A stretch of 64,000 nt of DNA from contig NW_026516214.1 in the NCBI RefSeq assembly GCF_025602895.1, positions 372,001 through 436,000 on the forward strand. The letters are read 5' to 3'. Below, in pieces: positions 1-64,000 of the stretch. Both the position numbers and the translations under genes were made by a program. Below the pieces are notes generated by a model. The model did not search any database. It saw only the letters and a program-made list of their open reading frames with translations, and was not told the DNA's origin. Origin of the DNA: Polychytrium aggregatum (taxonomy: Eukaryota > Chytridiomycota > Chytridiomycetes > Polychytriales). The stretch's first letter is position 1. Each line of letters begins with the position of its first letter.

Positions 1-3000
1 CATCTCCGAAGAAGCCACTTGATCCAAGCATGACAGAGAAAATGCCGCGATTGAGTTGAAGTATTACCTGATTGCTCTTGGTTTCATCGCCATGGAAGAT
101 GGAGAGCCAGCTCTTTGCTTGATCGACTTTGACGCCGCTGATCTTTTTCTTGTTTTTCTTGATCAGCACGCCTCCATCGACGGGATCAACATCATCGACC
201 ATGTACTGGAAGGACTGGTGCTTGATGTTTTCGTAGAACAGCTCCAGAATGTCAGTGGGTATCACAGAGGAGTCTGGGCAGGCGCACTTCGTGTTGTCGA
301 TAAAATCCTGTATGCGCATTTTGTTCCGGTGGGCGGGGTTGTGTAGGTCCGAGTTCAAGAGGACCAGTGCAAATGATATAATGTGGATAGTTTCTGGTGG
401 AAGACGATGATGGGTAAGCAAGACTTGGGCGATCATTGGGGAGGCCTCGATTTGTCCTCCCTGCGCTCGTCTACACATGAGCCTGTAATGAAAAGCGTTA
501 CCTGCGCTGTCGAGAATTCGTGGATTGGTTTCAAAGTACCGCCGAGCAAAGGCCATCAAGATTCGATCAATCTCCTGTGACTCGGGCGGCAGCATGAACG
601 AGTATAGGAACTTTCGGAGAGCCATATCAAGGGCAATTTGCTCAAAGTTGTACCGGCGCATGAGACACTCTAGTACGGCGGCGTGGAAGTCATCTCTGTA
701 GGTGCGGGCAGTATAGTTTCACGATCCGCAGGTCAGGAGAAACGACACGATGTTAGAGAGTCATCCACACACATTCGTGACATATAACAGCTGCAGCCTC
801 GACGACATACGGCTGCGGCCGTCCAAGAATGCTGACTGTGGCCCTGTTCACTTACTCCTTTGAGAGGAGTTTGGCGAGCTCCTTCTTTGAGATGGTCACC
901 AGAAGCTTCTCCAGGTACTCTTCTGGGTTCTCCTTCCGTGGCGGATTTACCATGATGTTTCCGATTACGACCTGGCTCTTTCTCCGGGTCTCGACAGTCG
1001 GTTTGTGCTGCGTCACTATTTGCTGCGACAAAGATGGGGCCGCTTGTGCCGAGTAGACTTGCTGCTCCGATAATCTGGCCTGCTGCTCATATGGCGACTG
1101 CGGCGCTAGTGGGGGTAAGTTGCACGGATCAGCAAGTACTTGGGAGCCAGCGACTGCGACAGTATAGCCGGGTGTCGCCAGGGTGCTGCCTCCTTGTTGG
1201 TCAATGGTTGGGAGCACCTGAAGGGGCTCTTGAAACACCTGGGTCGGTTGACTCGATCCAGATCCAGATCCAGATCCAGATCCAGATCCGCCGATCAATA
1301 ACGATTGCGTTGACGGCTTTTCAGCTAGTCGGGACGAGGAGCTTTGTCCGATCGGCAAAGCACTCTGTAAGCCTTGAGACTGGAGATGAGGCAGAGACTG
1401 GGGGCTCACGTGCTGAAGCGAGAGCAGAGATGCGTCCAATGCCTGGGATTGAAAGAGATGGGTGGACTGCGCGGCTTGCTGACCAAGAGGTTGTGGAGGT
1501 CCTGGTGGAATCTGGAGCTGCACAGGAAGCACATGGACTTGCTGAGGCTGTATCGATTGGGACCTCAACGGCTGGGCGGCGAGTTCAGAAAAGGCATGGG
1601 AAAAGTTTGAAGAAACCGGCGAGACGGGAACGTCGTCGGTGGGTACGGTGGCGTTGCTGGAAAGCTGTGTCGGTGGTCTCGCTGGAGCGACTTTGGCGAG
1701 CTTTGGGAAACTGCTGGCGATGGCAAGCTCCGTGGCCGTCAGGATGGAGGGAGTCAGCTCGCTGGCCTCAGGGATGCCGCCGTCAGTTGGAATGGTCAGC
1801 GTCACACTCACGGTGACGTGGCGGGTCGATGCTGATGGAATAGACGGAATGGACTGGATAGATGGATAGAGAGTGTGCTTTGGCGACATGGGGCCGATAG
1901 AGCCCGATGGTGGATGACCTTGCTGCTGATGGTCCGGTCCTGGACGGACACCGCCCAGACCATCGTCGTTGTCCAGGTTATGGTACGATCCTTCGGCCAG
2001 GTTGTCTTCGCCAAGGATGGAAGCCACAGCCTGGGGAATACGCTCTTTGATAACGGAGCTGCGAAAGGATCCTCCGCTTGAGTTCATGACAAGGCTCCCG
2101 CGTATCGAGTCGCTTGGGTTAACGCCACCATAGACTTCGTCTGGACCGGTCACGATTCCCCCGCCACAGGACTCGGGCTCAACTTCCATCAGCGAACTGG
2201 AATTGGAGTAGCTCGCTTGGGTCATCACAGCCCCAGCAGAGCCTCGGTGCTCGAGAGAGTATCGGGGATGGAATGAAATATGTGTGGGAGCTGCTGATTG
2301 CTGCGGGGAGGCAATGGTTGCTTGGGGCGGGTGGATCGTGATGGATCCTCGGCCCGAGAGATTTGTAGATCCAGTCGATCCCCCGAGGCGCTGACTTTGA
2401 GAGAGCCTTGTTGCTGAAGATACAGACGACTGAGGCCCCGACCCCGACGCCGGCAGCTCGATCCAGCTCTCCTGGCCCTCAGCTCTCATGCCCAGCGCGG
2501 AGGGTGGATGTGGAGCTCGCACCGCTCCCATATTAGACATGGCAATGTGGTTGATGTTTCGAATCATCACGCTTTCAGAGATGGTTTTGCCGGCCATCTT
2601 TGGCGAGTTTGGAATGCTCTTGGAGCCATGATGGAAGCTTTTGCTAGTCATGACGAGCGGGGGCCGTTGGAACTTTGTGCCGCTGCTTTGACTTCGGAAG
2701 CGCGCTTGGTGTTGCTGCTGCTGCTGCTGTTGTTGCTGTTGTTGCTGCTGTTGTTGCTGCTGGAGCTGCTGTTGTTGTTGTTGCTGGAGCTGCTGTTGAT
2801 GATATTGCTGATGTTGCTGCTGCTGTAGCTGTTGTAGTTGTTGATATTGCTGTTGCTGAATTTGTTGAAATTGCAGGTGTTGCAGGAATTGTTGGTGTTG
2901 TAGCTGTTGCTGCTGAAGCTGCTGTTGCGTTGGATACTGCTGATATGGCGGCTGCGGCTGGTTCAACTGCTCCGGGACCAGCATCAAAGGCTGTTGCTGC

Positions 3001-3242
3001 TGCTGTGAGCTTTGGACTTGAAGAGATTGAAATGCATCTGAAAACATGTCGAGCTGAAGGCCTTCCGCTGGCACGATATACGATTCCAGATCTTGACTCG
3101 TTTGCAGATCGCAGGATGTGATGGGCGTCAGACTGACTTCGACCATTGTGCGGCTGCGTGGACGAATCGATGGAGCCACAGGTGCGGGCTGAGAGGGAGG
3201 GACAGGGCCCTCCGTCGCTGCCGATGGGGGCTGAGCGTCCAT
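1..3242 (-). CDS. Sec7-domain ARF guanine-nucleotide exchange factor (SYT1-like), 3' end outside window
   Basis: Likely ARF GEF that loads GTP on ARF GTPases at Golgi or plasma membrane. Exons read 3242-856, 695-502 and 393 to the left edge. Donor GTAAG at 855 and the acceptor at 696 join in phase, giving a Sec7 domain that starts near residue 780. The motif FMLPPESQEIDRI carries the family's catalytic glutamate finger (E of PES). After the second intron (394-501) comes SFALVLLNSDLHN, a Sec7 hallmark, and then a stretch resembling the Sec7-PH linker of fungal SYT1 proteins. About 780 residues of low-complexity sequence precede the domain, with a long glutamine tract (about residues 75-178) and a GS repeat. 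A donor-like GTAATA near position 73 may end exon 3; the expected PH domain would lie outside the window. The start is the first ATG of the long exon. Sec7 identity is firm; SYT1 subfamily is inferred. Confidence 0.88.
1254..1288. repeat. GATCCA hexanucleotide repeat in coding sequence
   Basis: About six tandem GATCCA units. Read on the minus strand inside the Sec7 gene they encode an alternating Gly-Ser run, so length changes would stay in frame. Confidence 0.85.
2706..3006. repeat. Interrupted CAG/CAA (polyglutamine) tract
   Basis: CTG/TTG-rich stretch on the plus strand, coding CAG/CAA on the minus strand. It gives the glutamine-rich segment of the Sec7 protein, with the purest run at about 2711-2760. 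CAG and CAA are mixed, which usually stabilises such tracts against slippage. Confidence 0.9.
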
Positions 3243-5553
3243 GTTACTTCACAGCCGTGGGATATCCAAAGGCAACGCGAGCGCGTCGTGAGGCCGAGGC
3301 CAAAACGAACGGGACGAGCAATGTGCGGTTGATGAAGACTTAGTGAGCTGCACTGCGGCAACGGTACGCCCGTCGAGCCATGTCAGTATCGAAGCCGCTC
3401 ATGGAGACACGACCGCTCTGCCCGAGCCGTGATCCCAATCCGATCGCGATGATTCCATCGAGGACGAAGGGATGTGTCGCGTCGGCTTCTGGTGAGTCCC
3501 TCTGGCGAGTCTCGCCGACTTTGCAGGGCGGCCGGGTGCTATGCTGATTTACCTCGGAATCAGGAGTGTGTGTGCTTGCTTGCCTCCTCTTGAGCCGGAA
3601 TCGATGTCTCCGAAGGCTGAAGCAGCAAGGAGCAGGACCAGGAAGCTTGATGTGGGCGAACGATAGCAATCGACTGACACGGGCAAGGGCAGCAGGCCGA
3701 TGCGACAATTGCGCGTAACACCACCACGGCGAGGGAGATGTTGAGGGGGGGCGGCAATCGGCCAAGGATAGGCGATGGAAGCGAGACTGGCAACTCGAGC
3801 CTCAAGGCGATGCGACGACCCGATCAGGCAGCAGCAAAGGAGCAGAACTCGGGTGCTCCCCGGCGATTGGATTTCCTTGGGCGCCGGCGACGGCGGGCTC
3901 GCCCTTCGTGCCCTCTGTTTGGAAGGCCCTGCCTTGAAGATCCACCCATGCCTGTATTTGAGCCTGGTTCCCTTTTATTCTGCGCCGTAAATGTACACCC
4001 ACCATGACCAAGCGTCCACGGAGACCAAGCTCCAGGTGCTTGGATCCAACTCACTTGGAGGATCTCGAGTTACCCAGAGCGCTGCCAATTCCCACTTTGT
4101 CAGACATCGCAAGGATCTCAGCTGCCAAAACTTTTATTGTCAACGATCGGCTGGGCGCAGGCTTTCAAAGACTATGCTAGCACAACGGATGTTTCAGCTG
4201 TTTGGTCTGCCAAGTGACCATGCGATGAAGGCAGCAGCAGCACAGATGCTGCTGCCTGCGACATGGACCGGTGGTATCCCGAACAGGCAGTGTGGTCCTC
4301 GCCCGCCATCAGGCCGGAGAATGCAGGGCGGAGAAGGGAGCGGGTGAGCAGAGCTGGATCAAGAGGGAGAAGTTTTGGGGCGGGTGAACCCAAATCATTG
4401 ACAGCCATTGGCTTTTGGTTTTGTAATTGTTTTGTTGTTTTTGGTCTGATTTGAATTGAATTGAATTGAATTGATTTGAATTGATTTGAAGCGACTGTTT
4501 TGGCATGAATGAAGAGTCAAACAGAACAACAAATAGCAAAAAAGCAAAAAGCACTAAGCGACAAGACGACAGATGCCAAGAAGGACGGCGAGGAGTGACT
4601 GAGTGATCATTTCTAGTTTTGTGGTGGGTGCCTAAACTTTTGCTTTCTTTGTCGGTAGAGATGTCGGGAAGGAGAGGTAGTGTCGAGTGCTTGCGGAGAT
4701 GTGCAGGACGACCAAGTTCAGAGAGCGCCCGAGCAAAGACATTGTAGATGGTGCGCCTCCAGAGAGTGAATATCCAAAACAGTGGTAATCAGACAGGAAG
4801 GAGTCAAGACAAGTTCGAATGAGGGATAAGCTAAGCCAGAATCAAAAAAAGGCGGGTGTGATTACCAAAATATAGGCCCAAAAATGGAGAGAGAGCGAGA
4901 GAGAGATCGAGCGAGGGGGAAGGCAAAGGAAGGAAACAAGCGAAGTGAACAAGAGTAACATGTGGTGGGAAATCAGAGGGCGAGGATGGAATAGAAACAG
5001 GAGACAGGTGGCAGAATCACTGCAGGATGCCGCTTATGGAGCAAGCGGGATCGCGCGTGGCGGGATGTTCGGGGTGATGGAGCGCCGAGCGACTTCATCT
5101 CGCAGCCCCGAGAGATCCAGTCGCCGAGATGCAGGGCACGGAAGAGACGGTTACTAGTAAGGTAGAACCGCCGGTTCTGGGCCGTGACCGCCTGCCGATC
5201 TGACAAGGCAATACCAAAGAACACCAAAGAGGAGGCAAACGGCAGAAAAACCAGCAACTTGAAGGGCGAGAAGGGATCCAGTGGCACCAACTGACCGGAG
5301 GTGACCTTGCACAAGGAGTCCCACTGGTTACGACACAACGCTCGCTGACCATAGAGACAGAGGTCCGAGATCTTGGTTCAGGTACGAGTACGAAGCGGAG
5401 GTTTGACGTTGAGGAGAGGGAAGTAGATGGGCTGGTGCGACAGCGGTGTCGGAGCAAAGGTAAGCGACGACAGCGAGACGAGGCGGCAGGAGCACGGACC
5501 GAGGCACCGGCTGACGCCGCAGGTGAGCCACGATGGCCACCAGACCGAGGCGC
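3243..5553. other. Intergenic: 5' region of Sec7 gene and 3' flank of GATA gene
   Basis: About 2.3 kb without a supportable gene; the open frames here lack domain signatures and splice logic. It holds a degenerate TTGAA/ATTGA pentamer array at about 4449-4490 and a purine-rich GA stretch at about 4880-4925. The part next to 3242 should contain the Sec7 gene promoter. Confidence 0.6.
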
Positions 5554-7729
5554 TCAGTTGCTCCAGTCGTCCTCGCTCGAGACTGGTCGGTGGTGTCGGG
5601 AGAGGATGCCGTGTTCCAGCTCCTGGACAGAGAGGCTCTTTTCGGCCTCTTGGTTTGAGATGCCCAAGCGCTGGGCCTCGTGGCGAATCTTGCGTGTCCA
5701 CTCGAGGCCGCATGCCTGAAGGCGCAACCCGGGCGGAGAGGGGAAAAAAAGTGGTGAGCGAGGCACAAGGGAATCAGCGCACCAGGCGTTTCCAAAAGCG
5801 GCTTTGGTCTGCGAAACGCCGCCAAGCGCGCCCCTGGGCTTGCAACACGCGGCTTGGCACGGTTTGGCATGCCATCTGACCAGGGACATGCCTGCCAACG
5901 AATCCGATTGCTCCGCCAGCCGACCAGCAAGCACAGAGCGTGCTGTGGACAGACCAACCTCGTGGCGGGTGCATGCCGTGCGCTCTGTGCACTCCGACGC
6001 CGTGGCCTCCACGCCCAGGCCCAGACGCACGCCACGCGTGAGAACATGCGCATCCGACTTACATTGCAGAGGGTTCGGGGGCCAGCAGGACCTCGTCTCC
6101 ACTGGCCAGTTTTCTTGGTCAGACAGACCATGCAGGCACGCTGTTGGACAGCCAAAGAGGGCACCAGCGACAGAGCTGCCGCAGCCGGTACATGGTTGAC
6201 CAGGGCTGGGTTCGGGCGGACGATGCTCATGGGGGGCTTCGGGGGCCGCGAGATCTTTGGCTTGGGACGATAGGGCTGAGGCGGGGGCGAGGGCATCGTC
6301 ACGGGGATGGGCCTGAAAGCCATCGGAGCAACAGATTGGGAGGACGAGTCGGTCGACGAGGGCGGCGAAAGTATGCCCGAGGCCACGACCTTGGGGATCA
6401 CGGCTGGGGGAGGAGGGGTCGAGGGCTCGTCCAATCGGGATGAGCCCCACGCCATAGAAGGACGCCCATCCGGGAAGGTTGTTGCGGGCGGTCGCGGCGG
6501 TGAGGGAGCTGGAGGCCTGAGGCTTCTCGTGGGTGAGTCTCGGGCGGCCTGGGGTTGGGGTCGGATAGGAGCAGACCGGTCGTGCGACGAGTTGGACGAA
6601 TTGGACGAGGCCGAGGGCGAGTACTGGCGGATATAGGGCTTGGCCGGCTTTGTTGCCTTGACAACCTTGGAAGGTGGGTCTGTCATTCGAACGAAAGAGT
6701 CAGGCCAATCGGTCAGGGCCGAGGAGCGGGTTGCGGGTTGCGGGGAATCGAATCCGAGATGCCAAGGGATGTTGGTGACATTTGAGTTGAGTCAAATTGA
6801 GTCAAATTGAGTTGAATTGAGTTGAGTCGAATGAGTTGGCAGTCAAAGAAGGTAAACATGCGGACTCATTAGTACGGGATAGATTGTATGGTATGCATGA
6901 TCCACACGAGATGCTCGATCAGATATGAATAGGGCCCAAGAGATCGAGAGCGAGCAGGGGCAGTCGGACGATCGTAGCAGAAAACGAGGCGTGGAGATCG
7001 AGGACAATGCACCACAAAAGAGTGGGACGCCATGCAGCTGGCGGAGTTGATACGACCCGCATCCAGTATCCCCCTTCTCCTGTCAAATCCTCCGCACCAG
7101 CGCAGTGTTTCAGGACGGGTATCCCGGCTCAGCCGGACCGGGTGACAAGGATTGCGACTCGATCGTGGGAAAGCCATAACGAGACGCAGCCCCGGAGATG
7201 CAGGGACGATCGAGCACAGAGGATGCAGCGCAGGCCATGCGGACATCCTGGCAGACGCATCACGCCGAGCATCGGATAGCTCCGGGCACCGGAATGAAAC
7301 CGACGCCGCGCCGACACAGGCAGAAATACCAGAACGATCGCGGCACGATCGCGCAACGACGAAAGGACAGGGAGGAATGGAGAAAATGGACAGGAGCGCT
7401 CGGCTCGCAGGGGACTTACGCTGCAGCGGGCGGGAGAGCTGGCCGAGCAGACGGGAGGCCAACTTCTTGCTGGTGACAGAGTGGACCTTTACAGCCAGGG
7501 TGTAGTCCTGGGAGGGGCGCGAGGGGGCCGATGAGGTTGTGGGCACAAAGGGGAGACCGAGGGTGCTGGATGAGGCGGCATTGGAGGCCGGAGCATGATA
7601 CAGATCGCTGCCGCAGCGGGCGAAATCGTCGTCCAGATGAGGGAGCTTGGCGAGTTCGAAGGAGAAAGTGATACCCTGGCAAGCCCGGACGGCGGCGAGA
7701 CTAACGGGGGGTCGTTTTCGTGGAGCCAT
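5554..7729 (-). CDS. GATA-type zinc-finger protein (white-collar-like 18-residue loop)
   Basis: Probable nuclear DNA-binding regulator. The finger reads C-x2-C (ACMVCLTKK) with an 18-residue loop to LCNACGLEW, matching the GATA finger of white-collar proteins and plant GATA factors rather than the 17-residue animal type. A 347-nt intron (5716-6062) splits the finger exactly between LCN and ACGL. Preferred model: exons 7729-7420, 6679-6063 and 5715-5554, 362 residues. Exon 1 (begins MAPRKRPPVSLAAV) joins exon 2 through a 740-nt intron with GTAAGT donor and matching phase 1. Alternatively translation starts at the ATG at 6686, giving 261 residues, and the 7420-7729 exon belongs elsewhere. Most of exon 2 is Pro/Ser-rich and probably disordered. 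The protein ends DDWSN. Target genes cannot be told. Confidence 0.75.
6783..6834. repeat. Degenerate TTGAG/TCAAA tandem array in intron 1 of GATA gene
   Basis: Alternating units close to GAGTTGAGTCAAATT. It resembles the pentamer array at 4449-4490, so the same short-unit slippage has occurred twice around this gene. Confidence 0.7.
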
Positions 7730-8887
7730 CAGCCGCAGAGAGACAGGATCGATGCGGGGAGACCAGGCGCGATGGAGACGGGGAGCGGAAGACGATCGGC
7801 GATTGCGGCAGAGCGAGGGAGGGCGGAATCGGGCGTTGATGATGTCGGGGAGGGTGGTGGTGGTGGGAGGAAGGTGGTTTGGACGGCCAATGCCTTTATC
7901 GGATCAGGCTCGGGTGGCCGAGCGTCCAAAGGGGGCAGGGCTTCTCGCCAGGCTTCTCGCCAAGCTTCTCGCCAGACACCAGCACGGGCTTGGGCGCGCT
8001 CTCGGCGTGCTCTCGGCGCCGTCTCGCTGCAGCGAGAGTCCAATCGCAACGCGATCGGCGCTGCGGCACCGAAACAGCGGCGGCAATGAGAGGCTGCAGA
8101 CGCCACAATGCACGAAAGCAGATGACCCCTGACGGCGTGTATGGACACTGGGTGAATGGCCAAGAGCAGGCAGAAAGCAGGCAGAAAGCGGGCATAAGGC
8201 AGGCAGAAGGCAGGCGGTGCGCGCCAGCGCGAAGCGCGTTCCACTGTCGGAGTGGAGGGACAAGCTGTGCAGACGCGAGAGCATGTGCGACGAGGATGAC
8301 TTGGCAGGCGATCGCTGCTGGTGCTGCTGGCAAGCAACAGGGGCACTCACAGTGAGTCGCAGAGAGAGGGGATCACAGAAAATGTGCCGGATGCGGTCGC
8401 TGCTGCTGTGGAAGTGGATCCTCCAAGCTGTTGCTGTGCGAGGGCCGCGCAGCAGCACGGGTCACACGGCCACAGCAAATGGGCAGGCGAGAAACGCAGC
8501 GGATCACGTCGCGTCACGCTGGTCGCCCTCGCCTCGCCGTGGCCTCGCCATGGCCTCGCGAGGGCACGCAGCAGGATCGCGACATGCCTCTTGCGGCTGA
8601 GGCAAGAGCGGACCGCCGTTGCGCAAGTGGGATGGCGCGAGGCCGAGAGAGAGGGAGCGAGAGCGAGCGAGGGCACAAAGGACACAGCCCACGCGCGCTC
8701 GTGGCATGGGAGCGCGTGGCCATGCTCTGGTGTTGCTCTTTCGCCGACTCAGGAGCCAGCGCCGCAGATCATGGAGGTGCCCGTGTTTCGCCGCCGCTGC
8801 GATGGCGAGGTCGATGTCGATGCTGATGGCGACGCTGATGGCGATGTCGATGGCAGCAGCCGCCCTCGCACACATATCCGGCCGCAT
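7730..8887. other. Intergenic between GATA gene start and USP gene end
   Basis: About 1.16 kb. It has three imperfect GGCTTCTCGCCA-type copies at about 7938-7975, short CAGGCAGAAAG repeats near 8165-8215 and a GATGGCGA-type repeat at about 8805-8852. No convincing gene was seen. The part next to 7730 would hold the GATA gene promoter. Confidence 0.55.
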
Positions 8888-9697
8888 TCAGCGGCCAACC
8901 GGGCGCACCACCATCACTGGAGCCTTGGCGTGATGGACAACATGCGCAGACACACTTCCCAGGAGGAGGCTGATGATGCCGTCGTCAGAAGGAGAGTCAG
9001 CCGAAAGTCAGCCTGCTGCCAATAGCCCATCATGGCCAGGACATTGGACGATGACCCGATGCCAGGGACACATACCTTTGGATCGCAGAGCGGCCGCGGC
9101 TGCCCACAACAATCAGCGTGGGCATAATCTCGTCGGCGTACGACAGGATTGCTTCGCGAGGATCGCCCGCCAGGATCTTGATGACTACTTCGCATTGGTG
9201 AGGGTGTCTGGACGAGACCCGCACGACTTCGGCACGGACCTCGTTCAAAGCCTGTTTGCAGATGATCGGTCGACAGCCGTCAGCGTCCAGCCATGCGCAA
9301 GAATCACTGCCGATCAGCAGAACACGAGTGTGCATTGGGAGCGGCCTACCAGCTCCTGGATCTCGTCGCCTTCCATGTCTGAGAGCGGGACGAAGGAACT
9401 GTGAATGAAGAGCGAGGAGCCCGGGGAGTCCGGGGAGCTACGCTGTGAAGAGGGACAGGTCGCCCAGCAACGAAAACTGCAAGTGTGCAAGCCAGCAAAT
9501 CAGGATGCCGAACCAGCAGCAAGATCCGTCCGGATCGGAAGGGAATAGTCGATAAGGCTGTTGATCCTGCAAACCGAGACAACGTGGACCCGGTCGCCTT
9601 CGGCAACGAGGTGCGTGAAGACAAACTCGAGAGCATAGCTGCTGTGCTCGGAGTCGTCGATGGCGACGAGGATTTGTTTGCTGGTGGGTGTGCTCAT
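8888..9697 (-). CDS. Universal stress protein (UspA family), paralog A
   Basis: Small soluble UspA-fold protein, predicted to bind ATP. Exons 9697-9514, 9378-9350, 9251-9076 and 8969-8888 give 156 residues, normal for a single USP domain. The N-terminus reads KQILVAIDDSEHSSYALEF (first strand and helix). The C-terminus carries the ATP-loop pattern G-x2-G-x9-G-S in GSRGRSAIQSLLLGS, followed by APVMVVRP. Intron phases are 1, 0 and 2. The first donor (GGTTCGG) is weak and was chosen by phase and by comparison with the neighbouring paralog. The start is the ATG that opens the USP strand. It lies head-to-head with paralog B, which has the same intron positions. Client or stress signal is unknown. 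Confidence 0.88.
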
Positions 9698-10226
9698 GGA
9701 ATCTGATCTGTTGACAAGACGGAGGCGAGGACAGGGCGGGTGCCGGATCCGCAAAAGAATGACAGAAATGGAGCAAAGCGAGGCGGCGATCTTGGTCACT
9801 GAGACAATCGGGGGTTTCCGGCCATCATCCATCCCAATTGCCTCCATATCCATAGTCACTACGATCAACCCGACCTCGAGACGAGGGTATGAGACCATCC
9901 GGCGGGTCCGTTGCATCTCGAAGGGTCAGGAAGGTTTCCGCCGCAATCATATGGTTGGTAAATGAGCTGGAATCAGTCACTGCTGCTCAGGCGGGCCTGG
10001 GCGGGCTTCTGCCGATCCGGCCGGGCCTGTCTCAGCTCTGCTCTGTATCCGATTGTCACAGCTCGCCAGAACGCTCCAAGAGCGAAAACGACAACCAAAA
10101 CGGCTGGGCTCGGCCTTGGCCGGCGCCTTGTGCTTCTGCCCATCCTTTCCGATCCACCGTCGCAGCCTCAGCGCATCTCTCCAAACTCCTCCACACAGCC
10201 TCCCAGCTGTTCGTCGAAACACGGTC
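9698..10226. promoter_or_regulatory. Shared 529-bp region between divergent USP genes
   Basis: It separates two start codons in head-to-head orientation, so it probably contains promoters for both genes. No specific binding site was recognised with confidence. Confidence 0.5.
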
Positions 10227-11110
10227 ATGACGACTCCGACACGCAAGAAGATCCTGGTTGCCGCCGACGATTCGGAGCACGGCGTTCGCGCCATCGAGTT
10301 TGCCTTTGCAACTCTTGCTAACGATGGCGACGATATCGTCGTTTTGAATGTCGTGAACTCACCCACGAGCGCATTCGACTTTATGAGTCTGGTGTCTGGC
10401 ACCCCTGAAGCGAACCGTAAGTTGGCCCTGTGTTGGGGTTCGGGGCCATGGGGCTGCCTTCTCGGTCCCAGAGAGCCCATCTCGCCGGTGCGCTAACGGA
10501 TCCTCTTGCATCGATATCTTCCCAGCCACCATATCGGCCGACGATTTCCAGGATGTGGTAGGTGGAATCTGTATTCCACGCGTTGCCGGCCCCCCCCCTT
10601 CGCTGAATTGACGAGGTGTGCCTTGGCCTCGGCACTGCCCACCCCTGACACATCCGGTCCCGGCCGTTGGGATCGCTCGACTTTCTCCCACACCACAGAT
10701 TAAAGAAGAGACACGAAAGCTGATCAAGACCGTCCAGGAAACACACCCGGTTCGCGTCCAGGTCCTGGTTCACTGCCGTAATGGCGATCCTCGCCACGAA
10801 ATTTTGGCATTCGCCGACGAGATCGAGCCAACTTTCATCGTCGTTGGAAGCCACGGCCGCTCGGCGCTGAAGACGTAAGTGGCTCTCTGAAGCGATACGA
10901 TCCCGCCCAATACGCCCTTGCTTGGATATCACTTGTGCATGTGGAGCGAATTGCTATGCTTTCCGATCCAAGCTGCCATCAAGCACCCTCGCTCACTCGA
11001 CCAACTCGCTCTCTTCCATTGCTGGTAATGACAGATTGATGTTGGGTAGCGTCTCAGCTTACGTCGTATCGCACGCTCGATACCCTGTACTGGTTGTTCG
11101 GCGCCCCTAA
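10227..11110 (+). CDS. Universal stress protein (UspA family), paralog B
   Basis: Second UspA-type protein, 157 residues. Exons 10227-10416, 10526-10557, 10699-10874 and 11035-11110 all have clean GT-AG borders. The N-terminus reads KKILVAADDSEHGVRAIEF. The ATP-loop pattern is GSHGRSALKTLMLGS and the last strand is YPVLVVRRP. Introns fall in phases 1, 0 and 2, at the same places as in paralog A, and the third exon is 176 nt in both genes. An upstream in-frame extension to 10053 exists, but the ATG at 10227 matches the family N-terminus. A duplication with inversion of one ancestral gene explains the pair. Role is inferred as stress or energy sensing. Confidence 0.9.
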
Positions 11111-11731
11111 TATACACCTCGGCATTGAGACGCTTGATCATAAACCCTGTGATATCAATCGGCTGCTTTCTCACGAGGAACAGAGCTCAGTAACAAAATA
11201 GCAACGACAAGGAGCCAGGGTGTTTCGAAGAGGTGGTCTTTCAAGGCTCCGAGCATAACGGGTCATACTCGTGAATACATTTGGTTGACACCCGCGAGCG
11301 ATGATCAGCGGGCGCATTAAAATCATGCTGTTGGCTACTGTGGGTGGTTGATGCACGAGCCCATATATTCAGTGATCTAGAGGGGCCACTATCGGACTCA
11401 AGAGCAAATGGCTCCCACACCTTCGAAACGCTGTGCGAAACGGGAGGTGAGGGATAGTATTGCTGAACTGAATGCGAACAGCGACGAAACCTGGGAGCGA
11501 GCGGGAGCAAGCGAGGAAAGATCCAGTATCCATCTCCCATTGCGCATGTCTCCAAAGTAACCCAGGGCCATGGTCTTCCTCGGCAGCATTATTCGAATGG
11601 CGCAGTATCGGCTTCGTTCTGAGGCGACAGGCCCACGCATCACCATAATATGAAAGCAGCCGCTCCAGTGATATGGGTGCTGTTATAGCCGATTACTATC
11701 GCCGCATCCAGCGTGGATCGGACACCCGGTG
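11111..11731. other. Convergent intergenic region, USP B / CHERP-like gene
   Basis: About 620 bp between two 3' ends. No gene, repeat or structured RNA was recognised. Confidence 0.5.
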
Positions 11732-14700
11732 TCAAGTGCAGTCGCGGGCGATGTGGCCAACCTGGACAAGCATAACATGCACGACGTGATCAGTGACCGA
11801 TGGGCACGCATGAAACACCCGCGACATGTCGTCGGCATCGCTGCAGCGCCAGTGTGTGATTGTGCTGGTGCCGAAGCCGATGTGCCTACCTTGCCGCATC
11901 GATAGCACCCGACAGGCTCTCGGCCCTGTGGACCAACATCGCGCTGCATCGTGTAGCTTTTGTGCTTCCGATAGTCGCTATAGATATCGCTGCCGGATAG
12001 CCCTACGCTCCGGGCCTCTATCGTTCCCAATCCAAAGGTTGCTTCTTGCCCGGGGGTAGATCCTTCATTCTTGGATCTGGTTCCCAGGCCTTTCCGAACC
12101 CGATCCAGGAGCATTGGAGCCGTGTCAGTAACACCTAGTCTATGATATGCACTCGTTCTACTCCTGAGCATCGCGACACAGACAGATCCAAACAGGAGCC
12201 ACCGAATAGTAGCGCACGACAATAAGCTTACCCTCTCGGAGATGGCGAGGCGATGCACTGCCGCTGTCGCGGCTGCGTCCTCTGGCCCGCCGTTGGTCAC
12301 GGCTCGGCGATCTCGAGCTACGGTCACGGCTTCCGCTACGACTGCGGCTATAGCCGTGGCTTCGATTCGGACTTGCCTGGCGCCATCGACTTCTTCCGGC
12401 TTCAGATCGCCCCACCTCACGCGGGCGATTGTTTGAGGACTCGTAACTCGATCCTCGGCTTGGACTGCGGCTGTAGCGATCATTGGAGCGACGGCGACCG
12501 GGGCTGAAACTGCCGCTTCGGCTTCGGCTTCGGCTACGACCCCGACTTCGATCTCGACTTCGATCTCGACTCCGACTTTGGCTATAACTTCGGCTCCGGC
12601 TGCGACTTTGGCTGCGATGACGACTGCGACTTCGGCTGTAGGACATACTTTCATCACTGCTTTGTCCGCGGCGCCTGCGGCGAACGTCTCGGTCATGCTT
12701 CCGGTGCCGCGCCTCTTCTTCGAATCGCTTGCGAGCTGTCTCCAGATTGGAATAAAACTCGTCCAATAGGCCAAGCTGCCATCCCTCACGGTCGATCTTG
12801 ATTTCAGATGCCGTGCCCGATGTGGGCCGATCGGCGTTGTCCGGGTCCTTGGAATGTAGCCCGGCAAGCACCTCGGCATCCTCTTCGAACCCATCCCTCT
12901 GGCTCCGTTCCGCCAGCGCCTCTCGTTGTTTTTCGATTCCACGATAGTAATCCTCCACAGCCTTCAAGAGCTCTTCGGTGGGCGGAGGTCGTGTGGCAGG
13001 CATCTTGACGTCGTCAGCGTGAATCGACCCATACGGCTTCTCGGCCGCCTTACAAGAAAATAAGTGTAGGAGCAAAGGCTCAGTGAGAACCGAGGGTCTC
13101 AGAGGCACAAGTCTGCTTGGTGGTCAGATGCACAGTATGTCTCCACTCTCCATACCTTTGTGAGCGGGACCATAAGCCCGGCAGGGAGTTCGTGGTACTT
13201 TTGGCTGGGTGCAGGCGAGGCAGCGGGTGCAGCAACGGGCGTCACTGTGGCCGGAGGTCGGACACCGATCGGAGCAGGGGCATATGAGCTGATCGGTAGC
13301 CCTGCAAGTACAGCGGGCGGAGTGATAGCGACTGGCATTGGCAAAGCAATGGGTCGTGGAGAGATCGCCGTGGCTGAAACAGCACCAGGAAGTAAGGGCA
13401 TCGGAACGTGCGCACTTGCAGCCTGGAATGGAGCGTGTGGTGACGACATGCCGGCGAATCCGTTGGGCGCACCGGTCCCGACATGATACCCGGCTGGGTA
13501 GTGGGCGACGGTCGGAGGTGTGAACGGTGGAGCCTCGGTCGCATAAGGCTGGATGGGGAGTGCGCCAGCAGGTTGCGGTAAGAACCCAGGAACAGCCATC
13601 GACGGCGAGGATGAAGTGGTCGCTGCTGCAGATGACGACGACGAGCCAACAAGCACATGGCGCATTTCCTCAATAGTCTGGGCATCAAAGTAGCCCTTAT
13701 CCTTCCAGATTGACAGCACCTTGCAAACCGAAAAGTAGATCAACAATACAGGAGATGTTAGGATCAGCACTCACGAGTAAGCAATGGCGCCGCCGGTTTT
13801 CGCCTCGGCACTTTCGCGATCGGTGCGAAATGCTGGAAGCCAAGTGCCTCAACGCAGGATATGCTCCTGCTGCGCTTGGAACCTGCCTTCAGGACTTTGT
13901 CGGCCTTTTGCTTGTCGCCCTCACTTGCCGCATATACCAAACTGAGCATGGTTGGCAATGAGCGGTGAATGGCGGTCCGGATCCAGGACTCATTCAACCG
14001 GCATCTGTGCAGAGCAGATATAAGCATCGCATCCATCCGAAGGCATACGGTCATGGCGGCGGTGAAGGCATCGAGTCGATCTGGTTGTTGGCGAGTCCTT
14101 CGTCTCGTCAAGAGCTATGGACTCCTGCAATCCGTGGCCAAGTGCAGCAAGCCAGTTCAGGCTTACCCGAAATAAAGGACATCGTTGACCAAATAGAGGA
14201 GGTGCAGGCGACCCTCGAAGGAATCGCGGCCAGTCATGGACCGTACGATGAAGGCCATGGTGGCTTCCATGTGCTGCTGATTGGAGCAGTTGGAAGTTAT
14301 CCAGGCCTTGCCAGCCTACAGACCATCTGCGGTTAGTATGCGTGCGCATCGGAAATCGAGGGGCGTTCGTAGCTCAATGCACAGAATCATCGTTTGCCGG
14401 CCGAGTCGTAAAGACAGTACCTGTATGTTCGCCTGGGAGCAATCTTGGCAGATTGAATCCGTCAAAGACACTAGCTCTTGGATCTTCTCATCGGTGAGAG
14501 AGGGGATCGCTGCGACCAGCTCTTCGGTCGGCGGGGGGGCACGGGCGGGTGCAGCTGGTCCAGCCCAGACAGCGATGCCGAGGTCGTCGAGCGGGGATGG
14601 AATATCAAGGAATCGAGTGTTGAGAGATCGAGATTCAAGATATCGAGTGTCAAGAAATCGAATGTCAGGAGATCGAGGTCCAAGAGATTGAGCAGGTCAG

Positions 14701-15157
14701 CGAGTTGTTTGCTAGGACAGATCGCCGGGCAGCAAGCGCATATGCCCGGCCAATATGCTTGCTTGAGCAGCGGGATCCGCGGGATCGTTGGCCAGGATAA
14801 ATCGGTGTACCTGGGCTCGAGGCGAGTCCGTCGCCCGATCGAAGAAGGTGGAGCTTCCATTCGAAATAGTCGCTGTGCGGTCCGTTGGGCCAGAGAAAGT
14901 GGTACGATGGCTGGCGATCTCTGAGGACCTTGATGAAGTCGGACGAGTTTCGGGCGACGTATGCCGCAGCGGTGTCGATGACCTTGTGCAGAGCCGGATC
15001 TGAAGTGTCGTCAGCAAGCGTGCCTCATGTCCTTCCAGATCAACAGCACATGCTGAGCAAATCAAGTCTTTATCGTCGGCGGGATGCTGGACAGGATGCG
15101 CTCGATCATACCAGCAGGCGGAGGCGCAGGTTTTGGAGCATGCCACGGCGGACTCAT
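11732..15157 (-). CDS. CHERP-like splicing factor: SURP, CID, SR-rich, G-patch-like, CCHC knuckle
   Basis: Likely U2 snRNP-associated nuclear splicing factor. Nine exons: 15157-15112, 14999-14811, 14554-14421, 14276-14167, 14004-13896, 13719-13156, 13048-12232, 12134-11890 and 11761-11732, giving 747 residues. Residues about 18-75 form a SURP domain (KVIDTAAAYVARNSSDF). The CTD-interaction domain follows (RLHLLYLVNDVLYF, then KADKVLSIWKDKGYFD). ELPAGLMVPL and KKAVEDYY-like segments match the conserved CHERP core, then come an Arg-Ser-rich region and a degenerate G-patch. SDYRKHKSYTMQ corresponds to the CHERP tail. The C-terminus CYRCGKVGHIARDC is a CCHC zinc knuckle, completed only by splicing in the 30-nt last exon. 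One donor (13895, GTCCTG) is non-consensus and was placed by alignment. Human CHERP, as I recall it, lacks the knuckle. Confidence 0.87.
14602..14690. repeat. Approximate 15-16-bp tandem repeat in CHERP-like intron 2
   Basis: Units close to AATCGAGTGTCAAGA repeat about six times with drift. Read on the minus strand the repeat is open, but an upstream in-frame TGA and the splice phases place it in the intron. Confidence 0.75.
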
Positions 15158-15854
15158 ATTACCGGGCGGTGGTCACTTTTAGCTGCGTCGCTCGATTAAA
15201 ATGTGCGCAATCAAGCGAGCTGACGGGTTGGCCAGAGATCAGGTTGGCTGGAGAGCGGACCGGCCCAGGACAGACGAGCGATCGGGAACGGCAGATCAGA
15301 GAGCCAAGAGAGATTTGCGCCCAAGTCGCGAAAACGCTGCAGCTCGACCGTCGGCGGTTCTTTGGGATATCTGGAAGTGCAGACGACCCAGGCCCCCCCC
15401 CCAACATGATGATCAGTCCGCACCGTCGCATTAAGCTGCGGACTGGGTCGTATGGCATCCAGCACCAACAGGTCATATCAACAACGGCAGGTCGAGCATG
15501 CAGGACGTCGACAACAGCTGGCACCACATAGTCCAACTGCGCGCATATCTGACAGCGCAACACCAGGCATTCTGTAAGGAGCTCTATTGCAGAGGCAGGA
15601 CCAGAGGAGGGACATTTCGCCCGAGGTTGACTCAAAGAAGGCTAGCTCGAAGGAGGTGCTGGCAGCGCCGCCAATATTTTACATCCAGAGTCGCTGGGAG
15701 GGCGAGCTGGAATCCGGGCAATGCCTGGCCCGGACAAGCCAAGTTGGTCAAGAGCAGATTCAAGAATAAGCGGCAGCACCCGCTACGAGAGATTAACATG
15801 ACCGGTTCAAAAGCGGACACGGCCAAGACCCACAAACAGCCAGCCCGTCCCCGT
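15158..15854. other. Intergenic: CHERP-like promoter side and VPS29 3' flank
   Basis: About 700 bp. It contains a run of ten C at 15393-15402. No gene was recognised. Confidence 0.5.
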
Positions 15855-16641
15855 TCAGTCGTAAAGCTTTTTGGAAAAATCCAGCTTCTCCAGTTTGACT
15901 TCGCCATCGATCAGCTGGTAGACATAGAGCACAAGGTTGACGCCTTGGAGATTCATCAGCACAAAGGTGGGAACAGGGCTCTTCTCGCTGGCCGAGCCCA
16001 GGGTCAGTCCAGGCAGGGCGCCGGTCGCCGAGCCTGGGTTGATGAAGAAGCGTCCCTCGTACTCGTAAGCCTCGAACTTGTGGGTATGACCCGAGATCAA
16101 AATGTCGACGTCGAGTTGGCGGGCGACGATCGAGAGCGCTTGCGGGTTGCCCCAGGGAATGACCTGGTGTCCATGGATCAGACCGACTCGCAGGGGGCCG
16201 TACGGAATCACTTGTGTGAGTGGGAAGGTTGAGTCTTCATCAAAGTCGCCACGGACACAGACGACATCGCCAGCGACGGTGCGCAGATAGTCGAGAGTCT
16301 CGCGAGTACAGAGATTGCCGGTGCTGATGATTTGCTGGATTTTGCCGGGGACAAGTAGCTTCTTCATCTTGGCCGGCAGATCGACCGATCTGTGAGGGAT
16401 GTGCAAATCTGGTGCGCCGTGGCGGGCGATGAGAAGGTGCCAGTGCATGCTGGTTTTATCGCAGTGTGGAGAACGTTGCCGGACGAGGTAATCTGTGGGC
16501 GGCATTGATGCGCACAGCGGCCGACGATAGCGTCGAAGAGGCTGCAGGACGGACACAGCCGTGGATGGGCTTGGCTCGGCCAGTCGACAGAGTTGGGCTC
16601 ATCTGCTGCGACATACCTCCGATAACAAGCACCAAGACCAT
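15855..16641 (-). CDS. VPS29: Retromer subunit VPS29
   Basis: Retromer component with a phosphoesterase fold that scaffolds VPS35 on endosomes. Two exons, 16641-16617 and 16408-15855, give 192 residues, close to the usual 182-190. The first exon encodes only MVLVLVIG and joins in phase 1 to DLHIPHR. Family landmarks are [46 protein letters not shown] and [10 protein letters not shown] short insert (about [10 protein letters not shown]) follows the last motif. The intron inside the DLH motif and the short first exon are features to watch in automated annotation. It is divergent from the GH47 gene. Identification is very secure. Confidence 0.97.
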
Positions 16642-17082
16642 TGTGGCTCTGGATCGACAGCGAGGAGGGATGTGCGGATGGCCAGATGGAGGCAGATGAG
16701 CAGATGAGCAGATGGAGGCAGAGGACGCCGGTGACCCACCAGGGGCAAGGCGCCTTGCTTGGCGAACAGCCAGCCTGCGGCCAGCCACGCTCCACTGCCC
16801 TGGCTGCCCACGCAGCGGCTGGATCGCTGCGCACCAATCGGCGACATGCACGTGATCGATGCGTGCCGCTTCCGAGCCCTCTCCGAGCCCCTTTCGGGCC
16901 GGTCCGCCCCCTTCTTCTCAGATCGCCCCTCGCCCGCATCTGCACCGGTCCGCTGCCCGTGCTCCGGCTGCTGGCTCCTCGGTGTCTGTCGCTCCTGGTC
17001 GTCTACTGCTGCCGCTGCTGCTTTCTGTTTCTCCCTGTTGTCGGTCTGCTTCGCCTGGATTCTGCTGCAACTTTTGTACACC
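16642..17082. promoter_or_regulatory. Shared 441-bp region between VPS29 and GH47 mannosidase
   Basis: Head-to-head start codons make a bidirectional promoter likely. The mannosidase start sits in a good CACCATGG context. Frames that stay open through this interval show no conserved protein. Confidence 0.5.
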
Positions 17083-20017
17083 ATGGCAAAGAAGAACGCT
17101 GCCGCGACCCCCAAGGACCCTCCTGCGCCCTCCAAGACTGCCCCGGCCGAGCCTGTCGACGGCGACGAGACCATGAACGCTGCCCTGCCAAAGTCCATCG
17201 CAGTGCCTCCCCAGAATCGCCAGGCGCCCAATCCTTTCGACAGCATTACTGAGGGCCAGGTCAAGCTGTTCACGACCATCCTCGCCGTCCTCATCGCGGT
17301 TGCCCTCTATGTCAACCGCAAGTACTGGATCTACCAGTACCAGACCGTCAAGTTCTACTACCAGCACTACTCTGCCGCCCTGAACTTGACCGATGTGCCC
17401 ACGTACCTCTCGCTCTATCCGCAATACTCGATCCGCAACTTTAAGCAGTATGCCCGCGTCAACATGGAAACCATCTGGTACTCCTACACCGGTGTTTCGA
17501 GCGACGCCTTTCTCGACCTCAACGACTACACCGACGCCCAGAACGATGAGCGACGCCGTGAAATCATCGGGGCCTTCAAGCATGCCTGGAAAGGATATGA
17601 GACCTATGCATTTGGCCATGACGAGCTTTGTCCTGTCACCAAAACACACAAGGACTCGCTTGGAGGCTTTGGGTAAGACGACAATGCACATCGTTTGCGC
17701 AGTATCTGGCAGCCGAACCAGACCAAAGCATTGGGCTTGCCGATATCTTGCAAGGATACCTTGTTTGCTATCGGACGCAACTCATGGCTTTCTCTTGAAC
17801 CTTTTGGTGCCGTTCCTCGTGAAACGACACAACCATCTCGGCGATGGATCTGATTCGCGGGCCGCTTTGCTGCTCAGCGTGACCATCGTGGATTCGCTCG
17901 ACACGATGCTTTTGATGTCGAACGAGGACACCGAAGTGGCCCGGTACTACGAGCGAGCACTTGAGTTTATCGAGCAGAAGCTTGACTACAACCGCGATTA
18001 CTCGGCCTCGCTGGTACGGTTCCGTGCAGAGGCGTCACCCACACACATTTTACCAGCTCTATTGATAGGCGACGAAGGCCCTGTTTTGTTCCGTTGCTAT
18101 GCCAAATCTATTTTGCAGCTTGATTGCCGATATCACGATGAGACTTGCTGACCTGTGGTACAATGGATCCTAGTTCGAGTTTACCACCCGCCACCTTGGT
18201 GGTTTGCTCAGCGCCTACCACCTCTCCGGCACTCATCCCAAGAATGGCGGCAAGAAAGATGAAGCGCTGTTGCAGAAGGCCACCGACCTTGGCACCAGGC
18301 TCTTGAAGGCGTTCAACACCCCGACTCTGTGAGTATGCGTGCGTGCGGTCAGCATCGGCTTGGCAGCAATAGCTTCGCTCAAGCCACAGATTGCGGCAAC
18401 TCTAGCTAATGCCACCACACGTTGCTCCCTCCTGCACTATGGGAATGCGATCTGCGGCAAACTGGGCGATGTACAGGATCCCTGTGCACAGCGTTCATCT
18501 CCAAAAGGGCCTGCCCTATCAATCGAACCCCCATTCGTTGTACGGAGACTTGTCCATTTTGTCTGAGGTACGGACACCGGACGTACATCGAGAATTCAGC
18601 CCACGCACGACAGCACATCTCCGTCCTGCCGACTGGCATCGGTGAACTACTTACCAAATTTGGCTTTGTCCTCGCTCGCCTGAAGTTGGGATCGGTTCAG
18701 CTAGAGTTCTTGCAGCTCACGCTTGATACCGGAAACCACGACTTTGCAAAGACCTCGCAGAACGTCATCAACAGGCTCTACGTCGTCGCCTCCAATCGCT
18801 ACAAGGGGCTCGTTCCTGTGTTCATCAACAACCAAGACGGCGCGTTTTCCAAAGAGCGTGTCGAGTTCACTTTTGGTCCCATGGCCGACTCCTTCTATGA
18901 AACGCTGCTGAAGCAGTACCTAATCACCGGATACGCCCCTGCCCAAAAGATCTCTGTGCCGCCGCCTACCAACCTCGAGCCTTGGGCGAACCGGCTCCTG
19001 CAAATGTACGCCAACAGCACCAGCGGGCTCAAGTCGCTTCTCAAGACCTCGTTTCCCGCAGCTCAAACATTCATCACATCGGTCGAAGGAAAAAACGTCG
19101 TCGACCTATTCCACCATCTCCATTGCTATGTCCCGGGCATGTTGGCTCTGGGTGCTTTCACATCGGTTGTTCCGCAGCAGCGCTCTGCAACAGAGGAAGG
19201 TGATGAGGACTTTTCGTTCCGTGACTACATGGACAGTTTGGACGAAGATGTCGATATGGCTGCCAGCGCCCAGGCGCGGGCCGAAACCCAGCTGCACATG
19301 GCAAGCCGCCTGATGGACACCTGCTGGAATATGTACGAGAACTCCCCCCTTGGTCTGGGCCCGGAGCAGATCTTGTTCAACTCGCACAAGCTTCCGTACC
19401 TTGCCCGAAAGGAGGGCGTCAAGTCCTTCCCCTACGGATGGGCGGATTATCAAGCCATCGACGACTCGTATAAGCTGCGCCCTGAAGTTGCCGAGAGGTA
19501 TGGTTGGCGCTGCAAGTGACAAACGAAAGTCGACAGAGGGCCGGTGACAGTTGGAGCCGACTGTCTCACGGGCTCGTGCTTGAAAAACGACATTGTTGGC
19601 CTGATTTGTTCCCTTCCTTTGCTGTTCCCATCCTTTGCCTTTCATCCTGCCAGTCTTTATATCATGCACCGCCTTACCGGAAACCCTGTATATCGCGAGC
19701 GCGCCTGGGCGCTCTTCCAGTCGCTTCAGAAGCACTGCAAAACGCCTCATGGCTACAGCGGCATCCGTTCAACGAGCGATTCCGAGGACCTTCGCAAGGA
19801 ACTGGATCCGGATGAACTTGCGGCATTCGAGGTCGCCGGCACCAAGCAGTACCTTGACGACCACATGCCTTCGTGGCTTCTATCCCAGACACTCAAGTAC
19901 CTGTACCTCATTTTCCGCGACGGCGGAATCCAAGGCCCTCACGAGCGATGGGGCGGCCTCACCGATACTGTGTTCACGACAGGCGGCCACTTGCTCAAGG
20001 TCATTGGCCGCTCGTGA
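17083..20017 (+). CDS. Class I alpha-1,2-mannosidase (GH47), ER/Golgi type II membrane protein
   Basis: Trims mannose from N-glycans in the secretory pathway. Exons 17083-17672, 17878-18013, 18174-18328, 18477-18567, 18686-19497 and 19654-20017 give 715 residues. A single membrane anchor lies at about residues 61-77 after a 60-residue cytosolic tail. GH47 signatures are [73 protein letters not shown] and LRPEVAE. The residues expected for catalysis (E in FEF, D in ADSF, E in RPE) are present. The C-terminus is odd: the usual VFNTEAHP calcium-site segment reads VFTTGGHLL, keeping the threonine, and an insert of about 15 residues precedes it. Whether it is the ER or a Golgi enzyme is not decided by sequence alone. 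Confidence 0.93.
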
Positions 20018-20910
20018 AGGATGGGCGGGTGTCGCTGTGGCTGCGCGATCGAGGTCTATCCATGATACAGCACGTTGGAAAATAATGAACATTATATCTC
20101 ATTCAGACTCATGGGCCATTGGCTGAGCCCTTCGGGAGTGGCTCATGGAAGCAAGGGAAAGGGATACACATCGAGCCCACACGGACTCAGATTGCCCACG
20201 CAGAATGAACCTGCCCACTGGGGCCGCCAGATCGCTGTGAAGGACAGCCAGGGGCACACTGTCCCGTTTCGTTCCGAGCAAGCCGCAGACACGGCCCCTC
20301 AGATGTGGTCCGCTCCGAAAATGGAGGACGGTGGGCACCGAAGCTGTCTGTCTGTCGGATCCATCAAGAGGTTGCACAATGCCAGGGCTCCACACGATCG
20401 ATCAAAGAACACTGCACCGAGAAGCAATTTTGGTTGAACGTGGCAAATACCCTTCATCTCTATTCATGATACCTCACGAGGCAGAAAAGGTGCGGCTTTC
20501 GGCTGGCTGGATATCCAAGACCATCGCAGCACACGACGACAAAAGAAAACAAGAACAATGCAAACAGGACAAATTACAACCGACAAGAGTGTTTATTGCG
20601 AGGCGGGGGACGAGAGCTTTGCCCTGCCTTCTTTCTCCCAAAAGAGACAGGGGGGGTGCGCGCGCCATTGTCCGGCTTCGGAAAAGTTAGCAGATTAGGA
20701 ACGGTGTGACTTGATCGCTGCAAGACGGCCAAGATTGGATTGGGGAGGGCTGGGTGGCGCTTCGGCCGGCCCAGAACATAGGGATGTGCTTGAAGCGTCG
20801 CCTGCGGTGTTGATGAAATGAATGGCGGCGGAGACGATGATGGAATGGGGCTGGACAGATTGACAGGCGCCAGAGAGCCAGCCGTGGTGATGGAAGAGGG
20901 GCCACAGCAC
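20018..20910. other. Convergent intergenic region, GH47 / CAD
   Basis: About 890 bp between two 3' ends. No gene, RNA or mobile element was recognised. Confidence 0.5.
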
Positions 20911-23900
20911 TTAGAGGGACTTGCCGCAGACGAGGGCAATGAGGGCCATGCGGACATAGAGACCATAGCGCATCTGGCGGAAATAGGCAGCGCGCTGGTC
21001 GTAGTCGACTTCGGCATCGATCTCGTTGATGCGAGGCAGAGGGTGCATGACGATCATGTGGGACTTGGCATTGCGCAAAACCTTGTTGGTGATGACGTAG
21101 CTGCCAAAGACTTGCTTGTACTCTTCCTCGGAAGCAAAGCGCTCCTTCTGGATGCGGGTGACGTAGAGCACATCGGTAGCGCCAATGACATCATCCAGCG
21201 AGGTGGTCTCGTAGATCTGCGACTTGTTCTTGATGGCGATCTCCTTGACCTCGTCAGGGATGCGGAGGCACTCGGGGGCGACAAAGTTGAACTTGACGTC
21301 GTACTGGGACAGCAGCTTGACGAGCGAGTGAACGGTGCGGCCGTTTTTCAGATCGCCAACCATGGTGACGGTCAGGCCGTTGACGGTGCCAAGTTCCTCG
21401 CGGATGGTGAAGGTGTCCAGGAAGGCCTGGGTGGGGTGCTCGCCGATACCGTCGCCAGCGTTGATGATCGGAACCTGGGAGTGCTTGGCGGCGAGCGAAA
21501 CGGCGCCTTGCTCCGGGTGTCTCATCACAATGATATCGCCGTAGCAGCCGAGGGTGCGGACTGGTGGTGGATCGGCAAGTGGGGCAAGCGTTAGAGGTGT
21601 CGTCCTGCGCTGCTCAATGAAGACTTTGCTGAGTCGCTCCAATCAAGTAGCTCGGAATGGCCAACACAGCCCGCCTGGGATTGCAGATACGTACCAGTGT
21701 CGCCAATGCTCTCGCCCTTTGCAATCGAGCTGGTGATGCTGTTGATGCTGACAACCTGTCCGCCGAGACGAACCATGGCGGTTTCAAACGAGGAGCTGGT
21801 GCGGGTGGAGGGCTCGTAGAAGGCAGAGCACATGACGCGACCCTGGAGAATGTTGGTTCCTCCGTAGCGCTCAACAAGGTTGCGCATCTCCTGGGCGACA
21901 CCAAACAGCATGTGCAGCTCGTTGCGGTTGAACTGCTGGACGGAAAGGATGTGCTTGCGGAAGAAGGGCGAGCGCGAGGAGATAGAGCTAGAGACATGGC
22001 GAGACGAAGGAAGGAACAGGTCAGTTGGTTGAAGGGCGTTGGGGTTGGTCCAGCTATTCATCATGACGATCGAGTCGAGTGACAGGCACATCGGCGACAC
22101 AGGCAGATCAAGAACAAGATAGGGGTCGAATGGGCAGACAGGCGAGACGCCTCCTGCGAGGGACAGAGGAAGCGCGCCTGTCGTTACTAACCTGGGGGCC
22201 TCGACGCCTTGCTGCTGCTGCTGTCGCAGGGCCTTGACCAGTTGGCCTTCCTTGGACTCTTCCTCGGCCAGGTTGCCGGCGCTGGAGCCCTTCATAAGGT
22301 TGCCAAGCGCAGTGATTTCAGTCGAGGGAGAGCGCACGGTGCCAAGAGCAGCGTCGCCCAGGATGCTGCCACGGACCCGAGGGGACTTGACATCCGATCG
22401 GCGGGTGCTGGTGGCGGCGTGGGGGGCGTTCTTGGAGAGAATGCGGGCCAGCGAGGTGACGTCGCGACCAATGGCTTCACCAAAGAGGCTGCCGTCGAGG
22501 AACACGGTCTGGCCGCGGAAGACGACACGATGCAGGGTGCCCCGGAGGGTTCGGCCGGCCAGGGGGCTCCACTCGCCCTGGGCGTTCTGGAATCCCTGGG
22601 CGGGGACGACGTACTTGCGATCCAGCTCGACCTCGATGTAGGTATCGGGCTGCTCGGGGAGCTCAAAGATGCGGCGGGGGTTGTCGTAGAGGCGAGTGAC
22701 GATATCGTCCAGGGCGAGGCGGCCCTCCTGCACGGCAGTCAGCAGCAGAGGGAGGGCATCCTCGAGACCCGAAGCAGCCGAGGCCTTCTTGCCAGCGTCC
22801 ATGGTGACGTTGTAGGGAACGGTGCCAACAGAGAAGCAGTCGATGCTGGCAATGTTGTCCCAGAGCGCCTGGACATCTTCCGGGGTGCCGAGCGACTCGG
22901 AGGGGATGTCCTTGTTGGACAGGAACAGGTTGTAGACCGAGACGTCGCAGGTGACTGCGACGCCCTTCTCCTTGCTCATGGTGATGAGATGGATGTCGTT
23001 CTTGGTCTTGACCTCGGTAACGTGGACCTTACGCTCGTGCAGGCTGCCGAGGAGGAGAACAGTGGCGAGATCGGCATCGGTGGCGTTGGTGATCAGGATG
23101 CCGTCAGCGGGCCATTGGTGGATATGGTTGGTGAGCTGCACCATGTTGTTGAGGGTCACGCCGTCGTCCCGGAAGTTGAGGAACAGAGACGAAACGTCCT
23201 GCGAGACAGAGGCCATCTGGCTCAGGTTGTCCTGGGTGGCGACGATCGAAAGCAGATAGTCGGTGAAGGGCTCGGCGCGGCAGTTGGCCTGGGCGAGGTT
23301 GACGGTCTTGCGGTCGCTGACGTTACCGCCAACACCGAGGGGGCTGTTGCACAGCAGGGTGAAGCCACCGGCAACGGCAGCACGGGTGACGCTCTTAAAG
23401 TCAGTCGAGCTGGGATGGGCAACCGAGGGCAGGAAGCTCTGGACGTTGATGAGACCAGGGAGGGTCAGGGTCTGGTGCGAAGTCTTGAAGTCGTTCTGGT
23501 GCACATCAAACTCGGTGGCGTTGCGGCTCAGGGCCTCGACAAAGAGCTTGGCGCACTTGATGTTGGTGATCAGGGGAACGGCAAAGTCGACGGCCATGCG
23601 GCGGGTGCGGTAACCCTTGCTCATGTAGCTGGCCGGGCGACGGTAGCGGTTCTTGGAGGGCAGGTTGATGTACAAGTCGATCATGCTGTTGCCCAGGTGC
23701 TGGGTCAAGCTGTACTCGAGCTTCTGGGCACTGACATTGGCCTCGTCCTCAAGAGCCTCAAGGTACTTGACGGGAATGCCGTGCTCCTGGATGAAATCGG
23801 CTGTGCCGGAGGTGGCAAACAGGTTGTAGCCGAGCTGGTGGAGCTTGCGGACCGAAGGGAGGAACTCGATCTTTTCCTTGAACGAGCCCATCGACAGCAG

Positions 23901-26900
23901 AATGTTCTTCTTGGGCATGCGGAAGCCGGTCGAGAGCAGAGCCTTGATGTAGGCCTCGTACTTGTCCCTGCCAAAGCAAGCGACTTCACCGGTCGAGGCC
24001 ATCTCGACACCGAGGACGGGATCGGCACCAGAGAGACGGGCAAAGCTGAACTGGGGGACCTTGACACCAACGTAGTCCTTGGGCAGCTCGTGGGTGGGGT
24101 AGGCCTCGAAGGGGCGGTCGATCATCGCCTTGGTGGCCATCTCGATCATGTCGACGCCCATGACCTTGGAGACGAAGGGGAACGAGCGCGAGGCACGCAG
24201 GTTGCACTCAATGACCTTGATCTCGTTGTTCTTGGCAATGAACTGGATGTTCATGGGGCCAGTGACATGCAGGGCATGAGCGATCTTGCGGGTGGCATAC
24301 TCGATCTTGCGAACGGTCTCGGGATCCAGGTCCTGGGGAGGGAGCACCAGGGTGGCATCGCCCGAGTGGACACCGGCATTCTCGACGTGCTCGGAGATGA
24401 CGTGCATCACAAGCTTGCCGTCCTTGGCAACGGCATCCAACTCGATTTCCTTGGCCTCCTCGATGAACTTGGTGATGACGACAGGGAATTCGGGCGAGAC
24501 GTTGGTGGCCAGATCCAGGAAGTTCTTGAGGTCGGCCTCGGAGTAGACCACGTTCATGGCAGCACCCGAGAGAACGTACGAGGGGCGGACAAGGACAGGG
24601 TAGTTGACCTTTTCGCAGAAGGTTCGGGCCTCGTCGATCGAGGTGAGCTCCTTCCAAAGGGGCTGGTCAACGCCGATTTTGTCAAGCATGCGCGAGAACT
24701 TGTAGCGGTTCTCGGCATTGTCGATCATCTCGGGCGAGGTGCCGATGATGTTGACATTCTCGCGCTGCAGAGGGAGCGCAATGTTGTTGGGGGTCTGGCC
24801 GCCCATGGAGAGGATCACGCCCTGAGACTGCTCGACCTCGTAGATATCGAGAACACGCTCGAGGGTCAGGGTCTCGAAGTAGAGACGGTCAGCCTCGTCG
24901 TAGTCAGTCGAGACGGTTTCGGGGTTGTAGTTGATCATGACCGTCTTGACGCCGAGGCCTCGCAGGGTGCGGATGCAGCGCACGGCACACCAATCGAACT
25001 CGACACTGCTGCCGATGCGGTATACACCGCTGCCCAGCACAACCACGCCCTTGTCGTCGAACTCGACGTCGTGCTCCGAGGCGTTGTAGGTCATGTACAG
25101 GTAGTTGGTGTAGCAGGGGAATTCGGCAGCGACGGTGTCGATCTGCTTGACGAACGGGGTGATGCCAGCCTCCTTTCGGATCTCGCGGATGGCAAGCTCG
25201 GTGGTCTGGGTGGCCTTGGCGATCTGGCGATCGGAGAAACCAATCTGCTTGGCGGCGCGGAGGACATTGGTGGGCAGCGACGTTGCCGTGAAGGCAGACA
25301 GGCGGGCGTCCATGTCCGAGATGTTCTTGAGCTTGTTCAGGAACCAGCGGTCGATGTTGGTGAGCTTGTGGATCTGGTCGACGCTATAGCCCTTCTGGAA
25401 GGCGTTGGCAATGGCAAAGAGGCGCTGGTCCGAGGGGTTGGCCAGTTCCTCATCCAGGTTGGTGATGAACTCGTTGGGGGAAAAGCCGGTGAAGGAGTAC
25501 TCCACAGAGCGGATGGCATCTTGGATGGCCTCTTCGAAGCTGCGGCCGATGGCCATGACCTCGCCGACACTCTTCATGGCCGAGCTGATCTTGGTGCTGA
25601 CGCGGTTGAACTTTTTCAAGTCCCAGCGGGGGATCTTGACGACGATGTAGTCCAAGCTGGGCTCGAAGCAGGCAATGGTCTTCTTGGTGACGCTGTTCTT
25701 GACCTCCGTCAGAGGAATGCCGAGACCGAGCTTGGCAGCAACAAAGGCCAGCGGGTAGCCGGTGGCCTTGCTGGCCAGAGCGGAACTGCGGCTGAGACGC
25801 GCGTTGACCTCGATGATGCAGTACTCCTTGCTGTGGGGGTTCAGAGCGTACTGGATGTTGCACTCGCCAACGACGCCAAGGTGACGAATGACGTTGACGG
25901 CAGTGCGGCGGAGCATCATGTAGTCCTCGTCAGAGAGCGTCTGGGAAGGCGCCACGACGATCGAGTCGCCAGTGTGGATGCCGAGGGGGTCAAAGTTCTC
26001 CATGTTGCAGACAGTGATGCAGTTGTCGTAGGCGTCGCGGACAACCTCGTACTCGACTTCTTTCCAGCCCTTCATACTCTTCTCGACCAGGACCTGGGGA
26101 GACGAGTGGAAGGCGCGGGTGCAGATCTCGACAAGCTCCTCCTCGTTGTTGGCGAAGCCGGAGCCCAGACCGCCGAGGGTGTAGGCGGCACGGATGATGA
26201 GGGGGTAGCCGATGCGGTTGGCGGCGTCGATGGCCTCCTGGATGCTGACGGCCGATTCAGACTTTGCGCAGCGCTCGCCAATCTCCTCCATGCTGCTGGC
26301 AAAGAGCTCGCGATCCTCGGTGATCTCGATGGTGTGGATAGGGGTGCCCAGGACCTTGACGCCGAGACCCTCAAACTCATCGCGCAGCTTGACGCCGACG
26401 TTGAGAGCGGTCTGGCCACCAAAGGTGCAGTAGATGCCGTCGGGCTTCTCGTGCTTGATGACCTTGCGGACAAAGTCGGGGGTGACGGGAAGGAAGTAGA
26501 CCTTGTCGGCAAGACCGGCCGAGGTCTGGATGGTGGCAATGTTGGGGTTGATGAGGATGGTATAAATGTTCTCCTCCTTCAGGGCCTTGATCGCCTGGGA
26601 GCCAGAATAGTCGAACTCGCCAGCCTGGCCAATGGACAGACCACCAGAGCCGAGCACGACAACCTTGCGGGGGTACACGCGCTGCGAGGGCTTGCGGGGC
26701 TCGGGCGGAGCAAGAGCAACGGCTTTGCCGGCCTCCTTGCTGGCCTTGATCGCGTCAATGAACTTGTCAAACAAAAACTCGGTGTCCCAGGGGCCAGGAG
26801 TCGACTCGGGGTGGAACTGCACGGAGAAGAAGGGCAGGGACTTGTGGATGATGCCCTCGTTGGAGCCGTCGTTGGCGTTGACAAAGAACTCCTCCCAGCC

Positions 26901-28260
26901 CTCGGGCAGGGTCGAGGCATCGACTTCGAAGCCGTGATTCTGCGAGGTGATGTAGCAGCGACCGGTCTGCAGGTTGGTGCAAGGGATGTTCTGGCCGCGG
27001 TTGCCGAAGGGCATCTTCTTGGTGGAGGCGCCCGAAGCCAGGGCCAGGATCTGGTGGCCAAGACAGATACCAAAGACGGGCTTGTCGGCATCGCTGAGCT
27101 TCTTGGCGACATGGGCGATGGTGGTGGTGACGGTGGTGGGATCACCAGGGCCGTTGCTGATGAAGAGACCGTCGTAGTCCGAGTCGGCAGTGAAGTCATA
27201 GTCCCAAGGGACGACCTTGAGCTCAACGCCCTTCTTGACGAAGCAGCGGATCTGGTTGTTCTTCATGCCGACGTCGACGGCGAGCACGCGGATGACTTTG
27301 CCGTCGGGGCCCTTGAGAGCCACGGACGGATCAGGAGCATAGACGACCGAGTGCTTGGTGGAGACCTCGGCGACAAGGTTGCGGGTGTTGGGGTCGTGCC
27401 AGGCGACGTCCGCAAGGCTGGAGAGCCAGTCGGCAGGGGTGTAGTCCACAGCGGCGCTGGCGGTCTTGGGGAAGACCAGCTTGCCGAGGAGGGCACCCGT
27501 CGTTCGGATCTTCTTGGTGAGGGCGCGGGTGTCAATGCCGTAGATGGCGGGGATGTTCTGCTCCTTGAGCCACTCCGAGAGCGAGGAAGAAGCCAGGTAG
27601 TGCGAGTAGTCTTGGGCATAGTTTCCAACGACGAGAGCAGCGACATGGATCTGGCTCGACTCGAAATACTTCTGGAGGTTGTTCAGGGCGGCATCGACGG
27701 CCTCTCTGGAAGGCACACCGTAGTTACCGATCAGAGGGAAGGTCAAGACCAAGATCTGGCCGCGGTAGGAAGGATCCGTCAGGGATTCGGGGTAGCCGGC
27801 GTGGCCTGCGGGATGATAGCAGCGTGCCCTGAATCAGTTTTCGGTTGCTGAGGAGCAGTCCGTAACGCGTTCCGCGTGGACGATGGAGCCGTGCAAGGAT
27901 CTCATCTCCGTGACCGAGCTTGGCTTTGGGCGAGGCACGCCAGCCGCCGCTCAAGCTGCAAGGGGGCGATCCCGTCCTCTGGTGGTCTCGCTGGTCGATC
28001 ACGCCCAAACGAGCACGCCCAAGGCTCCGGCCAAAGGCAAACGGGCACAATGTCCGCAGGCGAACGCTCAGAGGTGACGCCGTACCTGTGGCAAACACGC
28101 ATTCACCGGCAATGGAGACCTCGGCGCCAAAGGAGATGCCGTTGAAAGCAGTTCCATCCTGCAGCAAGAGGGTGGCAATGGTGCTGCTGGCAGCGTTGAG
28201 GGTGGTGACGGGCGGCTTAGGCTGCGCGAAGGTGGTGGGAAGTGACAAAGCTTGGACCAT
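20911..28260 (-). CDS. URA2: CAD-type multifunctional pyrimidine enzyme (glutaminase, carbamoyl-phosphate synthase, DHO-like, aspartate transcarbamylase)
   Basis: First two steps of UMP synthesis in one cytosolic polypeptide. Exons 28260-28086, 27805-21695 and 21560-20911 give 2311 residues. An additional in-frame intron at 22191-21988 (GTTAGT...CTAG, 204 nt) is likely, giving 2243, close to yeast Ura2. Domain order: class I glutaminase with GICLGHQ nucleophile and FHPES; two ATP-grasp halves of the synthase; a dihydroorotase-like domain; aspartate transcarbamylase with [21 protein letters not shown] and [10 protein letters not shown]. The dihydroorotase-like part has [10 protein letters not shown] where active enzymes carry the metal-binding His-x-His, so it is predicted to be inactive, as in other fungi. 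A separate URA4-type dihydroorotase should exist elsewhere. Confidence 0.97.
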
Positions 28261-29966
28261 AATGACTATCGGTGGGGTTTGGCGCTTTGGACAGGAAGGC
28301 CGCGGAAGAGGCCAGAGAAACGAGGGTTACTGACTGTCCTTTGTCATCGCAGCCAGCCAGCCAGCCAATCTCTCTGCCAAATCGACCCACACCACCAAAA
28401 GCGACGCGAGCGCCGCCACCGATCCGAACCAGTCAGGGAGAAGGCATCGAGACATGAACCAGAAGGCAAAACAATGAAAAGCAAAGACAATGAAAGGCAA
28501 ACAGGACGAAAGATAGGGAAGTGAGGGAATCCGACAACCCCGACGCGGTCGATATATGACCTACGCCGGCGCATCGGACTGCCGCCAATACAGAGCAAGC
28601 CGTCATGCCGAAACGCAGAAAAGACGGAGCGCATACGAAGCAACAGCAGCGACGGCAAGCGCAGAATGCAGCGGACGACAGGCAGATGCGAGAGAGCGTA
28701 TTTACCGAGATAAGGACGCGAGTGGCGGATGGTCAGGAAAAATGTACGAATAAGAAGAGGGTGGGGCTCGAGATCCAATCGGGAGAAGCTTGGATGGCGA
28801 GGAAAGGAGGCGCAAAGGTAGCGAGAAGCGGATGAATAAATAGCGATAGATCCAAAGATCGATGCGGAAGGGGATGCGATATGAACAGTGGTACAAAATG
28901 AATCGAATCGGGGCGAACTGGGGCGTGGGGTCGAGACGAAGCGCAGATCAAGAAGACAACTCGAAAGAAATTGGGAGAGAGATCTTTGAAGGAGTCTTTA
29001 TTGTATGCAAATGAGCTTCTTGGACTGTTGCCCGCGAAGAAGGAAACCAATAGGCCCGGGAGGGAAGCCGCATTTATATCTGCCCGGGGGTCTGCCCGCG
29101 ACGGTGTTTTTTTTTCTCGTGCGCACCGCCAGCAAGGCCCGGCGGCCTGGCGGCGGGACGGTGTCAGCCGCGCAGCAAAAAAAAAGTTGCCAAATGAATG
29201 AACGGAGGCTATCGGCGGATATTAAGCCCACAGTCTGTGTGCGGCTGCGCGCCGTCGGAGCAGCTTGCCGCCCGCGCGCAGCATGGCCTGCGCCACGTCC
29301 GATAGGCGCACACGTGGATGATCGCGATCGCGGTGGCGGCGATTGCTGTGCGGGCGACCTGCGGCGCGACATGTCGCAAGGACATTTGCGGGGAGGCCAG
29401 AGAGGCCAGAAGGACAGAGAAGCCATTGCCAATCGCCAACAACGGCAGCGATGGCGGCTCCGAAGGCAGGCAAAGTCTGCCGCTGATTCGTGTGGTCCCC
29501 GACCGCGAGTGGGTACAATACGACGACGGCCGCGGGTGGGCAGATGAACATGTTCTGGGTGCTGCCTACAGCTGCTTACTGCTGCTTGGCCAGATACGTC
29601 CTTTTTTTCCGCCAATCTGGCGGACTCGTGGTGCTGGGGATATCATGCCCTTTGTTTGGGCGCCAACGTGACTTGACGTGATTGTCTGCTGGCGCTTGCC
29701 ATGAGCACTGTTTGCTGGCTCATGGAGCTGGTCGCCTGAGTTGGCGTCATTGGCTGGGACATCGGGGCTGTGACTCAAGGCCTGTCGTCGTCCACAATGG
29801 GGACCGCCGGATGCCCCCGCCGGCCCTGCGCATCGACTCCTCTGGGCTCGAGCGCAAACAGGATTTATTCGACAGAATCAAAAGACGGAGGAGAAAGTGC
29901 CGCTGGATCAAATCGCCTGTAGGAAGTTGATGGCAACGCAAAGTCTATGAACAGGTGTATATGGGA
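28261..29966. other. Intergenic: CAD promoter side and WSC gene 3' flank
   Basis: About 1.7 kb. It holds a CCAG tetramer run near 28350-28367. Overlapping open frames on both strands at 28,998-29,615 are rich in Arg/Pro/Ala and show no family signature. Nothing else was recognised. Confidence 0.5.
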
Positions 29967-32473
29967 TCAGGCGATTGTCGGTCCAGCGCTGGCGGCCATC
30001 CCTGTCTCGGTTTCGTCGAGATTCTCGAGAAAGTTCAAGGGGACAGCCCCGGTCTGTCCGGTGTTGAGCGACCGAGCCAGACCCCATCCGTCGTCAAACT
30101 CGGCTGTGATTTCAAACACCTCTCCAACCCGGCTGATCGGCACCTCGTCGGGCTGGGCCGGCACTCGCGTGGCTATGGAGCGGCGCTTCGAGCCAATTGA
30201 GGAAACATCGGATCGGAGTCCGTGGGACTGTGCCGACATCGTTCGGCCCATCGAGAGGAGCGAGTCCAATTTGAAGTCAAGGTCCAGCGACCCCACGGAC
30301 ACTGACGGCAGCGGGGTGGAGTACGCTCGTGGGCGGCCGTCCTCTGGGCTGGCGACCACTGGCGAGGGAAGGATCATGAGCGAGTTACGCGAGTGATTGC
30401 TCAGAGGGTTGGTCGAGGCCACGCTGGCCCCAGGACCGTGAACGTAGTCGTAGATCGACATGTGTCGCAGCGCCTGCTTGGTGTCGTTGCCACCACTTGC
30501 CGAGACAGACACAATCGACATTGGACGCGAATGGTTGCTGTGGATGGAAGCCCGCGAGCCAGCTCGAGCAAAGTCTATGGTATTGTGTTCGACGTTCGGG
30601 GGGCTGGATGGAACGGGCCTTGCAGTAAGCACAACAGGAGGCCTTGGTCGATGCGTCACGAGGTAGTTCGCATTACTGGCTCGGCTTGACTTGGATGTGG
30701 AAGAGCTCTTGTCGTTGCGTATCAGGGATGCCGTGCTGTTGGAAGATTCGCTGGTGGGTGTCTGCCCACTGCTGGATACAGCCGTGACAGTCGAGGACGA
30801 GTCCTTGGTGAGTTTCTCATTCGGGACGATGGTCAGGTGCTTCTCCGATAGGACAGGAAAGTCCGGGGCTTGCGACGACCGCCGTTTCCTCCGTGCCCGG
30901 ATGCAGCAAGCGACCGCTATGAGCGTGACCCCACAAGCAACACCGACTCCGATGCCGATGTACGATGGCGCGCTAAGCGATGCACTGCTGCCGGTGAGCA
31001 TCGGCAGGTCGATGGTACTGTTGGAGATGGTGATGTTGGGCGCCACGCCTGTGAGCGAAATCGCCATTCGATACGATCCTCCGCAGGTTTGGGTGGTGTT
31101 GCCCGTGCACAGGACATTGCAGTCGGATGCTGCGGTCGCCGAGCCCGCTGGTGTGGGCGATCCGGCTCCGGTGCCGCCGTAATTGACGCTGTTGCCGCAC
31201 ATACATGTGCCACCGCTTTCGGCTCCAGCGTAGCTGTGATTATGCGTGTCAAGGATAACAACATGAGCTCAACCAAACACGACTCTGAAGGTCAGCAGCT
31301 GGCTGCTGCTGTTGGTGAAGCGTCCGCCATAGCGGCGAGTACGGCGGCACTGGCACCTACATGTAGTTTTTATCCTGGCAGAAAGCTTGGCACGAGTGCA
31401 TTGTCATCTGAACAGACTCAGCTGGCGTCTATCGATTGGCAGAAATCAAAAGGAAAGACGGGTCGAGTCAATAACAAACGACCACAGGGCTTGTTCATCA
31501 CAGAACCAAAGAGACTTATCTGGGTTAACCGGCCGTCAGGCGCCAGGCCCTGGCACGACAAGGTGCTCGACACAGGCTCTCCTCTGCCTGGAAAAGACGG
31601 CAACGCATCAGGCCCATACCGCCGTGTAGTCGCTGAGGATGTGGCTGACGGTGCCATCAATATAGCACCCTGGCGGAAACGAGAGTGAGACGTAGATTCG
31701 GGAGCTGGTGCCGCAGCTCTGGGTTGAGTTGCCAGAACAAGGGTTCTTGCAGTCCGAGTCGAGGACAGACAGCCCGGACGTCAACATGTCGTTGCCGATC
31801 ATGGCGCCGTAGATAAAATTGTCGCCGCAGACACATGTGGTGCCGTTGGAGACGCCCGAGAAGCTGGTGGTGGCATCAGCGCAGCAATATGGCAAACAAT
31901 GAGGATGGCGGTGCAGCTTAACGACCAGCCGACTTAATGACTGGCCAATGCCCCTATCCAGCAAGAGCAGAGTGGCTGCGGTGGCGTGCACGGGATGCAG
32001 GCGAGCAAGCAAGCTAACAAGCGACTTAACAAGCGACCAACAGCCGGCCGGCTGCCTAAAATGCAGCGAGACAAGCCCAGCCATCCAAAGATTTCCATGC
32101 ACTCTCGCTTCCTTCCCACTTCCCTCTCGTTGCGTGATATCTCACCGATAGCTTTTTTGCGAGCATGCTGACTGGCAAAGGGTGATTGAGTTTGGCGAGA
32201 GCGTTGTCTGCGGAATGGACGAGGACCCAGGTAACCACGGTCAGCCAGGGGATACTCGCTCTGGGCGCAATAGCTGCTGGCCCCTGACATCAGTGCTAAA
32301 ACGCTGCCAGTGTTGCTGCCAAGTATGCCCCGCCGCATACCAACCTGGTAGTCAGAAAGGACACTTGTGGCCGTTGGGCTGACAAAGCAACCCAGCTCGA
32401 CACCGGCCGTTAACTGCTGGGCGCAACCCGAGGCCGCGATGAGCAGCACCAGCACGATAGCGGGCAAGAACAT
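29967..32473 (-). CDS. WSC-domain membrane protein with cytoplasmic SH3 domain
   Basis: Probable cell-surface sensor or adhesin linked to cytoplasmic signalling. The start at 32473 gives a signal peptide (MFLPAIVLVLLIAASG). Two WSC modules follow: the first from ELGCFVSP to about CGTSSRIYVSLS, the second from GCYIDGT to about CGGSYRMAISL. A membrane segment (IGIGVGVACGVTLIAVACC) precedes a basic stop-transfer RARRKRR. After about 230 Ser-rich residues comes an SH3 domain ending the protein (EITAEFDDGWGLA, GAVPLNFLENL). Supported exons are 32473-32256, 31863-31620 and 31233-29967. At least one small exon between 31620 and 31233 is needed to restore phase and could not be fixed. The first donor (GTATCC) is unusual. 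Confidence 0.78.
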
Positions 32474-33057
32474 CGACGGCGGTCGCGAGGGGGGGACGAG
32501 GCAAGAGACGGGCAGATCCAGGAGACGGAGCTTGCGGTCCTCGAGGGACAGGACCTGACAGAAGCGAGACAGACGGCCAGAGACAGACGGCGAGAGACAG
32601 ACGGCCAGAGCAGGCGCGAGGAGACGATTCTGGCCGGCCTGGGGACGAGCGAGCAAGAGCAGGCACCAGCAGCAAAGAAAAGCCGGTGGGGCCAGGGATG
32701 CATGCGCAACAACAGGCCGCTCGGCTCTTGCACCACCACCCCCAACCACCTCCAATAGCACTTCCAACCTCTGGCCAATAGCACTTCCAACCAGCGCCAA
32801 CGAACACCACATCGCATCGCACCGCGTCGTGCAGGCCGTGCCCAGCGGCCAGCAGCCCAACCAGCCCCGGAGACAGCACCCTCGTTCTTCCGTTTCGGGC
32901 ACCGCGACCCGCGCCCTGGTTGGCTGGCCGCCGCGTGTCTCGCGTCGCAGCCACGTGTGTGGCGGCCGCATGGAGGGCGCACGTGCGTCTGCATGGCCCA
33001 CGATCCAAGCCGCCCAAGGGCCGATCCGCGCCAGCGTTGTCTCTGTCTCCAGCATCC
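32474..33057. promoter_or_regulatory. Shared 584-bp region between WSC-SH3 and DUF1308 genes
   Basis: Head-to-head starts suggest a bidirectional promoter. It includes GACAGACGGCCAGA-type repeats at about 32565-32607 and a duplicated CCAATAGCACTTCCAAC at about 32752-32790. The open frames across it are not gene-like. Confidence 0.45.
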
Positions 33058-34928
33058 ATGTCCATGTCCTCAACGATCGTTTCTGCCCAGCATCCAGCCG
33101 AGCCAGAACAGCGGCTCGATGCAGCCCAGCGCCTGCAGCGCCGCTCGTCCGCTCTGCTCTCGCGCGTCGACGGCGCTCTGCGAACCGGGACAATAGCCGA
33201 GCCCGCATCCTTCCGCGGCGAATCCCCGCTGATCGGCACCCCCAGCATCCATACGACCCTCAAGTCTAGAAGGGATCATGAGCCCGTTGTCGGTCTGCGC
33301 AAGTTCCGCGCCACCGTCCAGGCCGAAGACCAGTTTCTGCGGCGGGTAACGTCCATGCCTGTCCATCCCAAGTTTGCCACCGCTGTCCATGTCGGGATCG
33401 ATCATACCTCTACTACCGCCGGCGCACCAGCAGATCCCAGCGCTCTCGTCGCCTCGGGCCCCGCATAGACTAACTGGGCTTGACCCGCTCGCCTCTCAAG
33501 CTCCTCCGACAGCCAGACAAGATCAAGCCCAGCCACGTCCAGTGCAGCAACATCCCTTACCTCGATGCCGTCTTCTCGGTCCTCCTCAGCGAGCCCGGTG
33601 TTACGCAAGTCTTTAACACCGTTCACTATGTTGCCGATCTGGCAAAGCCTGCTCAGTCAAAACCAACCCCACTTCGGATCGACGTGATTGCCCAGCATGG
33701 CCGCAGATGGATCAAGGTCAAGGCCAGTAGTTTGAGGGGACTTAAGAAGGAACTCGACACTTTGGATGCCCAAGACAGCGACGATGATAGCGATCGCCAG
33801 GACGAGAGCGATGAGAGCGACGAGACCGATACAAGTCCCATACCCCCCGCTCGGACCGGCGGACACACTCTTGTCCAAGAAACTTCGACAGACACGTCGG
33901 TCGTTGCGGACATGCTGCCGCTCACGATATTTCGCCAGGCGCAAGAAATGCTCGCAGCAGCGTCGCAGAATCCAGTGCATTTTCAGGCGCCGGAAGTGGT
34001 GTTCATGTTTGTGGGCGACGAGGACATCGACGCCCGGATCTCATCGACGCTGGAGTCACTCGGCGTGACGGTCAGGCGACTTGCATGCGACGCCGACATG
34101 AATCTAGTGTGTCCGGCCACGGCCGCCGAGATCGACACAAGCCAATCGTGCCCAGTCAACCCGGAGACAGCCCTGATTGCCGATGGATCGCCTCCATCCC
34201 TCTCTGCAGTCGACGATGCCTCGCTCAGACGACCTTCAATCTGGGCCCACGCAATAGCGCTGCTCGCACGACCCGGCTTTGGGACCGAAGTTCATCCAGG
34301 CATCACCCAGCGGCTCAACTTTGACATTACTAGTCTGATTTGCCTTGTGTCAGATCTCATCAACCGGTACGAGCAGATTCCAAAGGACGCTTTCGACATC
34401 AGCGCACTGAAGCTGCAGTCTGCGCAGGAACAAGCCCGGCCGCTCTTGCCTGCGCTTTTGTCCATCATGAACGGCCGCGAGCTTCTCATAATCCACAGCG
34501 CTGCCACCAAGTTCTTCAGTATTGTCCGCGTCATCGCCGGCCCTATCGAAAGGCGGCGGGCCCTGTCCCTCTTTCGGGCCGAGGACTTGTCCACGTACAA
34601 CTGGGCCCCGAGCGACATTGCATCTGTTAGCGACCCCGAGTCGACCTGGCCACTGCCGCGCTTTGCAATCGTACCGGATAGTCCCTCGGACCGATTCCAA
34701 GAGTTGCTCGCTCGGAAGACCGACGGCACCAAAAATGGGCTCCAGCCACACAACATCAATATCATCGGAACGGGCGATCGGCTCCATTGCACGACCGTGG
34801 CGGCAAACGGGTGGCTCGAGCGCACACTCCGAGACTCTGGATTCGGCGGCATGAGTGTGTGGGTGCACGACCCACGCAGCCTTGTGGAAGCCAGGGCAAT
34901 CAAATACGGATTTGTGGGGTCGCTTTGA
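33058..34928 (+). CDS. DUF1308 / UPF0415 (C7orf25-like) protein
   Basis: Conserved eukaryotic protein of unknown biochemical role. Exons 33058-33345 and 33513-34928 join in phase 0 (GTAACG donor, CCGACAG acceptor), giving 567 residues. The N-terminal GLRKFRATVQAEDQFLRR and the segment SNIPYLDAVFSVL, with RIDVIAQHGRRWIKVKA, match the family's N-terminal half. The second half has VVFMFVGDEDID and LNFDITSLICLVSDL, then RELLIIHSAATKFFSIV, which corresponds to the PIN-like C-terminal domain described for the family. An acidic insert (about DSDDDSDRQDESDESDET) separates them. Two in-frame ATGs (33058, 33064) are possible starts. Confidence 0.85.
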
Positions 34929-35597
34929 TGCCCTCCGGACCCAATGCGCTCGGGATAGTCCCAGGAACAATCCCAGGAACAATCCCAGGAACGATCCCAG
35001 GCGCAGCCTCACCACATTCCGTGTATCATCTTGGTCATCTTTAGAAGTCGTTTGTTCTTTCCTTCTCGAATCGGCTGTGCTCATCTGCAGCGTTTTCTGC
35101 GGGCCTGGCTGTGCACCAATGGCCTACTACCAGCCTTTCCCAACATGGACGACGGCAGCTACCTTATCCCTGGGTCTGTGGGCAGATACTTCTATGGCGG
35201 GACTTGTCACTGCGATCCCAATACATATTGAATATGCGAATATGCGACAGACACGATTCCCATCCGCCCAGCGTGCAAGCATTACCATCACGGTGACGGC
35301 TTGGCTCAACCAATATATCCTGCCGATTGCCCAAAGTGCTCGACCAACTCTGGCTTTCTCGAGCATGGATCGCTCGCCTCTGGCTTTGGTCTGTTGCGCC
35401 CGCCTTGCCGATGCCTCCGCTCGCCATGATTTGGCGCGATCGCTCCGCGAGTCCGGCTTTGGTTGTTGATTCGTGTGGGCGACCGCTCAATCTCTCGCCT
35501 CGCTGAGCTGCGTTTTGTGCTGCTGATCTGCCTCTCCTGCCGATCTGGCTCTCTCGTCTATCCCTCGACACATCACAAACTCTACAGCCGTCTCGTG
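34929..35597. other. Intergenic with short tandem repeat
   Basis: About 670 bp. Four copies of a 12-bp CAATCCCAGGAA-like unit lie at about 34957-35003. No gene was recognised. Confidence 0.5.
34957..35003. repeat. 12-bp tandem repeat (CAATCCCAGGAA-like)
   Basis: About four head-to-tail units with one to two mismatches, directly after the stop codon of the DUF1308 gene. Confidence 0.85.
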
Positions 35598-36224
35598 ATG
35601 GAAGAGCCTGCGATGAACTTGAGGACATCCGCCCTGTCGCAGTGCACCAGCACGCCGTCGTTCTGGCATGATCAGCTGGCGGCGATCCGATCGCTTGCTG
35701 CCCAGCTTGACGATCTGCCCAAAAAATCAAAGTTCAGCGATGACGAGCAGGCCGAACGAGAGCGCTATCGCTCCGATCGGGCGGCTCGCATTCGACACGT
35801 CGAGGAGGCCCAGCTTGCACGGCAGCGGTTTCTCAGCCACTGGATCAGCTCGATCGATCGGTGCACCTCCCAGGTCTTCCAGTGGGAAAAGGAGAGTGCC
35901 GCGCGGCTCGTCGAGCGACACAAGGAGCGGGAGACCTCTCGAGAGAAAGAGGCCGAACTCGAACGCATCCGGCAGCAGCAGGAGCGCGAGCTAATGAAGG
36001 TATGGGCCTGCCGATGGTGTTGTGTGTGGGAAGCGAGCGTGGATGCTCGGCCAGAGCTGGCGGAACAGCCCGAGACAGTCGACCGACCGACCAACCGGCC
36101 GACCGACCGACCGAACAGCGAGAGGCCGGGCTCGCAGGGATCGCACCCCGGACGACTCGGCATACGGACAATCATCATGACCGACACGACAGCCGAAGCG
36201 ACAGGCAGGCAGCGCGACGCCTGA
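35598..36224 (+). CDS. Hypothetical coiled-coil protein, or 5' exon of the flightless-1-like gene
   Basis: From the ATG at 35598 a frame runs 134 codons to a good donor (AAG|GTATGG at 35999). It is rich in Glu, Arg and Gln with heptad character (for example EAELERIRQQQERELMK) and two Trp-containing segments. No family was recognised. Unspliced, it continues through low-complexity Arg/Pro sequence to a stop at 36224, which looks like intron. If spliced in phase 0, an acceptor at about 36942 before KKRRDSYF would make it the N-terminus of the following gelsolin-type protein; that gene also has its own ATG at 36878. Which model is right is open. Confidence 0.45.
   Translation: MEEPAMNLRTSALSQCTSTPSFWHDQLAAIRSLAAQLDDLPKKSKFSDDEQAERERYRSDRAARIRHVEEAQLARQRFLSHWISSIDRCTSQVFQWEKESAARLVERHKERETSREKEAELERIRQQQERELMKVWACRWCCVWEASVDARPELAEQPETVDRPTNRPTDRPNSERPGSQGSHPGRLGIRTIIMTDTTAEATGRQRDA
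36068..36118. repeat. CCGA-rich tetranucleotide repeat
   Basis: Interrupted run of CCGA/CCAA units in presumed non-coding sequence. Confidence 0.8.
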
Positions 36225-36404
36225 TCAGGTGCGTGGCGATGCATGTGATTCGTTTGGGGCGGTGGCGGGCACACAGCCGTGGGACAGACACAGCCCGAAA
36301 CGGTGCTGAGGCGACACAGCGACGGCGCGTCGTGGCCGCTGTTGCTGTGACTGTGGCTGCAATGCCGGCGGCAGTTGTTAGCGGTGTTGCAGCGGGCGAT
36401 GAGA

Positions 36405-36487
36405 CCGATGGATGCCAACGGATGTTAGTGGATACCAACGGACGCTAACGGATGCCAGCGGATGTCGGTGGATACCAACGGATGGCA
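36405..36487. repeat. Minisatellite of GGATGCCAACGGAT-like units
   Basis: Degenerate repeats of about 12-15 bp (GGATRCCAACGGAYG core) repeated five to six times upstream of the flightless-1-like gene. No coding role was seen. Confidence 0.75.
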
Positions 36488-36877
36488 TGCGGTCGCTCGG
36501 AATGTTAGCGGGGTGTCGTGGTCTGCGTGCAACCGATGCGCTTGCTGTTGCTGCTGGGCCCGGCTTGGTGCGACTCGGCCAGCAGAAATGCCCAGGCCCG
36601 ATCACCCAGATCCTTCTGCATCTTGCACCCCCCCCTCCTCCTCACTCTTTCCCGCACCGCCCTCGACTCATCGTCGCTCAGGACTCGGCTGCGTCCCGGA
36701 GCCTCCTCTCTTGCCCTCCACCCGCATCGGTTGTCCGGCCCGCTGCCGCCTCCCTGCAGTCCATCGGCACAGCGACCCCTCGTCCCACACCCGCTCTGAC
36801 TCGTCCCTCCCTTCTGGCATTCAGGACAGCCCTTCTCCTGGCGGCATCCACAGCCTTGCCCAGCAAACGCCACCTCA

Positions 36878-39800
36878 ATGACGGCGCTCACTTGGGCACC
36901 CGAACAGCCCCAATCGGCCCCAGCGGGCGACCACCGCCCCGCCCAGAAGAAGCGGCGGGACTCTTATTTTCAGCTCGTGATGCAGGTGGCTTCGACGTTC
37001 TTTAACAAGCCTGCGTCCTCCTTCCATTCCGCAAAGGCCAAGAAACCAAAAAAGTATGTCCTCCAATCGGCCGAGTTCTATGGCGCCGACTTCTCGCTGC
37101 CCCCCGAAAACCCTGAACTCGAGAACCTTCACCGCCCACCCCCGGACTCGCAGACCACCTCCGAGCTCGATCGCATTCGGGCTGAGCAGGGCTCGGTCTT
37201 CATCTCGGCGCTCAACAGCATCATCTTCAATCGCTCGGAGAGAGCATCGGTCCCAAGCACAGACTCACCCGACCCTGCTGCCGGCTCGCCATCATCGCCC
37301 CAGCAGCCCGAGTCCTCCCAGTTTGTCCCCAAACCTCTCGCTTCGGTCCTGAACCCTGCGCAACAGCAGCCCGTCGACTATTCGGAGCTCTTTCCTCCCT
37401 TCATCGCAAAGACCGAGGGCGTCAGCATCTTTCGCATCGAGAGCCTCAAACCAGCGCTGCAGAGCGACTCGACTTTTGGCAAGTTCTGCACCGCCGACTG
37501 CTACATCATCCTGAATGCCACCCGACAGGATGGCGCCGATGCCGACGTCGACATGGATGACCACGACTACGACTACAAGATCTTCTCGTGGATCGGCAAC
37601 CAGGCCGAGCTCGACAAGCGGTTTTGCGCAGCCATGTTTGCTGTTGGCTTGCGAAACTGGATTGGAACATCCGAGACGGTCGAGCGAGAGGTGGGTTTCC
37701 GAGTCAGGCTGGGTAGAATCGATCGCCGCCCCATCGTCCGGACCCGCCGAGAGCACGGACGAGCCCACAGCCACGGTTCGCCATGTGCATGGTCGTGGGC
37801 TCATGACTCTTTGTACCTGTGACCGAGCCTGGGATACAATCGCCTGCTGCGAGTCGCCCCTCTCTTGATTCTAACTCGATGCCGTCAATCAATGCACCGC
37901 CCTGTTCTCGTCGCAACCCAACCCCACACCACGTCGCCGGCCGCACCTTCCAACCCCGGCACTCTGGGGAAAGACGGATTCGGACGAATCCGAGTCGTTC
38001 TTGGACCTTTTTGGTGATAACTTTGAGATCCTCGACGCCTCCTACGCGACCGACAGCGGGTTGTATGTCACCGAGAAGAGGCGCTATCCCACCAGGCTCT
38101 ATCGGGTGCAGGGCAAGGCCCAGGTTGTCCTTCAACTGGTAAGCTTACGACTACAGCGATTCCAGAGCTCCGGTTCCTCTCGTGGCTGTTGTTTGATTAT
38201 CCCGCCGATGTCCGCCGATGCCGCGTCTCAACCACAAGACTTTCCAAGGAATGTTCGTCTCCCTCTTGGGCATACCCACACTCATGTCCATGCTCACGCC
38301 ATGCTGTTCGTCCATCGGAACGACCTTGTCTCTCCTCCATTCCTCAGGTCGAGCCGTCGAGTCGGTCTCTGCGTTCTGACGGGGTTTTCCTGCTCGATGT
38401 GGGATACGCCCTCTACCAGTGGAATGGCTCCAAGTCGAGTCTGCAGCACAAGTCAAAGTGCCGCATCATGGTTGATCGCATTAGCAAGTCCGAGCGTGCC
38501 GGAAAGGTCGAGCCTATCGAAATAGGCATGTTTCATTCATCGGCACTATGGGACAGGGAGGAAGTGCTGTCGGGCATCGCACACTCCGAACCCGAAGGAG
38601 CTGCAACTGCGGCTCAGTCAGTCGTCTCCGTCATGACGCTGTTCGGGACGGTACCCCTATCGTGAACGCCGTTCCAGAACCTAATGTCATTGTATCTTCA
38701 CTCTGTACATTCAGATGAGTCAGACGAACCCAGTCGCTTTTGGAGCATCCTCGGCGGCGAGAGGACACAGGACGAGGACCAAGACGTCGACGAGGAGCAC
38801 GCCGAATTTGTGACGCTTTATCAAAGCAGTGATATTTCTCCGGCGCTCTATCGGTTCGTTGGGTGCATCTGCGGCAACACTCGTGGTCATTGCTTTGGAT
38901 CCTGCAAACTCGAGTCCGCTGTTGTGTCGTGTTGCGGTCGCTGCTGATCCTGCCGGCCACGTTCGGCAAAGTTTTGATTGAGCATCTTCACTTATTCGCC
39001 TGCGATACGACCATCTCTAGCGCGACCGAGGAGCTTGCTGATGAAGTGGAAGGCCACACCGTCACAGCCGGCAAGATGAAGAGAGCCATGCTCGAGTCTG
39101 AAGGCTGCTACATACTTGACACTGGCGTCGAATTGAACCTGTGGATAGGCAAGCTGGCGACGCTCGCTCTAAAGAGCTCGGCGACAGAGCTCCTGACGGT
39201 AAATACGAGAGCCACAGTGCCGCGTGCCGTTGTGTCATAGTTGAGCCTAGCAATATGCATATCTGCTTGTGGATCTGGAGGGGGGGGATCTTGATGGCGT
39301 GCTGACCCATTCCCTCGTTTCCATCGGACCACCTGGCTCTTGTTCCATCACGACACACACACATACACAATATCCGCCTGCACCCCTTCCATGGACAGAG
39401 AATCGTCCCGGTCCGCAAGAGGCCCAAGTGGGTCGCTCTCAACAAGCACTGGGAGGGGCATGAGACCGAAGTTTTCAAGCTCTGGTTCGTTGACTGGGAC
39501 GACAAGCTCGACATCAACTGGGAGGATGTCAAGCAAGGTAAAGAGCCTCCGTCGCCGATCTCGACTCACCGAAATAGATCTAGGCATTTCCGGGGCTAAC
39601 GAGCGCAGCGTCATTCGGCATTTACTCACCGGTACTGATCTGGATCCCACGCTTCGACCTAGGCGACATCCCCAAGAAATTGGCTCCGACCACCAAACCG
39701 CCGAGCCCGCTCCGAGTCGATGTGCGAGCGCTCTACGAGCCCCCACCGGATTTTGACGTCTCTGAGCCCGTCATCGAGGAAACCATGGGCCACGCCAACG

Positions 39801-41476
39801 GACTCCTGCGATCTCTGACAGCATTCATATACCGCGGCAACCGCTTCGTCCGGCTACCCGAGGAAGAGCGCGGCCACTTTTATGCCGAAGACTCGTACAT
39901 CTTCCTGTGCGTATACCGCCTTGAGGAGCTCAAGGAGAAAATCGAGCGCGAAGAGAAGCGCGATCGACGGCTCTCGGTCCGGTCGGCCGCGACATCAAAG
40001 AGCCGCAGTAGCGTCATCATGGAGCCGTCCGGGAGCGAGCGACCCAGCCATGCGTCACGTCTGCATCTGCAGATCCCTGTCGCGAATAGCAGCAGCAGCA
40101 GCAGCAGTAGCAAACGGACCTCAATCCTGACCCCAACGCTCGAAGAATCCGAAGAGTCCAAGTTCAGCCCCGTCTCGGGAGAGCTTCCTTCACCCAGGAG
40201 CGAAGTAGACGACGACGAGCCTGAGGAGCACGAAGAGCACGACGAGTCCGAGGACGAGTCCCGCGTCGAGTGCGTGGTCTACTTTTGGAAGGGCATCCGG
40301 TCCAGTGCGATCGCAATGTCGACTTTCAAATTCAAAACGCAGAAGGAGATGGAGGCGCTCGTCATGGACATGTACAAGTGCTCGGTCAAGGTTGTCTATC
40401 TCGATCAAGGCAAAGAGCCTCTTGCGCTGCTGGCCCACCTCGATAACATGTATGTTGTCCACCAGCGCGGCCAGCGCGGCCAGGATCGAGATCGCAAGAG
40501 CGCCCTCTATCACATCTGGACCGACAACCGGTACAAGACCACCCGTGCTGTACAAGTTGCCAGCCGGGCCGCCAGCCTGGTCTCGCGAGATTGCTTTTTT
40601 CTCTACAGCCTCGACACCAACACGCCTTCGTACCTTTGGATCGGTAAAGGCGCCTCCAAGGACGAAGTGCGGCGGGCACACGCCGTGATTGCTCGGATCC
40701 TCAAGGTGCGGCCCCCAAACCCTGGCGCAGTACCGTCGTTCAAGACCCAGCAGTCCCTGGTCAGCGCCATGTCAACGCTGCTGTCACCGACCCTACGCGC
40801 AGCGACGCTGCCAACCACCCCCACAGATGGCCTCGCGTTCGAAAGCCTCCAGCACCCGCTGACGGCGCTAGACATACTGTCGCTGCCTTACAAAGTCATC
40901 AACGAACGGCTGGAGCTGCACGGATTCTGGAGCCTGCTGCAGCATGGCCGGGAGCGCTACGCTGGAGGCAGCGAGTACTACTATATCAAACCACCGCGAT
41001 TCCTCAAATGCTCGTGCACCAGCGGATTCTTCAGTGTCGAAGAGCTTATCCAGATCACCCAGGTGGATTTGACCCCCGACAGCTGCGTCATCCTCGACCC
41101 GGGCGCACCCAACAAGATCTTTATCTGGAAGGGCGCCGAAGCCAGCGATGTCGTCTGCAAGCTCACCTGGAAGAGTGTCGAGGTCTGGCTCGACAATCTC
41201 GACGACGGGCGCGCAATCCTGCCCCAGATTACAAGTGACGATGACGACGAGCCGCGCCGACCCTCGGGGTCGTACCAGCAGCGAGGATCGGATGTGGTCT
41301 GGGTCAACCAGGCAAACGAGCCGATCGAATTCCGGGCCTTCTTCCGAGGCTGGGATATCCAGGCCGTTGGATTCCGCATGATTGAAGTCGGAAGCGAGTT
41401 CAGTCGCATGGAAGAGGAGAAGCGGCGACAGAAGGCTTTAATGCGCATGGAGGCCGCCACGGATGTTCGATCGTGA
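36878..41476 (+). CDS. Flightless-1-type gelsolin-family protein without leucine-rich repeats
   Basis: Predicted actin-binding protein with six gelsolin-like repeats. Exons 36878-37690, 37974-38138, 38348-38525, 38715-38853, 39021-39198, 39399-39537 and 39609-41476 give 1159 residues. Repeat 1 starts near residue 180 (EGVSIFRIESLKPAL, IFSWIGNQAELDKRFCAAM). Repeat 2 contains GLYVTEKRRYPTRLYRVQGK and VFLLDVGYALYQWNG. FWSILGGE and CYILDTGVELNLWIG mark repeat 3. The second half has FVRLPEEERGHFYAEDSYIF and VVYFWKG, then CVILDPGAPNKIFIWKG, all closest to flightless-1 in my recollection. The N-terminal 175 residues are not LRRs. Intron 3 uses a GC donor (ATAG|GCATGT at 38526). Acidic and Ser-rich inserts lie in the fourth repeat. 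Confidence 0.88.
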
Positions 41477-42454
41477 GCCCCTTGCCAGTCGCCAGTTGCC
41501 GTATGTGTCCGGCAATCAGTATTCCCGAGTAAGTTGCCTCGCGTTGCCGGACAAGGTGCGAGACCGGTATGCTGGACCAAGGGCAAGTGCCTCAGCGGTG
41601 ATGCCATGCGATACAACGGAACCAGGATGGCAAGCATAGACAAGTAACCACAAATCCCTGCGAGCAGGGGGGGCTCCGGTGGGCGCTTGATGATCCTGGC
41701 CGTCCTTGATCATCACCACAAGCTCGACTTCTCGGTTCATCGACGAGGCGTCTGTCGATCCGTTCGTTTTGCATGATGCATCCAGCACTCTAGGCCGGCC
41801 TTGATCCCCCGTATCGACCAGCACTCCTCCGCCCTGCATCGTTATCCTCCGGTCCGGCACTTTCTCAACCTCCTCATCAGCGCCCATAGTATATTTGACT
41901 GTTCATTTTGGTATCCTTCCTTCTCGTTTGTCCCCAACGCATCGACCAATATATTTGACTCTTGCAACTGTCTCTGACTGGAATCTGGAAGCTGGCCCAC
42001 ATGTTTCGGCCAAAATAAAGCGGGGACAGCCACGTTTCCAATCGATTGTGTCGTATTCGGAGTCGCGCAGTAGCCTGGGCCGTTGGAAATACACCATCGC
42101 TGCTTGGGAGCAGCCTCGTCGTGGAGAGCCTCAGACCGCTATCCCGTCGCCGCCACAGAGTTGCACACAGCGATCATGCTGTGCGCCGCGGAAATCTAGG
42201 GTGGTCATTGTGGACTATGAATGTGTGTGCAGTCCCACCAGAACAGAGACATGCGATAGGACCAGGGGTACCCAATCCATTTACAGTCGCTGCAAAGTGT
42301 CGACAGAAACCCCCCCCCGACCGCATCCAGGTGCCCAGGCGCTCCGTTTCATTTCTGCACCGACTGTCGTCGACTGTCGCCACAGATGAGCTTCTATGTA
42401 TTCAGAGTCAGAAACGGCCATCAAGCCATGGGATCATGGATGGCTCCGCTATTG
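41477..42454. other. Convergent intergenic region, flightless-1-like / RGS
   Basis: About 980 bp. It has a run of nine C at 42310-42318. No gene was recognised. Confidence 0.5.
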
Positions 42455-42700
42455 CTAGTTGATCTTTACCGCCAGCCGATCGCCAAGCCAGAACTCGATT
42501 TGCTGGCGCAGGTGTCCAACCTCGCCAAACTCTGAGCCAAACTCGGCTCCGGGGATCGAGTACCCCTCTGACCGGCGCGGGCAGGTCAAGTTCAGGACTT
42601 GTGTGAGAATCTTGATGGCCTCCCGCTCGGTTTGGATATCACGGTTTGACTGCTGCTGCAGTTGTTGTTGTTGATGCTGCAGTTGTTGTTGCTGTTGTTG

Positions 42701-42731
<31 letters not shown>

Positions 42732-44314
42732 TGCTGTTGGTTGAAGCGAGCAGAGACACCTCCACGTCCAGTGACAGTGCTGCCACCGTCGCTGTTGCCG
42801 TTGCTGCTGCCGCTGCCATTGCCCCGATCAACGAGCGACGTCCGGTTCATAAGGCTGTAGAACTTGGAGGACAAAAAGTCGCCATAGTGCCTGTTGAGAA
42901 GCTGGAATATTTCGTCGTACGAAAGCCGGAAGATCTGCGGGTCGAGGGATCGAGTGGTGGCGCTGGATGAAACGCCCGAGGACTTGATGACATCGCGGAC
43001 GAGACGTCTGGCTCGGTCCGAGACGTTGATCTCGAAGACGCTCGAAGGGTCCAGGTAAGTTTGGTAGATCATCAATGCTTCGCTGTCGTCGAGTTCATAG
43101 TCCCAGTAACCCTGGACATCGACAATGAAGAACAGGAGCTCGGCCGAGTGCTTGGTGAGAAGGAAGGCCAGGAAGTACACCAGAGCGATGCGGCTCCGGA
43201 GCAGGAGGTACAGACTGCTTGGGTCGGCTCCTCTGGGCGAGTCGAATCGGCCAGGGTTCGAGCGGGCGCTGCTTGGCTCGGGCGACATTGGGCTGGCACT
43301 GCCCGAGGGTGTTCGGCTCAGCCAGGCCGGAAACTGGATTGGAGAAGCTGGGATCCGAGGCGATGTCGTGGGGGAGGCGGGTTTGGGTCGCGGCGGGAGG
43401 TGGGGTGGAACAGGCGACAGGATTGCAGAGGACGGCCCTATCGATCCCGATGCTGCTGCAGAAGGCGCCGCAGCGGGGTCACCAAAAGCCGAGACAGGTG
43501 TTATTTTTTTTCAGGGCGCTGGTGCTGGAGATCCCCTTGGACCTCGGCCCTGGGCTCAACGCACACAGGCAACCCATCAACGGCCGGAAACCTCGACATA
43601 CACACAGCTGCCGATGGAGCCAAGAAACAGCCACGGCTTTCCCCAAGCACAGCGGCGCTGTAGCCGAGAGCGACGGTGCCCTCCCCCGAGACACATTCGC
43701 ATACCTTGTGGTCCCAATGGAATCGACGGCAACGGCTTGGACCTTGACCGAATCGGGGCGAGCCGAGGAGACGGCGGTGGGCGGTCAAAGGAGCCCGTGG
43801 GCGCCATCGACGGGGACGACGGGACGGAGCCCGGCCGCTGCTGGATCTGATGGCGAGGAGTCCGGGTGTCGACGGCGGTTCGGATCGCCTCGTCCCAGAG
43901 CTGATCGAGCTGGCTCCGCAGCTGCATGCGCTCGAGGTCGATTTGGGAGGTGGTGCTATTGAGAGACTTTGCCTCCTCGTCCTCGGCCCAGCGCAGGTAG
44001 TTGACAATGGCCCAGTCCCGCCATTCGTGGTCGGCCTTGATTCTTCCGGCAACGTAGCGGGACATGCGGCTCCGTCCCAGGGTCCGCATGGTGCCGTCGG
44101 GGTAGCTGAGGGACAGCCCCAGCGAGAGCTCCTTGCGACCGCTGAAATCCGAGAGGGCGGTCTCGAGGTCCTTGAGCAGGGACGATGGCCTGTCCTGTTG
44201 CTGCTGTATCTGCTGTTGCTGCTGCTTCTGCGTCCTTTGCTGCGGTGGAGCAGCCGAACGAGCGAGATCCGAAGCCGGGGCCTCCTTGACGAAGGGCATC
44301 CCTCGAAGCGACAT
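42455..44314 (-). CDS. RGS-domain protein with polyglutamine tract
   Basis: Likely GTPase-accelerating regulator of a heterotrimeric G-protein alpha subunit. Exons 44314-43705 and 43455-42455 join in phase 1, giving 536 residues. The RGS fold spans about residues 285-410, with FLLTKHSAELLFFIVDVQGY (first helices), IYQTYLDPSSVFEINVSD and FQLLNRHYGDFLSSKFYSL. This matches the order of RGS helices though spacing is loose, with an insert (about SSGVSSSATTRSLD). The N-terminal 200 residues are Gln/Ser/Pro-rich with an unassigned block, SRMSRYVAGRIKADHEWRDW. A pure CAG/CAA run encodes about 25 glutamines after the RGS domain. The start is the ATG that opens MSLRGMPFVKE. Confidence 0.78.
42650..42742. 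repeat. CAG/CAA polyglutamine tract in RGS gene
   Basis: Nearly continuous CTG/TTG on the plus strand, Gln codons on the coding strand, with two His interruptions. Confidence 0.92.
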
Positions 44315-45108
44315 GGCGGTTGACCGGAGTTTGTGGTATCGGTATCGCTGTTGATGTTGAAGCCGGGTTGTTGGACGGGCTCGGATCGGCTAGGATCAGC
44401 TCGGCTCGGATTGGATCGAATGGCAAACGAGCACTGGAGTTGGGTCCGGCGGCGTTGTTGGTTGGGCAAGAGCGATGAGGGCTGGACGACAATCGACGGA
44501 TGCGACAGCCCGGCCCACAGATTGCCAGGCCGAGGAAACCGCCTCGGCCATGTTTGTGTGACGGCGGTCGCGTTGTTGGTGGTTCGCCACGGGCCGCGTG
44601 GGCGATTGCTTTTTCTGGCTCTGGCTCTGGCTCTGGCTCTGGCTCCGAGTGGATGCTCATTCACGGCATCCTAGATTGCAGCATACACCCTGTTTTGAGC
44701 CAGGGCTGTCGTCGCTTTCTGGGTCCCGAATACATATCATAACCAAACGGTGTGTCCATGGAGACCGGCACCGCGACACCTCACCCTGTGCGGAGCTGTC
44801 CTGGTGATCGAATGCATCCACCACACTCCCACATCGCGATGCTGGTGCCAGCCGATCATCGCCAAAGGAGATCGACAAGGTTGATTTGAAGAAACGCAAA
44901 TGGGGTACAGCCCCGTTTTGTTTGGAACATGCTGTAAGTGTACTGACGAACATCTTGGATCAACAACAAACATACAAAAATGCGGTATGCAGGATCAGGA
45001 TTTGCCTTGGCTACCCGTCCGGCAATCCGGACCTTCGCCAGCATCGATACCACCTATCCGCATCAGCATCCGCTTCAGAATCCGGAGGACAAAGACCGCT
45101 CCGTGCGG
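44315..45108. other. Intergenic: RGS promoter side and sulfite oxidase 3' flank
   Basis: About 790 bp. A GGCTCT hexamer array lies at about 44615-44647. No gene was recognised. Confidence 0.5.
44615..44647. repeat. GGCTCT hexanucleotide repeat
   Basis: Five to six tandem units upstream of the RGS start codon. Confidence 0.9.
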
Positions 45109-47022
45109 CTACGCAACCAACACGCTGACTCGGTGCCAGGCGCTCACGAGCACGCCCCGGACGTTGTAGCAGCTGTCGTGGGTCTCAGGCTGGGTATTGT
45201 AGCTCGAGTCGATGGCCTTGCAAACAAGCTCGACCTGGCGCTGGGAGTCGTCTGCGGTCGAATCGAGCTTGCCGACAGGGACATCTGCGCGCCACTGAAC
45301 CCAGGCCCAATGGCGTCCTGTTTGTTGCTTGTGCCCCTCGAGCAGCTCGGCATCGATCCAGGTCTTGCCGCCGTCAGATGAGACATCCACTCGGGCGATT
45401 GAGCGACCGCCCCCGCTCCAAGCATACCCCTCGACACGGACGGTTCCCTGGATTGGGGTTTTGGCACGGCCAGAGTCTTGCGATGGGGGATCGAGGGAAA
45501 CAAGCTGGTTCATCAGGGGAAAGGTGATGGCGCTCTGGACCGGCATCTCCTGGATACTCTCGGCTTTTTCATAGTCGGACGTTTCGAGGGTCTTGGAAGG
45601 GCCAAAGCCCTTGTAGTCCCGTCGTTGCCAGTGCGAGGGCGACTCTTCGTCTGAAAGCACAATGCCGTTGAGCCACTTGACGCTGCGAGCAGCGACGTGC
45701 CCAGGAACGATGGATCTCAGGGGATAGCCGTGATCGGACGGCAGATCCTCGCCATTCATCTTGTAGGCCAGGATGACATCGCCCATTGGCGACAGGGCTT
45801 TGTTGAGAGGAATAGAGGAGCCATAGCCTTCTGCACCGGTGAATTGGACGTGCTCAACCTCTTGGGCGTCGGGCGAGGTGGGGTCGAATCCGGCAGCGAT
45901 CAGGACATCGCGCAGGCGGACTCCGGTGTAGACGGCGTTGGAGATGGCGCCCTGGGTCCAGAGCAAGCCCTTGGTGGGCTTGGTGTCGTGCATATCTTTG
46001 CGGCGATTACCAGCGCATTCCAGAGTAACCGTCAGTTCGACCTCCTTGCCAATGCGTTTAATGTCGTCGAGGGAGACGGAGTAGTCGTCCGGGATCCCCG
46101 GCCCCTCGATCTTGATCCGGAAATCATCGACATCGATCTTGGGAACGGGCAGGTGGTTGCGGACATAGTGGAGATCGGTTGGAGTGACAAAGGAGCGGAG
46201 ACCATGCACAGGCGTCTCGGCATTACAGGGCTTGGCCGCGCGGACAATCAGCTCGGGGCTACGCTCGGGGTCGTTTGCAAACAGAAGCTGGAGGGCCTTG
46301 GCGTCATCGTCGCTAGACCGCCGGTGGTTGGGGTCAACATTGCCGATGCGGTATTCTTCAAGAAGAGCACGGGTTTCGGGGCTTTGGTGGATGGTGAAGA
46401 CGTTCCAGAACGGATCGATGGACTTGCCTGCGGCGAGAAAGATGCGCTCGCCGCCAGGGTGAATGTCGACAAAGTTGGTGATATCATAGACTCCGTCACC
46501 GGAGATGACCCATATGCCCGTAGCCTTGGAATCGTGCTGAGCGACCTGGTCGGCGGTGTAAAAGGGCAGCCCGGGCTTGACCGAGTTGAGGCTGGGAACA
46601 GGGGTGGGAGCGGAAGGAGCAGCAGAGGCCGCCGCCGCAACTTGGGAGGATGGCGCATTGGCGGGCACGGTGGCAGCGCCCTCGGACGATGGACGAGTAT
46701 CTGCTTTGGTGCCGAGAGAATCGGAAGCGGAGGATGCAGGGCCAGTGAGAGCGAGCGATCGGCGGGATTCGCCGTGGAGTCGCGGTTGGTTGAGGTACCA
46801 CCCCAGGGTCAATGCCGAGGCGCCGGCGAGGACGCCGAGCCAAATGAGGCGAGAAGACGGAGGTGGAAAGGGTGCTTGGGACTGGGTCGAGTACTTGAGG
46901 GCTGCTTGGACGGGTTGGTGTCGACGGACCAAGAGGTTGGAGGGGGTCAAGCGAGCAGGAGAGGAGAATGCGGCGATTCTCCGAGAGAGCCCCGTGGGTA
47001 CGAGGCGACTGAAGATGACCAT
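45109..47022 (-). CDS. SUOX: Sulfite oxidase, mitochondrial, cytochrome-b5 and molybdenum domains
   Basis: Oxidises sulfite to sulfate using molybdopterin and passes electrons through a b5 haem. Single exon, 637 residues. The N-terminus is basic and Ser-rich with a following hydrophobic stretch (LIWLGVLAGASALTLGWYL, about residues 59-77), fitting import into mitochondria with membrane anchoring in the intermembrane space. The b5 domain (about 154-229) has HPGG and TIHQSPE haem ligands. The molybdenum domain contains LECAGNRRKDM with the metal-binding cysteine, and GYGSSIPLNKAL. The dimerisation domain ends with NVRGVLVSAWHRVSVLVA. The chosen ATG (47022) opens a good targeting sequence. It lies head-to-head with a persulfide-dioxygenase-like gene. 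Confidence 0.95.
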   Translation of the reverse strand: MVIFSRLVPTGLSRRIAAFSSPARLTPSNLLVRRHQPVQAALKYSTQSQAPFPPPSSRLIWLGVLAGASALTLGWYLNQPRLHGESRRSLALTGPASSASDSLGTKADTRPSSEGAATVPANAPSSQVAAAASAAPSAPTPVPSLNSVKPGLPFYTADQVAQHDSKATGIWVISGDGVYDITNFVDIHPGGERIFLAAGKSIDPFWNVFTIHQSPETRALLEEYRIGNVDPNHRRSSDDDAKALQLLFANDPERSPELIVRAAKPCNAETPVHGLRSFVTPTDLHYVRNHLPVPKIDVDDFRIKIEGPGIPDDYSVSLDDIKRIGKEVELTVTLECAGNRRKDMHDTKPTKGLLWTQGAISNAVYTGVRLRDVLIAAGFDPTSPDAQEVEHVQFTGAEGYGSSIPLNKALSPMGDVILAYKMNGEDLPSDHGYPLRSIVPGHVAARSVKWLNGIVLSDEESPSHWQRRDYKGFGPSKTLETSDYEKAESIQEMPVQSAITFPLMNQLVSLDPPSQDSGRAKTPIQGTVRVEGYAWSGGGRSIARVDVSSDGGKTWIDAELLEGHKQQTGRHWAWVQWRADVPVGKLDSTADDSQRQVELVCKAIDSSYNTQPETHDSCYNVRGVLVSAWHRVSVLVA

Positions 47023-47485
47023 ATGGCGCAAAGTATCGCCCGTGGGCTATGAGGCGTCGGCAGTAGGGAAATGAGGCAAAGAGGAGACGAGGGGTCAGAA
47101 GCGCGCTCGACCAAATTATCTGTCAGAGGAGGAATCGAAGTGCGGGGGGCCACAGGCAGGAGGGCCTGGGCCTGGACAAAGCGGCTGGAAAATGCGATGG
47201 AGAACACCCGCAGCCAAGAGACAGGCGGCGAACGAGGCCAAGAAGACGCAGGCTCGGCGCCACGAGGCGGGCGGGGTGGAGAGGGCGTGCCGATCACAGC
47301 GAGCGGCAGCAGAGGGTGGATGGCCGAGACCAATGGGGTTACCTAAATCGAGGAGCGATGGCGAAATCCCAGCAGGCGGGCAGTGGGTTATATAGTCTGG
47401 AACGCCGACAACCACGAGGACAGCAGGACGGATGCCCAGCCACAGGAGGCAGTGTTCGAAATGGCCGTGACAGTAATGGCGATCG

Positions 47486-47556
47486 CGATGATGGATGTGA
47501 TCGCGATGATGGATGTGATGGTGATGATGGATGTGATGGTGATGATGGATGTGTTG
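47486..47556. repeat. ATGATGGATGTG-type minisatellite
   Basis: Tandem GATGATGGATGTGATGGT units of about 18 bp, four copies with drift. Confidence 0.85.
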
Positions 47557-47916
47557 CTGTTGATGACGAATATCAGCGCCGATATCCACTGTCGGTCGTC
47601 GCTGAGGGTCGTCAGCGAATGTTGATGCTGGATGTTGATGCTTGGTGTTGGTGCTGGATGTTGGTGCTGGATGCCGAAGCCAGCACAAACCGCTGTGTGC
47701 GGTGACACGGGTGACCAATCCGCACGCGGCAGAGCACCGCCCCGCGCGCAGCAGCCACATGGCGGCATGCGCCACGCCCCGCGAGTGGTCCGCTCGGTGT
47801 GGGGTGCCTGCGCGCGATTGGCCCGCCGGGTGTGGGGTAGCACGTGGCCTGCACGGGTCGGCTCCGCTTCCGTGATCCCAGTCGCCTCCTCCCCGATTTC
47901 GCATCCTTGCAAGGCG

Positions 47917-47952
47917 TCGGCCAGAGCGTCGGCCAGAGCGTCGGCCAGAGTG
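47917..47952. repeat. 12-bp repeat GCGTCGGCCAGA
   Basis: Three exact consecutive copies in the divergent promoter region. Confidence 0.9.
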
Positions 47953-48215
47953 TTGTCAAGGGCGTTGAGAGCGTCGTCATGCTGATGCTGCCGCGGCGTG
48001 GCCTGCGTCGTCTGCCCCTTGTTTCTCGGCTGCGTATCCCACTCGTTCCCCTCTCATTTCAGCTCCGTCCAAGTATTTATTGCCTCCCGCCCGCCCCGGC
48101 CTCGACCCGCCCAGCCAGCATCAATCGCCCTCCCTTCATCCCTTGGCCCCAGCCGCGCCTTTCTCTCTCATCTTGCCGCCCAACGCGCCCATTCACATCC
48201 ACAACATTCCGCGCT

Positions 48216-49868
48216 ATGACTGCTCCTAACGTTACCTGCTTCTTCGAGAAGGAGACGGCTACCTGCCAGTTCATTGTCAGCGACCCTGGTGAGTTGATCT
48301 TGGCATAGCCCAGCTGAGCGATCGCCCCGCTTCCAGCCCCTGCAGTTCCAAGGCTGCTCTATTACCAGAGTATCTGACGCGTTGTTTCCTCTTCCCGACG
48401 CATTCCCGCACCACTCACAGCCACCAAGAAAACAGCCATCATCGACTCGGTCCTGGATTTCGACCCCATCCAAGCCATCGTCTCAACCACCTCGGCCGAT
48501 AATCTGCTCCAGCACATCCAGAGCAATGGTCTGATTGTCGAGTGGATTCTGGAGACACACTGCCACGCGGTGAGTCTGCTTGTTCGTTGCTTGCTACCGA
48601 ACACGAACATGACCCTTTATGGGGCTATATCCTCTGTCGTGCGGCCTCACTAATCCAGCACTCGCTTGCGTCTCCAGGACCATTTGACCGCTGCCCAATA
48701 TCTCAAGAAGAAGCTTGATGGAAAGGTACGAACCCGCCTCCATCGTCAGCCGCATGCCCCTGCTTGCTCTGTCCGATGGTGTGTGTATTGTCGCGAGACC
48801 CCCCGCTCCGCGCCGACCCCGGCACCAGAATCGCTCGCCGTGGGCTTTCCTGTCAATCAGATCTTGCCGATTTCGTCATTCGCAACTCACATGCTCGATT
48901 GCGCGATTTTCCACCGCATGTGTCCCGCGTCCTGCGACATTTCCTCCGGTCGCGCGTGCGACCTGACCAACAACAGCCCAAAGTCGCCATCGGCAAAAAC
49001 ATCACCGTCGTCCAGGAGACTTTCTCCAAGATCCTCAACTTCCCCGAGAGCTTCCCCAAAGACGGGCGCCAGTGGGACGTCCTCTTTGAGGATGGACAGG
49101 AGTGGACCCTTGGAAATCTCAAGTGCAAGATCATCCCGACCCGCGGCCACACCCCCGCCGATATCTCCTATCTGATTGGCAACTCGCTCTTCTGCGGCGA
49201 TTCGCTTTTCCTGGTACGCCACGGGCGCTCTGCTGGAATCATGGCTACCCGCTGGATGCAGGATGCCCGCCATCGGCTGCGTTGCATTTGTGTATCGCGT
49301 AGATACTGTCTCTTGCGTAAACCCATGGAGTCGCCAGTCTCGATCTGATCCCAGTCGTTAGCGCGCGATCTGACAATCTCAGCTATGTGAAGGCTCCTCA
49401 ATACGGTGCCTCCGTCATCCATACGAATTGGAGCTGATATCTGACATGCCAACTTTGCCCTCCTTTCCTTCCCAGCCTGATGTCGGGACAGCTCGATGCG
49501 ACTTCCCTGGTGGCAGTACCCATGACCTCTGGGAGAGCATCCAGAACCTCTTCAACACCCTGCCCAAAGACACCCCAGTCTACGTTGGCCACGACTACCC
49601 TCCCGGCGGTGACGATGGTCGCTCCAACCACCACTGGGTCTCCACCCTGGGCGAGCAGATGGAGTTGAACAAGCACGTCAAGGTCGGCACTCATCCGGAC
49701 GAGTTCAAGGAATGGAGAAACAATCGTGACGCCACGCTCAAGAACCCGCGCCTGCTTTTCCAGTCTCTGCAGGTCAATCTGCGCGCTGGAAATCTATCGG
49801 AAAACGCCAATTGCGAGCAAGTCTTCTTCCATATCCCTATTCGCGTTTCTGGTGGGCTTTGTTCCTGA
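48216..49868 (+). CDS. Metallo-beta-lactamase-fold hydrolase, persulfide dioxygenase (ETHE1/Blh)-like
   Basis: Predicted to oxidise glutathione persulfide to sulfite; a glyoxalase-II-like hydrolase is the alternative. Exons 48216-48288, 48421-48569, 48678-48725, 48977-49213 and 49476-49868 give 299 residues. Metal motif THCHADH occupies residues 70-76, split by an intron after HA. RGHTP (His148) and CGDSLF (Asp165) supply further ligands; DVGTARCDF and VGHDYPPG match ETHE1-type enzymes. The C-terminal third (EFKEWRNNRDATL, LLFQSLQVNLRAG) resembles bacterial Blh proteins, which I recall as sulfur dioxygenases. No obvious mitochondrial presequence was seen. The C-terminus after LRAGN is unusual and an unrecognised last exon is possible. 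Divergent from SUOX, the next enzyme in the same pathway. Confidence 0.85.
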
Positions 49869-50700
49869 ATCCAAAATCTGATCCCCCATCGTCCGCATGG
49901 AGATATCTGAGACTCGGATAGCAGCAGACCACAGCCCCATCCAATGAGCGAGCAGTATGCCCTGGGATCCCATCCTCAACGCCCTGTGCGTTTCATGACC
50001 GAGCAGCTATCATCCCATTCTCGACCTCTAGCGCCGCGCCGGATCTGTCGGTGACAACCTTCCGAAATGATGGCTGTGTTATAAGATCAAATTTATTCCA
50101 ACCAAATAAACTGCGTGGCGTTTTTCTATCACTGATTGACTGTGTCTACAAACATTGCTACCTCCGCCCCACTTAAGGAATGGACTCCATGGCCCCGACA
50201 AAGCATAGATCTCGCCTATAAGACACGATAGAAGGCCAGGCGATGAACGCCCTTTGATATAGCGATAGAGTCTGAACGGCACTCGTTGACCAAAGGTGCT
50301 GGGTTGCCGAACGGACCAGTTTGGCACCCTAGTCGTTATCCCTCACACTTCCGATGTGGCTTTGATTTGATCCAAAAGGAGCCTTCGCTCTTTGAATCAA
50401 GTGCCGTGGGTCGAATAAAGATGTATTCGATCATCTTGTTGTTGTCGACGAAGACGGAGAACCCCGAGCAAGCAAGCAGAGGCCCCTATATTGGACATGG
50501 GCTGATAAACCGAAGCCAGAAGTGGCACAAACGTCTAGCATCAGTCAGGAACGAGGACTTAGGTCGTCTGCTCGGCTCGCTGCCGACGACAGTGCATGAA
50601 CATCCAAGCTCAAGCCGACTCATCGGCGTCGCTTAAGTTATCTGGCCAATGGCCCCCTATCAAGGACAGCGGGGGGGGGTCTAAGCGGGCCTGATGACAA
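49869..50700. other. Intergenic before repeat island
   Basis: About 830 bp. It has a run of nine G at 50671-50679. No gene was recognised. Confidence 0.5.
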
Positions 50701-50714
50701 TAGAAGTATGCTTA

Positions 50715-50752
50715 ACCCAACTCAGTCCAACTCGGTCCAACTCGGTCTATCC
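50715..50752. repeat. Terminal 10-bp repeat GTCCAACTCG
   Basis: Three to four tandem units of about 10 bp just beyond the 3' end of the retroelement-like frame (minus-strand sense GAGTTGGACC). Short terminal tandem repeats are common at the 3' ends of non-LTR retrotransposons, but this alone does not prove one. Confidence 0.6.
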
Positions 50753-50835
50753 AGTGACAGTTTGGAATCTGCAGCTCCAACTTCCATGTCCAGACTTGTG
50801 CTGACGTATGCCTGTGGCACTACTTCCTCAGGCTC

Positions 50836-51669
50836 CTACTGTCGTGCGCGGCGTATCCGAGGGATTGGCGTCCACGACAGACATTCAGTTGCGATGTCAT
50901 CCAACACCGCCACGACATCCAGCCAGATCGCTGGTCTGTTGTTGAGGATTCGTTCGCGTTTGGCTCGCCATTTGCTCAGTTTTTCCTGGTCGATGGTGGC
51001 TGGTCTTGCGGGCACTCGAGCCAGCTTGGGGAGTGCGTCGATTGCAAGGTCGATGTACGTGATGCCTTCGGGGATCCTCGCAGGGTGTACATACTGCTCG
51101 AGACGGTTCTTGGCTCGGACACATTCCGACGCATGTTTCCTGTTCACGGGGACTTTGAGACCATTGGGTCCGGGCTTCCTGCACGCTCCATCAGGTTTGG
51201 GAGGGAAGCCTCCGACCCGCCAGAGAAACATTCTTCGGGCTTGAGCGACTGATATCACTGGCATCCGTGCGGTCAGGATAGGGTCTCCATCCCATTTGTA
51301 GGTGCCTGCGATCGACATCACCTTGTTTGGGTTTCTTTCCTTTTCGTATAAGCGCATAATCATTGCCTTCTTGATGGGAACGCCTGTCCCTGTCCCCTTC
51401 TCGAATAGGGCCGGTCTTGAATGCTCTGGGGAGGTTCTGTGCTGCTGTTCCAGCTCTTTCCAGGTGGCGTTTCCGGTCAGCTTGGAGAGGATCCTTTTGT
51501 TTGCATCCCTTACTGGGAGCTCCGCAATGTGTCTGAGCACCTGCGACGTGAGGAAGCCTGAGTCGCCCCTGCGATCGTACCAGCGGCCGAAGCACTTGAT
51601 CGTCAGTACTTGTTTCCGAGTTGACATGGAGTATATTCCTGGTACACTTGGAACAGTTGCAAAGCGCAA
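50836..51669 (-). pseudogene. Probable 5'-truncated retroelement-like fragment
   Basis: A 277-codon open frame with no good cellular match. The segment ARRMFLWRVGGFPP, followed by ACRKPGPNG and then RKHASECVRAK, has Cys and His spacing reminiscent of the C-terminal zinc-binding end of non-LTR reverse transcriptases. The upstream reverse transcriptase part is missing. The first dozen codons overlap the left end of the large palindrome, so the fragment appears cut there. A short tandem repeat lies beyond its stop at 50715-50752. It could instead be a lineage-specific gene; I rate the retroelement reading as moderate at best. Confidence 0.35.
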
Positions 51670-51770
51670 TAATCAAGCACGATGCGACGGAGAGAGCGAG
51701 GCAGATGGCCAGAGCGTCAGAGTGGTTAGAGTGTCAGAGTGTCGGAGTGGTCAGGGCCGAGCCACACCAG

Positions 51771-51830
51771 CAACAGCCAGCAACAGCCAGCAACAGCCAG
51801 CAACAGCCAGCAACAGCCAGCAACAGCCAG
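51771..51830. repeat. CAACAGCCAG array, six copies (left arm)
   Basis: Six exact 10-bp units; the mirrored array in the right arm at about 53281-53320 has four. Confidence 0.95.
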
Positions 51831-52018
51831 CAAAGCCGCTGCGACTCTGAATGCGGACACTGGGCCGGCGGGTGGCTGGTGGGCTGACTACAATCTGGAG
51901 GCGACATGGACAGATGGGCGACAGATGGGCGACAGATGGCTGACAGGCGGCTGACAGATGATAGACAACCCGCCCAGATTAGCCTGGTCATATATGCGTA
52001 TTGGTGTAATTGGATCGA

Positions 52019-52089
52019 GCCATGATAGTATAGTGGTAGTACATTGCGTTGTGGCCGCACCGACCCTGGTTCGATTCCAGGTCATGGCA
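52019..52089 (+). tRNA. tRNA-His (GUG), left arm
   Basis: 71 nt. Acceptor stem GCCATGA pairs with TCATGGC, followed by discriminator A. The anticodon loop TTGTGGC reads GUG, and the T arm CCTGG-TTCGATT-CCAGG pairs fully. The internal A box (TAGTATAGTGG) and B box (GGTTCGATTCC) are recognisable. The anticodon stem has a T-C mismatch at its outer pair and the D loop is one base shorter than the usual eukaryotic tRNA-His. Confidence 0.93.
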
Positions 52090-52094
52090 TTGTC

Positions 52095-52099
52095 TTTTT
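52095..52099 (+). terminator. RNA polymerase III T-run of left tRNA-His
   Basis: TTTTT five bases after the mature 3' end. Confidence 0.8.
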
Positions 52100-52181
52100 G
52101 CTCTGCTCTGTTCTGCCGTTTCGTCTCTTCGTCCCTTCGTCTCTTCTTCTTTCGGCCTGCATTTGCATTTGCTGTTTCTTG

Positions 52182-52235
52182 CATCTCCTGCATCTCCTGC
52201 ATCTCCTGCATCTCCTGCATCTCCTGCATCTCCTG
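52182..52235. repeat. CATCTCCTG array, six copies (left arm)
   Basis: Six exact 9-bp units; the mirrored array in the right arm has five (about 52896-52942). Confidence 0.95.
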
Positions 52236-52756
52236 CACGATCGGCATGATTTGTACTGCTTGAGTCTTCGCCGCCCTGCTCTCTCCACCTGCTTGCACTC
52301 CACTCACCGTCACTCCACCACTCGTCGCCAGTCCGCAATATCCCGCATCTACTCCACCAAAGCCACCAGCATTCGTCTGCCCAGTTCAAGTCCGCCGATA
52401 TCGATACTCCGTGGCCACTTGTCCTGTGTTTCCAGCTCACCACGGCGCTCACATCGATGCCGCCGATACTTCAGGCACCATCAACTGACATTCCGCACCA
52501 ATATTGTCAAGGCCAGACCCGTCCTGCTCCTGCTCCGGCGCTGGCTAGCTGGCTCGCCAACTCTCCCACCATGGTCATCATGCCGGAAGGCCCGAGTATC
52601 CGGCTCAATGGTGGACATCTGGGCCGCAGACCAACGAGCATCCGGGAGACAGATTGGTTGCGATCCGGTGTGGGCATGCAGGCAGGGACATCCAGACATC
52701 GGACGCAGCAGTGTGGAGATTCTCAACAAGTCGACCAAGACTGAATCGGGAGTGGT

Positions 52757-52800
52757 GGGAGTGGGAATGGGAGTGGGAATGGGAGTGGGAATGGGAGTGG
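52757..52800. repeat. GGGAGTGGGAAT array in right arm
   Basis: About 3.7 exact 12-bp units, not mirrored in the left arm, so it arose after the palindrome formed or was lost from one side. Confidence 0.9.
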
Positions 52801-53013
52801 AGCGTGAGTGGAGCGTGAGTGGTGTGCAAGCAGGTGGAGAGAGCAGGGCGGCGAAGACTCAAGCAGTACAAATCATGCCGATCGTGCAGGAGATGCAGGA
52901 GATGCAGGAGATGCAGGAGATGCAGGAGATGCAAGAAACAGCAAATGCAAATGCAGGCCGAAAGAAGAAGAGACGAAGGGACGAAGAGACGAAACGGCAG
53001 AACAGAGCAGAGC

Positions 53014-53018
53014 AAAAA
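53014..53018 (-). terminator. RNA polymerase III T-run of right tRNA-His
   Basis: AAAAA on the plus strand, TTTTT downstream of the minus-strand tRNA. Confidence 0.8.
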
Positions 53019-53023
53019 GAGAA

Positions 53024-53094
53024 TGCCATGACCTGGAATCGAACCAGGGTCGGTGCGGCCACAACGCAATGTACTACCACTATACTATCATGGC
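53024..53094 (-). tRNA. tRNA-His (GUG), right arm
   Basis: Exact reverse-complement copy of the left tRNA over all 71 nt, including the shortened D loop. Its upstream flank is conserved and its T-run is intact, so it should also be transcribable. Confidence 0.93.
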
Positions 53095-53639
53095 TCGATC
53101 CAATTACACCAATACGCATATATGACCAGGCTACTCTGGGCGGGTTGTCTATCATCTGTCAGCCGCCTGTCAGCCATCTGTCGCCCATCTGTCGCCCATC
53201 TGTCCATGTCGCCTCCAGATTGTAGTCAGCCCACCAGCCACCCGCCAGCCCAGTGTCCGCATTCAGAGCCGCAGCGGCTTTGCTGGCTGTTGCTGGCTGT
53301 TGCTGGCTGTTGCTGGCTGTTGCTGGTGTGGCTCGGCCCGACCACTCCGACACTCTGACACTCTAACCACTCCGACACTCTGGCCATCTGCATCGCTCTC
53401 TCCGTCGCATCGTGCTTGATCCTTGCACTTTGCAACTGTTCCAACTTTGCCCGCAGCATCAATATTTGTTTCCAAGGCCTCTCCAGCATCGTGATTTTGG
53501 ATTTGCTGTATATTTCGCAGGTTTGATTTGGTTATATCTCATTTCCTCCTCTTGAGAATGAGACTCACCGAAACATGAACTCCTCTGAGCCATCTTGGAC
53601 ATGATCGGCTGATATCAATGCATTTTCCGGGTTTGATCG

Positions 53640-56600
53640 TCATTCTTTGCGATATCCAAGATGGTTTCTTTCGGGCTGCATCAATTCATTCACAAAGCCC
53701 TCGACGATTCTGTCGAGTGCAGCCTTGGCAGCCTCGGAGGTTTTGCCGCCCAACTCACTATAGTACTTGATCTGAAACCGCGGTTTCCAGTTGGAATATT
53801 CAATTGTTAGCGAGTCCATCATTGCCGATAATCTCGCTCACATTCAGCGTTCTTACCTTGGGCTCTGTTCCGGATGTTCTTAGGGTGAGGACACCGCCAT
53901 TTTCAAATCTGTTGAAAGCAACGATAAGTCTGTGCTCAAAAAGACTCCTATGACCTTGACCCCAAGTTACCTGAATGTTATCATCTCCGAAGAGGCGGAC
54001 ACCGGAAGCACCGGCTTGTTGTCAGCTTGCATTGAGTCGTATCCAATGGTCAGGTCACGAATCGCAGTAACTTTGCTTCCTCCAATCACTCGTGGATATT
54101 GAAGCTCGTACTTGAAAGGAGACTGCTACGCGAGATGTCGAGCAAATATGAATATGTGACAAGGCTCGAGAATCCGTAACGATGCTTTCACAGCCACTTA
54201 CCGCCGACGGAACCTGTTGCCAAACAGAACTGTTATTATCTGCTCCAATTACAACCAGTCTTCCTTTCTGTCTTGCTCACCGGGTTCGTCCCTGTGCATC
54301 CAGCAAAGGCTGAGCTCTGTAAGCGATCAGACGAGGTTCTTACCGGTGTTTCTCCAAATCGAATTCTTTCAAATATTCTCTTGATCGTGAGCGGATCATG
54401 ACATACAAAATAAGAGTTGTTGGAAACAAAGTAGCCGAATCTTGATCATCAATATATGGTGTTTGTAATTAATCAAGTGCTCAGTGCTCAGTGCTCAGTG
54501 CTCAGGCATGATATCGGCAGCATATGAACTTGGGCGTAGTTTGCAATATTCTTCAATATCATGACATACTCTCGACGCAGCGAATCCAAATATCCAAATA
54601 AGGTCATTTCCTTCTTCTGAAGCTGAACAACGAGCTCGCCGCAGACCGCCAGAGCACTGATGCCGTCCTTGTCGCGAACGATGTCGCCGATCATAAAGCC
54701 GATGGCCTCTTCATAGGCAAACAAAACCTGGTAATCCTCGCTGCTCTCCAGATCGATTGCTCGATTTCCAAGCCACCTAAGTTGTAAATTGGAGCCACGT
54801 CGTTGCTTGCATGAGCGATCCGACTTTCACAGTATATAATGTCCACACAAATGCCGATCCAAGCCAACGCTTACTTGAAGCCCGTAAGGGTTTCTTCGAA
54901 CCTAAATCCTCTGGCTTTGCCGACATACTCAAGCATTTTCGACGATACCGTGCTTGCGAGCATGGCATACTTTCCGTGCGGCAAATTCTGGGATAAATGA
55001 CATCCAAACAACGTTCCAATTTCGTTGCCCGAAAAAACGTGCCACTCCCCGCTATGGACAAGTGTCAGTAATTGTGTATACTGTGCTCACCATATTGGAT
55101 GCGATGTGACCACATATCTATGCTTACCTCGGGAGCTGCTCAGCTAGAGCAAATCGATCAGCATCGGGATCGTTTGCAAACACCACCTTAGCCCCGTGAG
55201 CCTCGGCAGTTTTGAAAGCGAGAGCCTGTGAATCGACGCCAGCAACTCAGTCATCCTTGATAATGTCGAAAAGTAGAAGGTCGACACTCGTCGATTTTTG
55301 CGATCGCGGCCGCTGTGACTGTGCTGATACTCACTAGGGAGCCCTTGCCCTCTTCTGGATTGGGAAACTCCTATGTCACAGCTATATGATCAGCCCAGAA
55401 CGCGTCGTCGGCTCAATTTCCAAGGTGCCACAGGACATTGCTTGAATCTTTATGTTTATGACACCCACCACAGTTGGGAAATCCGGATCCGGAAGCACCT
55501 ACGTCATGTAGATGAATGTCGTGTTAAAATGGGGTGCTCACATGCAGCGACACACGACGCGAGTTTACCTGAGCCTCCGTTGGAATCAAAGTGGGCAGAC
55601 CAAACCGTTCAAAAGCACGCTTGGCAAACTCAAAGCCTACGCCATGCATGGCGGTGTAGCAGATTCGGACTTGCGAGGCAATGTTGTCCTCCCTAGTCAA
55701 CGGGGCAGTCGGCTGTCAAGATCAGAGTGAAAAGAGGCTCGGCTCCCTCAAATGTGCGGGCTTACTTGTGCTGACAGAGCTTCTCGATTTTATCAAAATA
55801 TTCTTTCACGATCGATTCGCCCAAACGGACGCATAGGGAAGATGTCTCGACAAGTTGGTAATCCCAAGTCCAGGGAACCAGATTTTCGCTACAATGATGC
55901 AGAGTTGATTACGATCGGCGAGCGAATGGTGTGGTGGCGCATTTTCAGCAACCCCACCACTGCCCACTTACATGATTTTCGAGGCGATTCCTTTGTCATG
56001 AGGAGGAATAATCTATCGATCCGAAAGAGCAATTGGTGGGACAGCACAAACGATGGACCAATATGAGCCATCGTAAAGACATTGGAGTGTCTCCGCCCTT
56101 CTGGAAGTGAGTTTTACCTGGCATCCGTTTCCCCAATAAACCTTATAGCCTGTTGGGAAGTTGAAATCACGATCGTAAATAACAACATCGACTAGCTACA
56201 TAGTCAATATCCATCCTTCTCCCGGTTCACAATCTATCGATCTATCGATCTATTTGCAACCCTTTGGCTCACCGTTGTCGTTTTTCGGATTGTGTGACGC
56301 CGTTATCATGATACCAGCAACAGCCCCAAGGGTCTTCACTGCAAATGGCTGGGATTCAAAAAATGCACCTGATCAATAACATAGACAAGGTAGGTTGCTC
56401 GAGCGATCGTCTTTCAACTCACTTACCACCAACGGCGTATGAACCAGATCGGGATAATAATACACTTTGACTCCTTGCGATAAAAATACGGCTGCCGTCA
56501 ATCTGCGGGCAGTTGAGCGATCAGCAAATGGGAACAGCGGAGGCGACACCTTTCCTCCTTGGTGCGCCGTCGAAAGCGATTGGCGGCTCGCTACAATCCC

Positions 56601-57266
56601 TTACCTGGCGAACGAGTCCGAGTTGTGGCGGTGGTCATGGCCAACAACGACTCCAGCTGCCGATACAGACTCCGTGGTCAATGTAGCCACCAGGTAACGA
56701 AGCAAGCCCTGCGATGCTTGGATGACCGTAAGGTCGTTCATAAAGGCATAGCCAGCCTTCATGGCCGATCGGAGGCCTGGATCGAAGAAAACAAGGTCGA
56801 GTGAGCCAGTCGATTGCTCGGCCCACATCGTCACCATCCCGGCTCGAATATCGGCTGATCAAGGTGCATGGCTTTGTATACAGGGGTATGCCTGTAAGCT
56901 CTTACGGTGGCAGCAGCCCAATCCTCCATCGGCTCACCCGCTCGAATGTGCTCACCAGCCGTGCCAAAAGTCATCCTCTCGCCAAGCCTCTGCTGAAGCT
57001 CTTGGACATCGCCATTGTCAAGGAGTGTCTGAATCTCTTTGTGTGTTCTGGGGTTCTGCAAGAATAGCCTGGATCAGCATTGGCGAGGCCGTTGTTGAAC
57101 ACTGCGATGGCTCTGCTCAGTGCCAGGCTTCAACATCACCCGACCCGAGGTTTCGGCGTGCTTGATTATATCTGATCCGCTCTGCACGGGTGTCCTTAGC
57201 CCCTACCTTATCCAGACTCAGGTATTCGCGGGCCGCTTGGATGATATCGACGTGCGCTTGAGCCAT
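53640..57266 (-). CDS. PGM2: Phosphoglucomutase-2-type alpha-phosphohexomutase (phosphopentomutase)
   Basis: Cytosolic mutase interconverting ribose-1-P and ribose-5-P, or glucose phosphates. Eighteen exons from 57266-57207 to 53771-53640 give 590 residues, near the 610 usual for PGM2. Every junction is phase-consistent. Landmarks in order: FGTAGLRSAMKAGYAFMND; phospho-serine loop TASHNPKNDNGYKVYWGNG; YTAMHGVGFEFAKRAFERFG; metal loop FANDPDADRFALAEQ; WHVFSGNEIGTLFG; FAYEEAIGF; and the phosphate-binding loop LRTSGTEPKIKYYSELG. Exons are as short as 30-41 nt. One stretch (54343-54111) may hide an extra tiny exon. Base composition is more AT-rich than the neighbouring genes. Not to be confused with yeast PGM2, a PGM1-type enzyme; the yeast counterpart is PGM3. 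Confidence 0.95.
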
Positions 57267-58048
57267 GGTGATAGCGCCTTACTTGCGGCTGAGGAATGGG
57301 GGGGGGTAATGCTCCGGGTTGACGAAGGTGAAGACCAAAAAGGCGCGTGTTGTTTGCACTATCAATTTTTTCAGTGTCGTGTTGCGTTGGGAAGGCCAGA
57401 GCGAGCCCGGCTGGCGCAACAATGCCGACAGCCGAGCGATGCTGTGGTGATCGGGGCCACGGCGGGCCTGCTCGACTCGCCGAATGTTCGAGACATACAG
57501 CCTTCAAAACCAGCCCGTTGCGAGCCTGACTCCAATGGGATGCAGCATGGGTGATGGTGCCCCTGCCACGACCAGGACAGGCTTACTTTGGTGGACAGGT
57601 GGGTAATGGAAGGCTCAACGGCCGCCATCAAGCTGTTTCCACCGGCTCAGTCGATCCATATCTCATCTCGCCTGTAACTGTATCGGTCAACGTGGCTGAT
57701 CATATCCCTCCTCAGTTGACCGCTGCCGTCGCGGCGACCGGGGACGGAATCAACGCACTCATTGGTGATACGTATCTGCCGATGCAGTCCTGCTGGGGTC
57801 TGTCAGGGACCCGACTTGGAATGTCCCGGCGAGTGGCCAAATGGACAAGAGGACCAGTCCAATCCTGGTTATTAGCAAGGACGACGGGCCTCAAGTCGAT
57901 CAGCTGTCTGAAGAGCATGTGTATGATGGGTAAAGAAAGGGCAGTTTTGAGGGGGGATCGTATTTCCATCAGTCGCCTCGGCTACCCATCAGCGTCCCAC
58001 CGCGGGCCCGTGCATCATCCCGGCCGATCAACCATGTTGCGCACGGAA
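57267..58048. other. Intergenic: PGM2-type promoter side and ArfGAP 3' flank
   Basis: About 780 bp, with a run of nine G at 57298-57306. Open frames have no recognised signature. Confidence 0.5.
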
Positions 58049-60479
58049 TCAATTCCAATTGTCCCAGTCATCCTCCCAGTCCGATTTTTTGCTGGCCGCC
58101 TGAGAGCTCCGTGACCTGGCGGCGGTGGTGGCGGCCTTTTTCGAGACAACTTGAGGTTGGATTTCGCTCTGGTAGACATCATCAACGACCGATTCTTCGT
58201 ATTGGTCGTTTTGATGAGGCTGCGAGTAATGTTGACTGAGGGATGTATCCTCGTCTCCCTGATGAGGCTGCTGGTCAAAATGAGAGCCATTGTTCCGATC
58301 ATACTGGTCTCCTCGGCTCCAGAAGTCGTCAAAGTCGTCGCCATGATCATCCGTGGGGTTATGGGTGCTAGGTGTGGATCCATATGAGGCAAACTTGCTT
58401 TCGGATCCAAACCCGGTGTACTTGCTGTCGCCGGGGCCCGTGGCCTTGGATTGGACAAACCCGGAAATGAATGACACACCTTTGCTTCCGCCCTCCGTAA
58501 CCTGTGAGTAAAGTACATCAGCATCTCCGAATTATCGTTTCGAGGGGGAATTTGGTCCATCCAGCAATAACGAGTGCAACCAAAGTCCTCGCAGTCTCTT
58601 TCCAAATGCAAGCGAGACAGCTTCTCGGTCAGCCTTCTAAATCTCTGTCTTGTGCTTCATACCTGGCGCTGGAGAGTGGATGCATAGGCGGAAATGTTTT
58701 CGCTGAAAGTAGGGTCTCGGATTGCATCAGTGGTTGGGCGAATCACCTTTTCAGTCAGAGTTTGGCCGAGAGTCTCGGCGCTCGAAAGGGCCATTTTTGT
58801 ACCCTCAGCGGCGGCAACGCCAAGCGCACCAACAGCTGTCTGAGCGGTGGAGCTGAAAAAGGACCACCCCATTGAAAGCGTGGACATAGGATCGGCCAGT
58901 ATATCGGCATTGTTACGAGAAGGAGTGGGGGCATCTGCCAAGAGCAACGTCGGAATCAATGGAGGAGCGGTGATTGCATCAGGCAAATGAAGGCGCTACG
59001 TGTGGGCAACCGCAATAGCACTCTCCATTTCATCCAAGGCGGTAGCCACATTCGATATCATCGCGAACAAATACTCGAGCTTCAGTCAAGCGGGGGGGGG
59101 TTATCTGTACATCAATCGACTCACAGCTAGAGTTTCCGAATCCAACATATCGGCCGCCCTGACTTGGGGGCAGGTTTGCAGATCGCGATTCGTTTGTATT
59201 TCCGAGTCTCTGAAACAGCATCGATACGGCCAAGCTTTAGTATGTCGGCTTTGACAGTTGCTCCGGTGGCTGGTCGTTACATAGCCTCCATTAAGGAACA
59301 GCGGGACACCCTGGACAGCAATTTACCTTGAAGTAGTCCTCATCGACCTTTGCCTTTCTGTCATTTGGATCATTACCAAAGCTGCTCTGGTTAAAGGTCG
59401 TGGCTTGGGGGGACGAGTTGCCTCGGGTGTCAGAAAATAAGGTCGCATTTGAGCGGGGAGTGGTCGATCTTGCCGTGGTTGAGCTGGGCGTGCTCGATCG
59501 CGGAGGCATTTTGAATGCTCTTCCTTCTACATCGGCGGTCAGCTGGACACATCGACAGGCCAAGTTAGCACAAGCTCTGGGGCTCACCAACTGTATAAAC
59601 GGACAGATCCATACACTACCTTTTCTTTGTAAGCTCGGGCAAATTCACTGTTGCATATGTGGTGGGCAAAGGGAAGGGTGAGTCAGCGGGCTGTTCGGAG
59701 GCAAGAGCAAGGGGCTGTATAGAGGGAGTGGCCTGCCTTTGATATTTTTCCTGGATTTATCAGAAGCCAGAATAGACAGGATGTCAGTCCTTGAGGTTGG
59801 CGATGATGTGACAGGAAGCTAGTTTCTACACTGTACATAATCCAGCAACGACAACGACAACGACAAGATTGACCCACTCACAGAGCGGCCGCAAGCATAC
59901 CTGAATCGTCATGTCCTCGTGCCAGTCTTTTTGGAACCATGTGAATTTCGTCGTCAAGTCCGGGCCGATCGAGAAGGCGATGGATCGTTCGAGAGCCAGT
60001 GTTCAAGAGGGCGGACTGGGTAAGTGACACTGCCCGCATCTGCCCTTTCAAGGTCGAGCTCCATGCGGTCGACACTCTCTAGGCTCATTAGCGTTGTACG
60101 GAAGCCGGATGTAACTGCCGTCAAGTCCGATTGCTCCTCCAGGATGCGATCCTCAACGAAAGGCGATGGTATCGCAGTTCCGTTTGCTCGAGAGCCATAG
60201 GTGACGCCAACCTGGATGAGATTTGAAAAAGTCTAGGGCTTTCTTGTTTCCACCAAGCTGCATTCGCTTGACCTGCTCGTCCGACCATTTGTCCATCGAG
60301 ACGGAGCGGACAAACGAAATGTGTGTGCCGAGCGAGCGGTGGACGCCCGAACAGTCCAAGCAAAAGAAGATGCCGTGGGTGACGGAGGCCCACTGGGGAT
60401 AGAAGGCCCCGCAATCGATGCAGGTCTTGTTGCCCTCGAGCTTGAGCAGGCTCAAGAGCGTCTGTTTGTTATCCGACAT
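58049..60479 (-). CDS. GCS1: ArfGAP (GCS1/ARFGAP1-like)
   Basis: Stimulates GTP hydrolysis on ARF at the Golgi (COPI cycle). Exons 60479-60212, 59926-59901, 59750-59737, 59647-59620, 59542-59327, 59209-59125, 58934-58663 and 58501-58049 give 453 residues. The zinc finger reads CIDCGAF then [19 protein letters not shown], with the arginine finger in [20 protein letters not shown] and the amphipathic, Ser/Thr-rich stretch [16 protein letters not shown] match the lipid-packing sensor region of ARFGAP1/Gcs1. The C-terminus ends [10 protein letters not shown], the tryptophan-acidic coat-binding tail of this family. The third exon is only 14 nt (EKYQ plus two bases) and is followed by a GC-AG intron (AAAG|GCAGGC). 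Confidence 0.93.
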
Positions 60480-61006
60480 TGCGATATGCAGATCCAGAGA
60501 TGGCCGGCGCTGGGGTCGGCAGGGCAGGAGCAACGGAGAGTGATGAGATGAGGGGCAAGGGCGATCGTGAGTGTTGCAGGGCCGCAACCAGGAGAGATGC
60601 AGAGGAGCGAGGAAGCGCCGAGGGCCGAGAGGCGAGAACGTGGATCACAAGCGCACAAGGGCCGGACAAAACCGGTGCGGGCGTCACACAGAGCGCAGCA
60701 GCCTTGCACAAATCGGGCGGCAGCAACAGTCGCTGTTGCTGCATCCACACACGCATCGACAAGCAGCACCACGCCACAGTCCTGTGTACCCGCTGCCGCG
60801 CTATTTACGGGTGGGGTGGCGCGCCGCGCAGGTCACCTGAAGTCGACTGCCGATCCCGCCTGGTTGCGTCTCCGCGCCTGGTGCACCGCCACGGCCTGCT
60901 GTCGCCTGGTCATTCTTGGTCCAGGCTCGGTGGCGATCGGCGCCAGACCATCCGCCTGCTCTTGTCTATCCGCTCCGCCATCCGAGAGTATCTGCCTTTT
61001 GCCGCC
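60480..61006. promoter_or_regulatory. Shared 527-bp region between ArfGAP and Rgd2-like genes
   Basis: Head-to-head starts suggest a bidirectional promoter. Frames open across it have no conserved sequence. Confidence 0.5.
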
Positions 61007-64000
61007 ATGCTGAGGTTCGAGGACTGGTTCTGGTCCGTCAACAACGGTGCGGCCCTCTGCTGCTCGCTGGCATATCCGAACAGCTCTGTCTCCCATGGTC
61101 TCCCCCGGCCAGCGACCCGGCAGCTTGCGTGACTGTCTCTGATTTCTCTTGCTGGCCCTCCCGACAGAGGATCCCCTCGTGGGCATCAAGAAGCTTCATG
61201 ATCACTTTAATACGGTAAAGCCACCACGGTATTTGGCAGAGCCAGGGCCGCCGTGCTGAGGACCTGTCGTCGAGCAGACCGGCAAGGCAGCCGCCGGTGT
61301 TGCCCAACAACGGCCATGGGTCTCTTGGACCAGAAGGGGCCCGCAACAGCAACGGTGGCTCTACACCTGCTCGAGCCCGACTTCTTATCAAACCCTCGAT
61401 GGGCTCGCTTTTAGGGCTTGGTTCAGATTGAGGAGCTGCTTCAGTTTCTGCGGGAGCGCATTGTGTGCGAAGAATACTACGCCTCCAAGCTGTCTGACAT
61501 TGGCAAGTCCAAATATCGAGCTGACGGATTTAGCAAGGACGACTCGCTCATCAGCGAGATCTTCAAGATCGCTAAGAGCGTATGTTTCCGAGCCGACGGG
61601 CGTTGCGGACTGGGTGGGCTCTATCTTTCTCTCGCTGTGGTCGAACCTGGTGCCGTTGGTCTTCCGAGTGCCTGCGTCCCACCATCCCTCCAGAGAGCGC
61701 CACTCGCGACTCTCAACCGACATCGGCCACCGCTGGAGGGACGCTGGGTCGTTTCTGCCTTTCTGTCCTTCGCCAGCCCTTGGTCCTTCTGGCCGCACGC
61801 CGTTGGCCGCCGCCGGTTTATAGCTGCCGTTCTTGCAAGTTGGCCGTCGCGTGTCCTCTCTCTTCTCACCGATGGTGCTCCCACACTCGGCTTACCGTTG
61901 CCGAGGTCGGCATCGACTCTGCCAAACGCCGGCCTTCCTTTTAGGAAACCGAGACGTTGTCCCAGTCGCGAAAACAAGTGTCTGCCGCTCTACATCAACT
62001 TGTACGGCTCTTGCAAAAGTACCTCGATGATAATCGAAAGGCAAGTCTGTTGCGGAAGGAGGGGATCGAGGCGACATTCAAAAAGATGGAAAAGCAGCAG
62101 ATCGAGGTCAAGATTGCCCAAGAACTGTACGAAAAGAAAAACACCATGGCCGAGTCGGAGGAGCGAAACTGGAACGAGGAAGTGTCGAGAACAGACTCGA
62201 GCGATAAATCCTCGACCGACTCGGCGCGATCACATCCGGACGAGGCTATGGTGAATGTCGGCATCTACGCTTTCCTTATCGAGGACTTTAACTCGGTCCT
62301 CGCCCTTTGCCAGAGCCAGACGCGCCAGCAGGTAAACCCACCGATCGCCTGCCAGCATAGCTAGATCTGGCATCGGACTGAACACCTGCCACAATGGAGA
62401 CACTTCGCGTTGAGAACAGTGGCAACGGCGCTAAAATTATCCCTCGGTGATATTGCCGAGGCGCAAGGCGACATCAATTAACATGGAATGTGTCTCCATC
62501 TCCTCCCTGGGGTTATTGGGACGACAGGATCTCAAAACGCTCCTCGGCACCTACAAGTCATGCTATCTGGGCCAAGATATTGTCGAGTTCACAAAGACAC
62601 AACTTGGCATTGACGACTCTGGAGCCTTGTCGATCGTCGAATATCTCGTCGCCCAGGGGTTCCTCAAGTCCGTGAGTGGCGGCAACCGCACTTCGGCACT
62701 ATTCAGCGCCCAGGCATTCTACCAGTGGAAAAAGACGGAGATCGAGACCGATGTCCTGTTCAAAAAGCTCCAGCGCGAAGCTCGGCGGGCCGATGTGGAG
62801 TATAAGAAAGCCGTCGAGGCCGCCGAAGCCACACGAATCCTACTGGAAAGCTACTGCGTCGACTACATGCATCAGATGCAGCAGCTTGAGCTCTCCAAGC
62901 TGCAGATCATGCGGAGTGTTACCAAGGGTGTTGCGGCTGCGGAGCAACTCACGGTTCCGATCATTCAGCAAGTGACCGACAAGTTGAATATTTACTTGGA
63001 AACGTTCAACCCAGAGAAAGAGCTCCAGGTAAATCACCCACGTCCTTGATTCCGCGGACCGGATGCTGGACGTCAGCCAGATACTCATAGCCTTAGATTG
63101 GCACCAATCGGATGCTATCCATCGCTGTACAACCTCGAGCAAATCGAGAACCGATTCCAAGGCACCGAGAGTTGTTTACACGAAGGCATCAAATTCGCTG
63201 AGTGGTTGTTGGCCTTGGTCCATCAGTAGTACAATGCGTATCAACGCCTGCTCCGATTATCCGCACCTTTAGGTCTTTATTGATCGTGAACGAACCGGCA
63301 CCTCTCGCGTTCCTCCTATTGTGTACCACTCCCATCACTTTGGGACTCGAGATACCTTGTTTGGCGTCTCGCTTGAAGAATCCACTGCTCACCAGCAGCG
63401 CCGTGTCCCAGATATTATTCGCAAGTGCCTGGCTGTGCTTAAAGAGCGCCAGGCGCGCGACTATGCTTCGGGCGAACTCAATCACTGGTAATTCTGCTCG
63501 GACTGTGCTGACACCACCTGGATCCTCTGCGACAAACGGTGTTCCACATATTCATGCGGCCCGAATCGCAGGATATCTAAGTAGCTCTGCCTATCGCTTT
63601 GCTCTCGTTTGATCAGGCTGGAATCCAATACCAACCTTTCGGCCGTCTGTGCCCTCCGTGGCAAGCTGAACGGCGGTCCCTTGATAACCAAAGACATCCG
63701 CAAGCTGCCTACCCAAATCCTGGTCGGGGTCCTGAAGCTCTACATGGTAGAGCTTCCCGCTTCGGTGTGCAGGTGAGCCTTTTGATTTTGATGTGGGGGG
63801 GGGTGTCGCATCGATTTTGCTCTGCTGTCTGGCTTTATCTGCACTGACATCCGTATATCAATGGCCGCAGTCACGAAATCTACGAACCCTTGAAGCTTTT
63901 ATACTTTTCCAGTAGGCCACTCTCGTTGCTATAATGAGCATGCTCATGTCGTGGCGCCCGCGCTTGACATCATTCCATCTGCTCATCTCCTGTCCACAGA
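61007..64000 (+). CDS. F-BAR/DEP/RhoGAP protein (Rgd2-like), 3' end outside window
   Basis: Probable RhoGAP acting on Rho/Cdc42 at curved cortex membranes. Well-supported exons: 61007-61046, 61168-61214, 61415-61579, 61945-62331, 62468-63028, about 63273-63487, about 63616-63774 and about 63871-63913. The F-BAR (FCH) part runs from FEDWFWSVNNEDPLVGIKKL through YYASKLSDIGKSKYRADGF. A DEP domain is inserted (LGTYKSCYLGQDIVEFTKTQ), then the F-BAR helices resume. The RhoGAP domain begins FGVSLEESTAHQQRRVPDII and continues VLKLYMVELPASVCSHEIYE. This FCH-DEP-RhoGAP order is the one I recall for yeast Rgd2. Exons near 63,090-63,235 and 63,490-63,600, including the segment with the catalytic arginine, were not resolved. 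Confidence 0.85.

Follow-up and report, generated by a model that had tools for sequence, protein, structure and literature searches.

The window analysed here, a 64-kb stretch of contig C24 (C24:372001-436000) from an assembly of 64.7 Mb in 418 contigs, contains an imperfect palindrome, P1. It probably represents a block with a tRNA gene that was duplicated in inverted orientation, as one member of a series of mirror-image tRNA gene pairs in this genome. The genome is probably fungal, to judge from a fused CPSase-ATCase protein and a dihydroorotase motif that appears degenerate. The initial annotation had described P1 as a palindrome carrying identical, inward-pointing tRNA-His(GTG) genes, and this is confirmed by ARAGORN, Rfam and the alignment of the arms. 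Indeed, exactly two tRNA genes were found in the 64-kb window, by ARAGORN and by Rfam at the gathering threshold; both are tRNA-His(GTG), and they score 62.8 bits each against RF00005. P1 consists of two much-alike inverted arms around a unique spacer (Table 1), with an identity of 93.8% when gaps are counted and 11 mismatches in 630 aligned columns.

Table 1. Features of palindrome P1 (window positions) and location of the sister palindromes P2 and P3 (contig positions).
Feature	Position	Strand	Evidence or remark
P1 left arm, 660 bp	51648..52307	+	inverted match to 53444-52815
10-bp minisatellite CCAGCAACAG, 7.2 copies, left arm	51767..51837	.	TRF
tRNA-His(GTG), left copy	52019..52089	+	ARAGORN; Rfam RF00005 62.8 bits
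T-run 3' of left tRNA, putative Pol III terminator	52095..52099	+	read in sequence, function inferred
9-bp minisatellite TGCATCTCC, 6.4 copies, left arm	52180..52237	.	TRF
P1 spacer, 507 bp	52308..52814	.	P2 / P3 copies on C24 99% / 98% identical
P1 right arm, 630 bp	52815..53444	-	
9-bp minisatellite, 5.4 copies, right arm	52885..52933	.	TRF
T-run 3' of right tRNA, putative Pol III terminator	53014..53018	-	read in sequence, function inferred
tRNA-His(GTG), right copy, same sequence as left copy	53024..53094	-	ARAGORN; Rfam
10-bp minisatellite, 5.2 copies, right arm	53276..53326	.	TRF
17 bp beyond P1 right arm	53445..53461	.	common to P2, absent from P1 left flank
P2	C24:461823-463714		arms 698 and 686 bp
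P3	C24:550871-552602		arms 607 bp at 99.5%, each with tRNA-Leu(CAA) and tRNA-His

The arms of P1 differ in length by steps of 20 bp and 9 bp in minisatellites, plus one single-base indel. The 20-bp difference lies in the CCAGCAACAG array (10-bp unit) and the 9-bp difference in the TGCATCTCC array (9-bp unit); the GACAGATGG array (11-bp unit) has equal length in both arms. Thus the single-base differences reported between the arms stand, and the minisatellites that differ are two, not three. Cruciform extrusion is improbable with a 507-bp spacer. The first ATG of an open frame on the minus strand (window 50836-51627) lies some 20 bp away from the left edge of P1, and a stop-to-stop frame of 398 aa spans P1; neither frame has a Pfam match, and the 398-aa frame was judged to be a chance occurrence.

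Long inverted repeats are otherwise scarce on this contig. Over 173 kb of C24, examined one locus at a time (the window and 11 further stretches, those holding P2 and P3 excluded), the longest inverted match apart from P1 measured 103 bp (79%). A joined scan of 163 kb and 30 kb of C24 for matches of at least 200 bp yielded one additional inverted match, which joins sites 75 kb apart over 326 columns at 82%. Judged from the sequence, with contig C24 alone as background control, it is confirmed that the P1 palindrome is not due to chance.

Beyond the window, neighbouring tRNA genes of the same isotype are mostly inverted relative to each other. The survey covered 200 tRNA genes, which were grouped into 18 isotype lists and include those on paired haplotype contigs, and drew on an Rfam tRNA search (best 63 of 1357 candidates scored) and on DNA searches seeded from palindromic loci (for the search behind list Glu90, 40 of 45 candidates were scored). 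The tRNA types were set by the match to the query, and groups in the Rfam list by equal score; left out of the tally were 19 non-tRNA (minisatellite) rows of the P1-arm search, 8 weak rows (80% matches) at the same places as list Glu90, and 8 weak tRNA-Pro rows. Among these 200 genes, 51 of the 58 adjacent same-isotype pairs no more than 26 kb apart are inverted and 7 are direct. When loci were collapsed by hand, 22 inverted stood against 4 direct (p=2.7e-4, seed loci included); removal of the pairs lying wholly in seed loci left 27 of 34 inverted and 7 direct; and the list of 64 genes, made of the 63 best-scoring Rfam tRNAs and one added gene, gave 12 of 12 inverted pairs and 0 direct. The 7 direct pairs comprise three Asp pairs on C358 and, on C164 and C112, a tRNA-Phe tandem with a distance of about 3.2 kb, which enters the count twice on each of the two contigs.

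An inverted neighbour within 26 kb is present for 96 of the 200 listed genes and absent for the other 104, some of which sit at contig ends. Partner genes lie 1 to 25.5 kb apart, and C13, C46, C157 and C334 hold at least two pairs each. Two other classes of Pol III genes gave samples too small to judge by, namely 2 matches for 5S rRNA (best 47 of 4242 candidates scored) and 4 for U6 (best 48 of 2484). None of these matches has a partner within 26 kb; C201 holds two inverted U6 genes separated by 50 kb.

Similarity at these loci extends well beyond the tRNA genes. Twenty of the 22 inverted loci were measured, and inverted similarity was found at all 20. Arms of at least 600 bp (0.6-2.2 kb) are present at 16 of them, the length being a lower bound for the 7 arms that reach the end of the stretch read, and short arms of 117-267 bp are found at the remaining four (C257, C46, C375 and C409). 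In the only direct pair measured (Asp, C358), similarity is confined to 85 bp, namely the tRNA itself. Moreover, in the nine fully bounded long arms the tRNAs lie near the middle (KS p=9e-5, or 2.6e-5 with P2 omitted as non-independent of P1), and the shorter side makes up on average 0.415 of the flanks, against 0.25 under random placement. Most loci have two copies of the block; a third Trp-Arg copy is located on C39, 5 kb away. Set against the expected place on C257, this third copy gave no match, and neither an empty site nor a newborn duplication was found.

Comparison of haplotypes indicates that the arms interact. Five pairs were compared in two haplotypes, the allelism of the paired contigs being deduced from their near-identity, and their variable sites comprise 18 of copying type, 5 of left/right type, 0 of cross type and 16 others. 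Given as copying, left/right and other, the counts are 4, 1 and 0 for C356/C367 (one 635-bp match of the second haplotype was used), 9, 0 and 0 for C190/C172, 0, 0 and 6 for C413/C268, 5, 1 and 10 for C416/C157, and 0, 3 and 0 for C409/C279. The excess of 18 over 5 is significant in a sign test (p=0.011); since sites within a locus are linked, this result stands on three loci. New variants shared by both arms within a lineage were thus observed at three of the five loci. At C190/C172, nine substitutions and an array difference of about 90 bp are common to both arms of one haplotype, and the differences stop at the block edges, where the similarity between arms ends abruptly.

Furthermore, the spacer of C416/C157 is inverted between haplotypes (2008 columns, 98.9%), as expected of crossing-over between arms. 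The outer flanks of this pair are colinear, with 1000 bp at 100% on the left and 937 bp at 99.7% on the right, and a tRNA-Pro gene about 106.7 kb to its left is on the same strand in both contigs. C416/C157 is the one flipped case among five informative pairs, inversion of the spacer being absent in C190/C172, C413/C268, C15/C333 and C409/C279. In the part compared, C15 and C333 show 100% identity, and C333 could therefore be redundant. The spacer orientation is also the same in C39/C257, two contigs whose allelism is uncertain.

Inverted pairs, arm-to-arm copying at three loci and one inversion were observed, and together they point to tRNA loci that were duplicated in inverted orientation and have recombining arms. 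In a first step, a block of about 0.6-1.4 kb centred on a tRNA gene or cluster would be copied in inverted orientation nearby, placing partner genes 1-25 kb apart; the most likely mode of copying would be a template switch by a replication fork held up at the Pol III gene, which is the origin we infer. The arms would then recombine, as seen at other pairs, with conversion keeping them alike within a haplotype and crossing-over being able to flip the spacer. Finally, pairs that do not recombine would decay until little matches beyond the tRNA genes held by selection. To this, C24 adds a local event, in which the palindrome was copied as a unit to two other places. The initial suggestion of a tRNA gene amplified by inversion is therefore supported, in the form of an inverted duplication, and P1 looks less like a mobile element than like one instance of a broader tendency of this genome. 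A broader and more tentative proposal is that tRNA genes of this species may be hotspots of inverted duplication, much of the nuclear tRNA set being arranged as mirror pairs of Pol III-centred blocks that are kept alike by conversion and flip their spacers, driven by the genes' own fork barrier.

The orientation bias could also be a matter of survival. Both orientations would be duplicated, direct copies would be lost by single-strand annealing or unequal crossing-over, and inverted copies, which can only convert or flip, would persist, so that no mechanism specific to inverted copies is needed. The direct Asp pair on C358, alike over 85 bp only, is what would be expected if long-armed direct copies vanish. 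However, the direct tRNA-Phe pair persists at 3.2 kb in C164 and C112, and the centring of the blocks on tRNAs suggests a process that starts at the tRNAs. In addition, a survey of tDNA clusters in 74 eukaryotes reports that most pairs less than 1 kb apart are parallel (PMC2888827), which argues that loss of direct copies is not dominant in general. We therefore consider survival a possible but somewhat doubtful account of the whole pattern; deletion of direct copies is nevertheless a serious rival where the orientation bias is concerned, and may act as well as inverted duplication.

The history of P1 itself can be followed through its two sisters. Long matches to the P1 spacer occur at two other places, each on C24 and in the same orientation, at 99% and 98%, the remaining matches of the spacer being of 45-50 bp from its repeat-rich end. 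The two long matches belong to P2 and P3, which both have the spacer and the tRNA-His of P1, and the neighbouring DNA of the three palindromes contains no match of at least 200 bp between them. The local copying of the unit to two more sites of C24 is real. Between P1 and P2, 4 substitutions keep left and right apart, 0 are of copying type and 7 are of other types, and the gap events comprise 2 of copying type and 4 others. Since the left arm and the right arm retain their own bases at these 4 sites in both P1 and P2, the palindrome is older than its copying.

Between P1 or P2 and P3, similarity ends at the 5' end of the tRNA-His on both sides. Outward of the tRNA-His, the outer arms of P3 are unlike those of P1 and P2, yet alike each other. 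Both P3 arms have a shorter minisatellite and one base absent from P1 and P2, and one site still separates left from right. Arm-to-arm copying would be the easiest explanation for this symmetric replacement. Conversion is weakly visible at P1 itself; the gene conversion between arms that the initial annotation had considered for P1 is thus borne out at other tRNA pairs, by the 18 copying-type sites, and is weak at P1.

A unit of spacer and tRNA-His found at three places of one contig, without common neighbouring DNA, could bring to mind a transposon of the foldback or TIR kind, inserting at new sites after it had captured tRNA genes, much as had been proposed for P1. We regard this as very unlikely, and the data do not support a foldback-type mobile unit, as no clear target-site duplications were found: the longest direct repeats are 5 bp at 30 block edges and 6 bp around P1-P3, and no common terminal motif was seen by eye at 15 outer edges. 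Moreover, the blocks of different loci carry different tRNAs, the long spacer matches are confined to one contig, and the open frame beside P1 is without Pfam match. A search of the assembly argues against dispersal of the P1 arm as well, since it occurs elsewhere only as tRNA plus terminator and as minisatellite.

In fission-yeast centromeres, tRNA genes lie within inverted repeats around a core. The pairs described here have the same geometry, tRNAs in inverted repeats flanking a unique core, and their spacers can hold open frames (e.g. 448 aa on C13), which would fit a selected architecture where paired inverted tRNA clusters serve as chromatin boundaries around the core. Such a role is hardly probable in view of three pairs within 130 kb of one contig with cores of 0.5 kb, of the contigs bearing at least two pairs, and of the wide range of distances between partner genes. 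The fission-yeast centromere is present once per chromosome, whereas here many non-identical pairs occur per contig; several pairs per contig argue against centromeric tRNA inverted repeats. Finally, assembly or read artefacts such as fold-back chimeras almost certainly do not account for palindromes of this type: several contigs do end in or near tRNA arms (e.g. C333, C375 and C280), a sign of assembly trouble, but the spacers are unique, the arms have diverged, P1 and P2 have common left- and right-specific bases, and paired, haplotype-like contigs hold equivalent structures, all of which agrees with the initial view that P1 is not a hairpin assembly artefact.

Inverted duplication with recombining arms has partial counterparts in other systems. 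Gene-bearing inverted repeats of Caenorhabditis, whose arms are thought to co-evolve by gene conversion, are the nearest case in the literature. Like the human Y palindromes cited in the same article, they resemble the present pairs in that their long inverted arms carry gene copies in convergent or divergent orientation; the Caenorhabditis repeats involve protein genes at few loci, whereas here tRNA blocks are involved at many loci, with the tRNAs central and one spacer inversion between haplotypes (PMC1803023). In budding yeast, recombination between inverted repeats is stimulated by an adjacent fork barrier, and in half of the products the sequence between the repeats is inverted; the system uses an engineered Tus/Ter barrier and a reporter, whereas here the tRNA gene is the putative barrier (PMC8748988). 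ODIRA is similar in its replication-based origin of inverted copies and in its palindromic junctions, but starts from an inverted triplication, whereas at most loci measured here two discrete blocks, each about 1 kb long, flank a unique spacer. Antiparallel tRNA pairs do occur in the 74-eukaryote survey, with a head-to-head or tail-to-tail bias in some species, and inverted copies of whole tRNA blocks, as found here, are not described in its accessible sections (PMC2888827). A literature search restricted to best matches, and including few subscription journals, returned no report of genome-wide mirror-image pairs of nuclear tRNA genes. The Dictyostelium genome paper is said to mention tRNA gene pairs.

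It has long been asked what keeps dispersed copies of a tRNA gene identical, and here the identical copies are accompanied by flanks that are likewise kept alike from one arm to the other. If the broader proposal above is correct, the pairs would constitute a concerted-evolution system for dispersed tRNA genes. They would also connect tRNA genes, known to act as replication barriers, with a durable mark on the structure of the genome. The haplotypes are snapshots of conversion and inversion, which makes the process datable and testable.

Several loci display particular arrangements. The tRNA-Lys(CTT) genes of C333, C375, C280 and C21 lie no more than 1 kb from a contig end, and C335 is also listed among those near contig starts; identical tRNA arms may thus break the assembly. 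On C46 (C46:194286-209707), six tRNA B-box sites are in exact mirror symmetry, their paired positions summing to 403993, and several tRNA units seem to be nested in a single long palindrome whose arms would measure several kb; the left half of this palindrome was read. Four tRNA-Phe genes at exact mirror positions are found in each of C164:7932-28543 and C112:1348926-1369543; on C164 the inner flank of the tRNA-Phe is 100% identical over 1174 bp in inverted orientation, which hints at far longer arms.

On C375 (stretch L022 4211-6430), a near-spacerless palindrome of 536 bp at 96% lies between two divergent tRNA-His genes. The related C335 (stretch L023 5128-7544) carries a unit of 309-311 bp in three copies at this place, and C62 (stretch L024 1-1269) begins at the corresponding point, which is a possible rearrangement site. 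Around the Trp-Arg pair, C257 and C39 are 99.97% identical over at least 2.9 kb, and the match ends 310 bp outside the tRNA-Trp gene (C257:464921 / C39:93620), at a possible rearrangement breakpoint.
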